In this document: piece by piece, positions 1 to 64,000 of the stretch | How the letters are laid out: the number at the start of each line of letters is the position of its first letter | How positions within the stretch are numbered: the stretch's first letter is position 1 | NCBI RefSeq assembly: GCF_014698995.1 | Contig: NZ_JACWZZ010000001.1 | Coordinates: forward strand, 620,001-684,000 | Length of the DNA stretch: 64,000 bases | Reading direction: 5' to 3' | Origin: Hymenobacter duratus | GTDB lineage: Bacteria; Bacteroidota; Bacteroidia; Cytophagales; Hymenobacteraceae | Translations under genes and position numbers: made by a program | The notes under the pieces: generated by a model | What the model saw: the letters and a program-made list of their open reading frames with translations, nothing else | Databases searched by the model: none | What the model was told of the DNA's origin: nothing

Positions 1-370
1 ACTTAGCCCGTTGCAACTGCAGGGGGCCACTCAGGCCGGGCTGCTTCCAGTTGCCGGAAAGCAAGGCCCCGTTATTCTGGATCTTACCAACAAAACTGCT
101 GCCCGCCTGCTCGATTTCCAGGCTAAGCTCATTGCCTTTCACCGTCACTTCCACCGGCATGCGGTAGATACGCTGCTGCGGCACATCAAGGGCCGCGTAG
201 TAGCCACCATTGGTGAGCGGAATGATGGTTATGATCAGCTCAAGCTGGCCGCCCGGTACTTTCAACGGGCCACGCCACTGGCCGTTCAGGACCGGGCCAT
301 CGGCGGCAAAAACCTGAGTAGTGAAAAGGAATGCACAAAACAGGAAAAGAGCGTATAAACTTTTCTTCAT
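1..370 (-). CDS. Exported protein, N-terminal fragment (possible alpha/beta hydrolase N-terminal domain)
   Basis: The gene runs off the left edge, so only the first 123 codons are visible. It opens with a typical signal peptide (MKKSLYALFLFCAFLFTTQVFA, cleavage before ADGP). The rest reads as a small beta-rich domain with the pattern LNGQWRGPLKVPGG, then GGYYAALDVPQQ, then GKIQNNGALLSGNWKQPG and PLQLQR. This pattern resembles the domain found in front of the catalytic part of many secreted Bacteroidota alpha/beta hydrolases, but the catalytic half lies outside the window, so the enzyme class is an inference. A TAnnTTTG promoter box sits about 66 bases upstream. The ATG is the only start that leaves the signal peptide intact. 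Confidence 0.75.
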   Translation of the reverse strand, partial: MKKSLYALFLFCAFLFTTQVFAADGPVLNGQWRGPLKVPGGQLELIITIIPLTNGGYYAALDVPQQRIYRMPVEVTVKGNELSLEIEQAGSSFVGKIQNNGALLSGNWKQPGLSGPLQLQRAK

Positions 371-435
371 AAAGTTACAAACAGAAAGCCTTTCAGAATG
401 CCTATATACGGGGAAGGCACGGAAAGTATCAAAAC

Positions 436-443
436 CAAAGGTA
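436..443 (-). promoter_or_regulatory. Bacteroidota -7 box (TACCTTTG) for the left-edge gene
   Basis: Read on the minus strand this is TACCTTTG, a match to the Bacteroidota TAnnTTTG element. It points at the exported-protein gene starting at 370 and implies a leader of roughly 60 bases. Confidence 0.55.
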
Positions 444-575
444 GTTCAATCAATTATTTTTTGCCCAGGTTTAACTTGGCGTATACACAGGATGGTGGGG
501 ATGCTAAATAGTAGCAAACTGGGCTTGCCTCCTGTTGGCTTGCCGATGGTGCCTGTGGACTATCACGCCAACGCT

Positions 576-690
576 TGGGGAAGGATTCGAACCAGAAGTT
601 CTTTCTACCTGTCGTTACGGCTCCGCCTGTTTGAGCCGGCGGCTTCTCCGCTGTAGAACCAGCGCCTGACCAACGAACGGCTGCGAAGGC
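576..690 (-). pseudogene. Degenerate class II tRNA-like sequence
   Basis: On the minus strand there is a D-arm-like stretch (GCC...TTGGTCAGGC), a stem CGCTG/CAGCG where the anticodon arm should be, a long GC-rich variable-arm-like hairpin, and a textbook T-loop with 3' end (GGTTCGAATCCTTCCCCA). Three things argue against a working tRNA. The 5' end does not pair with CTTCCCC, the T-stem has mismatches, and the putative anticodon loop is 6 rather than 7 bases. It looks like a decayed tRNA or a chance resemblance; no amino acid is assigned. Confidence 0.3.
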
Positions 691-808
691 TACATTTTGG
701 CTTTGACAAAGTGCCACAGGACAGATTTCCGGAACCTTATCCGGCTAACTGGCTTATACCTCTCTTCGCAGGCTGGCAACGGAGCCAGCTCTGCAGTAGA
801 CAGACGTT

Positions 809-1804
809 ATGGAGTACACAGAGCTAGGAAATTCCGGGGTGCATGTTTCACGCATTGCTTTTGGCAGCTGGGCTGCCGGTGGCTGGATGTGGGGCGGTAC
901 CGAGCAGAATGATGCCGTAGGGGCTATTCGGGCCTCTTTCGAGCTGGGTGTGACCAGCATTGACACCGCCCCTATTTATGGACAGGGGCTGAGTGAGCAG
1001 ATTGTGGGCGAGGCCATCAAAGGTCTTCCGCGCGACAAAGTACAGCTGCTAACCAAGTTCGGGATGCGGTGGGACCTGGCAAAAGGCGACTTCGCCATGA
1101 AGACCAAGAACAACGACGGCCAAGATATCGACGTGTATAAGTATGCCGCGCCAGAAAGCATCATCAAGGAGTGCGAAGACAGCCTGCGCCGCCTCGGCAC
1201 CGACTACGTTGACCTGTACCAGATTCATTGGCCCGACAAAACCACGCCCATCCCGGAAACTATGGAGGCCGTACTTCGGCTGGTGGAGCAGGGCAAAGTC
1301 CGCGCTGTGGGCGTAAGCAACTATTCGGTGGAACAGATGCAGGAAGCAGAAAAGGTGCTGCCGTTGGCTTCCAACCAGGTGCCCTATAGCATGGTGCGGC
1401 GTGATATTGAAAAGAACTTGGTGCCATACACCCTGGCACATCACAAGGCCATCCTGGCGTACAGCCCAATGCAGCTGGGCCTGCTTACCGGCAAGATTAA
1501 GCCAGGGCAGGTATTTGAAGAAAGTGACTTACGTGCCAAGCATCCGCTGTTTGCCTCTGAAAACGTGGCGCGTGTAAATGCGTTTCTGAGCAAAATCCGG
1601 CCAATGGCAGAGAGCAAAAATGCCACGCTTGGCCAGTTGGTGCTGCGCTGGACGCTGGCGCAACCGGGTATTTCGGTGGTGCTGGCAGGAGCCCGCAACC
1701 CAGAGCAAGCTGTGCAGAACGCGCGTGCCATTGACGTAGAACTCTCCCCGCAGGAAGTAGAGTTCATCAGCCAGCAGCTGGAGCAAATGCCGCAACCAGC
1801 TTAA
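809..1804 (+). CDS. Aldo/keto reductase
   Basis: A 331-residue NAD(P)H-dependent oxidoreductase of the aldo/keto reductase superfamily, a cytosolic TIM-barrel that reduces aldehydes or ketones. The catalytic tetrad is visible: Asp52 and Tyr57 in SIDTAPIYG, Lys83 in LTKFG and His140 in LYQIHWPD. The C-terminal cofactor segment includes GISVVLAGARNPEQAVQNA. Length and order fit the subfamily that includes the general-stress-protein-69-like and L-glyceraldehyde-3-phosphate-reductase-like enzymes, but the substrate cannot be read from sequence. It is a single-gene unit, with a strong hairpin 20 bases after the stop shared with the convergent neighbour. Confidence 0.92.
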   Translation: MEYTELGNSGVHVSRIAFGSWAAGGWMWGGTEQNDAVGAIRASFELGVTSIDTAPIYGQGLSEQIVGEAIKGLPRDKVQLLTKFGMRWDLAKGDFAMKTKNNDGQDIDVYKYAAPESIIKECEDSLRRLGTDYVDLYQIHWPDKTTPIPETMEAVLRLVEQGKVRAVGVSNYSVEQMQEAEKVLPLASNQVPYSMVRRDIEKNLVPYTLAHHKAILAYSPMQLGLLTGKIKPGQVFEESDLRAKHPLFASENVARVNAFLSKIRPMAESKNATLGQLVLRWTLAQPGISVVLAGARNPEQAVQNARAIDVELSPQEVEFISQQLEQMPQPA

Positions 1805-1824
1805 CATACCAAGTGCTTTTACCG

Positions 1825-1868
1825 CACAGAAAACGGCCGCCTCATTGCTGAAACGGCCGTTTTCTGTG
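1825..1868. terminator. Bidirectional terminator hairpin
   Basis: A 15-base arm (1825-1839) and its exact complement (1854-1868) flank a 14-base loop, between the convergent aldo/keto reductase and DsbA-family genes. The arm ends are A- and T-rich, so it can work in both directions. Confidence 0.75.
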
Positions 1869-1882
1869 TGATAAGGCAGTGG

Positions 1883-2590
1883 CTAGCAATTGCCATCAAT
1901 GTCGCAGGCGGCGCCTTCGGTACCGGTAAGTTCTACGGGCTGGGGCCGCGCCTCTTCCCAGACCCGCGCCAGCACTTCCGCAAACATTTCGGAGGGCTGG
2001 GCCCCCGAAACGGCGTACTTATCATCGAAGACGAAATAAGGCACGCCCCGCACGCCAATCTGCCGGGCCTGGTATTCGTCGTGGCGCACTTCCTGCGCAA
2101 ATGCATCGGCGGCCAGTACCTTTTCCGCTTGGTCGTTGGGGATACCTAACTCCTGCGCTAGGCTGATGAGCGTGCCTACCTCGTTGAGGTCTTGGCCTTC
2201 TTCTAGATAGGCTTTGAACAGACGCTCCTTAGCAGCATCCTGTAGGCCATGTTGTGCCGCCAAGTGTACCAACTGGTGTGCTCGGAAGGTGTTGGCCGGC
2301 ACCGCATGGTCGAAGTCGAAAGCTAGGCCTTCTTCAGCGGCCATCTGGGTCATGTTGGCGCTCATCTGCCGGGCCCAGTCCTCGGTTTTGCCATACTTGG
2401 CTGCGAGGCGCTTGTACTGATTTTCGCCTGGCGTTGGGTTAGCCTCCGGATCCAGTTCGAAGCTGCGCCATTTGATTTCAATGGCATCTGCGTGGGGAAA
2501 GCCGGCCAGGGCCTTTTCGAGGCGCCGCTTGCCGATATAGCAAAACGGGCAAACGATATCAGACCAGATTTCTATGGGTATCTTTTTCAT
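1883..2590 (-). CDS. DsbA-family oxidoreductase, FrnE-like
   Basis: A 235-residue thioredoxin-fold protein of the DsbA/FrnE group, acting as a disulfide oxidoreductase or isomerase. The active site CPFC is Cys14-Pro-Phe-Cys17 in WSDIVCPFCYIGKRRLE. The helical insertion follows, then the cis-Pro strand RGVPYFVFDDKYAVSGAQP that closes the fold. No signal peptide is present, so it should be cytosolic, as usual for FrnE. The extreme C-terminus carries two more cysteines (Cys229 and Cys235, in CDIDGNC), which could exchange disulfides with the CPFC pair; FrnE from Deinococcus also has extra C-terminal cysteines. The gene is monocistronic. Confidence 0.9.
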   Translation of the reverse strand: MKKIPIEIWSDIVCPFCYIGKRRLEKALAGFPHADAIEIKWRSFELDPEANPTPGENQYKRLAAKYGKTEDWARQMSANMTQMAAEEGLAFDFDHAVPANTFRAHQLVHLAAQHGLQDAAKERLFKAYLEEGQDLNEVGTLISLAQELGIPNDQAEKVLAADAFAQEVRHDEYQARQIGVRGVPYFVFDDKYAVSGAQPSEMFAEVLARVWEEARPQPVELTGTEGAACDIDGNC

Positions 2591-2672
2591 GAGTAGAGTC
2601 GATGGAAGGGAAGCAACCTGCTCCGGCGCCTATAACCATTGTGCCAATGCCCCGGTTTCGCCGAATGCAAAA

Positions 2673-2702
2673 TTGCCGGCCCGGATATTCCGGAACCGGC
2701 AA
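2673..2702 (-). terminator. Terminator after the lytic transglycosylase gene
   Basis: TTGCCGG (2673-2679) pairs with CCGGCAA (2696-2702), with an internal CCGGA/TCCGG. On the minus strand the hairpin is followed by TTTTGC and lies 25 bases past the stop at 2727. Confidence 0.55.
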
Positions 2703-2726
2703 CTGTGCTACCAATCTTGAGTTGAA

Positions 2727-4748
2727 TTAGCGAGCCACAATCAGCTTCTGCCCGGGCTTCACTTCATCCGACGTCAGGTTGTTGAGGCGACGGAGTTGTT
2801 CTACCGTTACGCCCTGGTAGCGGCGTGAGATGTTGTAGAGAGTATCTCCCTTCTGCACCATGTGCACTTTGTGGTCGGCAACGGCTGGTGCCGGCGCGGG
2901 CCGGGCCGCTACGGCGACACTGGCTTTTTCGGGAGTACGGGCTTTTCTAGCCGGTGCTTCTGCCACCGGCGCTTCCTCGTCGGCAGGAGCACGCAGCACC
3001 AGCTTCTGACCGGGCACTACCTTTTCCGAGCCCAGCTCATTCCAGTCCATAAGCTGAGTGGCTGTCAGGCCTCGCTTTTCGGCAATCTTCGCCAGATTAT
3101 CACCGCGCCGAACCACATAGAAACCCGGCAGGCTGTCGTCGGGAGCCGTCAGGGTGGCGGCTGTGGCGGCAGTAGCCGCGGCTTCCTCGCTGATAGCGCG
3201 CGGATTGCGGCTTAGAATGGCACTCCTGACGGGTTCTGCCGCCGCTACCACTTCCTCTATTGCAGTAGGCACAGCGTGTTTGTCCGGCTGAGGCGAAGGA
3301 GAAGTTGCAGAAGCGGTTTTTACAGGAAATGAAGGGAGGCGGGCAGGAGTAGTCGGCTTACGCGCTGCAGCAACAGCAGGCGCGGCGGCCGGCACAGCTA
3401 CCGGCACAAATACCACCAGTTGTTTGCCCGGAACCAGTGGCCGGCCTTGGCGCAGAGCGTTCCAGCGGGCCAACTGGGCCGTACTAACATCGTAACGCCC
3501 GGCTACGGCAGCGGCTGTTTCGCCTCGTCGTACGGTGTGCCGCAAGCGCCGAAACCGTGGAGCCGGAGTGGCATCTTCTTCGCGTGGTGTGCCGTTGGCG
3601 GCCATCGTACGCGCCGGAAATGCTTCTACTCCCTGCAGGCGGGCCATCAGCGGAGCCAGCGGGCTGGGTATATCCGTGCGCGGACGACAATAGTCAAACA
3701 GAGTGCTTCGGTCTACCATGGCCAGCTGTGGGCGGGCTGTGGCGGGCACCTGCACGGCATAGCTGCGGTAGCCTTCCGGCAGCCAGCTGCGTTTCAGCTC
3801 GGGGTTGTAGCGTAGCAGGGCGGAGGAGTCGGCGAAGCCGCAGGCTTGGCTGAGCCGGTGCAGGTCGAGGGCGCGGCCGCCTACCTGGAGCGTATCCATT
3901 ACTTCGGCGTACCGGTAATTCAGCTCCGGCGAGTGCAGGTTGTGGGCCTGCGCGTACTTCATAGAGTACATGATGGCCGTAAAAGTAGGCACGTAGTTGC
4001 GCGTCTCCTTCGGCAGATGTGGATACAGGTCCCAGAATGTTTTCTTGCCAGTGCGCCGCATGGCCCGCTGCATGCTGCCCGCTCCCCAGTTGTAGGCGGC
4101 CAGCACCAGCTCCCAGTCGTGAAAAACGCCGTAGAGGTAGCGCAGATGCTTGCAAGCGGCTTCCGTGGCCTTTTCCGGATTCATCCGCTCATCTACCCAT
4201 TCGTCGCGGCGTAGACGCAGGTCGCCGGCCGTAGGGCCCATGAACTGCCATAAGCCGGTGGCGCCCACGTGCGACTTGGCCGTTGGAATCAGCGCCGATT
4301 CTACAACCGCCAGGTATTTGAGGTCTACGGGCAGGTTGTATTTGGCGAGGTATTTCTCAAACAGCGGAAAATACAGGTTCTCTCGCTCCAGTACCCGCTG
4401 CATGTACTTCCGGTTACGCTCCGTAAAATACAGCACAAACGGCATCACTGCCGGATTGAAGGCGTGCGGAGCGTCGGTTTCAAAGCAGTTGATACGGTCG
4501 CCTACCAGGTCGCGCAGTTCTGGGGGCGTCTGCATCCAAACCAGCTTGGCCGAATCCAGCGGCACGGGCGCCTCTACCAGCGAGTCGGGCAGCAGCTGCA
4601 GGTCCACTACCTGTGTGGTGTCATCGGCACCGGATGGCCTGGGAGCTTCCGGCAGCCTTTCGGGCAGCGTTTGGGCCCATGCAGCCGGCGCCAGAGTAGC
4701 ACTCAGGAGGCTACTGCCTATTACAACACGGAACAGTTTTTTCTTCAT
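2727..4748 (-). CDS. mltD: Membrane-bound-type lytic murein transglycosylase with three LysM domains (MltD-like)
   Basis: A 673-residue exported peptidoglycan-cleaving enzyme. The signal peptide (MKKKLFRVVIG...APAAWA) ends before Gln26. The SLT catalytic domain covers about 125-300, with the catalytic glutamate at Glu150 in LKYLAVVESAL, followed by GATGLWQFM and the AAYNWGAG motif typical of this fold. Three LysM peptidoglycan-binding repeats follow at about 403-448, 545-590 and 628-672, separated by Pro/Ala-rich linkers. It has no lipobox, so it is probably periplasmic rather than lipid-anchored like E. coli MltD. It is expected to cut the glycan strand to 1,6-anhydro ends during wall remodelling. 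Confidence 0.93.
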   Translation of the reverse strand: MKKKLFRVVIGSSLLSATLAPAAWAQTLPERLPEAPRPSGADDTTQVVDLQLLPDSLVEAPVPLDSAKLVWMQTPPELRDLVGDRINCFETDAPHAFNPAVMPFVLYFTERNRKYMQRVLERENLYFPLFEKYLAKYNLPVDLKYLAVVESALIPTAKSHVGATGLWQFMGPTAGDLRLRRDEWVDERMNPEKATEAACKHLRYLYGVFHDWELVLAAYNWGAGSMQRAMRRTGKKTFWDLYPHLPKETRNYVPTFTAIMYSMKYAQAHNLHSPELNYRYAEVMDTLQVGGRALDLHRLSQACGFADSSALLRYNPELKRSWLPEGYRSYAVQVPATARPQLAMVDRSTLFDYCRPRTDIPSPLAPLMARLQGVEAFPARTMAANGTPREEDATPAPRFRRLRHTVRRGETAAAVAGRYDVSTAQLARWNALRQGRPLVPGKQLVVFVPVAVPAAAPAVAAARKPTTPARLPSFPVKTASATSPSPQPDKHAVPTAIEEVVAAAEPVRSAILSRNPRAISEEAAATAATAATLTAPDDSLPGFYVVRRGDNLAKIAEKRGLTATQLMDWNELGSEKVVPGQKLVLRAPADEEAPVAEAPARKARTPEKASVAVAARPAPAPAVADHKVHMVQKGDTLYNISRRYQGVTVEQLRRLNNLTSDEVKPGQKLIVAR

Positions 4749-4833
4749 TCGCTTGGCCGGGTTATCGTGTTATAAAACGAAAGGCCCTGATTCAAATCGG
4801 GTTAAATATACTCAGCACAAGTACAACTCCAAG

Positions 4834-4885
4834 GTAAAAGCCAAAACGACGAGCGGTAACTGCCGCTCGTCGTTTTGGCTTTTAC
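4834..4885 (-). terminator. Strong terminator after gatA
   Basis: A perfect 23-base stem (4834-4856 with 4863-4885) closes a 6-base loop. It starts 17 bases past the gatA stop, so it should end the tatA-tatA-gatA transcript. Confidence 0.85.
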
Positions 4886-4901
4886 TCTGAAAACAGCCTG
4901 T

Positions 4902-6338
4902 TTATGCAGGAGTCAGAGTTTCAGTCAAGGAGTTGGCGAAAGCCAGCAGGTGCTCCTCGCGGAACGCGCCGCTTATAACCTGCAGCCCAATCGGCAGCCC
5001 TTGCGAGTCGTGGCCGGCGGGCACCGACACGGCCGGTACGCCAGCCAGTGAGGCCTGCACCGTAAATATATCGGCCAGATACATGGCCAGGGTGTCTTTG
5101 TTCACCTCCCCAATACGGAAGGCCGTGGTAGGCGCGGTTGGCAACACCAGAAAATCGTACTGGCGCAGCAATTCGTCGGTTTTGTCCTTGATGAGGCGGC
5201 GTACCTGCTGCGCTTTGGTGTAGTACGCGTCGTAATAATCAGCTGACAGCACGAAGGTGCCCAGCAGAATACGGCGCTGCACTTCCGGCCCAAAACCCTG
5301 CGAGCGGGTCTTTTTGTAGAGTGAAGCCAGGTCAGTAGCATCCGGAGCCCGATAGCCGTACTTCACACCATCGAAGCGGCTCAGGTTGGAGCTGGCTTCG
5401 GCGGTGGTCAGGATGTAATAGGTAGGCACCATGTAGTCGAGGTAAGGGAAATCTACCGCGTCTACCACATGGCCCTGGCCGCGTAGCTCTTCCAGCTTAC
5501 GTTCCAGCGCCTCCTTTATCTCCGGGTCGAGGCCGGGGCGCTCCACCGCGTCGCGGATGTAGCCGATGCGGTAATGAGGCGCCGGCTCCAGCAGCTGGCT
5601 GTAAGCGGGCACATCACGCTGGCTGGCCGTGCTATCGAAGTTATCGGCGCCGGCCATTACTTCCAGCAGCAGCGCAGCATCCTCTACGGAGCGGGTAAGG
5701 GTACCAATCTGATCAAACGACGAGGCATAGGCAACCAGACCGTAGCGGGAAATCCGTGAGTACGTAGGCTTAAAACCGACAATACCACAGAACGCCGCCG
5801 GCTGCCGCACCGAGCCGCCGGTGTCCGAGCCAATCGAAGCCAGGCACATATCGGCTTGCACCGCCACGGCCGAACCACCCGAAGAACCACCCGAAACCCG
5901 CTCTTCGTCCAGCGCATTGCGCACCGGCCCAAAATAAGATGTTTCGTTTGAAGCGCCCATCGCAAACTCGTCGCAGTTCTGGCGTCCAATGAAGATGGCG
6001 TCCTCATCCAGCAGCCGCTGTACTGCCGAAGCGGTGTACAGCGACTTGAAGCCGTCCAGAATGTGGCTGCTGCTTTGCAGCGCGTGGTCTTTGTAGGCCA
6101 GCACATCCTTCAGCCCGATAACCATACCGGCCAGCTTGCCGGCCGTGCCGGCCGCCAGTTTAGCATCTATGGCATCAGCCTGGGCACGTGCTTCATCGGG
6201 CCATACTTCCAGAAAAGCGTTGAGGCGGCCGTTCTGCCGCTCAATGTTGTCCAGATAATACTCCACGAGCTGACGGCAGGTCGTGGTGCCTGCCGTCAGC
6301 TCGTGGCGAACTTCCGTGAGAGAATGAAAGCGTCTCAA
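4902..6338 (-). CDS. gatA: Glutamyl-tRNA(Gln) amidotransferase subunit A
   Basis: A 478-residue amidase that releases ammonia from glutamine so that GatB can convert misacylated Glu-tRNA(Gln) to Gln-tRNA(Gln). The amidase-signature catalytic triad is complete: Lys77 (GLKDVLAYKDH), the cis-Ser in GGSSGGSAVAV at about 153, and nucleophile Ser176 in SDTGGSVRQPAAFCG. Length and order match GatA. gatB and gatC are not in the window, so the subunits are scattered, as is common in Bacteroidota. The start lies 14 bases after the stop of the second tatA gene, so the three genes are probably co-transcribed, which is an odd functional mix. Confidence 0.95.
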   Translation of the reverse strand: MRRFHSLTEVRHELTAGTTTCRQLVEYYLDNIERQNGRLNAFLEVWPDEARAQADAIDAKLAAGTAGKLAGMVIGLKDVLAYKDHALQSSSHILDGFKSLYTASAVQRLLDEDAIFIGRQNCDEFAMGASNETSYFGPVRNALDEERVSGGSSGGSAVAVQADMCLASIGSDTGGSVRQPAAFCGIVGFKPTYSRISRYGLVAYASSFDQIGTLTRSVEDAALLLEVMAGADNFDSTASQRDVPAYSQLLEPAPHYRIGYIRDAVERPGLDPEIKEALERKLEELRGQGHVVDAVDFPYLDYMVPTYYILTTAEASSNLSRFDGVKYGYRAPDATDLASLYKKTRSQGFGPEVQRRILLGTFVLSADYYDAYYTKAQQVRRLIKDKTDELLRQYDFLVLPTAPTTAFRIGEVNKDTLAMYLADIFTVQASLAGVPAVSVPAGHDSQGLPIGLQVISGAFREEHLLAFANSLTETLTPA

Positions 6339-6352
6339 ATCGAATAAATCAG

Positions 6353-6760
6353 TTAGGACATTTGGTCAAGACGGGGGCGCTCGGCTGAGGGCGTTACCGG
6401 GGGCGTGATGCCGCCATCTATCGGAGGCGCTACCGGCGGAACATAGGCAGTGCCGGGCGAAACCGGGGCGGCGTCAGAAGGCGCGTAAGCGTCGTCGGGC
6501 AGGGGCTGGGGCGCCGCCTCGGGGGCCGGTGCCACATAGTTCTGGTTGAACTGCTGCTGATAAGGCTGCTGAGGCTGGCCGGCGTTTTCAAATTCGCTGC
6601 GAATCTCGCGGGAAGCGTCTTTGAACTCCCGGATGCCTTTGCCAAGGCCACGGGCCAACTCAGGAATCTTGTTGGCCCCAAAGAAGATGAGAATGACGAC
6701 CAGGATGAGGATCAGCTCACTACCCCCGATGTCGCCAATAAAAAGAAGTGGCGTTTGCAT
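6353..6760 (-). CDS. tatA: TatA/E family twin-arginine translocase subunit with long tail
   Basis: A 135-residue pore component of the Tat system, which moves folded proteins across the inner membrane. The N-terminal membrane helix (SELILILVVILIFFGANKIP, about 14-33) and the amphipathic helix (ELARGLGKGIREFKDASREI) are classic TatA features, including the FGANKIPEL hinge. Residues 58-135 form a Gln/Pro/Ala-rich tail that is unusually long for TatA and probably disordered in the cytoplasm. It lies 11 bases downstream of a shorter TatA paralogue. No tatC is present. At least one Tat substrate is encoded in the window, the DUF1501 protein at 56438. Confidence 0.9.
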   Translation of the reverse strand: MQTPLLFIGDIGGSELILILVVILIFFGANKIPELARGLGKGIREFKDASREIRSEFENAGQPQQPYQQQFNQNYVAPAPEAAPQPLPDDAYAPSDAAPVSPGTAYVPPVAPPIDGGITPPVTPSAERPRLDQMS

Positions 6761-6771
6761 GATGCGGGGCG

Positions 6772-6993
6772 TTATGCGCGAGGCTGGTTGGAGTCGTTGG
6801 GGTTAACCGGACGGTCGCGAAACTCCGGCTTTTCCTCCTTGGAGGCGTCCTTGAACTCGCGGATGCCCTGGCCCATGCCCCGGAACAGCTCTGGGATACG
6901 CTTGGCACCAAACAACAAAATAATGGCAACAACAATCAGCAGAATCTCGGTCGTACCGAAATTGCCGATCAGGAAAAGCGAGGAAAGTAACAT
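6772..6993 (-). CDS. tatA: TatA/E family twin-arginine translocase subunit (short paralogue)
   Basis: A 73-residue TatA. It has one membrane helix (TEILLIVVAIILLFGAKRIP, about 14-33), then the amphipathic helix (ELFRGMGQGIREFKDASKEE) and a short charged tail. The open frame extends upstream to 7056, but the ATG at 6993 gives the normal TatA N-terminus (MLLSSLFLIG), so that start was chosen. It is the first gene of the tatA-tatA-gatA unit. The amphipathic segment is nearly the same as in the neighbour, which points to tandem duplication. Confidence 0.9.
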   Translation of the reverse strand: MLLSSLFLIGNFGTTEILLIVVAIILLFGAKRIPELFRGMGQGIREFKDASKEEKPEFRDRPVNPNDSNQPRA

Positions 6994-7312
6994 ACTGGGG
7001 AGGGCGTGTAGCCCGGTTGGGAGTTGAAAGCCTAGTGTACGCATACGCACATACAATAGGATTGGTAAAGGTACCTCATAATTTTAAAAAAAGTGCCCGG
7101 CGCACCCGTGAAGACTTGCCCGGCAACTCGGGCCAAACGAATTCAACTCCTATCTTTATAGACAAATGTTCGTCGGTAAAATAGGCTTATTCAACAGAGT
7201 ATAGCCTTTGCTGGGCGCGTGAAAAAGCAAGTTCGTCGTTTAGTTGTTTCCTTGTCTGCCGGAGCGGTGCGCTTGCTATCCAGTGTTCCGGTTTCCTTCC
7301 CTCTTCTGCTCT

Positions 7313-8284
7313 ATGCCAAAGTCGACATCAGTTAAAGTATCACCGGAAGTGGAAAACAGCCTTGGCTTTCCAAAACATGCACTTCACACGAAAGAGGCGG
7401 AGCGGCTGGAAGCGCTACGCAACTATCAAATTCTGGATACGCCATCTGAGGCTGCCTTCGACAACCTAGTGCGGCTGGCCGCCTATATCTGTGGCACGCC
7501 CCTGTCGATGATGTCGTTTATCGATGATAAACGGCAATGGATAAAAGCTTGCAACGTAGAGTTTGACATCAAAGAAACCGACCGGAATTTCACGTTTTGC
7601 CAGTATGCCTTGCAGGTAGATGACGTCTTCGAAGTGCCTGATGCCCGGAAGGACCCCATTTTTCAGCATTACCCAACGGTGATAAATGATCCGAACGTAC
7701 GCTTCTATGCCGGCGCGCCCCTGATTACGCCGGAAGGCCAGGCACTGGGCACGATTTGCACTATTGATACGGAGCCTCGCCAGCTGACGGCCCAGCAACG
7801 CGACGCGCTACGCATTCTGGCGAAGGAGGTAGTAGCGCATCTGGAGCTACGCCGCGCCCGTTTGCAACTGGAGCAGGAAAGCCAGAAACTGGACGGACTG
7901 ATCCGGCTGGCCAACGACGCGGCGCAATCCATGTTTATGGGCAGCCGCAACGAAATATTCGTGAAGCAGGAGCACCGCCTGATTCGCGTGCATACCGAAG
8001 ACATTCGGTACGTAGAAGCCTTGGGCGACTACGTAAACATCTATACCTCGCGGGAACGGTATACAGTGTACAGCACCATGAAAGAGCTGGAAACGAAGCT
8101 GCCGGTCCGCGAATTTGCCCGCATTCACCGAAAGTATATCGTCTGTCTGGATCGGATTATGGCTATCGAAGGCGACTCGGTGCAGGTGGACGTAGGCCGG
8201 CCGCAAGACCGTCAGGCCCCCACTCTCATTCCTATCGGCAATTCCTACAAAGCCATTCTGCTGAGCCGCCTGAACCTGATTTAA
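7313..8284 (+). CDS. GAF-LytTR DNA-binding regulator
   Basis: A 323-residue cytosolic one-component regulator. Residues about 35-185 form a GAF small-molecule sensor domain (VRLAAYICGTPLSMMSFIDD ... RFYAGAPLITPEGQALGTIC), followed by a short helical linker. Residues about 213-323 form a LytTR DNA-binding domain (IRYVEALGDYVNIYTSRERY ... FARIHRKYIVCLDRI). It has no receiver or kinase domain, so the GAF ligand itself may set activity; the ligand is unknown. A longer open frame begins at a TTG at 7244, but the ATG at 7313 is more plausible. The nearest TAnnTTTG-like box (TATCTTTA, 7151-7158) is imperfect. The gene stands alone, so its targets cannot be guessed from neighbours. Confidence 0.88.
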   Translation: MPKSTSVKVSPEVENSLGFPKHALHTKEAERLEALRNYQILDTPSEAAFDNLVRLAAYICGTPLSMMSFIDDKRQWIKACNVEFDIKETDRNFTFCQYALQVDDVFEVPDARKDPIFQHYPTVINDPNVRFYAGAPLITPEGQALGTICTIDTEPRQLTAQQRDALRILAKEVVAHLELRRARLQLEQESQKLDGLIRLANDAAQSMFMGSRNEIFVKQEHRLIRVHTEDIRYVEALGDYVNIYTSRERYTVYSTMKELETKLPVREFARIHRKYIVCLDRIMAIEGDSVQVDVGRPQDRQAPTLIPIGNSYKAILLSRLNLI

Positions 8285-8488
8285 TGCCGGTTGCGGAACT
8301 GGAATGAGAAAAGCCGGCCGTTCAGCGTGAAAAATCCGGCTTTCACCGAATTTTCACGCGGGGTGGCCAGGCAACTCCCTATATTTCGGCATGTTATCGG
8401 TGGGCTCCTGCCTTGCTGTGGGCCAGCTTCGTCTGGTTCGGTAAGCAGGGAATCCTGATAGCTAAGTTTGTTTTCATAGCTCAGAAAG

Positions 8489-8515
8489 ACACCGTACCGT
8501 GTGCGGTGTTTTTTT
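8489..8515 (+). terminator. Intrinsic terminator after the GAF-LytTR gene
   Basis: ACACCG (8489-8494) pairs with CGGTGT (8504-8509), followed directly by a T run. A weaker hairpin (8310-8317 with 8336-8343, AAAGCCGG/CCGGCTTT) lies nearer the stop. Confidence 0.65.
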
Positions 8516-8531
8516 ATGCGCCGGCAGCACG

Positions 8532-9923
8532 CTAGTGGCGCCCCAGCCAGTTTTCAGGGTTGAGGTTGGAGCTGTTGCGCCACACCTGAAACTGCACCTC
8601 GGAAGTGCCTTCGGAAGAGGTATATACCGTGCCGATCTGCTGGCGCATTTTTACGGTCTGGCCTTCGCTCACGCTCACACTCCGCAGCTTGGCGTACACC
8701 GTGAAATATTCGCCGTGCTGAATCATCACGATGTTGTTCATGCCCGGCACGCTGGCTACGGTCAGCACTTTGCCGTCGAAAATGGACCGCACTGCCTCGC
8801 CGGAACCAGTCTGAATATCGATGCCGCGGTTTTCTACTACCACGTTCTTGAGCACCGGATGATTGTGGCGGCCAAAGCGCTGGGAGATAAAGCCTTTGGC
8901 AACCGGCCAGAGCAGGCGGCCCCGGTTATCGGCGAAGGATGACGAAAGCACGGCTGTTTCCGGGGTCAGCGTCACCCGGTCAGTCCGGACGGGTTCAGCG
9001 GGCTCCGACGGCTCGGAGTATGTGCGCGCCGGCGCCTCCGTGGAAGTGCGGCCGGGTGTGGAAGAAATTGCCCGTTCGGCCCGTTCGCGGGCAGCGGCAC
9101 GAGCGGCGGCTTTGGCCGCAGCCACCCGGGCGGCACGGGCAATTTCTTCCCGCACCCGGTCCGCAATCAGGTTGTCGAGCCGGCTTATGGCGCGCTGGCG
9201 GTCGGCTAGTTCCTGCCGAAGCCCCTGTTCCTGTTTGCTGAGCTTGGTTACTACTTGGTCCTGCTGGGTTTTGAGCGTTACTAGGTTGTTCTTCTCGGCT
9301 ACCTGCGTGTTCAGGAGCTGGCCTTGCTGCTCCTGTTTCACTTTCAGGCCGTTGAGCTGCTGGCTCAGGCGCTGTTGGGTGCCTGCAATTTGTGCAGCTT
9401 GGGCCTGGCGCACTTCCGAGTATTGCCGGATGTAGCGCAGGCGCAACATAAATTGGTTGAAGGACTCCGCCGCAAACAGAAACATGATGCGGTTGTAGCT
9501 GTTGGCCGTTTTGGAGCCGGCATAGATAAGCCGGCCATACTCCGCCTTCAGCTGCTCCAGGTTCTGTTTGGTTTTCTGGACCTGCGTCTCGGTTTGCTGT
9601 ACATCGGTTTTGATGTAGTACAGCTCCGAGGAAATATTGCGGATGACGCCCTGCTGTACGGTCAGCTTTTCTTTCAGCGCATTCAGCTGGCCCAAAGAGG
9701 CCTCTTTCTGGCGTTGAGTTTGCTCCAGAATACGGCTGGTTTCCCGGATGCGGCGCAGAGTAGCCTGCCGTTCCCGCTCCAGCTGGGCCTTCGTCTTTTT
9801 GGTCGTCGTGGTACGCTTGGCTGTTTGTGCGCGCTGTGCCAGCAAGACACTATTCAGGCTGAGCGCTCCCAGCTGGCTGCACAGCAAGACAATTGCCAGC
9901 CAGCGCTTACTTCTTCCGGGCAT
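8532..9923 (-). CDS. EnvC-like murein hydrolase activator (coiled coil + degenerate LytM)
   Basis: A 463-residue exported protein. The signal peptide ends before Gln30 (NSVLLA then QRAQ). A long coiled coil fills about 45-265, and a LytM/peptidase M23 domain covers about 340-463 (GRLLWPVAKGFISQRFGRH ... NPENWLGRH). In active M23 enzymes zinc is held by HxGiDi and HxH motifs. Here these read NRGIDI and VQFQVW, so the zinc site is lost, as in E. coli EnvC, which activates amidases instead of cutting wall itself. It is therefore probably a regulator of an N-acetylmuramoyl-L-alanine amidase at division. Its start overlaps the end of the DUF4292 gene, so the two are translationally coupled. Confidence 0.88.
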   Translation of the reverse strand: MPGRSKRWLAIVLLCSQLGALSLNSVLLAQRAQTAKRTTTTKKTKAQLERERQATLRRIRETSRILEQTQRQKEASLGQLNALKEKLTVQQGVIRNISSELYYIKTDVQQTETQVQKTKQNLEQLKAEYGRLIYAGSKTANSYNRIMFLFAAESFNQFMLRLRYIRQYSEVRQAQAAQIAGTQQRLSQQLNGLKVKQEQQGQLLNTQVAEKNNLVTLKTQQDQVVTKLSKQEQGLRQELADRQRAISRLDNLIADRVREEIARAARVAAAKAAARAAARERAERAISSTPGRTSTEAPARTYSEPSEPAEPVRTDRVTLTPETAVLSSSFADNRGRLLWPVAKGFISQRFGRHNHPVLKNVVVENRGIDIQTGSGEAVRSIFDGKVLTVASVPGMNNIVMIQHGEYFTVYAKLRSVSVSEGQTVKMRQQIGTVYTSSEGTSEVQFQVWRNSSNLNPENWLGRH

Positions 9924-10680
9924 AGCCTTTTGGAATGGAGAACGGAAATTGCAGGCGCTCCTTGTCTACATCAACGGTACGGTAGCTGAGCGTAGCAGTG
10001 GTGGGTTTGTTCTGGCCCTGCTGAATCTGCAAAAGCGTATTGTAGGCGAAAGACTGCGGCGCCCGTTCCAACACCCGGAAATCGGTGTAGTCCACGGTTA
10101 CCTTGTTCTGAGTAGCCGGATCTTCTACTGTAAGCTGCTGCACGCGTGCCTTTCCCAACTCGATGAGCTGCTGCACAAGCAGGCCTACCTGCTCATAATT
10201 GACCCGCTGCATCGAGTTTTCCGTGGCCACTTTGGGTTCGGTGGCTGGGTCGAGAGGAGGGAGGTAGTTGCCAAGAAGCAGGGCCTGTAGCATGTCGAAG
10301 TTGACGGGCACATTCAGGCGTTTGCTCAGGTAGGCATAGTCACCGGCGTAATATTCGCGGTGCAGCTTATCTAGCACCTGCACTGAGTCGCGGGTGATAT
10401 AAGCGCGTACGCCCTCTAAGCCAATTAGTGAAGCCGAAATCCAGATGACACTGTCTTTGCGGATACGAACATTGATGTTGGCTGCCTGCTGGTTGCCTTG
10501 GTAATCGAACTGCGCTTTGCCTTTCGCCGATAGGAAGCGGAACTCCACATTGGTAGCGCGCACGGCTTCCGGTACAGGCCGCTTGGTGGCCGCCCCCGAT
10601 TTGGTAGGAACCGCTTTCCGGGTGCAGCTGCCCAGCAGGATGATGGCCAGAAGCAGGCTCAGCGCAATGTGTTTACTCAT
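9907..10680 (-). CDS. DUF4292 lipoprotein
   Basis: A 257-residue predicted lipoprotein. The signal MSKHIALSLLLAIILLGSC ends in a lipobox with lipidated Cys19. The mature part follows the DUF4292 pattern of Bacteroidota (FRFLSAKGKAQFDYQGN ... RKDSVIWISASLIGLEGVRAYITRDSVQVLDK ... LLLGNYLPPL), a beta-rich shape related to lipid-binding LolA/LolB-type folds; that link is structural inference. The ATG at 10680 was chosen over an upstream start at 10710 because it gives the lipobox. It overlaps the TPR gene end by 8 bases and the EnvC-like gene by 17 bases. The function is unknown, but the context points to envelope assembly. Confidence 0.87.
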   Translation of the reverse strand: MSKHIALSLLLAIILLGSCTRKAVPTKSGAATKRPVPEAVRATNVEFRFLSAKGKAQFDYQGNQQAANINVRIRKDSVIWISASLIGLEGVRAYITRDSVQVLDKLHREYYAGDYAYLSKRLNVPVNFDMLQALLLGNYLPPLDPATEPKVATENSMQRVNYEQVGLLVQQLIELGKARVQQLTVEDPATQNKVTVDYTDFRVLERAPQSFAYNTLLQIQQGQNKPTTATLSYRTVDVDKERLQFPFSIPKGYARKK

Positions 10681-12490
10681 ATAGTTTCTTGTCTTTGATT
10701 TTGCGGTCAATCAGGCTCGATGCACCGCCTATCTTTTTCGCCCGTAGCCATTCGGTGTGGGCTTTATCCTTGTCGCCAAGTTGGAACAACACGTCGCCGT
10801 AGTGCTCAATTACCGTGGCATCTTTGCTGGTAAGTAGTGCCTTTTCCAGATACTGCTTGGCGCCAGCATAGTCCTTCTGCTTATACAGCACCCAAGCGTA
10901 GGTGTCCAGATATGTGTCGTTATCAGGGAACTGCTTCACCAGCTTGCCCGACATTTCCTTGGCGCGGTCCAGCTTTTCGCCCCGCACCGATAGGAAGTAG
11001 CTGTAGTTGTTGAGAGCCTGTGCGTTGTTGGCATCAAATGTCAGCGCTGCCTCATAGGCCGCATCCGACTTGGCATACTCCTTTAACTCATGGTAGGCAT
11101 CACCAAGCTGGGTGTCAAACTGGGCTAGCAGCTCGGGGTTGTCGGTGGCCAGCTTGCGGCCATATTCCAGCGCTTTCACGCCTTTAGCGGGCTGCTTGTT
11201 CAGCACGTAGGCTACCCCATTATAAAACCAAAGCGGTGCCTGGTTCGGAAACAGCTCCAGCGCGCGGTCCGTGTGTCGCAGCAGCGAATCAGTCTGGTTC
11301 AGCTCCGCGTCAATCAATACTACCTGCTGCCAGATCTGGTAACGGGAATTATCAAGCTTAATGGCCTGCAAGTAGGTGTTGCGGGCGTCCTCTTTATGGT
11401 TGGTGAGGGTTTGAATGTCGCCGGCCACGGAGTAGGCTTTGGCTTCTTTCGGGTGTACCCGCACTGTAATGGCGGCTAGGTCTAGGGCTGTTTTCTCAAT
11501 CTTGGGATTGGGCAGCTGCTTAATGAAATCCACCAGCACACGCACCTTGTCATCAATATCAAGGCCCGGGCTTTCGAAGGCCAGCTTAATCTGCTTCTCC
11601 GACTCAGCGGCGTTGCCCTGCTGCCGGTACACATCGGCCAGAATCATGCGGGCCTGTGGACTCTCGGGGTCTTGGCGGAGGGCCTGTTCGGCTACCCGCA
11701 CAGCATCAGGCAGGCGGTTGTTGGCAGCATACATTTCGGCCTGCGCCAGCACGTAGCGTATTTCGTCGGGGTTGGCCTTGATCAAGGCTTCGCCTTCCAG
11801 CAGCGCCTTGTCGAGGTTGTTCTGTTTGAGGTAAATCTGCTGTTTCTTGAACGACACCTCATCCAGCGGGCCAAACTGCTTCTCAGCGCGTTCCAGTGTG
11901 GCCAGCGCCTCGTTCAGCTTGCCCTGGGCCAGATACAGATCTGCCAGATTAAAAAGGTAGTAGCCGGAGTCCGGCACATCCTGAATCAGCTGGGTATATA
12001 CTTTGGCAGCCTGGTCGTATTGCTTCTGCGAAGCGTAGGTCTGGGCCAGCAGCAGGTAATAGTAGGCGTTTTTGGGGTCGAGCTTGACAGCCGATTGCGC
12101 GAAGTTGCTGGCGTCTTTCAGGTTGCCGCTAAGCAGGTTGGTTTCGGCAATCTTGTAGCTAATGGCCGCATTACCAGGATTGAGGGCATACGCCTTCAGC
12201 AGCCGCTCCAGCGCCTTGTTGTAGTCCTCCAGAATCACATACTTCACTCCCTCCACGAAGAAGGCTTCACTGGCCTCACGGTCCTTTTCAGTGAGCTGGC
12301 GCTGGCTGCTGACGGCATCCAACTCGGCCCGACGGGCCAGTTCCTTGCGCTCTTTGCGGCTCAGCTTGCGGGGCTTGGCCTCTGCCTTCGGAGTGGCCGT
12401 AGTACCAGACTGGCTTTGCTGTGCCCTTCCCGGTTCGGGCAGGTACAGCAAAGCCAGCAGGAGGAATAGGGAAGGAAAAACGCGACGCAT
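10673..12490 (-). CDS. Tetratricopeptide-repeat protein, exported
   Basis: A 605-residue protein made almost entirely of TPR helices, with repeats visible from about 75 to 600 (for example EDYNKALERLLKAYALNPGN, DQAAKVYTQLIQDVPDSGYY and AKSDAAYEAALTFDANNAQA). A signal peptide ending before Gln24 (LPEPGRA then QQSQ) sends it to the periplasm. TPR solenoids hold protein partners, so a scaffold role for the adjacent lipoprotein and EnvC-like factor is a reasonable inference. It overlaps the DUF4292 gene and follows the nucleotidyltransferase gene after 114 bases. Confidence 0.9.
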   Translation of the reverse strand: MRRVFPSLFLLLALLYLPEPGRAQQSQSGTTATPKAEAKPRKLSRKERKELARRAELDAVSSQRQLTEKDREASEAFFVEGVKYVILEDYNKALERLLKAYALNPGNAAISYKIAETNLLSGNLKDASNFAQSAVKLDPKNAYYYLLLAQTYASQKQYDQAAKVYTQLIQDVPDSGYYLFNLADLYLAQGKLNEALATLERAEKQFGPLDEVSFKKQQIYLKQNNLDKALLEGEALIKANPDEIRYVLAQAEMYAANNRLPDAVRVAEQALRQDPESPQARMILADVYRQQGNAAESEKQIKLAFESPGLDIDDKVRVLVDFIKQLPNPKIEKTALDLAAITVRVHPKEAKAYSVAGDIQTLTNHKEDARNTYLQAIKLDNSRYQIWQQVVLIDAELNQTDSLLRHTDRALELFPNQAPLWFYNGVAYVLNKQPAKGVKALEYGRKLATDNPELLAQFDTQLGDAYHELKEYAKSDAAYEAALTFDANNAQALNNYSYFLSVRGEKLDRAKEMSGKLVKQFPDNDTYLDTYAWVLYKQKDYAGAKQYLEKALLTSKDATVIEHYGDVLFQLGDKDKAHTEWLRAKKIGGASSLIDRKIKDKKLYE

Positions 12491-12604
12491 GAAGACAGGA
12501 GCGCGGAGCAGATCCGCCAGTCAGAAGAAACGGAAGAAGGTCAAGATACCCAAAACGGCGGAATGGCCCCGCGCTTCTGCGTAACGTAAGCGGCTACTAA
12601 ATTA

Positions 12605-13615
12605 TCATACGCGCAGCGTATTGTAGTCGCCCAAGCTCAGGTCGTCAGGGGTGCTGGCCACGGTGGCAAAGTTGCCAATCATGGAATTGGTGACATTGGC
12701 GTGAAGCACCGTGGCCGATTGCTGCACGATGGAATTCGTAATAACAGACCCACGCACGTTGGTTTGGTTGCCCAGCGAAACGTGTGGGCCTACTACCGAA
12801 TCCGTGATAATTACGCCTTCGCCCACATACACTGGCGGAATCAGAACGGAGTTGGTCACCTTGGCTGAGTCAGCTACCAGGTTTTCACCACGCTCCTGCA
12901 GGTACTCCAGGTAGCGTTGGTTGGTGAAAACGGTAGCGTCTTTGTTGCCGCAGTCAAGCCATTCCGTAACGCGGCCGGGCACGAACGTAGTGCCCTTGTT
13001 TTTCATGTTTTCGAGGGCATTGGTGAGCTGGTACTCGCCTTTGTCCATGATGTTGTTGTCGAGCAGGTACTGCAGTTCGCTGCGCAGATACTCGCCGTCC
13101 TGGAAATAGTAGATGCCGATAATGGCTAGGTCTGATACAAACTCCTGAGGCTTTTCGACGAAGTCTGTAATCTGGCCCTGCTCATTCAGCTTGACCACGC
13201 CAAAGGGTTTCGGGTCGTCTACTTTCTGCACCCAGATGGTGCCGGGCACGCTGGAATCAAGTGTAAAATCTGCCTTGAAGAGCGTGTCGGCGAAGGCTAC
13301 TACCACGGGGCCAGTCAGGGCGCTTTGAGCACATAGAATAGCGTGTGCCGTGCCCAGCGGCTCGTCCTGGTAATGAATCGTGCCCTTGGCGCCTACTGAC
13401 TCTGCAATCTTCACAAGGCTTTTCTCCACCTCTGCTCCAAAGCGGCCAATGATGAATGCTACTTCCTGCACCGGCTCGCCGCATACTTTGGCGATATCCT
13501 CCACCAGACGCTGCACAATGGGTTTGCCAGCAATGGGAATGAGTGGTTTCGGAACAGTGAGGGTGTGCGGGCGCATACGCTTGCCCATGCCTGCCATCGG
13601 GACAATGATTCTCAT
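12605..13615 (-). CDS. Sugar-phosphate nucleotidyltransferase with left-handed beta-helix tail
   Basis: A 336-residue cytosolic enzyme joining a sugar 1-phosphate to a nucleotide, for polysaccharide precursors. The nucleotidyltransferase domain (about 1-240) opens with the GxGxRxxP-type loop MAGMGKRMRPHTLTVPKPL, followed by DTLFKADF and the conserved VEKP. A hexapeptide-repeat tail follows (VYVGEGVIITDSVVGPHVSL ... GSVITNSIVQQSATV). The exact sugar and nucleotide cannot be read; glucose-1-phosphate thymidylyl- or uridylyltransferase, or a GlmU-like role without the usual acetyltransferase length, are all possible. It sits between dut and the TPR gene in the envelope cluster. Confidence 0.9.
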   Translation of the reverse strand: MRIIVPMAGMGKRMRPHTLTVPKPLIPIAGKPIVQRLVEDIAKVCGEPVQEVAFIIGRFGAEVEKSLVKIAESVGAKGTIHYQDEPLGTAHAILCAQSALTGPVVVAFADTLFKADFTLDSSVPGTIWVQKVDDPKPFGVVKLNEQGQITDFVEKPQEFVSDLAIIGIYYFQDGEYLRSELQYLLDNNIMDKGEYQLTNALENMKNKGTTFVPGRVTEWLDCGNKDATVFTNQRYLEYLQERGENLVADSAKVTNSVLIPPVYVGEGVIITDSVVGPHVSLGNQTNVRGSVITNSIVQQSATVLHANVTNSMIGNFATVASTPDDLSLGDYNTLRV

Positions 13616-13728
13616 CTGGTAAGTTGGTTATGAGGAGTTTGGATGGTGAATTGTAAAAATATCTATTGAATCTTCTGTAGCAGAGCCGCTAACAGCATGT
13701 CAGCTTCTCCCTTCTCGACTCAATATGG

Positions 13729-14163
13729 CTACTGCACGCCTGTGCTGCCGTAGCCGCCCGCGCCGCGTTGCGTTTCGCTCAGCATCTCGGCCGGCTGCCA
13801 CGAAACGACTTCGTGCCGGGCCACAACCAACTGGGCAATACGCTCGCCATCCTGTATCACGAACTCCGTGTCGGAAAGGTTTACCAGCAGCACCTTCAGT
13901 TCGCCACGATAGTCAGCATCAATGGTACCCGGACTGTTCACGATACCGATTCCGTGCTTGTAGGCAAGGCCGCTGCGAGGCCGCACCTGCACCTCATAGC
14001 CCACCGGAATTTCCATAAACAGACCAGTTGGAACCAGGGCGCGCTGCAGGGGCTTCAACGTAATAGGCGCCTCCAGGTTGGCACGTACATCAAGGCCGGC
14101 GGCATGGGCTGTCTGGTACTCGGGCAGCGGATGGTGGGAACGGTTGATAACGGGAATCTGCAT
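13729..14163 (-). CDS. dut: dUTP diphosphatase
   Basis: A 144-residue trimeric dUTPase that hydrolyses dUTP to dUMP, keeping uracil out of DNA and feeding dTMP synthesis. All five motifs are present: AGLDVRA (I), RPRSGLA (II), [10 protein letters not shown] (III), RIAQLV (IV) and [10 protein letters not shown] (V). The ATG at 14163 gives the normal length. The open frame continues upstream to 14223, but a TAnnTTTG promoter box lies only 4 bases before this ATG, so the message is nearly leaderless. It lies in the envelope cluster with a flippase gene upstream. Confidence 0.96.
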
Positions 14164-14167
14164 AAGA

Positions 14168-14175
14168 CAAAGGTA
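14168..14175 (-). promoter_or_regulatory. -7 box (TACCTTTG) directly before dut
   Basis: Read on the minus strand as TACCTTTG, it ends 4 bases before the dut ATG. This implies a leaderless or near-leaderless transcript. Confidence 0.55.
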
Positions 14176-14263
14176 GTTTTTGATTACTCGTTTTGATTGC
14201 CCAGTCAATTCAGACAGACTCACGCGAGGTAATTGGTTGTGCAGAGGATGACAGCACCCGCGG

Positions 14264-15769
14264 CTAGCGCCGGGCTAGCACACGCTGCGGCTTCTCGACG
14301 GCCACCATCAGCCCCAGGAACCCGGCGCATAGCAGCCCGTGCCACGCCTGTCGGAGCCAGTAGCTTTCCACCGAAACCAGCCAGCCCAGGGCCACTACAC
14401 CAGTGGCCACCAGCAGCCAGCCCAGCAGCCTCGCTACCGGGTACGGCACGGGAAAATGCCGTTCGCCCAGCCACCAGCAGATGGCTGCCATCATAAAGTA
14501 GCAGGCCAGCGTAGCCAGGGCCGAACCCATGTAGCCCAGCACCGGAATCAGCAGAAAGTTCAGTGCAATGGTCAGCACTGCGCCGGCGGCCCCTATGTAG
14601 GTGCCGTAGTAGGTCTTGTCTGTGAGCTTGAACCATACGGACAGGTTCCAATACACCCCCAGAAACAGATTGGCCAGCAACAGCACTGGTACGACTGCTA
14701 TACCCTCGCGGTATTCGGCACGCTTAAGAAACAGCTCCGCAAATACCTCCAGATTCACGCTGATGAACACAAAAATCAGGGCACAGCACAATGTGAACCA
14801 CTTCAGTACCTGCGCGAAAGTGGCTGGCGAATTTTTCTCGGTGCTTTGGGCAAAGAAGAACGGCTCGGCGGCGTAGCGGAACGCCTGAATCACGAGGCTC
14901 ATAAAGATGCTAAGCTTGTAGCAAGCTCCATAAATGCCTACGGCCGTCAGGCTGCTCTTGCCGGGATAGAAGCCTTCCGGCAGCCAGGTCGGCAGCAGAA
15001 TCCGGTCCAGTGTCTCGTTGACCATGCCAGCGAGGCCCATCAGCATGATAGGGTAGGCGTAGGTGAGCAATGGGCGCAATGGTTCCAGGCTCAGACGGAA
15101 CCGGAAAGCGGCCAATTCGCGGCCTAGCAGCAGCAGTGTGAAGGCGCTAGCTGCCAGGTTGGCCAAGAACACGTAGCCAACGCCGATGGTGGGGTCGTAG
15201 AGGCGTGTTACCAGCGGCTGCAAGCCAGTCAGGTATTTGCCAGCCAGCACATCGGGGCACACTACAATAAAAAACAGGTTCAGCCCTACGTTCAGCAGAA
15301 TATTGGCCATGCGAATGGCGGCAAACTTGCGGGCCTTGTTTTCCAACCGAAGGCGGGCAAACGGAATAGCCGCCACCGCATCGAGGCCCAAAATCAGGGC
15401 CAGCCACACGGCATACCGCTCGTGGCCGGGCGGCAACCCCAGCAGCTGCAGCAATGGGCCAGCTTGCCACGCCAGCAGCCCAGCAAGCACCACGCTGCTA
15501 ACCAATAACAGGCTAAGCACTCTGTCATAGAGAAGTTGCCGGTCGGCACCAGCCCGGTTGGCGAAGCGGAAAAACGTCGTTTCCAGACCGTACGTGAATA
15601 CCACGTTCAGGAAAGATACGTAGGCGTAGAGTCCGGTCACAATGCCGTATTCGGCTGCCGCAAAGCGGGCCGTGTACACGGGTACCAGCAAATAGGTGAG
15701 CACCCGGCCCACAATACTGCTGATACCGTACACGGCGGTCTGCGAGGCAAGCTTCTTCGCTACGCTCAT
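14264..15769 (-). CDS. Wzx-type polysaccharide/lipid flippase
   Basis: A 501-residue integral membrane protein of the MOP superfamily (polysaccharide-transport, Wzx/MATE-like), with about 12-14 hydrophobic helices. It opens with the family-typical [27 protein letters not shown]. Such proteins flip undecaprenyl-linked glycan units across the inner membrane; the exact glycan is unknown. Its neighbours (dut, sugar-nucleotide transferase, TPR, DUF4292, EnvC-like) on the same strand support an envelope role. No polymerase or glycosyltransferases lie next to it. Confidence 0.9.
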
Positions 15770-15896
15770 TTAATATGGTACTGATGACGATTGTGCAGCG
15801 GCACAACCGGAGTATCTCGCCAAAGCAAAGAGCCTGTTCTAACCCAAAAAAGGGCTTTGCCAAACCGCTGCATGGGCGTTGTTGCTTCGTTCTCTA

Positions 15897-16688
15897 CTAG
15901 TTGCCGGTAAATGCCGCCGGGCGCTTTTCCAGAAACGCCTGAGTGCCTTCTTTGAAGTCATCGGAGGCAAAACACTGCCCGAAGGCATTGGCTTCTACTT
16001 GGTAGCCGTGGCGCTCATCTGCATAATAGGCATTCACGCTGTCGATGACCAGCCCAACGGCCAGAGGCGCTTTGCTTAGAATGCGGCCCAGCAAAGCCCG
16101 GGTAAAGTCCATCAGCTCAGCGGCCGGCACCACATGGTTCGCCAAACCAAGACGCAGGGCTTCATCAGCTTTTATCATGTCGGCGGTCAGCATCAATTCC
16201 AGTGCTTTTCCTTTGCCCACCAGCTGCGTAAGGCGCTGCGTACCGCCATAGCCCGGAATCAGGCCCAGGTTCACTTCCGGCTGGCCAAAACGGGCCGTAT
16301 CAGCAGCAATACGCATATGGCAAGCCATAGCCAACTCGCAGCCTCCGCCCAATGCAAAGCCATTAACGGCAGCAATAACCGGTTTCGGGCTTTCCTCAAT
16401 AGCGCAGAATACTTCCTGGCCTGATTCTGACGCTCGGCGCGCCAACGACTCACTCTCAACAGCCGCTAGTTCGGCAATATCTGCTCCGGCCACAAACGCC
16501 TTTTCTCCGCTCCCGGTCAGAATAATGCCGCGCACGGCGGTATCATCGAGGGCCAACTGCATTGCCATGCCGATTTCCTTAATCGTGGCAGCATTCAGTG
16601 CATTCAGCTTGGAAGGGCGGTTCAGCGTGATGGTCAGGATGCCGGATGCAGCATCAAGGTCATACAGCAGATTGTCGAAAGTGGCCAT
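15897..16688 (-). CDS. Enoyl-CoA hydratase/isomerase (crotonase family)
   Basis: A 263-residue crotonase-fold enzyme that probably hydrates 2-enoyl-CoA in fatty-acid or amino-acid breakdown. Both catalytic glutamates of true hydratases appear to be present, in FALGGGCELAMA and in GQPEVNLGLIPGYGGTQRL. The oxyanion-hole segments SGEKAFVAGADIAEL and NGFALGG are also intact. The N-terminus (MATFDNLLYDLD...ILTITLNRPSKLNALN) is standard. A TATCTTTG promoter box lies about 30 bases upstream. No other beta-oxidation genes are nearby, so the pathway is not fixed. Confidence 0.93.
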   Translation of the reverse strand: MATFDNLLYDLDAASGILTITLNRPSKLNALNAATIKEIGMAMQLALDDTAVRGIILTGSGEKAFVAGADIAELAAVESESLARRASESGQEVFCAIEESPKPVIAAVNGFALGGGCELAMACHMRIAADTARFGQPEVNLGLIPGYGGTQRLTQLVGKGKALELMLTADMIKADEALRLGLANHVVPAAELMDFTRALLGRILSKAPLAVGLVIDSVNAYYADERHGYQVEANAFGQCFASDDFKEGTQAFLEKRPAAFTGN

Positions 16689-16718
16689 GCAGAAGGAAGA
16701 AATAGATCAGCGGATGAG

Positions 16719-16726
16719 CAAAGATA
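16719..16726 (-). promoter_or_regulatory. -7 box (TATCTTTG) for the enoyl-CoA hydratase gene
   Basis: Matches TAnnTTTG on the minus strand and implies a leader of about 24 bases before the ATG at 16688. Confidence 0.5.
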
Positions 16727-16913
16727 GCGCAAAACGCCAGCCCTCATGCCCGCGGCCCTACCGGCTATGGAGCCAGGGAGGGCAGGTAAAAAAAGGGCAG
16801 AAAATGCTCTTACTATTTTGATACTACTGAACTAACCCGGACTGTAGAAGGAATTAAAAAGATATTATATTGCCCGAGTTCTATTCTCTCTTCCACCAAA
16901 ACCCTTCACGTAT

Positions 16914-17336
16914 ATGGGATTCGTTTCTGAGTTTAAGGAGTTCATTTCCAAAGGGAACGTGCTGGATCTGGCCGTAGGTGTTATCATCGGTGGGGCTTTT
17001 GGAAACATCGTCAAATCATTGACCGATGATATTCTGATGCCTGTGCTGAGCCTGCTCACCGGCGGAATGGATTTCAAAGATTGGTTCCTTGCGCTCGATG
17101 GCTCGACCTACAAAACGCTGGAGGAAGCGAAGAAAGCTGGGGCTGCCACCGTCAACTACGGACTGTTTCTGAACGCTGTCATTGCTTTCATACTGATGGC
17201 GTTTGCCATCTTCTGGATTGTGAAGCTGGCAAACCGCTTTAAGAAGCCGCAGGAAGTAATTGTTGCTGATCCGGGCCCAACTAAAGACCAGGTGCTGCTC
17301 ATGGAAATCCGGGATGCACTGCGCACCCGCAGCTAA
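16914..17336 (+). CDS. mscL: Large-conductance mechanosensitive channel
   Basis: A 140-residue inner-membrane channel that opens under membrane tension to release solutes during hypo-osmotic shock. The N-terminal amphipathic helix (MGFVSEFKEFISKGNVLDLA) leads into TM1 (VGVIIGGAFGNIVKSLTDDILMPVLS) with the gate-region signature. TM2 is at about 80-105 (GLFLNAVIAFILMAFAIFWIV), followed by a charged cytoplasmic helix (TKDQVLLMEIRDAL). Length and order match MscL. A terminator follows the stop. Confidence 0.96.
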   Translation: MGFVSEFKEFISKGNVLDLAVGVIIGGAFGNIVKSLTDDILMPVLSLLTGGMDFKDWFLALDGSTYKTLEEAKKAGAATVNYGLFLNAVIAFILMAFAIFWIVKLANRFKKPQEVIVADPGPTKDQVLLMEIRDALRTRS

Positions 17337-17361
17337 TACACCAGTTTCGATTGCCGCTTAT

Positions 17362-17408
17362 AAAGCCGGCCTTTTCTCTGCTGACTAGCGGGGCAGAGGC
17401 CGGCTTTT
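17362..17408 (+). terminator. Terminator after mscL
   Basis: AAAGCCGGCC (17362-17371) pairs with GGCCGGCTTT (17398-17407), followed by T residues, 25 bases after the mscL stop. Confidence 0.75.
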
Positions 17409-17438
17409 TGGCTCTCATTCACTTTCTCAGCCTACGCT

Positions 17439-18449
17439 ATGAAAACTGTTTCCTCCTTCTTCGGCCAACGTTTCCTGTTGGCTGCCTTGTGTGCATGGTT
17501 GCCTGTGGCGTTGGCTTACGGTCAGGACCCGATTCCGAACCGGGTGCCTGCTCCGCAAGCCGCTTACAAGATATCTGCTGAAGTTGACACGGCCCAAGGG
17601 TGGCGGCGAGGCGGAGCCGGTACGCTCAATTTCAGCCAGGTAAGCCTAAGCAACTGGGCGCCAGGCGGACAAAGCTCTTTGTCGTTGCTGGGGCTGGGCA
17701 ATATCTATGCGCACTACCGCGAAGACAAGCACTCCGTGGACCTGGCCGGCAACCTGATTTATGGCCTGCTGAAAGCCGGCAAATCGAGAGTGCGCAAGAA
17801 CGATGACCGCCTGGAATTGAATGCCCGCTATGCCCGCAATTTTGCTCCCAAATGGTCTTATGCCGGCCAGCTAAACCTCAAAACCCAACTGACCCCTACC
17901 AACGACATCGTCAGGACGGATTCACTGCTGTCGAAGTTCTTTGCGCCCGCCTACATCTTGGCTTCTCTGGGCTTTGAGTACAAGCCCAATGATGACTTTT
18001 CACTGTTTCTTTCTCCCGTAACAGGTAAGTTCACAGTAGTCGCCGATCAGGCGCTGGCCGATGCCGGTGCTTTTGGCGTGCGAGCTGCCCGTCTTGGCTC
18101 CGACGGCCGGGCTGTAGCTGGTACCGGCGAAAGGCTGCGTGAGGAGTTAGGCGCTTACATCAATGCCCGCTACCGCCGGCCGCTGCTGCCTAACATTACC
18201 TACCAGACCCGACTGGAGTTGTTCAGCAACTACGCCCACAATCCACAGAACGTGGATGTGAACTGGGAAAACCTGCTGGATTTCAAGGTCAATAAGTTCT
18301 TTAGTGCCAGTGTGGCTACTACCCTCGTGTACGACGACGACATTTTGGTGCCGCTGAACGTGGACGAGCAGAACGGAGACCCCACTGCCCGCGGCAGACG
18401 CATACAATTCAAGGAAACGCTGGGTATTGGACTGACTTACAAGTTTTAA
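17439..18449 (+). CDS. DUF3078 outer-membrane-type protein
   Basis: A 336-residue exported protein with a signal peptide ending before Gln29 (WLPVALAYG then QDPI). It carries the DUF3078 pattern of Bacteroidota: GWRRGGAGTLNFSQVSLSNWAPGG, then KSRVRKNDDRLELNARYARNF, then alternating hydrophobic beta strands ending in GIGLTYKF. The closing aromatic residue and strand pattern suggest an outer-membrane beta barrel. The function is unknown. It probably forms a transcription unit with the small secreted protein downstream. Confidence 0.88.
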   Translation: MKTVSSFFGQRFLLAALCAWLPVALAYGQDPIPNRVPAPQAAYKISAEVDTAQGWRRGGAGTLNFSQVSLSNWAPGGQSSLSLLGLGNIYAHYREDKHSVDLAGNLIYGLLKAGKSRVRKNDDRLELNARYARNFAPKWSYAGQLNLKTQLTPTNDIVRTDSLLSKFFAPAYILASLGFEYKPNDDFSLFLSPVTGKFTVVADQALADAGAFGVRAARLGSDGRAVAGTGERLREELGAYINARYRRPLLPNITYQTRLELFSNYAHNPQNVDVNWENLLDFKVNKFFSASVATTLVYDDDILVPLNVDEQNGDPTARGRRIQFKETLGIGLTYKF

Positions 18450-18557
18450 AGATTTTGAACTAACTTGGGGACCCACCCGTTGCCGCGCCATAGGCCCGAA
18501 GCCACCCCCTTTGCCTTCCCTGGTCGGTACTCAATGCTTTTCCACCCGCTTCCGCGC

Positions 18558-19010
18558 ATGAAAAAACTGATTGCAACCACTTTGTTGGCCTCCGCCGGCC
18601 TGCTTAGCCAGCCCGCTCACGCTCAGGCTCCTCGTTCTACATCTGAAGACCAGGTGCGGCAGGCCAACGAGCAGGGCCTGCGCAAAAGCAAGCGCAAGGC
18701 TTCCTCCGCCGATATTGCCAACATGCAGCGGCGCATGAACATGAACCCCGAGGATGCCAAGCGCGACCAGCAGATCGAGCTGCTGGAGGCGCGCGCAGGC
18801 GGGTCGGCCAATACCAGCTTCGGACGGGCTTCGGGGCCGGCGCGGCAGTATGAGAAAGGTTCTGGGGGCTTTACGGTGCGCAAATTTAAAGCGGGCAAGC
18901 ATACCCGTAACGCCATGATGAAGAAGGGGGAAGGACGTGCTGCTCCTGGTATCGACCCCAAAGGCAAGCCGCTCAATCATAAAAAGAAGAAGCGCTTCCT
19001 GCCTTTTTAA
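18558..19010 (+). CDS. Small basic secreted protein, unknown function
   Basis: A 150-residue protein of no recognised family. The ATG at 18558 gives a good signal peptide (MKKLIATTLLASAGLLSQPAHA, then QAPR); in-frame starts at 18465 (TTG) and 18534 would break it. The mature part is rich in Lys, Arg, Gly and Asn, predicted disordered or helical (RQANEQGLRKSKRKASSADI), and ends in NHKKKKRFLPF. Such a basic exported protein might bind DNA, lipid A or acidic polysaccharide, but nothing in the sequence proves it. It lies 108 bases after the DUF3078 gene. Confidence 0.75.
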   Translation: MKKLIATTLLASAGLLSQPAHAQAPRSTSEDQVRQANEQGLRKSKRKASSADIANMQRRMNMNPEDAKRDQQIELLEARAGGSANTSFGRASGPARQYEKGSGGFTVRKFKAGKHTRNAMMKKGEGRAAPGIDPKGKPLNHKKKKRFLPF

Positions 19011-19043
19011 AGGCACAGAAACTTCTATGCAATAAGAAAGAAA

Positions 19044-19074
19044 AAAAGCCCCGGCGCATCGCTCCGGGGCTTTT
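19044..19074 (+). terminator. Terminator after the small basic protein gene
   Basis: AAAAGCCCCGG (19044-19054) pairs with CCGGGGCTTTT (19064-19074), 33 bases after the stop. Confidence 0.8.
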
Positions 19075-19421
19075 CGCATCTTCAGCGGTTTCGAGGCCAC
19101 CGTTCGCCCTCGATGCTGCTAAAGAAGAACTGAGTTGCGGTACGTGCTGCACAGGCTGGCAGCACAAATAGGTGTGGTGTCAGGATAGTTGGCGCTTGCT
19201 TGGGTCCCAGCCGGGCCCCGGCAGTGCCATTGAGGATTCCGGGGCCGCTGTTGCGGAGGAGCCAGCCGAGGTGTTGCTGCACAGCGAGAGGTAGCAGACC
19301 GGCGCCGGCATATGGCAGTGGCAGGAAGCGGGACGTTTGCTCAGTGGAGGACAAGTACGGCGCATAATGCTGGATTCTGTATGGTACCAGTGAGGAAGGC
19401 GGCTTTTGAGCGCCTGCCGTG
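19075..19421. other. Intergenic region without a supported gene
   Basis: About 350 bases between convergent genes. Short minus-strand open frames exist (for example 19082-19354), but they show no family, signal peptide or promoter. A decayed gene is possible but cannot be shown. Confidence 0.5.
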
Positions 19422-20054
19422 CTATAGTTTGGCCAGCGCGTTCAGGTCGATGTCGCGGGCTACTTGCTTCACGAAATCAGTATTATTCTGCCCATCCGAT
19501 TCCACCGCTACAAAGAATCTGTCGCCGACTCCCAAGGCTACGCTGGCCTTGTGCTCTTTCTTCTGCAGCGTTTCCCAGCCCTTCACATTGGCTATGCCCA
19601 GGTCGCAGCCGCGCATGAGTTCTTCATCATTCTCCTGCGAAAAGCCTGCTGACATCATGGCCGTGGCGCCGGCGTAAAGGGCATTTGCCCCATTGTAGTC
19701 TATAAGCTGCACCTTCAGGTGCTGGTCGCCTTTCCTGTACGTCTGTTCGCAGCTGGAATAGCTGATACCGCTCATGTTCACGGATTCGCCCTTGGGGTCA
19801 CCTACCGGCATAAAACCAGCAATGCTTCCTGGCAGATAGCGCTGTAGGTCCTTGTAATTGAGGGAGACTGTGTCGCCCCGCTCGGTCCGTACTGCCCGCT
19901 TCTTCTCGGCGGCCTCCAGTGCGGCTCCCATATTCTTCGCAGCCCGGGCGCTTGTAGCAACGGCTGTGTAGGTACTGCGGGCCTCATCAAGCTGCCCGCA
20001 GGAAGCAAGCAGAGCTATTTCTGTGAGGACCAGAAGAGTTGCGAAGTTGTTCAT
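19422..20054 (-). CDS. Hypothetical lipoprotein
   Basis: A 210-residue predicted lipoprotein. The ATG at 20054 gives the signal MNNFATLLVLTEIALLASC with lipidated Cys19; the open frame extends to 20213 but without a secretion signal. The mature part has an Ala-rich helix (ARAAKNMGAALEAAEKKRAV) and then an alpha/beta region (SLNYKDLQRYLPGSIAGFMP ... LKVQLIDYNGANALYAGAT). This resembles uncharacterised Bacteroidota proteins that monitor or bind ligands, but no family is claimed. It is monocistronic. Confidence 0.75.
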   Translation of the reverse strand: MNNFATLLVLTEIALLASCGQLDEARSTYTAVATSARAAKNMGAALEAAEKKRAVRTERGDTVSLNYKDLQRYLPGSIAGFMPVGDPKGESVNMSGISYSSCEQTYRKGDQHLKVQLIDYNGANALYAGATAMMSAGFSQENDEELMRGCDLGIANVKGWETLQKKEHKASVALGVGDRFFVAVESDGQNNTDFVKQVARDIDLNALAKL

Positions 20055-20381
20055 AGCAGAAGCAGAAAAGAATCGGGGCGGGGTGTGCTGAACTGCGGCA
20101 GAGCGGCCTGTTTTCAGGAGTATATCACAGTCTTGTTCCGCTGACGTCTCGAGGTTATCGATGAAGAAACAGCACCCCCGGAAAGATTGCTGAGGCGTGG
20201 CAAGCGCTACCATGCGAGCTGCCCAAGTCAGTGCTATTGCTACCAGTCAGGTGAGCTATGCGTCTACATCAAGGCCTGAGTGACAGGCGGTTGTTCAATC
20301 CAATCATGAACTGATACAAAACTACCTTTCTGCCTCCCCGAGGTCAATAGCATAATGATGTGACAGCCACGTCCAAACGCA
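20055..20381. other. Intergenic region, no gene seen
   Basis: Upstream of the lipoprotein gene and downstream of infB. One possible TAnnTTTG box on the minus strand (TAGTTTTG, 20317-20324) would give a leader of about 250 bases. No RNA gene or credible open frame was found. Confidence 0.5.
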
Positions 20382-20415
20382 AACGCCCCCTACTGCCAAA
20401 GCAGTAGGGGGCGTT
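20382..20415 (-). terminator. Terminator after infB
   Basis: A perfect 15-base stem (20382-20396 with 20401-20415) with a CAAA loop, 24 bases past the infB stop. Confidence 0.85.
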
Positions 20416-20438
20416 GTACCTATCGAAACGGGTTACAC

Positions 20439-23489
<3,051 letters not shown>

Positions 23490-23522
23490 TCTATGCTCGC
23501 GAACGATACTCTTATCTTGGTG

Positions 23523-23530
23523 CAAAGGTA
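23523..23530 (-). promoter_or_regulatory. Internal -7 box (TACCTTTG) for infB
   Basis: Lies between nusA and infB on the minus strand, about 33 bases before the infB ATG. infB can therefore probably be transcribed on its own. Confidence 0.55.
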
Positions 23531-23542
23531 CTATTTTAAATG

Positions 23543-23576
23543 GAGCCAGCCGGTGTTAAATCAAGCCGGCTGGCTC
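23543..23576 (-). terminator. Hairpin between nusA and infB
   Basis: GAGCCAGCCGG (23543-23553) pairs with CCGGCTGGCTC (23566-23576), an 11-base perfect stem. On the minus strand it is followed by the A/T-rich CATTTAAAATAG and then the infB promoter box. It could be a full or partial terminator. Confidence 0.6.
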
Positions 23577-23611
23577 AATCTAACGCCTTTGCCGGGCCGA
23601 AGCCCGCGCGC

Positions 23612-24907
23612 TCATTGCGCGTTGTCGCTGGCAGTGGAGGTTTCTGCTTCGTCGGTGCTCTCTTCTTCGCCTTCAAATTCGTTGCGGATGATGCGGAAAA
23701 CATCTTCTACAGTCTCTTCTTCCAGCTCCGTGCGGCGCACAATATCTTCTTTGCTCACAGCTAATACCGACCGGCCCGTATCGAGGCCGATTTTCTTGAG
23801 CTCGTCAATAATCCAAGACTCCATCTCATCCGAGAATTCGTCGAGGGCAATGTCTTCTTCGTAGTCGCCGGCATCCCGGAATACGTCGATTTCCATACCG
23901 ACGAGGCGGCTGGCCAGCTTGATGTTGGCGCCGCCCCGGCCGATGGCCAGCGAAACCTGGTCTGGCTTCAGGAACACTGAAACCCGGCCGGTTTGTTCGT
24001 TTATCTTCATCGACGTGAGCTTGGCCGGCGACAGGGCCCGTGCAATATAAAGCTCCAGATTGTCGGTATAGTTAATCACGTCGATGTTCTCGTTCTCCAG
24101 CTCACGCACTACGGCGTGAATACGGGAGCCTTTCATACCAACGCAGGCGCCTACCGGGTCAATGCGGTCATCGTAGCTTTCTACGGCTACTTTGGCCCGC
24201 TCGCCCGGCTCGCGCACAATGTTCTTGATGGTGATGAGGCCATCGTAGATTTCGGGTACTTCCTGCTCGAACAGACGCTCTAGGAAGGCTGGCGCAGCCC
24301 GCGACAGAATGATCTTGGGCGTACCGTTGATGATTTCCACCTTGTGTACTACGGCGCGCACGGAGTCGCCTTTGCGGTAGCGGTCTTTCGGAATCTGCTC
24401 GCCTTTGGGCAGTACCAGTTCATTCTCGTCCTTGTCGAGAATGAGAGCCTCACGGCTCCATACCTGATACACTTCGCCGGCAATGATTTCGCCCACCTGA
24501 TCTTTATAGGTCTGGTAGAGGTGGTCGCGCTCCAGGTCCTTCACGCGCTGAATCAGCGTCTGACGGGCCATAAGCACGGCGCGACGGCCAAAGTCTTCCA
24601 GCTTTACCTCTTCCGTAACCTGTTCGCCTACCTCAAAATCGGGCTCGATCTTCTGTGCTTCGGCCAGCGGAATTTTGTCGTGGTCCCAGATGTCCTCCGA
24701 GTCGTCATCCACAATCTCACGGTTGCGGTAGATTTCCAGGTCGCCCTTGTCCACGTTGAGGATGACGTCGAAGTTGGCGTCATCGGTGTACTTTTTGCGA
24801 ATCATCGTGCGGAACACATCTTCCAGGATGCTCATCATCGTGGGACGGTCGATGTTTTTGCTCCGGGCGAATTCGGCAAACGATTCAATCAGGACGTTGC
24901 TGTTCAT
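23612..24907 (-). CDS. nusA: Transcription termination/antitermination factor NusA
   Basis: A 431-residue RNA-polymerase-binding factor that tunes pausing, termination and antitermination. The N-terminal polymerase-binding domain is at about 1-130 (MNSNVLIESFAEFARSKNID), with an S1 RNA-binding domain at about 135-205. KH domains follow, with VGACVGMKGSRIHAVVREL and VSLAIGRGGANIKLASRLVG carrying the GxxG loops. It ends in a short acidic tail without the extra C-terminal acidic repeats of E. coli, which is usual for Bacteroidota. It lies in the rimP-nusA-infB order. Confidence 0.96.
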   Translation of the reverse strand: MNSNVLIESFAEFARSKNIDRPTMMSILEDVFRTMIRKKYTDDANFDVILNVDKGDLEIYRNREIVDDDSEDIWDHDKIPLAEAQKIEPDFEVGEQVTEEVKLEDFGRRAVLMARQTLIQRVKDLERDHLYQTYKDQVGEIIAGEVYQVWSREALILDKDENELVLPKGEQIPKDRYRKGDSVRAVVHKVEIINGTPKIILSRAAPAFLERLFEQEVPEIYDGLITIKNIVREPGERAKVAVESYDDRIDPVGACVGMKGSRIHAVVRELENENIDVINYTDNLELYIARALSPAKLTSMKINEQTGRVSVFLKPDQVSLAIGRGGANIKLASRLVGMEIDVFRDAGDYEEDIALDEFSDEMESWIIDELKKIGLDTGRSVLAVSKEDIVRRTELEEETVEDVFRIIRNEFEGEEESTDEAETSTASDNAQ

Positions 24908-25026
24908 CTGATTTAAATTGTTGGTTATTGGGTGTTACTGGCCAGAATTGCTGGATGGAATTGAGTGCTAAACTGCCAGGGCAGTAGTGCTCAACATTAC
25001 TCAACAATTTCTAACGAGCAATCATT

Positions 25027-25497
25027 CTATTTAAACGAAATGACGATTCGGGCTTCCTGAATGTCGGTGAATGGCACCAGGATGGCGGGGAGCGTCTTTT
25101 TTTTGTTTTTGTCCTTCACCACTTCGGCCAGCTGGATGCCTTCGGCTTCGGTAGCTTCCAGCGTGCCGGTTTTCTCAGTGCCGTCCTGCAGCTTCAGGCT
25201 GAAGGTGCGGCCTACGTGCCGGGTGTACTGGCGCGGGTCGGTCAGCGGCTGGTCGGCACCGGGTGAGGTAACTTCGAGCGAGTAGGTGGCATCTTCGCCG
25301 TAGTGCTCATCAATGCGCTTGGCAAGCCGACGGCTCACTTTGGCACACTCATCAATGCCCAGGCCCTGCTCACTGTCGAGGGTGACGGTGATTTTGGGCC
25401 GGATAGCATCGGATACGCTCAGGTCTACCACGAACAGATCGAAGCCGGCAAGGCTATCCTGAAGCATCTCCGCAATGAGGTTTTGATCGAAATTCAT
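25027..25497 (-). CDS. rimP: Ribosome maturation factor RimP
   Basis: A 156-residue factor needed for maturation of the 30S ribosomal subunit. It has the N-terminal alpha/beta domain with VVDLSVSDAIRPKITVTLDS and GLGIDECAKVSRRLAKRID, the signature YSLEVTSPGADQPLTDPRQY, and a C-terminal SH3-like domain. The ATG at 25497 gives the family N-terminus; the upstream extension to 25569 runs through a leader hairpin. A TATATTTG box at 25567-25574 is its likely promoter. Confidence 0.95.
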   Translation of the reverse strand: MNFDQNLIAEMLQDSLAGFDLFVVDLSVSDAIRPKITVTLDSEQGLGIDECAKVSRRLAKRIDEHYGEDATYSLEVTSPGADQPLTDPRQYTRHVGRTFSLKLQDGTEKTGTLEATEAEGIQLAEVVKDKNKKKTLPAILVPFTDIQEARIVISFK

Positions 25498-25523
25498 CTG
25501 GACTTGAACCGGGTGATAAAAGA

Positions 25524-25548
25524 AAGAGGGGACGCTACGTCCCCTCTT
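25524..25548 (-). terminator. Hairpin in the rimP leader (terminator or attenuator)
   Basis: AAGAGGGGACG (25524-25534) pairs perfectly with CGTCCCCTCTT (25538-25548) around a 3-base loop, and on the minus strand is followed by TCTTTTAT. It lies after the T9SS gene but also between the rimP promoter box and the rimP ATG, so it may terminate the upstream transcript, attenuate rimP, or both. Confidence 0.65.
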
Positions 25549-25566
25549 CACAATCCGAATACTGCG

Positions 25567-25574
25567 CAAATATA
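25567..25574 (-). promoter_or_regulatory. -7 box (TATATTTG) for rimP-nusA
   Basis: Matches TAnnTTTG on the minus strand, upstream of the leader hairpin, implying a leader of about 60 bases. Confidence 0.5.
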
Positions 25575-25626
25575 CGGCAAGAAACCGCCGAAAGCAAGCG
25601 CCAGCCTGCTGCTGGGCCTTTAGTAC

Positions 25627-28600
25627 CTACCGGGTTATCTCCACCCAGCCTTTGGCACGCCGGTTATCCGTGTCGCGTAGCAGGTAGTAGTAGATGCCGT
25701 TGGGAAGGCCCTGTCCGCCCCAGTTGTTGTGATACTCCTTGCTTTCGAATACCAGGGTGCCCCAGCGGTTGAACACCTGCAGGCGGGTTGGCTTGCAGCT
25801 AAAGCGCGGCTTGAAGGAATCGTTGAGCGAGTCGCCGTTGGGGGTGATGATGTTGGGGACCAGTACGTCGCCTACCACGACCGGCGCGAAGGCCGTTTCT
25901 ACTACGCAGCCGGCATAGCGGGCCACGAGCCGCACGTTATACGTGCCGCTGTTCTCATACAAGTGAGACGGACTGATTTCGGTAGAGTGCGGCGAACCGT
26001 CGCCAAAATCCCAGTCGTAGGTGCCGCCGGGCAATATGGGCTCAAACTGGCAGGTAAACGGGGCGAGGCCGGTATAACGGGGCGAGGCCGCGCATTCCGG
26101 CAGGTTCAACGCTACATTGGCAGCGGAAGTAGGCGCCAGCAACACGGTGCGCGTATCGGAGTTGGTGCAGCCGTTGGAGGTATAGTTGTAGGTGAGCGAG
26201 AAAATGCCACCCCGGTTGTTGGTATTGGGCGGAGTGAAAAGCCCGTTCGGGGTGACGCCGGTGCCGCTCCAGGTGCCGCCGGCCGGACTCATGCCACGCA
26301 GCTGAAACGGGTTGGTCTGGTCGGCGCAGAGCGTGGTGTCGGGGCCGGCCTGCACCTGCGGCAACTGGCTGACGACTACCGTCTGGGTGCCTACGCCGCA
26401 GCCTAGCGTATCAGAAACGGAGTAGGTGAGAGTGTGTGTGCCAATGCCGGCGGTGGCCGGGTTGAAAACACTGCCCGACATGCCCGGCCCGCTGAACGTG
26501 CCGCCGGCCGGAGTAGCCACCATGTTCACACTACCCGACGTAATGCACTTCGGTGGAACAGGGGTGATGGTGACAGGCCGCTCTGGTGTAACCGTGATTT
26601 TCAGCGGACGGGTACTGACGCAGGTACCGGTAGACGCCACCGAGTAAGTGAGAACGTTGACCCCCAGACGGGCCGGAACCGGCGTGAACTGGTAGCCGCC
26701 GCCCGGAATGGCCGTAACGCCCGGCCCGGTCCAGGTGCCCCCGGCTGGTGAGCCGGTCAGGGCCAGCGGAGCACTATTGACGCATACGTAGCGGCTCGGG
26801 CCTGGGTCGGCCACGATAATGCCGAAGTCGATTTTAAACGCGGCGTTGTTGCAGTTGCCAGCCCGGTTGGTAGCCGAGTAGGTATTGGCGCCCGGTGGTA
26901 TCGGGAAGGCAGATGTGCCGCCGCAGCCGCCGCATACCGCCTGATAAATCACCCCTTTCTTGTCGAAGCGCGACGTGCCGCCGTCCACATGCTCGCCGCG
27001 GCCGCCCTGCTCCCCATAGAACGTGGCGTACTCCAGGGCCGTCATGCCGGGCCGAAACTGCGCCAGGTAGAAGTCAGAGCCGTCGGTATTGGCCTGAATG
27101 GCGTTGGCCGTGACGGGAAGCCCCAGCGTGGAGCTGAAATTTCGCGGAATGGTAGGATCATCGACTCCCGGATCATTGACCCTACCGCCCCAGCCGCTGA
27201 TATAGATCCGCTCACAGTCATCGACGAGGAAAGCGGAGAGAGAAATGTCGGGGAAGAGGGTGCTGCCACTACCAAAGCGGGTACTGTAGAGCGTGCTGCT
27301 GAGGGTGGGGTCGAGCTTCTGAATGAATTGCCGGCCATTCGGTGCCCCATAGAGACCCGGGCTGATGGGAATACTGCCCTGCGTCTGGCCCAGCAGATAT
27401 ACGTTGCTGGCGGCATCCAGCTGCACGAAGAAAACTTGGTCGTAGGCAATAGTGCCGATGTACGAGGACTGTAACACGGAAGAGCCGGTGCTGCTCAGGT
27501 GCGTAATGAAGCCGTCCAGCACGCCCCTGAACGTGGGCTGCACAGTGCCGGTGGTGGCTGGAAAGTTAGTGCTCAGGGTGCCACCAGCCACATACACGCC
27601 GCGCGTGGCATCTACCTGCAGCGAGTAAGCCGCATCAGAACTGGCTCCGCCTAGGTAGGTAGACCAGAGCAGGCTGCGTACGTCTGCCGAGAGTTTCAGC
27701 ACTACCGCATCGAAGGCGCCGCCCTGAAAGCTGGTGCGGTAGCCGTTGGGAGTAGGGAAGTTGGGGCTGCTTGTAACGGAGGCTACATAAATATTGCCGT
27801 CGCCATCCGTCGTGACATCCCCCCGAAACTGGTCGCCGTAGTTGACGACGGGCGAGCCAGGCAATCCGTCGACGGTGCCGCCAGCCGTAAAAACCGAAAC
27901 CACTCCATCGGTGCCAGAGCCGCCCACATAAGTGCTTCCCAGTAGGGTCGTACCGTTGGCCGAGAGTTTGGCAATGAACAGGTCCGCTCCATTGTGATAT
28001 TTGAGCGGCTCATAATCATTATCGGGGTTGATTTGCGGTCCGCCGTTGTGGGTAATGTCGTATGCGCCGGCAGTCACAGGAAAGTTGTTGGAGCCGGTAG
28101 AGCCCAGTATCACCAGCTCGCCCTGCGGATTGACGACCATGCTGTGCGGTACCTCCGCGCTGTTGCCACCCACATAGGTGGCATAGAGGCGGGCGGCAGA
28201 GCCATTCACCGCCGTGTTGTACTTGATGATGCCCACATCGGTGCCCCCGCTGAAGGTAGTGCGGAACGCGCCGGGCGAAATAGGGAAGCCATTATCGAAG
28301 ACGGCCCCGCCTGAATACATGTTGCCCTGCGCGTCGTAGGTGGCCGTAAATCCCCAGTTATCGGCCTGAGAGCCGGTGAAGGAAGAAAAGATGACTGTGG
28401 GGTCGATGGTGAGGGGGCGGCGCCGGTCGTACTTGCCCAGCCGGAAGCTCACGGTAGTGCCCTGCAGTTCGAAGGCGCACGGCACGGCCACCCGCCGGCC
28501 ATTGATTTCCTGCCACGCCTTGGGAGCCTGCTCGGTCACGTTCCCCACGGAAGTCTGAGCCAGCAGGCTGCCGTCCGGGGTAAGGCTGAGCTTGTCCAGG

Positions 28601-29184
28601 CCAGTGTAACGCATCCGAATAACGGCCGGCTTGCTGCCGGGCGCTACCTCAAAGTCGTACTCGAGCTTCTGAGCGGCGTTTTCGTAGAGCACGGCCCCAA
28701 TGCCGGGATACAGGTTGGTGTAGCGCAGGCGCCGGAAGCCGCGGGCATTGCTGGCCCAGCGCTTGGGGTCTTTGCCCCGGAAATAATTGTAAGGAGCCGG
28801 GGTGCCTTCTTCGCCGGCCATAGCGGGGGCGGGGTTGGCGCCCTCAAACGTGACGGTGTAGGCATGGCCGCGCAGCTCGTCGGGGTTGGCGGGTTTGGGA
28901 GCCGCTCCCGTCTCGCCCTTGCCCTTGCGGGCATGCCGGCCCAGCGCTTTCGGGTCGAGGAAGCTGTAGGTGAAGCCCGCCGAAGTCAGGAACAGGCGGC
29001 CGCTCGGCAGGGCCGCCGCATAGCGCGCCGGGCCATCCCACTGGCCTTTGTTTTCGACAAACTCCAACGAGGCTGTTTCGGGTGCCACGGCACCAGATTT
29101 TACAGGGCTGGCCAGTCCGGATGCGGCAGGGATGGTAGCCAGCAGAAAGCCAGCGTAAAAGAAGCGTACAGTAGAAAGAAACAT
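25627..29184 (-). CDS. Large T9SS-exported protein: DUF7948, SBBP-type repeats, PKD and gliding-motility C-terminal domain
   Basis: A 1185-residue surface or secreted protein. After an N-terminal signal comes a DUF7948-like domain (about 40-260, EFVENKGQWDGPARYAAALP). A long stretch of beta-propeller SBBP-type repeats fills about 270-720 (repeats such as GGSGTDGVVSVFTAGGTVDG and LGGASSDAAYSLQVDATRGV). Ig-like repeats follow at about 790-1010, then a PKD domain with YDWDFGDGSPHSTEISPSHL. The type B T9SS sorting domain ends it (VPNIITPNGDSLNDSFKP ... LQVFNRWGTLVFESKEYHNN). This C-terminus directs export through the type IX system. An adhesin-like role is likely; no enzyme motif was seen. Confidence 0.92.
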   Translation of the reverse strand: MFLSTVRFFYAGFLLATIPAASGLASPVKSGAVAPETASLEFVENKGQWDGPARYAAALPSGRLFLTSAGFTYSFLDPKALGRHARKGKGETGAAPKPANPDELRGHAYTVTFEGANPAPAMAGEEGTPAPYNYFRGKDPKRWASNARGFRRLRYTNLYPGIGAVLYENAAQKLEYDFEVAPGSKPAVIRMRYTGLDKLSLTPDGSLLAQTSVGNVTEQAPKAWQEINGRRVAVPCAFELQGTTVSFRLGKYDRRRPLTIDPTVIFSSFTGSQADNWGFTATYDAQGNMYSGGAVFDNGFPISPGAFRTTFSGGTDVGIIKYNTAVNGSAARLYATYVGGNSAEVPHSMVVNPQGELVILGSTGSNNFPVTAGAYDITHNGGPQINPDNDYEPLKYHNGADLFIAKLSANGTTLLGSTYVGGSGTDGVVSVFTAGGTVDGLPGSPVVNYGDQFRGDVTTDGDGNIYVASVTSSPNFPTPNGYRTSFQGGAFDAVVLKLSADVRSLLWSTYLGGASSDAAYSLQVDATRGVYVAGGTLSTNFPATTGTVQPTFRGVLDGFITHLSSTGSSVLQSSYIGTIAYDQVFFVQLDAASNVYLLGQTQGSIPISPGLYGAPNGRQFIQKLDPTLSSTLYSTRFGSGSTLFPDISLSAFLVDDCERIYISGWGGRVNDPGVDDPTIPRNFSSTLGLPVTANAIQANTDGSDFYLAQFRPGMTALEYATFYGEQGGRGEHVDGGTSRFDKKGVIYQAVCGGCGGTSAFPIPPGANTYSATNRAGNCNNAAFKIDFGIIVADPGPSRYVCVNSAPLALTGSPAGGTWTGPGVTAIPGGGYQFTPVPARLGVNVLTYSVASTGTCVSTRPLKITVTPERPVTITPVPPKCITSGSVNMVATPAGGTFSGPGMSGSVFNPATAGIGTHTLTYSVSDTLGCGVGTQTVVVSQLPQVQAGPDTTLCADQTNPFQLRGMSPAGGTWSGTGVTPNGLFTPPNTNNRGGIFSLTYNYTSNGCTNSDTRTVLLAPTSAANVALNLPECAASPRYTGLAPFTCQFEPILPGGTYDWDFGDGSPHSTEISPSHLYENSGTYNVRLVARYAGCVVETAFAPVVVGDVLVPNIITPNGDSLNDSFKPRFSCKPTRLQVFNRWGTLVFESKEYHNNWGGQGLPNGIYYYLLRDTDNRRAKGWVEITR

Positions 29185-29277
29185 AGATAAATCGTAAACA
29201 GAGAAGCTAAAAGTACAACGAAAACTGGTCTTGATCCGCGCGCAAAAATCGGGCCCGGCGCCTAGCCGGCTTCCGCT

Positions 29278-29285
29278 TACCTTTG
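29278..29285 (+). promoter_or_regulatory. -7 box (TACCTTTG) for the EEP-family gene
   Basis: Matches TAnnTTTG. Its position places transcription start near 29291, downstream of the TTG that opens the longest frame, so it decides the start of the next gene. Confidence 0.55.
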
Positions 29286-29323
29286 CACATCACCGCCGGT
29301 CTGTGGGCCGGGTTGCTTCTGCC

Positions 29324-30469
29324 GTGCGTCGTTCGTTTGCTTTCACCTGCACCTTACTTATTATTGGCTGGCTCCTGATTGCCATTGCCTGCGTGCAGGT
29401 GCCTGCCTATACCTTCTGGCCGGCTGCGTTTGGGGCTCTCACGCTGCCCGTGGCGCTTGGCCTGAACCTGCTGGCCGTGTTCTACTGGCTGCTGCGCAAC
29501 TGGCGGGTGGCAGCGCTGCCGCTGCTGGTGGCGGTGCTGACGTGGCCGCACTTCCAGCGCGGGCTGGCCGTGCATCCGTTGCGCATTGCGCCGCTGCCTT
29601 CCGCCGCGGCCGACAGCGCCACCGGGCCGCGCGTGCGGGTGCTCAGCTCCAACGTGCGCATCTTCAACGTATATCCGCAGCTACGCGACAAGGAATTGGC
29701 ATCCTCCAAAAAGATGATTCAGTGGCTCGCCGACAGCCCGGCCGAAGTGCTTTGCCTGCAGGAATTCTACAACGAGCCGCGCACCTCTACCAGCAAAGAG
29801 AAGAACGTGTTCAACTCCGTGGAGCGCATCGGGGAGCAGAGCGGGCGGCAAAGCTTCCTCTCCCGGACACTCACCAACGGCGCCGGGTCCGAATTCGGCA
29901 TGGCCATCTTCTCGCGCTATCCTATTGTGCACCGGGGCACCGTGAGTTTCGGCAAGCTCACCCAGAACCACGCCATGTGGGCCGACCTGCATCTGCCCAC
30001 CGGCGATACTATCCGGGTGTTCAACTTCCATCTGCAGAGCATGAGCATGGATGAGCAGGACATCGTGGACAGCTACTCCAGCAAGTCGGGGCTGAAGAAG
30101 AAGGGCCTGGGTCTGATGCGCCGCTTCAAGCGCGGGATGGTGGCGCGCAGCTGGCAGATGGATACCCTTATCCGCCGCTTCGAGGCCAGCCCGTACCCGC
30201 TGCTACTCTGCGCCGACCTCAACGACCTGCCCTACAGCTATAGCTACGACCAGCTCGCCGACCGTTTCCAGAACGCCTGGGCCAGTGTCGGCAATGGCGT
30301 CGGCAGCACCTACAACGGCCGCCTGCCTTTTGTGCGCATCGACAATCAGTTTGCCGGGCCTCAGTGGCAGGTAGACGACTTCTGGGTGCACTACGAAATT
30401 CCCTACTCCGACCACTTTCCCACTCTGGCCACGTATCGGCTGATCCGAAAGGCAAAAGCCGGTAAGTAA
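29324..30469 (+). CDS. Membrane-anchored endonuclease/exonuclease/phosphatase family protein
   Basis: A 381-residue protein if it starts at the GTG at 29324. The longest frame opens at a TTG at 29231, but a promoter box at 29278-29285 lies inside that extension; a GTG at 29303 is also possible. Three N-terminal membrane helices cover about 5-75 (TLLIIGWLLIAIACV ...). The EEP catalytic domain follows (VRVLSSNVRIFN, EVLCLQEFY with the metal-binding Glu, LLLCADLNDLPYS, and YSDHFPTLA with the catalytic Asp-His). The substrate could be phospholipid, nucleic acid or phosphate ester, and is unresolved. It is divergent from the large T9SS gene. Confidence 0.87.
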   Translation: MRRSFAFTCTLLIIGWLLIAIACVQVPAYTFWPAAFGALTLPVALGLNLLAVFYWLLRNWRVAALPLLVAVLTWPHFQRGLAVHPLRIAPLPSAAADSATGPRVRVLSSNVRIFNVYPQLRDKELASSKKMIQWLADSPAEVLCLQEFYNEPRTSTSKEKNVFNSVERIGEQSGRQSFLSRTLTNGAGSEFGMAIFSRYPIVHRGTVSFGKLTQNHAMWADLHLPTGDTIRVFNFHLQSMSMDEQDIVDSYSSKSGLKKKGLGLMRRFKRGMVARSWQMDTLIRRFEASPYPLLLCADLNDLPYSYSYDQLADRFQNAWASVGNGVGSTYNGRLPFVRIDNQFAGPQWQVDDFWVHYEIPYSDHFPTLATYRLIRKAKAGK

Positions 30470-30628
30470 AGCGCCTTCGGGCTTTCTAGGCGGCGATGAC
30501 GGGGCGTTGGACCCGCTAATGACGGTAGATGCTACGTTGCCAAGCGGGCGCGACACGAACCGAAACACCCTGGCGGGTGAAGCTACGTATCCTCACGGCC
30601 GGCTCCCATTCGTGATGCTTCTATTTGA

Positions 30629-30636
30629 TACCTTTG
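30629..30636 (+). promoter_or_regulatory. -7 box (TACCTTTG) directly before cysS
   Basis: Ends 5 bases before the cysS ATG at 30642, so the mRNA would start at or next to the start codon. Confidence 0.55.
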
Positions 30637-30641
30637 CGGCC

Positions 30642-32189
30642 ATGCAGCACCCACTTTCGCTTTACAATACGCTTACCCGCCGCAAAGCTCCCTTCGAACC
30701 CCTGCACGCACCTTTCGTAGGCGTTTATCTCTGCGGACCGACTGTGTACAGCGAGGCTCATGTAGGCAATGCCCGCGGCCCGGTAGTGTTCGATGTGCTG
30801 ACGCGCTACCTGCGCTACCTCGGCTATACCGTCCGCTACGTGCGCAACATCACCGATGTCGGCCACCTCGAAGGGGATGCCGATGAGGGGGAGGACAAAA
30901 TCAGCAAACGCGCCAAGGCGCAGAAACTGGAGCCCATGCAGGTGGCCGAGCAATTTGCCAACCTCTACCAGGGCCATATGGAAGCTCTGGGCTGCCTGCC
31001 GCCCGATATCACGCCCCGGGCCAGCGGTCATATCATCGAGCAGATTGAGATGATTCAGCAGATCATCAGCAACGGCTTTGGTTACGAGGCCAATGGGTCG
31101 GTGTATTTTGATGTGCCGGCCTACAATGCCGCCGGGCGCGGCTACGGCAAGCTCTCTAACCGCGTGGTAGAAGAGCTGCTGGCCGGCTCCCGCGACAACC
31201 TGGCCGGGCAGGACGAAAAGCGCAGCCCGCTGGATTTTGCCCTCTGGAAAAAAGCCGATGAGCGCCACCTCATGCGCTGGAACTCGCCATGGAGCGACGG
31301 GTTTCCGGGCTGGCATCTGGAGTGCTCGGCCATGAGCCGCAAGTACCTGGGTGCCGAGTTCGACATTCATGGCGGCGGCCTCGACCTCATGTTTCCGCAC
31401 CACGAGTGCGAAATAGCCCAAAGCCAAGCGTGCGACCACCCCACCAACGAGGCGCAGGTGTGGATGCACAACAACATGATAACGGTGAACGGGGCCAAGA
31501 TGAGCAAGTCGCTCGGCAACTTTATTACCATTAGTCAGCTGTTCGACGGCACCAATACCACGCTGGCGCAGGCATACTCGCCCATGACGGCCCGCTTCTT
31601 CCTGTTGCAGGCGCACTACCGTAGCACCGTAGACATCACCGATGAAGGCCTGCAGGCGGCCCGCAAAGGCTACCGCAAGCTGATGAACGGCCTGCGCCTG
31701 CTCGATAAGCTGCGCGAAGCCAGTCTCTCTTCGGAAGTAATAAAAGCGCGCACGGTGGCTCCGGTGGCCGAAGGCAAGGCTCCTGATACCATGGCCGGTG
31801 ACGACGAACTGCGCAAGCTGGTAGCCGACTGCTTTGTGGGCCTGAACGACGACTTGAACACGGCCCGCGCCATTGCCAGCCTGTTCAATCTGCTGCGCAA
31901 GCTCAACGGTTTCCAGGCCAACCCCGCCACGCTGGCTACCGTGAGTGCCGCCGCTGTGCAGGATGCTACCGAGGCTTACCGGGCGCTGGTGCAGGATGTG
32001 CTGGGCCTCGTGGATGAGCCCCGCGCCAGCGCCGAAGACCTGCTCAGCCTCACGCTGGAGTTCTACCAGGAAGCCAAAGCCACCAAAGCCTACGACAAAG
32101 TAGACCAGATTCGGGCGGCCCTCAAGGCGCAGGGTATCGTGGTGAAGGATACCAAAGCCGGCATCGACTGGGCCTACAGCGAAGAGTAA
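30642..32189 (+). CDS. cysS: Cysteinyl-tRNA synthetase
   Basis: A 515-residue class Ia enzyme that charges tRNA(Cys). The HIGH-type motif is in [16 protein letters not shown] and the KMSKS motif in [11 protein letters not shown]. Zinc ligands appear in [14 protein letters not shown] and [11 protein letters not shown] helical anticodon-binding region ends the protein (about 390-515). The frame is open upstream to 30507, but the ATG at 30642 matches the family N-terminus ([20 protein letters not shown]) and sits just after a promoter box. Its product supplies the Cys-tRNA that the metY leader ORF in this window may sense. Confidence 0.96.
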
Positions 32190-32200
32190 CCAGGTTGTAA

Positions 32201-32282
32201 AAGAACGTCACCAGAGCGTAGCATCTCGCCGGCTGACGTCAGGTTAGTAACTCAATATCAGTAGGCGAGATGCTTCGTTCTT
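32201..32282. repeat. REP-like palindromic element after cysS
   Basis: AGCATCTCGCC (32220-32230) pairs with GGCGAGATGCT (32264-32274), with an outer AAGAACG (32201-32207) pairing CGTTCTT (32276-32282). The left arm has about 12 unpaired bases. The shape suits a short interspersed palindrome (REP/MITE-like) that may also end cysS transcription. No second copy was found in this window. Confidence 0.5.
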
Positions 32283-32327
32283 ACTCCAAGCGCAACATGC
32301 GCTGCATGACGTTCAGAACCTATCTAC

Positions 32328-33350
32328 ATGAAACTTTTCCGTCTCGCGCCTCTGGCCTTGGCCTCTCTGCTGGTGCTCACCGGCTGCCCCGACAAGAAAA
32401 CCACCACCGAAACAGAAACGCCGGCCAAGCTACCGGTGGCGCCCGTTTTCAACCCCGATTCGGCGTACGCCTTCGTGGCAAAGCAGGTGGCATTTGGGCC
32501 GCGCGTGCCTAATACGGCCGCCCACGTCAAGACCGGTGACTGGATTATCAGCAGGTTCAAAGCTTACGGACTGACGGTGCGTGAGCAGCCGTTTGAGGCT
32601 ATGGCGTTTGATGGCAAGATGCTGAAGTCGCGCAACATCATCGCGCAGTTCCAGCCCCAGGCTGCCCGCCGCGTCACCATTTTCGCGCATTGGGACACGC
32701 GCCCGTTTGCCGACAAGGATGAAAAGAACAAAAATGCGCCCCTGGACGGTGCTTCCGATGGCGCCAGCGGTGTAGGTATTGCGTTGGAAATGGCCCGGAT
32801 TCTGGCCGCTCAGCCCGATAGCCTCACACCGGCCGTCGGCGTCGACTTCATCCTGTTCGACTCGGAGGACTATGGCTATGATTCGAGCACCCAGGGCGAG
32901 CTGAAAAACCGACTGGCTGGTCTGGAATCGTCGGGTGGCTCCAGCTGGTGCCTGGGCTCGCAGTATTGGTCCAAGAACATGCTGCCCGCCAACTACAAGC
33001 CCGAATATGGCATTCTGCTGGATATGGTAGGTGCGAAAAACGGCAAATTCAGCCGTGAGGACCTCTCGCGCCAGAGTGCCCGCGACGTAGTAGACAAGGT
33101 TTGGAACATTGCCGCCCAGATTGGCTACTCCGATTACTTTCTGTTCCAGGATTCGCCGGGCATCACCGATGACCACGTCTTCACGAACCAGGCTGGTGTG
33201 CGCACCATCGATATCATCGACCATCTGCCCGTCGGCGACGACTACTTTCCCGCCTACCACCACACCACCCAAGACAACATGAGCGTCATCGACAAACGCA
33301 CGCTGAAGGCAGTAGGCCAAACGGTGCTCCAGACGATTTACGGCGAGTAG
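32328..33350 (+). CDS. M28-family lipoprotein, glutaminyl-peptide cyclotransferase-like
   Basis: A 340-residue lipoprotein (lipobox LVLTGC, Cys20) with a single zinc-hydrolase domain of family M28. The metal-ligand motifs fit the bacterial type II glutaminyl cyclases: HWDTRPFAD, GASDGASGVGIALEMAR (Asp144), ILFDSEDYG (Glu180) and FPAYHHTTQDN (His312), plus DDHVFTNQAGV. Such enzymes turn N-terminal Gln into pyroglutamate; an aminopeptidase role is the main alternative. This fits the many exported proteins here with Gln at +1 after the signal cleavage site. The gene is monocistronic. Confidence 0.83.
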   Translation: MKLFRLAPLALASLLVLTGCPDKKTTTETETPAKLPVAPVFNPDSAYAFVAKQVAFGPRVPNTAAHVKTGDWIISRFKAYGLTVREQPFEAMAFDGKMLKSRNIIAQFQPQAARRVTIFAHWDTRPFADKDEKNKNAPLDGASDGASGVGIALEMARILAAQPDSLTPAVGVDFILFDSEDYGYDSSTQGELKNRLAGLESSGGSSWCLGSQYWSKNMLPANYKPEYGILLDMVGAKNGKFSREDLSRQSARDVVDKVWNIAAQIGYSDYFLFQDSPGITDDHVFTNQAGVRTIDIIDHLPVGDDYFPAYHHTTQDNMSVIDKRTLKAVGQTVLQTIYGE

Positions 33351-33369
33351 AATCCGGTTGCAAGCAAAG

Positions 33370-33403
33370 AAAAGCCTCGGCTGCGTGAAGTGCCGGGGCT
33401 TTT
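33370..33403 (+). terminator. Terminator after the M28 gene
   Basis: AAAAGCCTCGGC (33370-33381) pairs with GCCGGGGCTTTT (33392-33403) with one G-T pair, followed by a T run. Confidence 0.75.
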
Positions 33404-33445
33404 TTTTAATACAGTTACTATTCACCTCTCTATCCTTTTTTACGC

Positions 33446-34771
33446 GTGATTTCGAAGAAAATATGCCTGGCTGTAGTGTGCCTGATTCTGCCCCTGGCCG
33501 CTCTGGCGCAGCCTGCGCCGCGGATTGCCGTGGTAGATGGGTTTCTGCAAAAAGTGAGCGTGCGCCCGTATGCCGGCCTGCCCTACCGCGTGTCGGCCCG
33601 CATCAAAGTAGCATCAGACACTTCCGGCAAAGCTGACGCGTGGTTAGCGGCCTCGGTGATGAAAACGCGTCGCCGCAGTGGTTCCTTCTCGTATCTGCCG
33701 CAAAAGGCCGTTGCCAACGAATGGCGCACCTATACCATCACGGGTACTCTCGATAAGGAAGCGGATTCACTGACCATTTTCGCGGGCTACTACCTGAATG
33801 GGCGCTTCGGGTTCGATGATTTTCGGCTGGAAGTAGCCCGCGGGCGGGGCCAGTGGGAGCCAGTGCCGCTCCGCAACAGCAGTTTTGAGGAAGCTGCTCC
33901 TATTTCCGGAGTGGGGCTGCCAGCGGGCTGGCAACACAACTGGCCCGTGGTGGGCTTCACCCGGCAGCTGGCCACGGACAGCACCGGCAACCGGTTTCTA
34001 CAGATAGACGGGCACGACATTGTGCGCTATGGCCACAATCTGCGGGCGGGCCGCTACGCTACCGTGAATGGCGCCCGGTTGTACTACGAAACCTATGGCG
34101 CGGGGGAGCCGCTTTTGCTGCTCCATGGCAACGGCGAATCCATCAGTAGCTTCCAGAGCCAGATTGGGGCATTGGCGCAGGAATATCAGGTAATTGCCGT
34201 GGACACGCGCGACCAGGGCCAGTCGGGCAGCACCAAAGGTCCGCTCACCTACGACCTGTTTGCCGACGACATGCACGCGCTGCTCGACACGCTCCGCATT
34301 CCGGCCGCGCACATCGTGGGCTGGAGCGACGGGGGCAATACTGGCCTGAGCATGGCTCTGCGCTATCCGCAGCAGGTGCGCACGCTCGTCACGATGGGCG
34401 CCAACCTGTATTCCGATACGACGGCAGTGGTGGCGTCTATGCTGCACCAGGTGCGGCAAGACCAGCTACTGCTCACGTTGTTGGGGCCATTTAAAAAGGA
34501 GTGGAACCTGGGCCATCGGCTGACTACCATGCTTCTGAAATACCCGCAGATGAAGCCCGACCAGCTTCGTGCCATTACGGCCCCGGTGCTGGTGCTGGCC
34601 GGCGAAAAGGACATCATCAAAGAAGCCCACACCCGCCTGATTGCTCAACATATTCCGCAGGGACAGGTGATTATCCTGCCTAACCTGACGCATTACGCGC
34701 CCCAGGAAAACGGCCCCCTTTTCAACGAAACTGTGCTGAACTTTCTGCGGCAGCAGCGGCCCCGCAACTAA
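33446..34771 (+). CDS. Secreted alpha/beta hydrolase with N-terminal beta-sandwich domain
   Basis: A 441-residue exported hydrolase. It starts at a GTG and has a signal peptide ending before Gln22 (LPLAALA then QPAP). Residues about 30-195 form a carbohydrate-binding-module-like beta sandwich (RVSARIKVASDTSGKADAWL ... LTIFAGYYLNGRFGFDDFRL). The alpha/beta hydrolase core covers about 205-440, with HGNG (about 227), nucleophile Ser294 in GWSDGGN, Asp389 in LAGEKDI and His416 in LPNLTHY. An esterase is likely but the substrate is unknown. The pairing of a binding-type domain with an esterase suggests action on a glycan or cell-surface ester. Confidence 0.85.
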   Translation: MISKKICLAVVCLILPLAALAQPAPRIAVVDGFLQKVSVRPYAGLPYRVSARIKVASDTSGKADAWLAASVMKTRRRSGSFSYLPQKAVANEWRTYTITGTLDKEADSLTIFAGYYLNGRFGFDDFRLEVARGRGQWEPVPLRNSSFEEAAPISGVGLPAGWQHNWPVVGFTRQLATDSTGNRFLQIDGHDIVRYGHNLRAGRYATVNGARLYYETYGAGEPLLLLHGNGESISSFQSQIGALAQEYQVIAVDTRDQGQSGSTKGPLTYDLFADDMHALLDTLRIPAAHIVGWSDGGNTGLSMALRYPQQVRTLVTMGANLYSDTTAVVASMLHQVRQDQLLLTLLGPFKKEWNLGHRLTTMLLKYPQMKPDQLRAITAPVLVLAGEKDIIKEAHTRLIAQHIPQGQVIILPNLTHYAPQENGPLFNETVLNFLRQQRPRN

Positions 34772-34785
34772 GCTGCGGCTGTTGC

Positions 34786-35310
34786 TCAGCCTTCCAGCAG
34801 CTTGTAGTAGATGACCGTTGGCTCCAGTGCGCCGCTGCCCACGCGGGCGAAGCGCGGAATGGCCCCAACTGCTACGTAGCCCAGGCTTTGGTACAGAAGC
34901 TCGGATGGCTCGCCCTGCAGCGTGTCCAGTACCAAGGTGCTGCGCTGGTGCTGGCGGGCCTGCTCTTCGAGGGCCTGCATCAGTTGGCGGCCGAGACCCT
35001 GGCGGCGCGCCCGGGAGTGCACCAGCAGCTTCATGACTTCGGCGCGGTGGCGGCCGTTGGGCTTCTCTACCAGGTCGAGCTGTACGGAGCCCAGCACCTG
35101 CGTCTCATCGGTGGCCAGCAACAGAATGCGGTGGTCGGCCTGCACGGCGTCCAGCACCTGCTGCCAGAAATGCGTGGCTTCGGCAGCCGCCAGCGGCGGC
35201 AGAAACCCCACCGAGGCGCCGTTGTCCACGGAATCCTGCAGCAGCCCAACCAGCTCCGGCAAGAAAGGCAGCGCTTCGGGCAGTCCTACCCGTCGAATCG
35301 AAATAGCCAT
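34786..35310 (-). CDS. GNAT-family N-acetyltransferase
   Basis: A 174-residue acetyltransferase using acetyl-CoA. The GNAT fold is recognisable from the acetyl-CoA binding motif VHSRARRQGLGRQLMQALEEQ (about 91-111), preceded by strand VQLDLVEKPNGRHRAEVMKL and followed by LVLDTLQGEPSELLYQSLGY. The acceptor is unknown. The start is only 11 bases after the LD-carboxypeptidase stop, so the two are co-transcribed. Confidence 0.88.
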   Translation of the reverse strand: MAISIRRVGLPEALPFLPELVGLLQDSVDNGASVGFLPPLAAAEATHFWQQVLDAVQADHRILLLATDETQVLGSVQLDLVEKPNGRHRAEVMKLLVHSRARRQGLGRQLMQALEEQARQHQRSTLVLDTLQGEPSELLYQSLGYVAVGAIPRFARVGSGALEPTVIYYKLLEG

Positions 35311-35321
35311 CGGAAGAAAAG

Positions 35322-36227
35322 TTAAAGGTACTCCAGCTGCGTGCCGTCCTGGCTTATCGTCAGGCGGGCTTTGCGGCCGCAGACAAGGGCCATATTCTGC
35401 GGTTCGTGGCCTACCGGGAAGCCATGCGCCACCGGAAAGCGGTATTTGTCGGCGTAGTGCTGAATGATTTCGTTGGGCGTTTGGCCGTAAGGCACGGTGT
35501 TGTCCTGCGGATTGGTGAAATGCCCTACTATAAGGCCTGCCAGGTCGCGCAGCTTATTGGTGCGGTCCAAGTGTACCATCATTCGGTCGATGGCATACAG
35601 GTACTCATCAATGTCCTCCAGAAACAGAATGCGCCCGGCCGTAGACACATCCGACTGCGTGCCGGTGAGTGTCTGGAGCAGACTAAGGTTGCCGCCCACC
35701 AGCTCGCCGGCCGCCATGCCCGGGCGGTTGAGCGGGTGCGCGGGCACTGCATAGAGTATATTTTCGCCAAACAGCGCCCGGCGCAGGGTTTCGAGTGAGT
35801 CTTCTCCTCCCGCCTGATTGAAGAGCAGCGGCATTACGCCATGGATGCTTTGGTAGCCCAGCCGTAGCAGATGGCAGTTGAGTGTCGTGATGTCGGAGAA
35901 GCCGGCTATCCATTTGGGGTTGTCGGCGAAGCGCGAGAAGTCAAGCTGGTCGATGATGCGGGTGGTGCCGTAGCCGCCCCGCGCACTCAGAATGGCCCGT
36001 ATTTCCGGATTATCGAGCTGCTGCTGGAAGTCGCGGTGGCGCATGTCGTCCTCGCCGCCAAACTGGTGGTGGCGGATATTGGTACTGTCGCCGAGCACGA
36101 CGCGTAGCCCCCAGCTTTCGAGCACGGCTACAGCAGCGCCCAGCTCTTCGTGCGAAGCGGAGCGGGCCGGGCAAACAATGGCCACCTGGTCGCCGGAGCG
36201 GAGCGGAACGGGAGCAATAGCAGACAT
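35322..36227 (-). CDS. LD-carboxypeptidase (peptidase family S66)
   Basis: A 301-residue serine carboxypeptidase that removes the terminal D-Ala from murein tetrapeptides (or acts on related peptides such as microcin C) in the cytoplasm. The family S66 catalytic triad can be placed: nucleophile Ser111 in AGFSDITTLN, Glu205 in ILFLEDIDEY and His275 in VGHEPQNMALVCG. The sequence SARGGYGTTRIID is also typical. No signal peptide is present. It forms an operon with the GNAT gene. Confidence 0.92.
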   Translation of the reverse strand: MSAIAPVPLRSGDQVAIVCPARSASHEELGAAVAVLESWGLRVVLGDSTNIRHHQFGGEDDMRHRDFQQQLDNPEIRAILSARGGYGTTRIIDQLDFSRFADNPKWIAGFSDITTLNCHLLRLGYQSIHGVMPLLFNQAGGEDSLETLRRALFGENILYAVPAHPLNRPGMAAGELVGGNLSLLQTLTGTQSDVSTAGRILFLEDIDEYLYAIDRMMVHLDRTNKLRDLAGLIVGHFTNPQDNTVPYGQTPNEIIQHYADKYRFPVAHGFPVGHEPQNMALVCGRKARLTISQDGTQLEYL

Positions 36228-36327
36228 AAGGAAAACCGGTACGGTAGAAGCCGTAAACTTACGGAACCCTGCCCCGCATTTCCACGTCCTGAGAAGGTGT
36301 AACTTCTTATAAAGCTAGCCGTCGGTC

Positions 36328-37554
36328 ATGAAGAAACTCCTACTCGTGCTACTTGCCTGGCTGGGTCTGCAGGTGGCGGCTTCGGCCCAGATTGATACTA
36401 CCCGGGGCCGCTACTACCAGCCCGTTTTCTCGAACGTAACGGTTACGAGCGGCGTGGTGTACGGCTCGGCCATCAACTTTCTGGGCACTGCGCAGCCGCT
36501 GGCCATGGACATTTACCAGCCCACTGGCGACACCGTGAGCCGCCGGCCGGTTATCATTTTTGCCCATCAGGGTGGCTTCGTGACGGGCAGCCGCACCGAT
36601 GCGTACATGGTGGACGTATGCACCCGGTTTGCCCGCCTCGGCTACGTCACGGCCAGCATCGACTACCGGCTGCTGTTCTTTCCGTTCGATACCGTCAATA
36701 TTGCCAAGGCTTCCATCCGGGGCATGCAGGACATGCGGGCCGCCGTGCGCTTTTTCCGGCAGGACGCAGCTACCACGCGTGTCTACCGGACAAACCCGCG
36801 CTACATTGTGGTAGGTGGCTCCTCGGCCGGCGGCTTTATTGCCCTGCAGGTCGGCTACCTGGACAAGGTTTCGGAAGTTCCGGGCTACGTGGGGCTTGCC
36901 AGCCTGGGCGGCATTGAGGGGCAGAGCGGCAACCCCGGCTACAGCAGCGCGGTGCTGGCTGTGCTCAACCTGAGCGGCGCCACCGAAAGCGTCAGCTACA
37001 TCGAGCCCGGCAACCCGCCCCTGTGCAGCGTGCACGGCACAGCCGACAATGTGGTACCATACTTCAAAGGGCGCGTAGGCTCCTCGCTACCGCCCAAGTA
37101 CGTGGTGGGAAGCGGCCTGCTTAACCCGCGTGCTACGGCTGTAGGAGTGCCCAACACCCTGCGTACGCTGCGCGGGGCCGGCCATATTCCTTTCGAAAGC
37201 ACCAGTGCCAATGGCCTAGCGTACGCCGATACCACATTTCGGACTATCCGGGACTTTCTGCGCCCCTTGCTGCGGCAGCCAGGTACAGTCCTGAGCACCG
37301 CATCAGGAACCAGGTCAGTCGGCCAAGTAACCAGCGCGTACCCGGTGCCGGCTTCCAGCGAAATCCGGTTGGCGGTGCCGCCCGGGGTGGTTTTCCGGCC
37401 ACAGGATGTAGAGCTGCTGGATGCTACGGGCCGGGTGGTGCGCCGCTTCCGCTGGCAGCAAGCCAACCAGCTGCTGCTGCGCGAAGAGCTGAAAGCCGGA
37501 ACCTACCTGCTGCGCGGCGAACAACTACCCACTATCCGGCTGCTGTTCGAATAG
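36328..37554 (+). CDS. Secreted alpha/beta hydrolase (carboxylesterase-like) with T9SS type A sorting domain
   Basis: A 408-residue exported esterase. The signal peptide ends before Gln21 (LQVAASA then QIDT). The catalytic domain covers about 30-310, with HQGGF as the oxyanion-hole region, SIDYRL, nucleophile Ser in VVGGSSAGGFIALQV, and the C-terminal HGTADNVVPY (Asp) and GAGHIPFES (His) segments. The last 80 residues are a T9SS type A sorting domain (YPVPASSEIRLAVPP ... DATGRVVRRF ... KAGTYLLRG). The enzyme is therefore probably exposed on, or released from, the cell surface. Confidence 0.9.
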   Translation: MKKLLLVLLAWLGLQVAASAQIDTTRGRYYQPVFSNVTVTSGVVYGSAINFLGTAQPLAMDIYQPTGDTVSRRPVIIFAHQGGFVTGSRTDAYMVDVCTRFARLGYVTASIDYRLLFFPFDTVNIAKASIRGMQDMRAAVRFFRQDAATTRVYRTNPRYIVVGGSSAGGFIALQVGYLDKVSEVPGYVGLASLGGIEGQSGNPGYSSAVLAVLNLSGATESVSYIEPGNPPLCSVHGTADNVVPYFKGRVGSSLPPKYVVGSGLLNPRATAVGVPNTLRTLRGAGHIPFESTSANGLAYADTTFRTIRDFLRPLLRQPGTVLSTASGTRSVGQVTSAYPVPASSEIRLAVPPGVVFRPQDVELLDATGRVVRRFRWQQANQLLLREELKAGTYLLRGEQLPTIRLLFE

Positions 37555-37583
37555 TGGGGCCGCACGTTTTTAATAGGAAAGAA

Positions 37584-37626
37584 GCAGCGGCGCGAAATCC
37601 CAAAATCCGGGGTTTCGCGCCGCTGC
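37584..37626. terminator. Bidirectional terminator between the T9SS esterase and the metX unit
   Basis: An 18-base stem (37584-37601 with 37609-37626, one G-T pair) with a 7-base loop, between convergent genes. Confidence 0.8.
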
Positions 37627-37658
37627 TGGCCTTTGGTTGGGTAGAGTAGGAGCTGTAA

Positions 37659-38189
37659 TTAAGCGGCAGAGGCCGCCAGCACTTGCTGCGTTGCGGCACT
37701 GACAGCTCGTAGCGGACCGGTGCGCAGCAAAAACACACCGTATTTCTGTAGTGTGGCGCGGTGCCGGATAAGGTGGGCCAGGGCCACATACCCTACCATG
37801 TACCCGTCTTCATCGGCTTCCTCCGAAATTTCGCTGAAATCAAGCAGGTCGATAATCCGCTCTTCCTCGGTGCGCAGGTAAATTTCCAGCTCCAGGTCGC
37901 ACAGCAGGTCGGCATCAGGAAAGCCGACGAAGCCTGTGCTGAAATCGGATTCCGGTACCGCTGTTTCAGCGTTTAGCGCGGTATAGGAACCGACCATTTG
38001 AGGAAGTGACAGTTGCACTACTTGGCCGTTGGGTAAGCGCTGCAGGCTGCTCACCTGCCTAATATGCTTCCCCTGGCTGGCCGCAAAAGCCTTGTCAATA
38101 GCGGTGGCTTCCTCTGCAAAATGAAACAGATAGCCTGGCTGGGCCGAAGTGCCCGGCAGCCCGGCAAAGGGCACAAAGTCAGTGAACAT
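37659..38189 (-). CDS. Unknown protein, coupled to metX
   Basis: A 176-residue cytosolic protein with no recognised family. The ATG at 38189 was chosen because it overlaps the metX stop by 11 bases, a typical translational coupling; the open frame continues to 38357 inside metX. The visible features are an acidic stretch (EEERIIDLLDFSEISEEADEDGYMVG, about 114-140) and then a helical tail (ALAHLIRHRATLQKYGVFLL). The context implies a role with methionine or sulfur metabolism, or simple operon hitch-hiking. No function is claimed. Confidence 0.75.
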   Translation of the reverse strand: MFTDFVPFAGLPGTSAQPGYLFHFAEEATAIDKAFAASQGKHIRQVSSLQRLPNGQVVQLSLPQMVGSYTALNAETAVPESDFSTGFVGFPDADLLCDLELEIYLRTEEERIIDLLDFSEISEEADEDGYMVGYVALAHLIRHRATLQKYGVFLLRTGPLRAVSAATQQVLAASAA

Positions 38190-39213
38190 AGGTCTGGACG
38201 TAGAATCGTTCGAGTAGATGCGTGATTTGCGCGGTTTCAAGCAGGAATCCGTCGTGGCCAAAAGGGGAATCCATTTCGGCGTACATAGCTCCCTGGATAT
38301 AGCGCGCCAGCAACTGTTGCTCCGCTGGCGGAAACAGCACATCCGAGGTAATGCCAATCACCAGCGTCCGGGCCCGAATCCGCTCCAGCGCCGCCCGAAT
38401 GCCGTTGCGGCCGCGCCCCACATGGTGCGAGTCCATCGTTCGGGAAAGCGCCACGTAGGAATAGGCATTGAAGCGCGCTACCAGCTTGTCGCCCTGGTAG
38501 CGCTGGTAGGAGCTGGCCCGGTAGTCGTCCAAGGCTTCGTCGTTGGGCTCGGTCTGGCTGCGCTGGTACGCATCGTAGCTGCGGTAGCTGAGCAGCGCCA
38601 TGGCCCGGGCCGCCCGCAGGCCGGCCGCGCCACCACCGGGGGTAGCCGTGGCGTAGGTTGGGTCGGCGAGAATGGCCAGCCGCTGCGCTTCGTTGAAGGC
38701 TATGCCCCAGGCCGAATGCCGCGCATTGGTGGCCAGCAATATCAGGTTTTCAAACAGGGCCGGGCGTTGCACTGCCCATTCCACGGCCTGCTGGCCACCC
38801 AATGAGCCGCCAATCAGGGTATGGATCTGGTGGAGCGCCAAATGCTCCCGCAGCGCCTCGTGCACCGCCACCAGGTCGCGGACGGTGAGAAGCGGAAACG
38901 CCTGATAAGCTGCCAGACCAGTTGTTTCATCCACGGAAAGCGGCCCGGTGCTGCCGTAGCAGGAGCCCACCACATTGGCGCAGACAATAAACCAGTCGGC
39001 GGGGTCGAAATAGCAGCCTGCTCCGAACAGGCCGGGCCACCAGTCCGGCACGCTGGCGTTGGCGGTCAGGGCGTGGCATACCCACACTACGTTGTCGCGG
39101 GCCGGCTTAAGGCGGCCGTAGGTGTGATAGGCAATATCCACCTGCGGCAGCACAGCGCCACTTTCCAGCCGCAAAGCACGCGGCAGCCGGAAAAGGTGCG
39201 GTTCGTTACTCAT
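38179..39213 (-). CDS. metX: Homoserine O-acetyltransferase
   Basis: A 344-residue alpha/beta-fold enzyme that acetylates L-homoserine with acetyl-CoA, the first step of methionine synthesis. Family motifs are clear: VWVCHALTANA, then VVGSCYGSTGP, the nucleophile elbow IGGSLGGQQAVEWA (Ser137), the late Asp in VIGITSDVLFPP and the His in FGHDGFLLE. Its product, O-acetylhomoserine, is the substrate of the metY enzyme encoded upstream. A 244-base spacer with several hairpins separates it from metY. Confidence 0.95.
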   Translation of the reverse strand: MSNEPHLFRLPRALRLESGAVLPQVDIAYHTYGRLKPARDNVVWVCHALTANASVPDWWPGLFGAGCYFDPADWFIVCANVVGSCYGSTGPLSVDETTGLAAYQAFPLLTVRDLVAVHEALREHLALHQIHTLIGGSLGGQQAVEWAVQRPALFENLILLATNARHSAWGIAFNEAQRLAILADPTYATATPGGGAAGLRAARAMALLSYRSYDAYQRSQTEPNDEALDDYRASSYQRYQGDKLVARFNAYSYVALSRTMDSHHVGRGRNGIRAALERIRARTLVIGITSDVLFPPAEQQLLARYIQGAMYAEMDSPFGHDGFLLETAQITHLLERFYVQTYVH

Positions 39214-39457
39214 AACTCATCAAAGGAAATTGAAACGGACACCCGTTCCGAAATGCAGCTGAAGCCGTGCTCCAGCACATAGTGTTACTATCATAGCCCG
39301 CAGGCTGAGCCAGCTGTTGCCAGCTCAGCCCCGGCTATGGGCGGGCAGGTAGCGCTGTTTCCCTCTCTCACAAAAAAAGCAGCGCCCTGCCCGCATACCG
39401 TATGGCTGGAGGTGAAGCCGGCCGCCCTCTCAAAACGGCCGGACTTTACCCCTCTCT
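39214..39457 (-). other. Hairpin-rich metY-metX spacer
   Basis: On the minus strand this spacer contains several stems in a row. CCGGCCG pairs with CGGCCGG near the metY stop. GCGGGCAGG-GCGCTG pairs with CAGCGC-TA-CCTGCCCGC (39380-39394 with 39341-39357). A nested pair follows, ATAGCC/GGCTAT around GGCTGAGC/GCTCAGCC (39291-39340), then two short stems closer to metX. No known riboswitch consensus was recognised. Confidence 0.55.
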
Positions 39458-41017
<1,560 letters not shown>

Positions 41018-41055
41018 TCAGAAGGGTAGGGAAGGCTAAAGGGCCGGCAATTCGG

Positions 41056-41223
41056 CTAGCAACAGCAACAACACGCGCCAAGACAGCGCTTTCGCATTCG
41101 CAGCACAGAAACACTGGCCGTAGCGGCGGTTACGGAAATGCGCAAACCCTGCGGCGAGGCGGCATGCAACAAGGCAACCGGGGCGGCAGGGTATGACAGA
41201 GCGAAAGTGAGGTTGTTTTCCAT
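41056..41223 (-). CDS. Polycysteine leader ORF of the metY transcript
   Basis: A 55-codon frame begins with ATG at 41223, ten bases after the riboswitch P1 stem, and ends MRKRCLGACCCCC then stop at 41056. Six of the last ten codons specify Cys (TGT/TGC mixed). A shorter peptide of 13 residues can start at the internal ATG at 41097. A Cys-codon run just before a stop in the leader of a sulfur-assimilation gene fits a ribosome-stalling attenuator that reads charged Cys-tRNA. The 210-base gap to metY could fold into several stems, but no U-tract terminator is visible. The role is inferred; the reading frame is seen directly. Confidence 0.6.
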   Translation of the reverse strand: MENNLTFALSYPAAPVALLHAASPQGLRISVTAATASVSVLRMRKRCLGACCCCC

Positions 41224-41232
41224 GGCACTCGA

Positions 41233-41341
41233 GTTATATGCCCCGCCAGCAAAAGCCGGTCGGGCAGGAATTGGCACCTTTCGCGCGGTCGAAGGTTGCC
41301 AGCGGGTCAGGGAGCCTGTTCTCTCGCCGCTTCTGTATAAA
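41233..41341 (-). promoter_or_regulatory. SAM-I riboswitch (S-box)
   Basis: The minus strand matches the S-box core: AGAAGCGGCGAGAG, then GGCTCCCTGACCCGCTGGCA, then AACCTTCG...CGAAAGGTGCC and AATTCCTGCCC. P1 is TTATA/TATAA. P2 uses GCGG/CCGC, P3 is CCTTCG/CGAAAGG, and P4 is TGCCC...GGGCA with an inner CCGGC/GCTGG. It lies between the promoter box at 41392-41399 and the metY leader ORF. SAM-I riboswitches lower expression of methionine genes when S-adenosylmethionine is plentiful. No terminator hairpin follows it directly, so control may act on translation of the leader ORF. Confidence 0.92.
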
Positions 41342-41391
41342 TCCTATGAAAACTGCCCCGCCGCGAGCGGGGGAGTACCGAGTTGGTGTTG

Positions 41392-41399
41392 CAAAGGTA
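41392..41399 (-). promoter_or_regulatory. -7 box (TACCTTTG) for the metY transcript
   Basis: Matches TAnnTTTG on the minus strand about 50 bases before the riboswitch, implying a 5' leader of roughly 540 bases before metY. Confidence 0.6.
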
Positions 41400-41637
41400 T
41401 AGGCGCAAAATTGATATTCGCAATAGCTGTGCAAAATATTTCGCTCGCCGGCACTGTTCGGCGGCGCGCTCTATGGCGTGCCAGTAATTCGCTTTCAGCC
41501 AGAATAATATAAGCTGATGAATCGGTTGAGGCTACGTGGTAGCGGATGATGGGCCATTACTCTGTTTAAAAATACCGGCTGCCAAAGGCTCTGCTAGGTA
41601 CATGTCGGATAATGAATTTCGGCCAGTTTGGGCATTA

Positions 41638-41667
41638 AAAAAGCCACTCGAACAAGAGTGGCTTTTT
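41638..41667 (-). terminator. Terminator after the LysM gene
   Basis: AAAAAGCCACTC (41638-41649) pairs with GAGTGGCTTTTT (41656-41667), 26 bases past the stop at 41694. It also insulates the metY promoter region. Confidence 0.85.
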
Positions 41668-41693
41668 GTGATTTTTCCTGGATAAGGAGAATG

Positions 41694-41981
41694 CTATAGC
41701 TTAGGCATTGTAAGCACTTGGCCTACCTCAATGTGGTCGGGGTTTGAGCCGATGATGCTTTTGTTGGCATCGTAAATCTGGTGCCATTTGGCAGCATCAC
41801 CATAGCGGTTCTTGGCAATTTTCGAGAGCGAATCGCCGCTTACTACGGTGTAGGTTTCGCCTTGCTCAGCATTCGCATTGGCATTGCCGAAAAAGTCGGT
41901 AGCACCTCCGGCAGCGGGCTTGTTGGCGGGCTCAACCGGCTTCTTTTCGCCTTCATTCGAAAGAAAATCAAACAGTCCCAT
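41694..41981 (-). CDS. Small LysM-domain protein
   Basis: A 95-residue protein. The N-terminus (MGLFDFLSNEGEKKPVEPAN) is followed by a LysM domain at about 43-93 (YTVVSGDSLSKIAKNRYGDA ... NPDHIEVGQVLTMPKL). The short leading GLFDFL segment is typical of YgaU/BON-LysM-type cytosolic or periplasmic stress proteins, but no BON domain is present. No signal peptide was seen, so its location is uncertain. The ATG at 41981 was chosen over the longer frame to 42032, which adds an unrelated stretch. Confidence 0.87.
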   Translation of the reverse strand: MGLFDFLSNEGEKKPVEPANKPAAGGATDFFGNANANAEQGETYTVVSGDSLSKIAKNRYGDAAKWHQIYDANKSIIGSNPDHIEVGQVLTMPKL

Positions 41982-42229
41982 AGTCGTGCGTTGGTTTTGG
42001 ATGAGAGGGAGAAACGTTGACGAGAAACACAACGGTTGCTGGTCAGGGCTTTTTACGCCAAGGCCAGCAATAAGTTATGAAAGCAGAAAGTGCATATTCA
42101 GATTCCTGAGTATTGAACAACTTCCAGGTAGCTACCGTAAGAAGCCCAGCAAATGCCCTATTGCCAGCCATTGCCCTGGCCAGCATATTGTGGGCAAGGT
42201 ATATCTCCCAACCAACCATCAAGAATCGT

Positions 42230-42646
42230 ATGAAAACCCTCTCCCATCCGTTCCGCTACCTGGCCAGCCTGCTCGTGCTGGTTTCGCTCCTCACGGCTTC
42301 CTGCGGAAGCAAGGAAGGCAAAGTAGAAGGAGTAAACATGCTGTATGGCACTACCAGCAAAGTCTGGAAAACCGATAAGGAGCTGGATGCTACCGGCGAC
42401 AAAGTAAAGCAGACCGACGCTCAGGAGGATGAGCGGATTACCTTCTTCGCCAATGGCCAGTACAACATGACTTCGCCAGCCGGAGCCGTGAATGGTAAAT
42501 ATGACTTCGATCAGGCCGGCAAGAAAATCACCATGACTCCCGATGGCGCTGCCCAAAGCAACACCTTCGACGTCGTGACGCTGACCGATGACAAGCTGAC
42601 GCTGAAAAGCGGCGCCGGCGCCGAACTGCGCCTGGAAAAAGAATAA
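42230..42646 (+). CDS. Lipocalin-like lipoprotein
   Basis: A 138-residue predicted lipoprotein. The ATG at 42230 gives a signal ending in the lipobox LLTASC (Cys24). The mature part shows alternating beta strands (KVWKTDKELDATGDKVKQTD, ITFFANGQYNMTSPAGAVNG, KYDFDQAGKKITMTPDG, DKLTLKSGAGAELRLEKE). This pattern is common in Bacteroidota lipocalin-like proteins. The ligand is unknown. The longer frame from 42113 lacks a secretion signal at its start. Confidence 0.8.
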   Translation: MKTLSHPFRYLASLLVLVSLLTASCGSKEGKVEGVNMLYGTTSKVWKTDKELDATGDKVKQTDAQEDERITFFANGQYNMTSPAGAVNGKYDFDQAGKKITMTPDGAAQSNTFDVVTLTDDKLTLKSGAGAELRLEKE

Positions 42647-42668
42647 CGCTGCTCTGCCAATAGGCTGC

Positions 42669-42715
42669 AAACAGGAAAAGCCCTTTCACATTGCGTGAAA
42701 GGGCTTTTCCTGTTT
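42669..42715. terminator. Strong bidirectional terminator
   Basis: A perfect 21-base stem (42669-42689 with 42695-42715) with a 5-base loop, between the convergent lipoprotein and membrane-protein genes. Confidence 0.88.
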
Positions 42716-42735
42716 GCGACCTGCTACTCCATTCG

Positions 42736-43827
42736 CTAGGACGACATGATTTTATCCGCTTCCGGCTTACCGAAGATGCGCGTAATCCAGCGTGGAAGGA
42801 AGATGGCACCCAGCACGAGGTAGAGGTAATAGGTGACAATGCGGTAGAGCAATACCATGAAATTGGTCATGGTGGGAGTGCCGATGAACTTGCCGAAGAA
42901 CGTGGGGAAAGCGCCTTCCGCAATGCCCGCGCCACCCGGCGTAATAGCAATCAGCAGAATAACCTTGTAAGTAAGATTCCGCCCAAAAATCAGCCAGAAC
43001 TCCGGCCATGATACGTCAATAAACGCCGCAATCAGGCAGCCGATAACCAGGTAGCGCGCCGTCCAGACGAAAGCCGTGCTGAGGGAGGCCCGTAGCCAAT
43101 AGGCCAGGCCATTGCCACGCAGCTGTACCGAGGCCAGAATCAGCTCGTTGCCGAGCTTATACGCTTTGCCACGCCACCGCCGCAGCCCCCGCATAGAAAA
43201 TAGGCGAATCAGCAGCCGTTTCACAGACCGGGGATTGATGAAAATAGCATACAACATCAGGCCGGCATATACCGTCACGAATACGTAGCTCAGGATGAAG
43301 CCGATACGTAGCGTAGCAATCAGGCCGCCCTGCAGCGCTTCGTGCGGGTACAACGCGTCGCCCCCAATGAGTACCACCAGCGGCACGGCCAGCACGTAAT
43401 ACAGGTTGTCGAGCATGGCCGTAGCCATGATGTAGGCTACCGATTTGCCCAGCGGGATACCTTCTTTGTGCAGCAATACTGGCGCTACCGCCGTGCCGCC
43501 CACGGCCGAAGGCAGCACACACGACGAAAACTCCCAGAGCATAATCACGTCCAGCGAAGCCCGCCAGCTTAGTACTTCCTCCGTCAGGTACCGGATCCGG
43601 TACACGTAGCCGGCGTCGCGGGCCAGCAGCACCACCAGCATCAAGAGCAGCCACAAGGGCTTTGCATTGGCCAGAGGAGCCAGGTCGCCGGGCTTGTAGC
43701 TGCGCCAGAACATAAAGCCCACCACGCTCAACCCAATCAGAACCGGCAGAATGATGCGCGAAGGCCGGAGCCGGTCGAGTAGTTGCTGGTCCTGAGCTTG
43801 TTCGTCGACGGGGGCAGGCTGGAGCAT
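42736..43827 (-). CDS. Lysylphosphatidylglycerol synthase TM-region (UPF0104-like) membrane protein
   Basis: A 363-residue inner-membrane protein with about 7-8 hydrophobic helices (ILPVLIGLSVVGFMFW, PLWLLLMLVVLLARDAGYVY, VAYIMATAMLDNLYYVLAVP, RIGFILSYVFVTVYAGLMLY). It carries the family signatures LWEFSSCVLPSAVGGTAVAP and ITPGGAGIAEGAFPTFFG. The cytosolic lysyltransferase domain of MprF is absent. Flippase or lipid-transfer roles are proposed for such proteins, but the substrate here is unknown. The ATG at 43827 gives the expected start after a promoter box at 43850-43857. Confidence 0.87.
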   Translation of the reverse strand: MLQPAPVDEQAQDQQLLDRLRPSRIILPVLIGLSVVGFMFWRSYKPGDLAPLANAKPLWLLLMLVVLLARDAGYVYRIRYLTEEVLSWRASLDVIMLWEFSSCVLPSAVGGTAVAPVLLHKEGIPLGKSVAYIMATAMLDNLYYVLAVPLVVLIGGDALYPHEALQGGLIATLRIGFILSYVFVTVYAGLMLYAIFINPRSVKRLLIRLFSMRGLRRWRGKAYKLGNELILASVQLRGNGLAYWLRASLSTAFVWTARYLVIGCLIAAFIDVSWPEFWLIFGRNLTYKVILLIAITPGGAGIAEGAFPTFFGKFIGTPTMTNFMVLLYRIVTYYLYLVLGAIFLPRWITRIFGKPEADKIMSS

Positions 43828-43849
43828 GGGCGGGAGGCGGGTGAGGAGA

Positions 43850-43857
43850 CAAAGGTA
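43850..43857 (-). promoter_or_regulatory. -7 box (TACCTTTG) for the LPG-synthase-like gene
   Basis: Matches TAnnTTTG on the minus strand, about 22 bases before the ATG at 43827. Confidence 0.5.
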
Positions 43858-44048
43858 CATTTTCTGGCAGGCCAGAACAGCGGGTACCAGATTGGTACAG
43901 CGGCTACATACGCCCGAAAACGGCGATACGGGTGCCGTAAATCCCAACAGTGCTTCGTCGTTGGATCCTGCTCAAACTGCCGTAAACGGCCCGAAAATGG
44001 CATATTATCGGGGCTGTGCCGTTCCAACCGACCGGAAGGAAAAATCGT
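43858..44048. other. Divergent intergenic region between the LPG-synthase-like gene and dxs
   Basis: The gap between the two start codons runs from 43828 to 44150. It holds promoter boxes pointing outward at 43850-43857 (minus) and 44049-44056 (plus). No gene is supported between them. Confidence 0.5.
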
Positions 44049-44056
44049 ACCTTTGC
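44049..44056 (+). promoter_or_regulatory. -7 box (TACCTTTG) for dxs
   Basis: Matches TAnnTTTG, giving a leader of roughly 90 bases before the dxs ATG at 44151. Confidence 0.5.
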
Positions 44057-44150
44057 TCTAAGGCGCGCGCAGCTTCCCCAGATAGTCCTAACCTTTTGGG
44101 CTATTCATCTGTTGCCCCGCTACTTATTCCCACTTGCCTCCTTCCATTTT

Positions 44151-46094
44151 ATGATCGTCGAACCCGGTGAATTGCTGGCAGCTATAAACTCACCTGCCGA
44201 CCTGAAAAAGCTCAGCCCGGACCAACTGGTGCAGGTAAGTCAGGAGCTTCGTCAGTTCATTATCGATTCGGTTTCGATCTACGGAGGCCACTTTGGCGCC
44301 TCGCTGGGCGTAGTGGAACTGTCGGTGGCCCTGCATTATGTGTTCAACACGCCCTACGACCAGCTGGTGTGGGACGTGGGACACCAGGCCTACGGCCACA
44401 AAATCCTCACCGGCCGCCGCGACCGGTTCCCGACAAACCGCCGCTACCAGGGCATGTCGGGCTTTCCCAAGCGCAGCGAAAGTGAGTACGATGCCTTCGG
44501 GGTGGGCCACAGCAGCACCAGCATCGGGGCGGCGCTGGGCATGGCCGTGGCTTCCGACTACAAGAAAGAGTTCGACCGCCAGCATATTGCCGTAATCGGC
44601 GACGGGGCCATGACGGCCGGTATGGCTTTCGAGGCCCTCAACCACGCCGGCGTGGCCAACTCCAACCTGCTGGTTATCCTCAACGACAACTGCATGAGCA
44701 TCGACCCCAATGTGGGCGCGCTCAAGGAATACCTCACCGACATCACCACCTCCCGCACTTACAATAAGGTGCGCGACGAGCTGTGGAACGTGCTCGGCAA
44801 GCTCAGCAAGTTCGGCCCCAACCCCCAGCAGATTGCCCGCAAAGTAGAGGCCGCCATGAAGGCCACCCTGCTCAAGCAAAGCAACCTGTTCGAGGCCCTG
44901 AACTTCCGCTACTTCGGCCCCGTGGACGGGCACGACGTGCAGCATCTGACCACCATCCTCACCGACCTCAAAAGCATTCCGGGCCCCAAAATCCTGCACT
45001 GCGTAACGGTGAAGGGCAAAGGCTACGCACTGGCCGAGAAGGACCAGACGCTGTGGCACGCGCCTGGTCTGTTTGATAAGGTAACCGGCGAAATCCACAC
45101 CAAAACTTACGAGAAACCCCAGCCGCCCAAGTACCAGGACGTATTCGGGCACACCATCGTGGAGCTGGCCGAACAGAATGACAAAATCATGGGCGTGACG
45201 CCGGCTATGCCTTCGGGCTGCTCGCTGAACCTCATGATGAAGGCCATGCCCGACCGCGCCTTCGACGTGGGTATTGCCGAGCAGCACGCCGTGACCTTCT
45301 CGGCCGGCCTCGCCACGCAAGGCTTAGTGCCGTTCTGCAACATTTACTCCTCGTTCATGCAGCGTGCCTACGACCAGGTGCTGCACGACGTGGCCCTGCA
45401 GAAGCTGCACGTAGTATTCTGCCTCGATCGTGCCGGTTTCGCCGGTGCCGACGGCCCCACCCACCACGGCTGCTACGACTTGGCCTACATGCGCTGCATC
45501 CCGAACATGGTGGTTTCGGCCCCCATGAACGAGGAAGAGCTGCGCAACCTGATGTACACGGCCACCCTGCCCGAAAACGCCGGTCCGTTCAGCATCCGCT
45601 ACCCGCGCGGCGAGGGCGTGATGCCGGAGTGGCGCAAGCCCCTGAAGAGAATTACGGTAGGCACGGGCCGTGTGGTGCGCGAGGGCGAAGGCGTGGCGGT
45701 GCTCAGCATCGGCCATATCGGCAACTACGCCGTGAAAGCTACCCAGCAGCTCGCCGCCGAAGGCCTCAACCCCGGTCACTACGACATGCGCTTCTGCAAG
45801 CCGCTGGATGAGGAAATGCTGCACCACATTGCCCGCCAGTACAAGGCTATTGTGACGGTGGAAGATGGCTGCCTGCCCGGCGGTTTCGGCGCGGCCGTGC
45901 TGGAGTTCCTCGCCGACCACGGCTACAGCCTGCCCGTCAAGCGCCTCGGCATTCCTGACCGCATCGTGGAGCACGGCACCCAGGACGAGCTGTACAAAGA
46001 GTGCGGCTTCGACGCGGCTGGTATTGCCGCCGCCCTGCGCGAAATGAGCGGTAAAGTAGCTGCTGCCGCTCCATTAGAAACGGTGCTGCTGTAA
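44151..46094 (+). CDS. dxs: 1-deoxy-D-xylulose-5-phosphate synthase
   Basis: A 647-residue thiamine-diphosphate enzyme that condenses pyruvate with glyceraldehyde-3-phosphate, the entry step of the MEP isoprenoid pathway. The ThDP and Mg motif is GDGAMTAGMAFEALNHAGVA with LNDNCMSI. HQAYGHKILTGRRDRF carries the conserved His. The pyrimidine-domain Glu is in DVGIAEQHAVTFSAGLA. The C-terminal transketolase domain ends at about 640. The frame is open to 44016, but the ATG at 44151 matches the family start (MIVEPGELLAAINSPADLKK). Confidence 0.97.
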   Translation: MIVEPGELLAAINSPADLKKLSPDQLVQVSQELRQFIIDSVSIYGGHFGASLGVVELSVALHYVFNTPYDQLVWDVGHQAYGHKILTGRRDRFPTNRRYQGMSGFPKRSESEYDAFGVGHSSTSIGAALGMAVASDYKKEFDRQHIAVIGDGAMTAGMAFEALNHAGVANSNLLVILNDNCMSIDPNVGALKEYLTDITTSRTYNKVRDELWNVLGKLSKFGPNPQQIARKVEAAMKATLLKQSNLFEALNFRYFGPVDGHDVQHLTTILTDLKSIPGPKILHCVTVKGKGYALAEKDQTLWHAPGLFDKVTGEIHTKTYEKPQPPKYQDVFGHTIVELAEQNDKIMGVTPAMPSGCSLNLMMKAMPDRAFDVGIAEQHAVTFSAGLATQGLVPFCNIYSSFMQRAYDQVLHDVALQKLHVVFCLDRAGFAGADGPTHHGCYDLAYMRCIPNMVVSAPMNEEELRNLMYTATLPENAGPFSIRYPRGEGVMPEWRKPLKRITVGTGRVVREGEGVAVLSIGHIGNYAVKATQQLAAEGLNPGHYDMRFCKPLDEEMLHHIARQYKAIVTVEDGCLPGGFGAAVLEFLADHGYSLPVKRLGIPDRIVEHGTQDELYKECGFDAAGIAAALREMSGKVAAAAPLETVLL

Positions 46095-46122
46095 GCCGGT
46101 ATATCCTATTGCCTGTATTTGT

Positions 46123-46148
46123 AAAGCCGGAGCAGTTGCTTCGGCTTT
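46123..46148 (+). terminator. Weak terminator after dxs
   Basis: AAAGCCG (46123-46129) pairs with CGGCTTT (46142-46148), with further inner pairing. There is only a short T tract. Confidence 0.45.
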
Positions 46149-46188
46149 GCTGTTTCCGGGTTTTTATATTCAGGAGAAAAAATATTTA

Positions 46189-46206
46189 TTGATGTATGTA
46201 CATTAA
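46189..46206. promoter_or_regulatory. 18-base palindrome upstream of yceI, probable operator
   Basis: TTGATGTA-TG-TACATTAA is an inverted repeat with one mismatch, about 16 bases upstream of the yceI -7 box, where it would cover the -33 region. This placement suits a repressor of the MarR, TetR or HxlR type. No such regulator gene is in the window. Confidence 0.5.
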
Positions 46207-46221
46207 TTGAAATAATGTTGC

Positions 46222-46229
46222 TACATTTG
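46222..46229 (+). promoter_or_regulatory. -7 box (TACATTTG) for yceI
   Basis: Matches TAnnTTTG, about 70 bases before the yceI ATG at 46299. Confidence 0.55.
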
Positions 46230-46298
46230 TCATAGATTCAATCTTGTTACACACCCGCTGGTTTCAGCGTGTTTTCTTTCACCTACTCACTTACCATC

Positions 46299-46847
46299 AT
46301 GGCTTCTACCACTTGGATTCTCGACCCCACGCACTCCGAAGTACAGTTCAAAGTGAAGCACTTGGTTATTTCCACGGTAACCGGCTCATTCAAGCAGTTT
46401 GAAGGCTCGGCCACTACCGACGGTGACTCTTTCGATAACGCCACCGTGCGGTTCTCGGCCAAAATCGACAGCATCGATACCAACCAAGCCCAGCGCGACG
46501 AGCATTTGAAAAGTGCTGATTTCTTCGACGTAGCCACGTACCCGGAGCTGACATTCGTTTCGACTTCGTTTGAGAAGCAAAGCGAAGGGGAGTACAAAAT
46601 TACCGGCGACCTGACGCTGCACGGCGTTACTAAACCCGTAACGTTTGATGTGGAATACGGTGGGCAGGCCGGCGACTTTTATGGCAATCAGAAGGCAGGC
46701 TTTGAAGTAACCGGCAAAATCAACCGCAAGGATTTCGGCCTGACTTGGAATGGCGTGACGGAGGCTGGCTCTATTGTAGTGAGCGAAGACGTGAAACTGT
46801 CGGCGAGCCTGCAGTTCGTGAAGCAGGCTGAGCCAGTTGCTGTCTAA
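46299..46847 (+). CDS. YceI-family protein
   Basis: A 182-residue lipocalin-like beta-barrel protein of the YceI family, which binds polyisoprenoid or amide-type lipids. Family features are the opening WILDPTHSEVQFKVKHLVIS, then TVTGSFKQFEGSATTD, DEHLKSADFFDVATYPELTF, LTLHGVTKPVTFDVEY and NRKDFGLTWN. No signal peptide is present at the ATG at 46299, so it may be cytosolic, unlike E. coli YceI. It follows dxs, the first isoprenoid gene, which is suggestive of isoprenoid binding but not proof. Confidence 0.92.
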   Translation: MASTTWILDPTHSEVQFKVKHLVISTVTGSFKQFEGSATTDGDSFDNATVRFSAKIDSIDTNQAQRDEHLKSADFFDVATYPELTFVSTSFEKQSEGEYKITGDLTLHGVTKPVTFDVEYGGQAGDFYGNQKAGFEVTGKINRKDFGLTWNGVTEAGSIVVSEDVKLSASLQFVKQAEPVAV

Positions 46848-46868
46848 GTAGAGCTGACTTTAACTATG

Positions 46869-46906
46869 GAAAGTGGAGGTAACCAGAGATGGTTGCTTCC
46901 ACTTTC
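46869..46906 (+). terminator. Terminator after yceI
   Basis: GAAAGTGGA (46869-46877) pairs with TCCACTTTC (46898-46906), with some inner pairing, just after the stop. Confidence 0.6.
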
Positions 46907-47366
46907 TTGTGTTATTCAAATTGAGGCTATTCTCATTTTGGGTGCAACGAGGATAGGTACTGTGCAAGTTTACTAGCAGAAAATAGTGTGCTTGAATTGT
47001 ACAAATTGAAATGCGCTGGAAATGTGTATGATATATGTGAAACAAATAATATGTTACAGTATCATTTAGGTGATAGTTAATGGTTGTTATTGTCTGAATT
47101 ACAGAATTTTATGGTATAAAAAATATGCCAAGCGTTATTTGTGCGCTAGGAGGACGTATATTGCAGGGTAGTATTTGAGCAAAGAATGGCTGTTATCGGG
47201 AAGAAGGTACTTGGCTTCTCTTTCTACAATTCAAAGTCTACTTAGGCTCAGTGCTTGCGGAGAGGAGTCCTGTATTTTACAGTATGAAGTTGGCTTAAGT
47301 CGGCTGCTACCTATGGGTATAATTCCTATTCTGGCATGAATCACACTTCACTGTAACCAAGTGACT
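46907..47366. other. AT-rich intergenic region
   Basis: About 460 bases, visibly much richer in A and T than the flanking genes, with no supported gene. One short minus-strand frame (46860-47045) looks random. It may be a foreign or rapidly changing spacer, or hold the promoter and regulatory DNA of the following surface-protein gene. Confidence 0.5.
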
Positions 47367-48848
47367 ATGCAAACTGTGTACAAAAAACTTCTAAGTCTGA
47401 TACTTCTGCTTGCCGGATTTTTTCCCTCCGTTTGGGCATGCTCAGGGCAGTTTTCTATTCTCTATCCGGGTAGCACAATTGCTCAGGATTACACGAATGG
47501 CAACGCTACAGGCAACGCTACCTACTGCCCGGATGGTACCGGCAATGCCACATTTACGCTGACGGAAGCTGGGAACACGGCTTCCGGAACGCTGGAAATA
47601 AGAAGTATTGCGACAAACTCGCTTATCAGAACCATATCCACACAGCCTGGCCAAAGCTATACATTCACGCTGCCGGTCGAATCTGCCGGGGCTACTCGGT
47701 TTCGGTTTTTTCACTCTATTAGTTGCTCAAACAACAAGCTGGCAACGATTGATGTGGATCTCACTCCCACGCTAAACCTCACTGCTGCCCTGCAGAGCGG
47801 TGCGCCCGTAACATCAACTGTATGCCCCGGCACTAGCGTAACCCTTACCGCTACGGGTGCTCCAGCTAACACTACCTACACTTTTCGGGATGCAGCGGGG
47901 GTTAGAATTGATGCCAACACAACGGGCACGCTGACAGTTGTGGCTAGAAACTCTACCTACTACACGGTTGAGACGAACATTCCTACCTGTGGTAGCGGCA
48001 ACGTGACGCAAAGGATCAACATTGCCACCCCGGTTTCAATTTCCTCCAGCGACGCTGATAACTATATCACGTCGGGGCAGTCTGTAACGCTGACAGCGCA
48101 GGGTAGTACCAGTGGCCAATACGTATGGACAGAAACAGCTAATGGTATAACGACCACGCTTGGCGCCGCTGGCAACCAGATTATCGTGAATCCGACGACT
48201 CAGACCACGTATACGGCTGCCGCCGTCAATTCCGCCCTGACTTGTAATTCTGCCAATACCACTCTCTATATTGGCACTCCTAACCCATTACCGGTCGAGT
48301 TGATCAGCTTTACGGCGGAATGGCAAGCGGAACAGCCACGCATCCTCTGGGCTACTGCTTCAGAGCGAAACAATAGCCATTTTGTAGTAGAGCGAAGTCT
48401 CAATGGCACGACTTTCACTGCCATCAACAAGCAGTTGGGCCAAGGTACTACTTCGGCTCGCACCTACTACTCGTTTACCGACACTGAACTTGGTCGTAGC
48501 AAAGCTGGGGTTTTGTATTATCGGTTGGTGCAGCACGATGCCTCTGGTGAGACCTATACGTCTCCGGTGAAGGTGTTGAAAGGCACGGGCAAAGAAATCC
48601 GGGTGGAAGCTTATCCTAATCCGTTTCAGCAAGCAATTCGAGTAGTGGTAACGGCCCCTACGGCCGGACCGGCCACTTTTGAAATGCTGGACGGCACTGG
48701 CCGGCTAGTATTCCAAAAGAAACTGACGCTAGCGGGTGGCACCCAAGAAATAAGCCTGCCGGAGGTAGCGCGGCTGCCGCGGGGTCTCTATTTTCTGCGC
48801 GTGGTGCAGGCTACCAGCGAGCAGATTATTCAACTCAACCACAGATAA
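47367..48848 (+). CDS. T9SS type A sorting-domain protein with Ig-like repeats
   Basis: A 493-residue exported surface protein. The start codon is probably ATG 47367 (a GTG two codons upstream opens the frame). The signal peptide ends near VWA-CSGQ. Ig-like beta repeats cover about 40-310 (VCPGTSVTLTATGAPANTTY, SGQSVTLTAQGSTSGQYVWT). A linker region typical of such proteins follows (LPVELISFTAEWQAEQPRIL ... WATASERNNSHFVVERSLNG). A T9SS type A sorting domain ends it (VEAYPNPFQQAIRVVV ... LPRGLYFLRV). Its codon choice looks more AT-leaning than its neighbours, matching the AT-rich spacer before it. The role is unknown; adhesion is plausible. Confidence 0.88.
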   Translation: MQTVYKKLLSLILLLAGFFPSVWACSGQFSILYPGSTIAQDYTNGNATGNATYCPDGTGNATFTLTEAGNTASGTLEIRSIATNSLIRTISTQPGQSYTFTLPVESAGATRFRFFHSISCSNNKLATIDVDLTPTLNLTAALQSGAPVTSTVCPGTSVTLTATGAPANTTYTFRDAAGVRIDANTTGTLTVVARNSTYYTVETNIPTCGSGNVTQRINIATPVSISSSDADNYITSGQSVTLTAQGSTSGQYVWTETANGITTTLGAAGNQIIVNPTTQTTYTAAAVNSALTCNSANTTLYIGTPNPLPVELISFTAEWQAEQPRILWATASERNNSHFVVERSLNGTTFTAINKQLGQGTTSARTYYSFTDTELGRSKAGVLYYRLVQHDASGETYTSPVKVLKGTGKEIRVEAYPNPFQQAIRVVVTAPTAGPATFEMLDGTGRLVFQKKLTLAGGTQEISLPEVARLPRGLYFLRVVQATSEQIIQLNHR

Positions 48849-48869
48849 ACGAAGTACATCGGCAGCATA

Positions 48870-48908
48870 CCAACAACAGCCAGCCTACAATAGGCTGGCT
48901 GTTGTTGG
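48870..48908 (+). terminator. Terminator after the T9SS surface-protein gene
   Basis: A 17-base perfect stem (48870-48886 with 48892-48908) with a 5-base loop, 21 bases after the stop. Confidence 0.85.
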
Positions 48909-49035
48909 TATTACTGGCTGAATTGGGAACGTCAGTTAGACCGGTGCCGCTAATTCGGACCACCAGCAGAATCATGTGGATGTGCGTACTTGGGGGCAAA
49001 TCGGCGTAATGTGGCGCCCTCACTCTTGTTGCTTT

Positions 49036-49788
49036 ATGTCCTCTCAGCCTACCATTCTGTTTCTCCACGGCTTTGCCGAATCCCGCGAAGTCTGGACCGA
49101 ATTCACCCGCGACTTTCCCGACGGCTACCGCCTGCTCACGCTAAACCTGCCCGGCCACGGCACCAACGTGCATGACATAAGGGACTACTCGATGGAGGCG
49201 CAGGCGCGCTACGTAGCCGAGCAACTGCGCCAGAAAAACGTGGAGCGGGCCTTGCTGGTGTGCCATAGTATGGGCGGCTACGTGGCCCTGGCCTTCGCCG
49301 AGCGTTACCCCGAAATGGTGGCCGGCCTCGTGCTCTTCCACAGCACCGCCCTGCCCGATACCAGCGAAAAGAAGGCCAACCGCGACAAAAACATGGATTT
49401 CGTACGCCGCCACGGCGTCGAGAAGTTCATGGAATCGTTTATTCGGCCGTTGTTTGCGCCCGCTAACCGGGAGTGTATGCTGGAGCAGCGCGAGTTTCTG
49501 GAAGAAATTGGCAAGACTACACCCGAAGCCACTGTGCTGGGGGCGCTGGAAGCTATGAAAAACCGCCCCGACCGCACCAAAGTGCTGCGCGAGGCCCGGT
49601 TTCCGGTGTTGTTCATTGCGGGCAAAGACGATGTGGCGGTACCGGCTGAAAGCCTGCTGCCACAATTGGCCCTGCCGGCCCAAAGCCATGCCTTGCTCCT
49701 GAGCGACGTTGGGCACCTGGGCTACTTCGAGGAGCCGGAACTAACGCGCCGCGCCGTGGTGGATTTTGCGGAGGTGGTGTTTAAGTAA
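49036..49788 (+). CDS. Alpha/beta hydrolase
   Basis: A 250-residue cytosolic hydrolase. HGFAES forms the oxyanion region (about 11), the nucleophile Ser is in VCHSMGGYVALAFAERYPE, Asp is in IAGKDDVAVP and His is in VGHLGYFEEP. The ATG at 49036 gives the compact family start (MSSQPTILFLHGF); the longer frame from 48976 has no support. It is similar in size and shape to MhpC-like esterases, but the substrate is unknown. Confidence 0.9.
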   Translation: MSSQPTILFLHGFAESREVWTEFTRDFPDGYRLLTLNLPGHGTNVHDIRDYSMEAQARYVAEQLRQKNVERALLVCHSMGGYVALAFAERYPEMVAGLVLFHSTALPDTSEKKANRDKNMDFVRRHGVEKFMESFIRPLFAPANRECMLEQREFLEEIGKTTPEATVLGALEAMKNRPDRTKVLREARFPVLFIAGKDDVAVPAESLLPQLALPAQSHALLLSDVGHLGYFEEPELTRRAVVDFAEVVFK

Positions 49789-49816
49789 TTAAGTCAGGGC
49801 AGCGTAACTATCCTAC

Positions 49817-50932
49817 CTACTGCATACGATAAGTAACGGGCACTACGAAGAAGGCGCGCACCGGCTTGCCTTTTTCCAGGGCCGGAAATATGGGCGGCAG
49901 CAGGCCAACAACGCGTAGCGCCTCGCCATCCAGCTCCGGCGCAACGGACTGTAGCACCAACGGATTTTCGGCGCGGCCCTCCTCACTCACTTCAAAGAAG
50001 ATTTTGACGGTGCCACTGGTCCGGCTGCGCAAAGCGGCCGGCGGATATTTCACGTTCCGACCGATAAAATTCGACAGCGTCTGCGGCCCTCCCTCGGCCG
50101 TGGGCGGCTCATCGGGAAACAGGCGCACGCGCGGATACAGGCTGACGGTGCCCGCGGCCGCATCAAATACCAGCGGAATCAGGTGGCCGCCACGCCGGGG
50201 CTGACCTTTCTTGAGAGCCGGAGCCCAGGTAGGCCCTTTGCCGAGCAGGTCCTCGGCGGCAGCCAGCAATTCTGGCTTCAGACGCTTGTGCTGCTCTTTC
50301 GTCATCGGGCCGGGCTGGGCCTTTACCGATGTAAATGCGCCTACCGAATCGACCTTGACAGCCACGAACACCACTCCGGAAAAGGCCGCCTGCCGGGCCG
50401 CCTCGGGGAAGGACGCGGTACGCAGATAGGCTTCCAGCGCCTCTTGGCCACCTACCGGGTGCGGGGCATGATCCTCCGTCACGGGGCGCGCGGCGGCAGG
50501 GGCAGCCACTGGTTCTGGTGCGGGCAGCTTGAATATAATAGGCAGCGTGTAGGAAACGGCCACGGCCTTACCCGCCTGCCTGCCCGGCAGGAAAGCAGGC
50601 AGCGCTGCTACGGCCCGCAGCGCCTCGGTATCTAGCAGCGGATTGATGCCACGCGCCAGCTTCACCTGCTGCACCTGCCCGGTAGAGGCTACCACGAAAT
50701 TGACAAGCACCCGGCCTTCCACGCGTTTAGCTATGGCCTCGGCCGGGTATTGTACCGTCTGGCCCAGCGTGCGGAACAGTGCCTGCTGGCCACCGGGAAA
50801 CTCCGGCATCTTCTCAACATAGCTGAATACTTTGTCTTCAATAACAGTCGGTGTCTGGGCCTGCAGAGAGCGGCCGGCAACAAGCAACAGGCTACTCAGC
50901 AGGAGCGGCCGGAAATAAGATGCTATAAACAT
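49817..50932 (-). CDS. Exported protein with three tandem TonB C-terminal domains
   Basis: A 371-residue protein. A signal peptide ends before Gln26 (AGRSLQA then QTPT). It then carries three TonB_C-type domains in a row, about 45-135, 160-257 and 283-369. Each opens with a GGxxxL helix and repeats the FP/YPxxA plus VxVxxxV strand pattern (QYPAEAIAKRVEGRVLVNFV; SFPEAARQAAFSGVVFVAVK; KYPPAALRSRTSGTVKIFFE). There is no TonB membrane anchor or Pro-rich periplasmic spacer, so it cannot work as a classic TonB energy transducer. It may bind TonB boxes or other partners in the periplasm; the function is unknown. The ATG at 50932 gives the signal peptide. Confidence 0.83.
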   Translation of the reverse strand: MFIASYFRPLLLSSLLLVAGRSLQAQTPTVIEDKVFSYVEKMPEFPGGQQALFRTLGQTVQYPAEAIAKRVEGRVLVNFVVASTGQVQQVKLARGINPLLDTEALRAVAALPAFLPGRQAGKAVAVSYTLPIIFKLPAPEPVAAPAAARPVTEDHAPHPVGGQEALEAYLRTASFPEAARQAAFSGVVFVAVKVDSVGAFTSVKAQPGPMTKEQHKRLKPELLAAAEDLLGKGPTWAPALKKGQPRRGGHLIPLVFDAAAGTVSLYPRVRLFPDEPPTAEGGPQTLSNFIGRNVKYPPAALRSRTSGTVKIFFEVSEEGRAENPLVLQSVAPELDGEALRVVGLLPPIFPALEKGKPVRAFFVVPVTYRMQ

Positions 50933-50955
50933 GGGTAAGTGAGTAACATAAAGGT

Positions 50956-51954
50956 TTAGGCCGTCAACAGGCCCATCTTCAGCATAGCTTCGGCAATCTG
51001 CACGGCGTTGGTAGCGGCTCCCTTGCGCAGGTTGTCGGCTACTACCCACATGTTGAGGGTACGCGGCTGGGTTTCGTCGCGGCGGAGACGCCCGACGAGT
51101 ACGGCGTCACGGCCATGAGCGTCTTTGGGCATCGGATACACGTTGTTCTTCACGTCGTCCACTACTTCCACACCTTCCGTCTGGCGCAGAATTTCGCGCA
51201 CTTCGTCGAGGTCGAATTCCTGGGCAAATTCCACATTCACCGCCTCCGAGTGGCCACCCATGACCGGAATACGCACGGTAGTAGCCGTGACACGGATGGA
51301 GTCGTCGCCGAAGATTTTCTTGGTTTCCTTCACCATCTTCATTTCTTCCTTGGTGTAGCCGTTGTCCTCGAACACGTCGATGTGGGGCAGCACATTTAGG
51401 TCGATACGGTGCGGATAGGCGGGGTTGCTAGGCGTCTGGCCGGCACGCTCTGCCTGCAGCTGGTCTACGGCCTGCTTGCCGGTGCCCGTCACGCTCTGGT
51501 AGGTGCTCACAACAATGCGCTCCACTTTGTACCGCTCGTGCAGCTTGTTGAGGGCCACCACCATCTGAATGGTAGAGCAATTAGGATTGGCAATGATTTT
51601 ATCGTTGGCGGTCAGCTCGTTAGCATTGATTTCGGGCACCACCAGCTTCTTGGTGGGGTCCATGCGCCAGGCCGAGGAGTTGTCGATGACTACGGTGCCT
51701 ACCTCCGCGAAACGCGGCGCCTGCTCTTTGGAAATGGAGCCGCCGGCCGAGAAAATAGCCACGGCCGGGCGCGCCGCAATGGCGTCGTCCATGCTCACGA
51801 CCTTGTATTTTTTGCCCTGAAACTCAATTTCCTGGCCTACCGATTTGGCGGACGCTACGGGTAATAGTTCGGTGACCGGGAAGTTGCGCTCGGCCAATAC
51901 TTTCAGCATTTCGCCCCCGACCAAGCCGGTGGCACCTACTACGGCTACTTTCAT
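50956..51954 (-). CDS. asd: Aspartate-semialdehyde dehydrogenase
   Basis: A 332-residue NADPH-dependent enzyme that makes aspartate semialdehyde, the precursor of lysine/diaminopimelate, threonine and methionine. The Rossmann motif is VGATGLVGGEMLKVLAERNF, the catalytic Cys126 is in NPNCSTIQMV, and the active-site His235 is in MGGHSEAVN. Its product feeds the homoserine branch used by metX and metY elsewhere in this window. It is 23 bases upstream of the triple TonB_C gene start, so the two may share a transcript. Confidence 0.96.
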   Translation of the reverse strand: MKVAVVGATGLVGGEMLKVLAERNFPVTELLPVASAKSVGQEIEFQGKKYKVVSMDDAIAARPAVAIFSAGGSISKEQAPRFAEVGTVVIDNSSAWRMDPTKKLVVPEINANELTANDKIIANPNCSTIQMVVALNKLHERYKVERIVVSTYQSVTGTGKQAVDQLQAERAGQTPSNPAYPHRIDLNVLPHIDVFEDNGYTKEEMKMVKETKKIFGDDSIRVTATTVRIPVMGGHSEAVNVEFAQEFDLDEVREILRQTEGVEVVDDVKNNVYPMPKDAHGRDAVLVGRLRRDETQPRTLNMWVVADNLRKGAATNAVQIAEAMLKMGLLTA

Positions 51955-52104
51955 GGAATTGCGTGTTTAGAAAGACAAAGTTCGGGAAAAGATGAGGGTT
52001 TGGTACGGAATAGAATGTTTTCTATATTTCTCTTCGCATTATATAACACTGCGCGACTTGCCTTCGTCTAGGCCGTGCGGACTCATTTGTAGTTGCTTAT
52101 CTCC

Positions 52105-54720
52105 GTGAAGAAACTAATGCTGCCGCTACTAGCGGTGTTGCTCCCTTTGGCCGCTACGGCTCAGCTGACCGAAACCTTTGCCGATGGAGAATTTACCCAA
52201 AATCCTTCTTGGACCGGCGACGCTACCTCTTTTCAGGTTACGAGCCAGCAACTGCAAAGCGACGGCCCGGCCACTACCGGCACCCAACTTCAACTCGTGA
52301 CGCCTTGCCAAGCCGCTACAGGTGGCACTGTATGGGAATTCTGGGCCAATCTGCGCCTAGCTACCAGCAGTGGCAACTACGCCGATGTGTGGCTGGTGTC
52401 GGAGCAGGCAGATTTGAAAGCCACCGGCAACCGTGGCTATTTCGTGCGCCTCGGCGGCACTCCCGACGAAGTGTCCCTGTTCCGTAAGGACGCCACCGGC
52501 AGCCCGGTCTACGTCGTAAATGGGGCCGATGCGACTCTTAGCTCGCTCACCAACAACCTGGTGCGGGTGCGCGTAAGCCGCTCGGCTACTGATGCATGGA
52601 ACCTGGAGCGCGACCTGACAGGCGGCACTACCTATACCAGCGAAGGCAGCGCCTCTGATGCTACCTACCAGCGCGGGTTTTATTTCGGGGTGTACCTCAC
52701 GTATTCGGCCGCCAACAACAGGGCGTTCTATTTCGATGATTTTCGGGTGCAGGATTCTGCCGCGCCCCGGCTGCTAAGTGCCGGTGTTGCGGGCGCGCAG
52801 CAGCTGGACTTAACTTTCAATGAGCCAGTAGCCACTCCCCAAGTTGCGGCCAACTACCGCCTAACCGCTACCGGCGCGCCGGCCGTTACGGCCGCGCAGC
52901 GCGACGCCACCGACCCGGCCCTCGTGCACCTGACGCTGGCCGCCGCGTTGCCGCTCGGGCCGAACACCGTGGAGGCCCGCACCATTTCCGACCTCTACGG
53001 AAATACCGCCGCTGGTCCCCTGGCCGCCAGCTTTACCTATACCGGAACGGCAGTAGCACCAACCATCAACCAAGTGCTCATCACCGAAATATTCGCGGAC
53101 GAAACGCCGGTTGTGGGCTTGCCATCCTCAGAGTATCTGGAAATCCACAACCCGTCGGCTACGGCGGTGCTGGACCTGGCGGGCGTGCGACTCCTGAAAC
53201 CGGGACAGACCGGCAACCCGGCCGTATTTCCGGCCGGTGCCACGCTGCTGCCCGGCGAATATGCGGTGGTGTGCGGCAGCACTCGGGTGCCACAATTTGC
53301 GGCCTATGGCAAAGTATTCGGGCTGAGTAATTTTCCGAGCCTGACCAATGCCGGTGACCAGCTGCTGTTGCGCAGCCGGGACGGCCGGACCTTGTTCGAA
53401 ATCAGCTACTCCGATACCTGGTACAAGGACAGCCGCAAGAAGGAGGGAGGCTGGAGCCTGGAAATGGTAGACCCTGCCAACCCCTGCGCCGGCATCGAGA
53501 ACTGGACGGCCAGCACCGATGCCAGCGGCGGCACCCCCGGCCGCGCCAACTCCGTGCGTACCTCCAACCCTGACCGCGCGGCGCCTGTATTGCTGCGCGC
53601 GTTGGCTCTGAACCCGACTACTGTGCGGCTGTTTTTTGGGGAGAAGCTCGATAGCCTCGCGGCGGCTAATACGGCCCTTTACGGCCTGAGCCCAGCCGTT
53701 GCGGTTACCCGCGCTGCTCCTGAAGCACCCGATTTTCGCACCGTAGACCTAACGCTGGGAACGGCTCTGCAAGCCAACCAGGCGCTGACCGTAACGGTGC
53801 AGCGCGCCACCGACTGTGTGGGCAATGCAGCCGGGTCGGCTACTTCCGCCACGTTTGGGCTACCGTCAGCCGCAGCGCCGGGCGACGTGGTTATCAACGA
53901 AATTCTGTTTAACCCGCGCACCAATGCCGTGGATTTCGTGGAGCTGCTGAACCGCTCCGGCAAGTACCTGGACGTGCAGAACTGGCAGCTCGGCAACGAA
54001 AAGCCCGACGGCAGCGTGGACGCGGAGCAAATCAGTAGCGGCGCCTACGTGCTGGCGCCCGGCCAGCTTGTGCTGCTCACCACCCGCCCCGATATCGTGC
54101 AAAGCCAGTACCCGACCAGCTCCGAACCGGCGGCGTTTCTGGCGATGTCCGGATTTCCAATTTTTCCCGATGATGCAGGCGTAGTGGCGGTATTCGACGG
54201 CCAGGGCCGCAGTCTGGACCGCTACAGCTACAACAAAGACCAGCACCTGAAGCTGCTGGATGACCTAAACGGCGTGTCGCTGGAGCGTATCCGGGCGGAA
54301 GGGCCCAGTACGGCGGCCAATTTCCATTCGGCCGCCAGTAGCGTGGGCTATGCCACGCCGGGCCGCCGCAACTCGCAGCAGCAAGACGCAGCAGGCGGCG
54401 CGCAGCAGTTCAGTGTCGAGCCCGAGGTATTCACCCCCGATGAGGATGGCATGCAGGACTTCACCACCCTCAACTATCAGTTGGATGGTACCGGGTATGC
54501 GGCCAGCGTCACGGTATACGATGCACAAGGCCGCCTCACACGCCGGCTGGTTCGCAACGAAACACTGGCTACCAGTGGTTTTTTCCAATGGGACGGCCTC
54601 ACCGACCGGGGCCAGAAAGCGGCCGTCGGCTACTATGTGCTGCTGGTAGAGCTGTTTGGGCCCAACGGCGGCAGTAAGCAGGAGTACAAAAAGACGGTGG
54701 TGCTGGGGGCGCGGTTCTGA
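52105..54720 (+). CDS. Secreted lamin-tail-domain protein with FlgD-like C-terminus
   Basis: An 871-residue exported protein. A GTG at 52105 gives the signal peptide KKLMLPLLAVLLPLAATA, then Gln (QLTE); the frame also opens at a TTG at 52093. An N-terminal beta region (about 20-220) resembles a laminin-G/concanavalin fold, followed by Ig-like SwmB-type stretches. A lamin-tail domain (about 310-450, VLITEIFADETPVVGLPSSE) and a second one (about 590-720, VVINEILFNPRTNAVDFVEL) follow. It ends in a FlgD-like Ig fold (VEPEVFTPDEDGMQDFTTLN) as used for T9SS export. It lies directly before the DUF1800-DUF1501 pair. Confidence 0.87.
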   Translation: MKKLMLPLLAVLLPLAATAQLTETFADGEFTQNPSWTGDATSFQVTSQQLQSDGPATTGTQLQLVTPCQAATGGTVWEFWANLRLATSSGNYADVWLVSEQADLKATGNRGYFVRLGGTPDEVSLFRKDATGSPVYVVNGADATLSSLTNNLVRVRVSRSATDAWNLERDLTGGTTYTSEGSASDATYQRGFYFGVYLTYSAANNRAFYFDDFRVQDSAAPRLLSAGVAGAQQLDLTFNEPVATPQVAANYRLTATGAPAVTAAQRDATDPALVHLTLAAALPLGPNTVEARTISDLYGNTAAGPLAASFTYTGTAVAPTINQVLITEIFADETPVVGLPSSEYLEIHNPSATAVLDLAGVRLLKPGQTGNPAVFPAGATLLPGEYAVVCGSTRVPQFAAYGKVFGLSNFPSLTNAGDQLLLRSRDGRTLFEISYSDTWYKDSRKKEGGWSLEMVDPANPCAGIENWTASTDASGGTPGRANSVRTSNPDRAAPVLLRALALNPTTVRLFFGEKLDSLAAANTALYGLSPAVAVTRAAPEAPDFRTVDLTLGTALQANQALTVTVQRATDCVGNAAGSATSATFGLPSAAAPGDVVINEILFNPRTNAVDFVELLNRSGKYLDVQNWQLGNEKPDGSVDAEQISSGAYVLAPGQLVLLTTRPDIVQSQYPTSSEPAAFLAMSGFPIFPDDAGVVAVFDGQGRSLDRYSYNKDQHLKLLDDLNGVSLERIRAEGPSTAANFHSAASSVGYATPGRRNSQQQDAAGGAQQFSVEPEVFTPDEDGMQDFTTLNYQLDGTGYAASVTVYDAQGRLTRRLVRNETLATSGFFQWDGLTDRGQKAAVGYYVLLVELFGPNGGSKQEYKKTVVLGARF

Positions 54721-54779
54721 GGAAGCCTGCGTAGCATGAAGCGAGTTAAACCCGCGGCGCAGAATTGCGTCCAAGCACC

Positions 54780-56345
54780 ATGACGACGACGCAACAGCAA
54801 CTGCAGCACCTGTACTGGCGCGCCGGGTTCGGACCACGGCCCGAAGACATAGCCGCTGGCCTTTCACCACGCAAAGCCCTGCGCCAATTGCTGCGCGACT
54901 CCGAGAAAGTTGAGCTGCTCGATGGCCCAACCATGCGCTATACTGAACCGCTGGCGCAGTTTCGGCTGGTTGCTCCGGCAGCAGGCACGCCACAGTCAAG
55001 TATGGTAACTACCCCCGACCAAACGGCTATGACTGTCGGTACGGAACTGCCTGCGCTACCAAGCCGCTCGGCGCTGCCCGCCCAGCCGAAGGGGCGTGCT
55101 CAGCCGCCGTTGCTGCGCCGCCAAGACATGAATGCCCAGCAGCGCAAACTGCAGAACCAGAGTATTCGGGATGCTTTTTACGCCATGAATACCGGCTGGA
55201 TGGAGCGGATGGCTACTTCGCCGGCACAGCTGCGTGAAAAGCTGACGTTCTTCTGGCACGGCCATTTTGCCTGCCGGGTGCGCCGCCCCGATGCCGCTTT
55301 GCACCTCAACAACACCATCCGGCAGCTCGCGCTGGGTAAATTTTCTGATCTGCTGCTGGCCGTGAGCAAGGAGCCCGCTATGCTGCAGTTCCTCAACAAC
55401 CAGCAAAACCGCAAGCAGCGGCCCAACGAGAACTTCGCTCGGGAGGTGATGGAGCTCTTCACGATGGGCCGCGGCAACTACACCGAAACCGACATCAAGG
55501 AAGCGGCCCGCGCCTTCACGGGCTGGGGCTACGATGCGCAGGGACACTTTGTGTTTCGGGAAAAACAGCACGACGACGGCAGCAAGACCTTTCTGGGGCG
55601 CACCGGAAACTTCACCGGCGAGCAGGTGCTGGGTATTATTCTGGAGCAGCCGCGCACGGCCGAGTACCTCACCACCAAGCTCTACCGGTTCTTCGTAAAC
55701 GATACGCCCAACCCGGCGCATATTCAGCCGCTGGCCCAGGCGTTTTTTAAGAGCGGCTACGATATCAGCGCTTTGCTGGAGCAGATGTTTACGGCCGACT
55801 GGTTCTATGCGCCGGCCCATGTGGGTACCCGCATCAAGTCGCCGGTAGAGCTGCTGGCGGGTATCAAGCGCACTATGGGGCTACAACTCGCGGATGACAA
55901 ACCGCTCATTGTATTTCAGAAGGCCCTGGGGCAAACGCTATTTGAGCCGCCAAACGTAGCGGGCTGGCCCGGCGGCCGCAACTGGATAGATTCGTCGTCG
56001 CTGCTGTCCCGTTTGCAGTTGCCCTCGGTGCTGCTCAAAAATGCCGAGTTTAATGTGGCGCTGAAGCAGGATGAAAACGACATAGCTCCTAACCTGACGC
56101 GGGCCGACCGCACCTTTCAGCAGCAGGTGAAAACGACCGTGAAGCTGGGGCCGGTGCAGGCGCTTCTGGCCAAAACACCCTCGGAAAAGCAGGCCGCGCA
56201 GCTCAGCGGATTTGTATTGCAGGTCCCGATTCGCTCCGAAAACCTGGCCCTCATTCAGCAGGCTGCCGACAAGGCCCCGGCCGAAGTAAGGTTGCGCGCT
56301 ATGGTCACGAGCCTGCTCAGTCTGCCAGAATACCAGTTGATGTGA
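54780..56345 (+). CDS. DUF1800 family protein
   Basis: A 521-residue protein of the DUF1800 family, which is usually encoded beside a DUF1501 protein. Family features include the opening LYWRAGFGPRPEDIAAGLSP, the region REKLTFFWHGHFACRVRRPD, the motif NENFAREVMELFTMGRGNYTE and AARAFTGWGY, and the C-terminal GTRIKSPVELLAGIKRTMGL and PNVAGWPGGRNWIDSSSLLS. No signal peptide is seen at the ATG at 54780, although its partner has a Tat signal. The molecular role is unknown. Confidence 0.92.
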   Translation: MTTTQQQLQHLYWRAGFGPRPEDIAAGLSPRKALRQLLRDSEKVELLDGPTMRYTEPLAQFRLVAPAAGTPQSSMVTTPDQTAMTVGTELPALPSRSALPAQPKGRAQPPLLRRQDMNAQQRKLQNQSIRDAFYAMNTGWMERMATSPAQLREKLTFFWHGHFACRVRRPDAALHLNNTIRQLALGKFSDLLLAVSKEPAMLQFLNNQQNRKQRPNENFAREVMELFTMGRGNYTETDIKEAARAFTGWGYDAQGHFVFREKQHDDGSKTFLGRTGNFTGEQVLGIILEQPRTAEYLTTKLYRFFVNDTPNPAHIQPLAQAFFKSGYDISALLEQMFTADWFYAPAHVGTRIKSPVELLAGIKRTMGLQLADDKPLIVFQKALGQTLFEPPNVAGWPGGRNWIDSSSLLSRLQLPSVLLKNAEFNVALKQDENDIAPNLTRADRTFQQQVKTTVKLGPVQALLAKTPSEKQAAQLSGFVLQVPIRSENLALIQQAADKAPAEVRLRAMVTSLLSLPEYQLM

Positions 56346-56437
56346 TTAAGACAGACCCCGGGATTTAGGCCGCAGAACATCGGATTGTTCCGTGGCCCCA
56401 CTTTTAAGTGCTGGGCTCTCATTTCTAAGTTCTCTCC

Positions 56438-57649
56438 ATGACTACTTCCCGCCGCGACTTTCTTAAGACTTCAGTGCTGGCCAGCAGCCTGCTCTTCGTG
56501 CCTAAATTTCTGCACGCGTTGGACCGGCAAGGCCTTAAAAGCCTGCGCGACGCGCGAGGCCGCCGCTTGGTGGTGGTGCAGCTGGGCGGTGGCAATGATG
56601 GGCTGAATACCGTTATTCCGTACCGCAACGACCTGTACTATAAAGCCCGGCCCACGCTCGGCATCAGAGAGCAAAGCGGTATTCTGACGTTGGATAAAGA
56701 CCTTGGCTTTAACCCAGCCATGAAGCGGCTGAAAGGCCTTTACGACCAAGGGCAGGTAGCTGTACTCAACTCTGTGGGCTACCCCAACCCCGACCGGTCA
56801 CATTTTCGCTCCATGGACATCTGGCAAAGCGGCTCTGCCTCCGACCAGTACCTGAGCACGGGTTGGCTAGGCCGCTACCTCGACTCTAACTGCCCATCCT
56901 GCCAGGTGCCATACAACGGACTGGAAGTGGACGACACCCTAAGTCTGGCCATGAAAGGCGACCTGCGCAAAGGCCTAGCGCTGAAGAATCCGACCAAGTT
57001 TCATCAGATAACCCAGAACCGTTTTATTGCGCAGGTGAGCGGCGAAAAGCCTGCTGGAACCGTGTCGGAGCTGGATTATCTGTACAAGACGCTGGCCGAA
57101 ACCTCGTCTTCAGCCGACTATCTGTACCAGACCAGCAAGGTCTACAAATCGGCGGTAACGTACCCAAACACGGAATTTGGCCGCAACCTGAAAACCACCG
57201 CCGAGCTGATTAATTCCGGTATTGAGTCGCGCGTGTTTTATGTCTCGCTCACCGGCTTCGATACGCACGTGCGCCAGCAGGAGCAGCAGGGCAAGCTACT
57301 CGGTGATTTATCGGAAGGCCTGGGCTCCTTTGCCGAAGACCTGCAGAAAGCAGGCAACTTCGATGATACGCTGGTGCTGGTGTTTTCGGAGTTCGGGCGC
57401 CGCGTAAGCCAGAATGCCAGCAACGGCACCGACCACGGTACCGCCAACAATGTGCTGCTTGTGGGCGGCGGGCTGCAGCAGAAAGGCGTCCTCAACAACG
57501 CGCCCGATTTGCAGAACCTGCTCGATGGAGACCTACGCCACCAACTCGACTTCCGCAGCCTCTATGCCACCCTCCTGCACGACTGGCTGGAAGCCGACGA
57601 CCAAGCTATTCTGGGCAGCCGGTTTGAGCGCCTGAAAGGACTTGTTTGA
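56438..57649 (+). CDS. DUF1501 family protein with Tat signal
   Basis: A 403-residue protein with a twin-arginine signal at the start (MTTSRRDFLKTSVLASSLLF, RR at 5-6). It is thus a probable substrate of the Tat system, two TatA subunits of which are encoded at 6353-6993. The DUF1501 domain resembles sulfatase/alkaline-phosphatase-like folds: VVVQLGGGNDGLNTVIPY, YPNPDRSHFRSMDIWQSGSA, SLTGFDTHVRQQEQQGKL, VFSEFGRRVSQNASNGTDHG. It follows the DUF1800 gene by 92 bases. The function is unknown; the pair is often found in cell-surface contexts. Confidence 0.92.
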   Translation: MTTSRRDFLKTSVLASSLLFVPKFLHALDRQGLKSLRDARGRRLVVVQLGGGNDGLNTVIPYRNDLYYKARPTLGIREQSGILTLDKDLGFNPAMKRLKGLYDQGQVAVLNSVGYPNPDRSHFRSMDIWQSGSASDQYLSTGWLGRYLDSNCPSCQVPYNGLEVDDTLSLAMKGDLRKGLALKNPTKFHQITQNRFIAQVSGEKPAGTVSELDYLYKTLAETSSSADYLYQTSKVYKSAVTYPNTEFGRNLKTTAELINSGIESRVFYVSLTGFDTHVRQQEQQGKLLGDLSEGLGSFAEDLQKAGNFDDTLVLVFSEFGRRVSQNASNGTDHGTANNVLLVGGGLQQKGVLNNAPDLQNLLDGDLRHQLDFRSLYATLLHDWLEADDQAILGSRFERLKGLV

Positions 57650-57693
57650 TTATAAGTTCGGCTGATAGCTAGTGGAGTTGCTTTTAAGCTGAA

Positions 57694-58539
57694 TCAACGT
57701 TCTATTACAAGTCCCACGTAATACTCTCGTTCTGCACTGCTACTGATAGCGAAACGTCGGCCAAAATCCAGTTGCACCCGCTCACTTACATGAAATATAG
57801 GGCCCGTGCTGATTGCCGAATTCCATTGATGGGTTTTCAGGTTTTTGCTGGTTGAGAATTCTGCAAATGCGGCCAGCCAGTCGTTGAAGCCGTGGTCAAC
57901 GGCAACGGATGGGGCCAGTTCTACGGCATGTTGCTTGGCGTCCCGGTCGTAGCTTAAAAAAGAGGCCGCCTGGGCACTGATATGCCATTCATGCTGAAAA
58001 TTGTAGGTTGCCGGCACCAGTATTCCGTATTCGTAGCCGCCTGTTCCTTGGCTCCCTCCGGTGGGCAAACGCACAAAGCCGATGGCAGCCACTACCAATG
58101 CGTCAGCTTCGTCGTCGTCGCCAATAAAATTGTGCTTCATGCGCAGGGCCACGTCGCCGAAGCCGGCACTCCGCTCCATTGGCTCTCCCGGTTCCCACTG
58201 CTTTTCCACGGTGTAGGGGTCCACGAACACCTGCACTTCGGTATGGTCGGTGAGGCCGGCCCGGATGGCAAAGGCATTCAGACGCATCACGCGTGAACGG
58301 GGTTCTTGGCTGGGTTTGCTGGTAATAAGGCGCACAAGGTCGGTTTCCAGTTGCATGCGCCCCCGCCCCACGGTGTTGGGACTCTCCGTTACGCCAGGAC
58401 GGTCGGCGTTGAGTGGCCGCAATTGCCGTTTTGGTCCCTGTTCCACATCGGCCGGACGGGTTTGGCTGGCCCGTTTGAGCGTGTCAGGAGCGGTGGGCGA
58501 ACTGGCCAAGCTCAAAGCCAATGTTAGGGTAAGCAGCAT
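57694..58539 (-). CDS. Outer-membrane transporter-like protein (MetA-pathway-of-phenol-degradation type)
   Basis: A 281-residue exported beta-barrel-like protein. An N-terminal hydrophobic signal (MLLTLTLALSLASSPTA) is followed by the family pattern NADRPGVTESPNTVGRGRMQ, then beta strands such as FAIRAGLTDHTEVQVFVDP, GFGDVALRMKHNFIGDD and YEYGILVPATYNFQHEW, ending in GLVIER. Proteins of this family form small outer-membrane barrels of unknown substrate. It is the last gene of the TonB receptor group (63 bases after the receptor gene), which suggests a role in metal or small-molecule uptake. Confidence 0.82.
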   Translation of the reverse strand: MLLTLTLALSLASSPTAPDTLKRASQTRPADVEQGPKRQLRPLNADRPGVTESPNTVGRGRMQLETDLVRLITSKPSQEPRSRVMRLNAFAIRAGLTDHTEVQVFVDPYTVEKQWEPGEPMERSAGFGDVALRMKHNFIGDDDEADALVVAAIGFVRLPTGGSQGTGGYEYGILVPATYNFQHEWHISAQAASFLSYDRDAKQHAVELAPSVAVDHGFNDWLAAFAEFSTSKNLKTHQWNSAISTGPIFHVSERVQLDFGRRFAISSSAEREYYVGLVIER

Positions 58540-58602
58540 ACGAGCGGGAAATGCGCTGCCTACGCAGTGCAGGCAGGTGTTGTTGAGTTCAGGCAGAAAT
58601 AC

Positions 58603-60867
58603 CTATAAACTATAGCGCACCCCCAGAAACGTACGCCGGCCCTGCAGCGGCGCAAAGTTATAGCTGGTATCGAAAGTATAGCCGTTGGGGTTGTTCTGGC
58701 TCACGGCTTTATCGAACGGGTCGAAGGGGCGTAGCAGCGCGTGGCGAGGCAGGAAGTCAAGCAGGTTTTTCACCCCACCGTACAGTTCCAGGCCTGGCCC
58801 CAGCCGTTTAGTGGCCTGCAGATTCTGCAGCGAAAACCACGGCGAGCGGCTGGCACGGAAGTCGTTGGGCTGTACCGGCAACTGCATCGGTCCGCTCACC
58901 TGTCCGGTATAGTCTACCGTCAGGCCCAGTTGCGTGAAAGTGTAGCTGGCGGTATAGGTGCCCGAGAATACTGGCGCATGGAATTGTGCTACCCGCCGCA
59001 GGGCCTCACCTTCGGCAAGTCGTTCGCGCCTGAAAACATCCATTATGGTAACGCCCGCAATCAGCTTCAGAGGCCGCGAAAAGGCGAAATCAGTGTTCAG
59101 TGAAATGCCCCGCGAAATAGCGTAGCCGTCGAGGTTGCGGTAGATAATCTGGTTGGGGTCGGTGTCGTAGTCGGGGCTGATTTTGTTGGTGAAATAAGTA
59201 TAGAACAGGCTGCCATCGAAGGTGAGCGTGCCACCCGCTCTGGTCGTGACAAAGCGCGTGTAGTTTATGTTGGCATTCCAGCTGCGTTCCGGCCGCAGCG
59301 CTTCTGGCACTACCACCTGGCGGGCTCCGGTGAGGGCAGCGTGGTCTTCCGTAAAGAGGTTTACTACCCGGTAGCCATTGCCGATACCTACCCGAAATAC
59401 GCGGCTGCCGTCCACCGTGCCCCATTTGTAGTTGAGGCGCGGTGTCAGGATGTTGCCGTGCCGCGGATTGTAGTCGTAGCGCAGCCCGGCCAGCAGGGTA
59501 GCATCGGGCGTGAGCCGGAACTCGTCCTGCACAAACACGCCCGGCAGGTTAATCAGGTCGGGTTGATTGTGCTGCTCACTACCGGTGGCCGGTGTATTAT
59601 CATCGTACCAGGTAGAGCGGAAAGCCGCGCCCAGCAGCAGGTTGTGGCGAATATTTGGGTTTTTAGCCCAGGTCAGCTGACTGAAGCCCACCCGTTGCGT
59701 TGCGTTGTAGCGCGTGGTGCCATAGGCTGAGTTTTGGCGGTGCTGGTTAAACGAGCCACTTAGCATTAGTTTCTGGCTCGCCACCGGCAACTGGTACTGG
59801 CCCAGCAGCTCGTAGCGGCTGGTATACACACTCTCACCATACACACTGTCGCCGCCTCGAAACTCGGGCCGCCAGCCCAATTGGCCCCCAAACCGGTCCT
59901 CGTAATAGTAGCGGCCGGCTAGGCTGGCCGCACGCTGCTCGGGCCGCTGCCAGCTCCATTTGTTAAACACCGATACCCGGTGTTGTGTGGGCACATCCGT
60001 AAAACCGTCACGGTTCACGTCGCGGCGCTGGTTGTAGCCATATAGATTGGTGCTGAGCAGGGTAGAGGCGGTGCCTACTTTTGCGGCCGTGCCCAGATCC
60101 AGATTTAGGTCGCGGTGTGAGGTGCCGAAGATATCGGCCGAAAAGCGCGGGGCTTTGGCTGGGTTCTTTGTAATAACGTTGATCAGGCCACCCACTGCCT
60201 CTGAGCCATACAGCGTCGAGGCGGGACCTTTTACCACTTCCACTCGCTCCACTAGGCTACTCGGAATGCCGCTCAACCCATACACCGTGCTTAGCGAGCT
60301 GACGATGGGCATTCCGTCAATCAGCACCATCGTGTAGGGGCCTTCCAGCCCGTTGATGTGAATGTCGCCGGTGCCGCACACGTTGCAGTTGAGCTGGGGG
60401 CGCACGCCATTCACCATCGTCAGGTTCTCGAAAAGACAGGGGCTGGGGTTCTTCTGAAAATAACGCGGCGTATACAGCTCCACGGCTATTGGCGACTCGC
60501 TCTTGAGGACTTCGCCCAGAGTGCCGCTCACTACCACTTCGCCCAGCGCACTGCTGGCGGGCGCCACCGCAATGGCTACCGTGGTGGCTTTTCCTGCCGA
60601 AACCGTCACGGAGCGTTCCATCGGCTGAAATCCTACGGCCGTAGCAACCAGCCTGTAGCTGCCAGGCGTCAGCTTGGGCAAACTAAAAGCACCATGCTCA
60701 TCGGCAGTAGTGCCCGTGCTGGTACCCTTCACCCCAATGCTGGCAAACGGTACTGCTTTGCCCTCAGCCCGGACTGTGCCCCGTATGCTTCCCGGTTGGC
60801 TCCACCCTTCGGAGGCAGTGCTCCAGATCAGCAGGAGCGTAAGTAAAAGCTGTTTCATGGCCTGCAT
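58603..60867 (-). CDS. TonB-dependent outer-membrane receptor
   Basis: A 754-residue active-uptake barrel. The signal peptide ends before Gln24 (WSTASEGWS then QPGS). A carboxypeptidase-regulatory-like domain covers about 27-100, the TonB box region (GEVVVSGTL) follows, and the plug is at about 110-240 (NGLEGPYTMVLIDGMPIVSS ... VKGPASTLYGSEAVGGLINV). A 22-strand barrel runs to the C-terminal Leu. The plug carries NCNVCGTGD, a CxxC pair that may bind or reduce something. It starts at ATG 60867, or at 60858 (MKQLLL). An operator-like inverted repeat just upstream matches one before the Nramp gene, pointing to Mn or Fe uptake. Confidence 0.9.
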   Translation of the reverse strand: MQAMKQLLLTLLLIWSTASEGWSQPGSIRGTVRAEGKAVPFASIGVKGTSTGTTADEHGAFSLPKLTPGSYRLVATAVGFQPMERSVTVSAGKATTVAIAVAPASSALGEVVVSGTLGEVLKSESPIAVELYTPRYFQKNPSPCLFENLTMVNGVRPQLNCNVCGTGDIHINGLEGPYTMVLIDGMPIVSSLSTVYGLSGIPSSLVERVEVVKGPASTLYGSEAVGGLINVITKNPAKAPRFSADIFGTSHRDLNLDLGTAAKVGTASTLLSTNLYGYNQRRDVNRDGFTDVPTQHRVSVFNKWSWQRPEQRAASLAGRYYYEDRFGGQLGWRPEFRGGDSVYGESVYTSRYELLGQYQLPVASQKLMLSGSFNQHRQNSAYGTTRYNATQRVGFSQLTWAKNPNIRHNLLLGAAFRSTWYDDNTPATGSEQHNQPDLINLPGVFVQDEFRLTPDATLLAGLRYDYNPRHGNILTPRLNYKWGTVDGSRVFRVGIGNGYRVVNLFTEDHAALTGARQVVVPEALRPERSWNANINYTRFVTTRAGGTLTFDGSLFYTYFTNKISPDYDTDPNQIIYRNLDGYAISRGISLNTDFAFSRPLKLIAGVTIMDVFRRERLAEGEALRRVAQFHAPVFSGTYTASYTFTQLGLTVDYTGQVSGPMQLPVQPNDFRASRSPWFSLQNLQATKRLGPGLELYGGVKNLLDFLPRHALLRPFDPFDKAVSQNNPNGYTFDTSYNFAPLQGRRTFLGVRYSL

Positions 60868-60890
60868 ATTTAGGCTGTGCTATGACTATT

Positions 60891-60908
60891 TTTTAGATTA
60901 GTCTAAAA
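60891..60908 (-). promoter_or_regulatory. DtxR/MntR-like operator before the TonB receptor gene
   Basis: The inverted repeat TTTTAGA-TTAG-TCTAAAA (7-base arms) lies about 24-33 bases upstream of the possible receptor starts. The same arms, with a different 4-base spacer, occur before the Nramp gene at 62366-62385. This suits a metal-sensing repressor of the DtxR/MntR family; the regulator gene is not in the window. Confidence 0.6.
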
Positions 60909-60960
60909 TCGTTGTTGCAAAAAAACGCAGCACTAGCAAGCCACTGCGTTTCTCAGGAGA

Positions 60961-62331
60961 CTATCCGAAAAATGTCTCGTACAGCAAGTACACGTTCAGC
61001 ACGATAATAATGCCGGACACTATCCAGGCCAGCACCTGCACCCACGGCCGGTTCACGAATACGCCCATTTTGGCTTTGCTACTGGTAAAAAGCACCAGCG
61101 GCACCACCGCAAAGCTCAGCTGAAAGGACAGGATGACCTGGCTGAGCACCAGTAGCTCTCCAGTGCCTTTCTCGCCGTAAATCAGCGTCACGATAAGTGC
61201 TGGCACCACCGCAATAGCCCGGGTGATAAGGCGCCGCAGCCAGGGGCGCAGTTTCAGATCCAGAAAACCTTCCATCACAATCTGCCCGGCCAGGGTGCCG
61301 GTCAGCGTGGAGTTCTGGCCCGACGCCAGGAGCGCCACCGCAAACACAGCGCTGGCTGCGCCGGCACCCAGCACTGGGGCCAGTAGCTTGTGCGCGTCGC
61401 TGATGTCGGCTACGTTGTGCAGGCCGTTGCGGTGGAATGCCGCTGCGGCTGTAATAAGAATAGCCGCATTCACGAAAAACGCGAGGAAAAGCGCGACGGT
61501 CGAGTCGATGGTGGCAAACTTGATGGCCATGCGTTTGCCGGGCTCTGTCTGCTCGATGGCGCGCGTCTGCACGATGCTCGAATGCAGGTACAGGTTGTGG
61601 GGCATTACCGTAGCGCCCAGAATCCCGATGGCAATGTAGAGCATCTTGGGGTTGGTTACGACTTGCGGCTGCGGCACCAGGCCACCGAGAATGCCGAAGT
61701 AGTCGGGGTTCGATACGATGATTTCGTACAGGAAGCACCCAAAAATCACGACTGTTAAGCCGGCAACAATGCTTTCTATCACGCGGAAACCGCGGCTCTG
61801 AAACAGCAACACTACCAGCACATCCAGAATGGTAAGCACTACGCCCCACGGCAGGGGTAGGCCAAACAGCAGGTTCAGGGCAATGGCCGAGCCGATGACT
61901 TCTGCCAGGTCGCAGGCGGCAATGGCAATTTCACACAGAAACCAGAGCACCATCGAAACCGGCTTGGAGAAATGGTCCCGGCAAGCCTGCGCCAGGTCGC
62001 GCCCGGTTACGATACCCAATTTGGCTGCCAGATGCTGCAGCAGCATGGCAAACAGGTTGGATATCAGGATGACCGAAAGCAGCGTGTAGCCAAACTGCGA
62101 CCCACCGGCAATGTCGGTGGCCCAGTTGCCGGGGTCCATGTAACCCACGGCTACCATCAGGCCCGGGCCCCAGAAAGCCCTCATCTTACGCCAGAACGAG
62201 GCGTCGGTAGAGGGTACTTTGATACTGGCATGAACTTCACTCAGCGAAACAGAAGTGCGGACGCGCCGCCAGCCTGCGTCGGCAGGGGCTACTGCTGGCT
62301 GGGTAGGAGGCGGTTGTAGTGCTGGGGTCAT
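60961..62331 (-). CDS. mntH: Nramp-family divalent metal transporter (Mn/Fe)
   Basis: A 456-residue inner-membrane metal:proton symporter of the Nramp/MntH family, with about 11 helices. The metal-binding DPGN is present (GYMDPGNWATDIAGG; Asp66 and Asn69), and the second motif MPHN (GATVMPHNLYLHSSIVQTR) supplies the conserved Met. Manganese is the expected main substrate, iron possible. The ATG at 62331 gives the family length; the longer frame from 62547 has no support. A -7 box and an operator-like palindrome sit immediately upstream, so expression is probably metal-repressed. Confidence 0.95.
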   Translation of the reverse strand: MTPALQPPPTQPAVAPADAGWRRVRTSVSLSEVHASIKVPSTDASFWRKMRAFWGPGLMVAVGYMDPGNWATDIAGGSQFGYTLLSVILISNLFAMLLQHLAAKLGIVTGRDLAQACRDHFSKPVSMVLWFLCEIAIAACDLAEVIGSAIALNLLFGLPLPWGVVLTILDVLVVLLFQSRGFRVIESIVAGLTVVIFGCFLYEIIVSNPDYFGILGGLVPQPQVVTNPKMLYIAIGILGATVMPHNLYLHSSIVQTRAIEQTEPGKRMAIKFATIDSTVALFLAFFVNAAILITAAAAFHRNGLHNVADISDAHKLLAPVLGAGAASAVFAVALLASGQNSTLTGTLAGQIVMEGFLDLKLRPWLRRLITRAIAVVPALIVTLIYGEKGTGELLVLSQVILSFQLSFAVVPLVLFTSSKAKMGVFVNRPWVQVLAWIVSGIIIVLNVYLLYETFFG

Positions 62332-62356
62332 GGGGGCGTGCAACGGAACAGGTAGG

Positions 62357-62364
62357 CAAATATA
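62357..62364 (-). promoter_or_regulatory. -7 box (TATATTTG) for the Nramp gene
   Basis: Matches TAnnTTTG on the minus strand about 25 bases before the ATG at 62331. The palindrome at 62366-62385 lies directly upstream, so a bound repressor would block RNA polymerase. Confidence 0.6.
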
Positions 62365-62365
62365 C

Positions 62366-62385
62366 TTTTTAGACTTGTCTAAAAA
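62366..62385 (-). promoter_or_regulatory. DtxR/MntR-like operator before the Nramp gene
   Basis: The inverted repeat TTTTTAGA-CTTG-TCTAAAAA (8-base arms, exact) touches the -7 box at 62357-62364. Its core matches the repeat before the TonB receptor gene at 60891-60908. No DtxR or MntR gene is in the window. Confidence 0.7.
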
Positions 62386-62548
62386 TATTTTTAAGGCAAC
62401 ATAAATACCTTGATCAGGGCGAAAAGGTTTGCTCAGAACGGCGAAATGTGACCTGCTGTGCTCAGGCAGTCTTTCTCTACCGCAATAATTGCCAACCGAC
62501 CAATGGCGGCAGCCCTGGAATGCAGCGAACCAGCGGACGGCGCACAAA

Positions 62549-62577
62549 AAAGGCCCCGCGAGATTCGCGGGGCCTTT
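62549..62577 (-). terminator. Terminator after the right-edge T9SS gene
   Basis: AAAGGCCCCGCG (62549-62560) pairs with CGCGGGGCCTTT (62566-62577), 20 bases past the stop at 62598. Confidence 0.85.
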
Positions 62578-62597
62578 GTAAGAAAGCGGGGTGTAGA

Positions 62598-64000
62598 CTA
62601 GCGGGCCAGTTCTACCCAGCCTTTCGTGGTTTTGCCGCTCTTATCGGTTAGCAGGTAGTAGTAAACGCCGGCAGGCTGCTCACCACCATCCCAGTTGTTC
62701 TGGTAGTTGGCGTACTCCTTAATCAGGCGGCCCCAACGGTTGAAGATCTGCACTTTGCTGCCGGTTTCTTCAGTCGTCAGTACGAACACATCATTTTTGC
62801 CGTCTTTGTTAGGCGTGAATACGTTCGGGATAACCAGATTTGGAACTTTAACCTCCTGCGTTTTCAGGCTTGGCGTGCATTCAGTAGAACCAGCCCGGTT
62901 CGAGAGGCGCAGCGTGAATACATACGTGCCACCTTCACGCAATGTCAGGTCGCGAGGCGTAAAGCGGTTCGAGAACACCTGCGCAGTTTCCGTTACAGGG
63001 TTGCCGTTGGCGTCAGCAGTGCGCTGGTAGGTCCAGCGGGAAGTAACGGAAGCCGTATCGGCCGGCGAAGGATTGTTGCCTTTCGAGGTATTCACGAAGG
63101 AGAAGATACGCGGCGGCACACTCTCCTTGCTGCTGATACCATCCAGATTGAAGCCAGGGCGGCCAGTGGCCGTGAAATTAGCCGTTACCGGAGGCGCAAC
63201 GCGCACCAGAATAGAGGTGGTATCTACGCAGGTAGGCACCGGGGACTGACGGAAGTCCGTGGCATTGATCCGCACATAGTAGCGCGTGGTCTGAGTCGGG
63301 CGTACCGTAACGTTTTGCTTGTTCTGGTCGGCAGTAGCCAGACCGTTGGCCGCGCTCCACTGGTAGGTGTAGGTGGCTAACTTGCCTGTGACACTTGGAG
63401 TATTGATGTTTACCAACACAGAGTCAGGACGGGTAGGAGTGGCCGTCAGGTTAACGGGAGTACCGGCGCATACGAACGGCTGGGCCGTTGCTGCCACTAC
63501 TTTGGCTGGGTTACGCTGTTTCACCGACAGCACGATGATACGGGTCTGCTGACCGATGATTGGGCAGCCGTTGTCGCGGATCTGTACCGGAATGCGGAAC
63601 GTCTGGTTTGTGAACAGTACGTCGGGCTGGATATCGAATATGCCAATCGGGTTGCGTGTACCCTGGCCAATTACCCGGAACGTTCCTACGTCCGTTGGCA
63701 GGTACGTAGGCTGACCAGGTACGCCTGGGTCGAGGGGAGGGAACGTTACCGTCAGCAAGTCAGCAGGATTCGGGTCGGTGAAACGAACCAGAACACGAGT
63801 GTAGTTGCAGGTCGAAGCTTCAATGAAAGTCGAGTCGACGGAGTTAACGATGGAAACACCGGAGTTGGTGTTGTTGCCGGTAGCAACAGGAGCGCCTGGA
63901 ATAGCATTCGAGCAGTCGATAACTACCACCAGAATGTCGCGGCGTACCGAACCGATAAGCGTACGCACACCGTTGATAACCCGGTATTCCGACACTTTAC
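62598..64000 (-). CDS. Gliding-motility-associated C-terminal-domain protein (partial, 5' end outside)
   Basis: The open frame continues past the right edge, so only the last 467 or so codons are seen; a GTG at 63995 is not a credible start. The visible part has Ig-like/PKD-type beta repeats (QPFVCAGTPVNLTATPTRPD, YTYQWSAANGLATADQNK, STECTPSLKTQEVKVPNLVI). It ends in the type B T9SS sorting domain (VIPNVFTPNKDGKNDVFVLT, KVQIFNRWGRLIKEYANYQN, AGVYYYLLTDKSGKTTKGWV). The product is a surface or secreted protein; its N-terminal function is unknown. Confidence 0.9.
   Translation of the reverse strand, partial: KVSEYRVINGVRTLIGSVRRDILVVVIDCSNAIPGAPVATGNNTNSGVSIVNSVDSTFIEASTCNYTRVLVRFTDPNPADLLTVTFPPLDPGVPGQPTYLPTDVGTFRVIGQGTRNPIGIFDIQPDVLFTNQTFRIPVQIRDNGCPIIGQQTRIIVLSVKQRNPAKVVAATAQPFVCAGTPVNLTATPTRPDSVLVNINTPSVTGKLATYTYQWSAANGLATADQNKQNVTVRPTQTTRYYVRINATDFRQSPVPTCVDTTSILVRVAPPVTANFTATGRPGFNLDGISSKESVPPRIFSFVNTSKGNNPSPADTASVTSRWTYQRTADANGNPVTETAQVFSNRFTPRDLTLREGGTYVFTLRLSNRAGSTECTPSLKTQEVKVPNLVIPNVFTPNKDGKNDVFVLTTEETGSKVQIFNRWGRLIKEYANYQNNWDGGEQPAGVYYYLLTDKSGKTTKGWVELAR

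Follow-up and report, generated by a model that had tools for sequence, protein, structure and literature searches.

Two copies of the palindrome TTTAGA-N4-TCTAAA, which precede a TonB receptor gene and an Nramp gene (mntH) in Hymenobacter duratus, and a third copy on another contig are very likely operators of a single DtxR-family, MntR-like repressor, which would control mntH, the receptor together with the PF13557 protein encoded behind it, and a DHOR (di-heme oxidoreductase) operon. The first two copies lie within a window of 64,000 nucleotides (positions 620,001 to 684,000 of contig NZ_JACWZZ010000001.1), which is the whole stretch of DNA analyzed here. This palindrome pair is real and not a chance occurrence.

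Palindromes of the mntH locus and their conservation

An earlier note on this DNA had proposed that the two palindromes define a small metal regulon. Both are present as exact copies at 60892-60907 and 62368-62383, and the gene identities given there hold, namely a TonB receptor, an Nramp protein and, behind the receptor, a PF13557 protein (Table 1). The copy before the receptor gene, TTTAGATTAGTCTAAA, is part of an extended TTTTAGA-N4-TCTAAAA, and the copy before mntH, TTTAGACTTGTCTAAA, extends to TTTTTAGAC-TT-GTCTAAAAA. They are the sole matches in the window even when two mismatches are allowed, a tolerance at which shuffled sequences are expected to give 0.83. In the H. duratus genome (4.67 Mb, 7 contigs), TTTAGA-N4-TCTAAA occurs three times as an exact match, and allowing a single mismatch adds no further site. 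Two of the three are at the metal locus and the third lies before a redox operon with links to dtxR or nramp elsewhere; this distribution, together with the presence of a DtxR-type regulator, supports the idea of a small metal regulon over that of random matches. A larger regulon of this motif in the same genome was considered and rejected because the scan with two mismatches returned 36 sites, compared to 50 for the reversed control, which is background. On the plus strand of the window, a large ORF (52093-54720) and a DUF1800/DUF1501 pair (54765-57649) head towards the minus-strand metal locus.

Table 1. Coordinates of the genes and predicted regulatory elements of the metal locus in the window.
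Feature	Position	Strand	Basis
PF13557 protein, 281 aa, 63 bp behind the receptor gene	57694..58539	-	Pfam
TonB-dependent receptor, 754 aa, CNVC in plug; translation may start at ATG 60858	58603..60867	-	PF00593/PF07715
Weak second copy, 23 bp downstream of the receptor operator	60869..60884	-	3 mismatches
Predicted TonB receptor operator, TTTAGACTAATCTAAA on gene strand	60892..60907	-	exact palindrome; extended form 60891-60908
mntH, Nramp-family divalent-metal importer, 456 aa	60961..62331	-	PF01566 E 1e-135; NF001923
Putative -7 promoter box, TATATTTG	62357..62364	-	one base from extended palindrome
Primary predicted MntR-type operator of mntH, TTTAGACAAGTCTAAA on gene strand	62368..62383	-	extended perfect arms 62366-62385
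Second, weaker predicted operator, TTTATGTTGCCTTAAA on gene strand, 22 bp upstream	62390..62405	-	2 mismatches to TTTAGR-N4-YCTAAA

The Nramp protein passes the NCBIfam MntH model NF001923 (639 bits, cut-off 430), and its nearest six named Nramp loci are all from Hymenobacter, with identities of 79-86%. An Nramp orthologue was found in all 61 sampled Hymenobacter genomes. Since the sixth base of the arm is A or G across the genus, the strict A-form undercounts sites: it is present anywhere in only 35 of the 61 genomes, with 43 sites versus 10 for the reversed-pattern control (rows summed). Loci were gathered for 30 of these 35 genomes; besides the window, 23 of 29 strict-form loci have an Nramp gene within 1.5 kb and six (L027, L030, L031, L038, L042, L043) do not, two of which (L030 and L038) were inspected by ORF only. 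With the sixth base relaxed, an exact TTTAGR-N4-YCTAAA precedes Nramp in 61 of 61 genomes, as compared with a chance expectation of 0.006 per 30 upstream regions in first-order Markov simulations. One Nramp copy was counted per genome, and three Nramp fragments, of which two are in G003 and one is in G036, lie outside the count; an exact site is present at the extra copy L278 and absent at the extra copy L279, whose match begins at residue 71. In 30 aligned Nramp loci, the arms carry 1.84 bits per column, compared to 0.57 for the core and 0.62 for the flanks. The sites lie upstream of start codons, at a distance of 27-95 bases in nearly all loci and of 270 bases in one kind of locus. These genus counts are not independent because the genomes share ancestry; more independent support comes from loci where dtxR and nramp diverge across the operator, from DHOR loci of other families and from gene order in Ignavibacteria.

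Across the order Cytophagales, the bare pattern was mostly inseparable from the reversed control, with the exception of a few genera, and wider searches were therefore anchored on genes. Three genomes of one genus in another family of the order (G176, G203, G228) contain 25-34 exact TTTAGR-N4-YCTAAA sites each, compared to 3-8 for the reversed control, possibly representing a much larger regulon or another regulator. Palindromes of the form GTTAGN-N4-TCTAAC, a possible variant operator, are located near the inferred Nramp start in five loci from Chryseobacterium and Soonwooa (L054, L057, L063, L066, L103).

The palindrome upstream of mntH was also said to touch a -7 box. This wording is slightly too strong, with one base separating the box from the extended palindrome. 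The sequence of the box, read from 62364 to 62357, fits TAnnTTTG, which we take to be the Bacteroidota -7 consensus. This consensus is not strictly kept, since an exact TAnnTTTG at or just 3' of the operator occurs in only 4 of 30 Nramp loci of the genus (two of them overlapping the operator); it occurs in none of 26 receptor promoters, and the idea of a conserved -7 box was dropped.

A weaker copy of the operator accompanies the primary site of mntH at a fixed distance. At exactly -22 bp, a copy with at most two mismatches is present in 45 of the 61 Hymenobacter genomes and one with at most three mismatches in 52, while any other offset within 40 bp is represented in at most three. The strongest secondary peak of the receptor operators (26 sequences) is at +23, with another at +22, and the best secondary peaks of the DHOR operators (14 sequences) are at -22 and +22. 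The paired sites at -22 suggest two repressor dimers, and as 22 bp corresponds to about two helical turns, such dimers would share one face of the DNA.

The candidate regulator

As the earlier note anticipated, the genome encodes a DtxR/MntR-type regulator, whose homologues in relatives diverge from Nramp across the same operator. It is the sole protein of this family in H. duratus (one PF02742 match above the cut-off) and is encoded on another contig. The protein has 219 residues, with HTH, metal/dimerization and FeoA domains. A DtxR-family gene is present in all 61 sampled Hymenobacter genomes and is single-copy in 59. No exact operator is located before the regulator's own gene in H. duratus.

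Nine directly divergent dtxR-nramp pairs were read, a count that leaves out L120. Six of them have an exact operator between the two genes and a DtxR-family protein that is 49-55% identical to that of H. duratus; they come from Fibrisoma, Arcicella, Rudanella, two Dyadobacter and a Cytophagaceae contig (L065, L067, L072, L076, L079, L106). The remaining three (L058, L074, L077) are more distant and carry variants that deviate at 2-3 positions (GTTAGGTATGCCTAAT in L058, for example), and a cursory look at the divergent pairs L101 and L108 revealed other palindromes. In L068, the stretch read is that between dtxR and a TonB receptor gene, not directly before Nramp; here (~2600-6010), dtxR and the receptor gene diverge from either side of GTTAGGTGTGCCTAAT, and Nramp is 2.7 kb from dtxR. 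Overall, 24 of the 80 named Nramp loci include a DtxR-family gene no more than 1 kb away.

The best of four NCBIfam models for the regulator is that of the Thermus manganese regulator MntR (NF047407), where it scores 168 bits, below the cut-off of 350. Its PDB matches include the metalloregulators ScaR and SloR. At the position of Cys102 in DtxR, an iron-type cysteine equivalent to Glu99 of B. subtilis MntR, the protein has a glutamate, and at the position of Asp8 in B. subtilis MntR it has an asparagine, in a provisional comparison with the B. subtilis sequence. The manganese-type ligands are described as Asp8 and Glu99 in B. subtilis MntR numbering (PMC4805248). With this mixture of ligands, manganese is the likely metal of the regulator, and iron is possible.

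Genes behind the predicted operators

Of the 60 Hymenobacter genomes that could be read behind Nramp (the contig of the 61st ends too early), 31 have an exact site there at a distance of at most 300 bp; among the 30 loci nearest to the window, 26 do. The other 29 genomes have no exact site within this distance, and some of them have no receptor there. Among the 30 closest Hymenobacter loci, 28 have a receptor behind Nramp, which is of one of two unlike kinds. The first (10 of 28) is 59-100% identical to the receptor of the window and has CN[VI]C in the plug, while the second (18 of 28) shares only 26-40% identity with it across the matched part and lacks cysteines in the plug; either kind can follow an exact operator. 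The two plug cysteines of the window receptor have the C-x-x-C form, as in the CQNC type of receptor. The exact letters CQNC were not found in this receptor, which reads CNVC and is thus not filed as a member of that type. As the CQNC receptor of Stenotrophomonas is MntR-controlled, the CNVC type is, by analogy, a good candidate for a manganese receptor.

The PF13557 protein is probably a small outer-membrane barrel, and no operator is found between the receptor gene and the PF13557 gene in the window. In two other Hymenobacter loci (L151, L152), in which no receptor was found, the PF13557 gene directly follows Nramp. Contigs L108 and L113, from Verrucomicrobia, encode homologues less than 100 bp from Nramp, and a dtxR-nramp run in Ignavibacteria closes with another PF13557 protein. 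This gives the protein some independent linkage to Nramp. The TonB receptor and the PF13557 protein may both take part in metal import.

The third exact site is on a plasmid-like contig (C6), which bears a Rep_3 plasmid initiator gene. It is followed by genes for a two-heme DHOR protein (DHOR is presumably the Pfam family DUF1111), a Rieske protein and a barrel-like protein, the last label being assigned from sequence, with an empty Pfam result for two homologues. The earlier note, right about two sites and their genes, had missed this site as well as the second operator at 22 bp and the two receptor kinds. DHOR is found at E ≤1e-20 in nine of 100 genomes of the family, H. duratus included; an exact operator begins 23-26 bases before the inferred first codon in all four close homologues and is absent before the five distant ones. 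A phylum-wide search yielded 27 further DHOR loci in 26 genomes. A Rieske match is next to DHOR in all 27 and a barrel match is present in 26, the exception (L234) being near a contig end. Their best sites have no mismatch in three loci, one in seven, two in eight, three in four and four in five. A strict TTAG/CTAA palindrome is present in 12 of the 27, five of them from one genus with one sequence, compared to none in the reversed control and 0.04 expected. A DtxR-family gene is located at most ~450 bp upstream of DHOR in four (L211, L212, L213, L225). The DtxR proteins of L211 and L213 have a different recognition helix, and the DHOR operons of one genus (L216, L219, L221, L224, L237) have TTTAGTCATGACTAAA instead of the operator; operator and regulator may have changed together. 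One Ignavibacteria contig encodes, in a single direction, DtxR, Nramp, DHOR, Rieske, barrel-like and PF13557 proteins, and no operator was seen on it.

Six plasmid records were read from 72 with a DHOR-like match. The cassette with an exact operator is present on plasmids of Hymenobacter sp. HDW8, H. radiodurans, H. qilianensis and Haliscomenobacter, which are four of the five Bacteroidota plasmids read, with HDW8 and H. radiodurans identical in sequence there. The Fibrella plasmid carries the cassette and has no site within one mismatch. The sixth record, a Thermus thermophilus plasmid (L246), lists an imelysin gene and no Rieske gene; its imelysin and DHOR genes follow an Nramp gene at a distance of ~4.5 kb. 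On L241, L242 and L245, three Hymenobacter plasmids, a ferritin gene and the operator-bearing DHOR operon diverge from each other, and a CusA/CzcA efflux gene follows the operon on two plasmids with the same proteins on both. On the plasmids of H. radiodurans (L242, 5052-6223) and H. qilianensis (L245, 5015-6271), the annotation splits DHOR into two pieces, and the gene may be broken or mis-sequenced there.

Two CxxCH motifs are present in 34 of 35 DHOR rows (the 35th was not properly read), a loose lipobox pattern matches 25 of the 35, and no DHOR match was found among PDB sequences at E 0.01. Among the titles and abstract openings listed from the open-access literature under the operon names used, no description of a DHOR/Rieske/barrel operon was found. 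The predicted third operator ties this operon to the same putative metal sensor. We tentatively consider, as a rather doubtful reading, that the operon is a mobile envelope redox system for metal starvation, which would change the redox state of manganese, or of iron, outside the inner membrane, being plasmid-borne and wired to the chromosomal MntR of the host through the host operator. If so, it could, for example, reduce Mn(III/IV) such that MntH can import Mn(II).

Alternative readings, proposed mechanism and known systems

The operators may be read by the same DtxR-family repressor with iron, or iron and manganese equally, as the signal, in which case the regulon would be one of Fe(II)/Mn(II). 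We regard this as possible but not probable. The second-best PDB match of the regulator is 8pvt, which we take to be the structure of the Deinococcus protein DR2539. Ferritin genes diverge from the DHOR operon on the three Hymenobacter plasmids mentioned above, two of them with the same proteins. DR2539 is reported to repress mntH with both metals (PMC3327659), and DUF1111 di-heme peroxidases have been tied to imelysin iron uptake (PMC3143127). However, the Nramp protein passes a manganese-specific MntH model, the key ligand of the regulator is a glutamate rather than the iron-type cysteine, and the genome contains separate Fur-family genes.

There are three such genes (PF01475), and Mur, a Fur-family protein, controls mntH in some Alphaproteobacteria. 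Recognition of the palindromes by a Fur-family protein (Fur, Mur or Zur) is nevertheless very unlikely, considering the divergent DtxR genes across an exact operator in six Cytophagales loci and the DtxR-family genes near DHOR (4 of 27) and Nramp (24 of 80), as seen in scans that covered DtxR-family genes only. It is even less plausible, to the point of being negligible, that the sites are transcription terminators or chance AT-rich repeats. They are inverted repeats adjoining T and A runs, but their arms are AT-rich, they lie upstream of start codons, and their conservation and exact 22-bp phasing fit protein binding. A chance origin is refuted by the excess over control sites (43 versus 10), the Markov expectation of 0.006 and the conservation before all 61 Nramp genes. 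Several observations also weigh against an MntR-like repressor: the regulator falls far short of the MntR cut-off and has asparagine at the Asp8 position (in the same provisional comparison), its own gene lacks an exact site, and three Fur-family genes are present. Moreover, three of nine divergent pairs have only variants with 2-3 mismatches, the Ignavibacteria run has no operator, 29 of 60 genomes lack an exact site behind Nramp, and the bare pattern is mostly at control level across the order.

For the preferred MntR-like repressor, gene order and conservation suggest the following model of binding, metal, repression, cooperativity and transport. In the metal-loaded state (most likely with Mn(II), possibly with Fe(II) too), the repressor would occupy, as two dimers, sites 22 bp apart on the mntH promoter and, lying beside the -7 box, block transcription, with all three promoters being shut. 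At low metal, the dimers would leave, and mntH, the receptor and the PF13557 protein would be expressed. The receptor and the PF13557 protein would then carry the metal across the outer membrane, and MntH would bring Mn(II) across the inner membrane. Through the third operator, the same repressor would govern the operon of DHOR (a relative of di-heme peroxidases), Rieske and barrel-like proteins where the plasmid is present. To our knowledge, outer-membrane import of manganese in Gram-negative bacteria is still poorly known. The operators provide a genus-wide list of candidates for this step, namely the PF13557 protein and TonB receptors of two unlike types. They also link an uncharacterized plasmid-borne di-heme/Rieske operon to a DtxR/MntR regulator.

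Several known systems resemble parts of this arrangement. DR2539 of Deinococcus radiodurans is likewise a DtxR-family repressor with an inverted repeat in the mntH promoter, but the available portion mentions no TonB receptor or DHOR operon and does not give the operator letters (PMC3327659). SloR of Streptococcus mutans, also of the DtxR family, binds adjacent stronger and weaker palindromes at mntH cooperatively, with C-terminal dimer-dimer contacts (PMC12096823). The H. duratus regulator likewise has a C-terminal FeoA domain, and binding at the Hymenobacter operator pair may be cooperative as well, although SloR has a different operator sequence and a Gram-positive host without an outer membrane (PMC12096823). 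PgMntR of Porphyromonas gingivalis is a DtxR-family Mn(II)/Fe(II) regulator from Bacteroidota with affinity for a manganese transporter promoter (PMC4805248). It differs in that it has a pair of FeoA domains and that its ligand at the position of the Hymenobacter glutamate is Cys108, and the terms palindrome and inverted repeat are absent from the main text (PMC4805248). The imelysin/DUF1111 operons similarly place putative di-heme peroxidases beside metal uptake genes, but they contain imelysin and are under Fur control in P. aeruginosa (PMC3143127), while the Hymenobacter cassette has Rieske and barrel-like proteins and a DtxR-type operator.

The closest likeness is to the MntR module of Stenotrophomonas maltophilia, which consists of mntH, mntP and TBDR-pTFP, with three MntR boxes in the genome, at mntH and at a TonB-dependent receptor among them (PMC13217887). 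The plug motif is CQNC in the Stenotrophomonas receptor (PMC13217887) and CNVC in that of the window, and plug cysteines are missing from 18 of the 28 Hymenobacter receptors. The Stenotrophomonas box is a 25-bp palindrome (PMC13217887), as opposed to the 16-bp TTTAGR-N4-YCTAAA with a copy 22 bp away in Hymenobacter, where the PF13557 protein and a separate DHOR operon would also take part. Thus, the logic of the regulon is already known from MntR and from the Stenotrophomonas module with its TonB receptor, while what is new is the operator array, the exchange between receptors of two unlike kinds and the redox operon borne on a plasmid.
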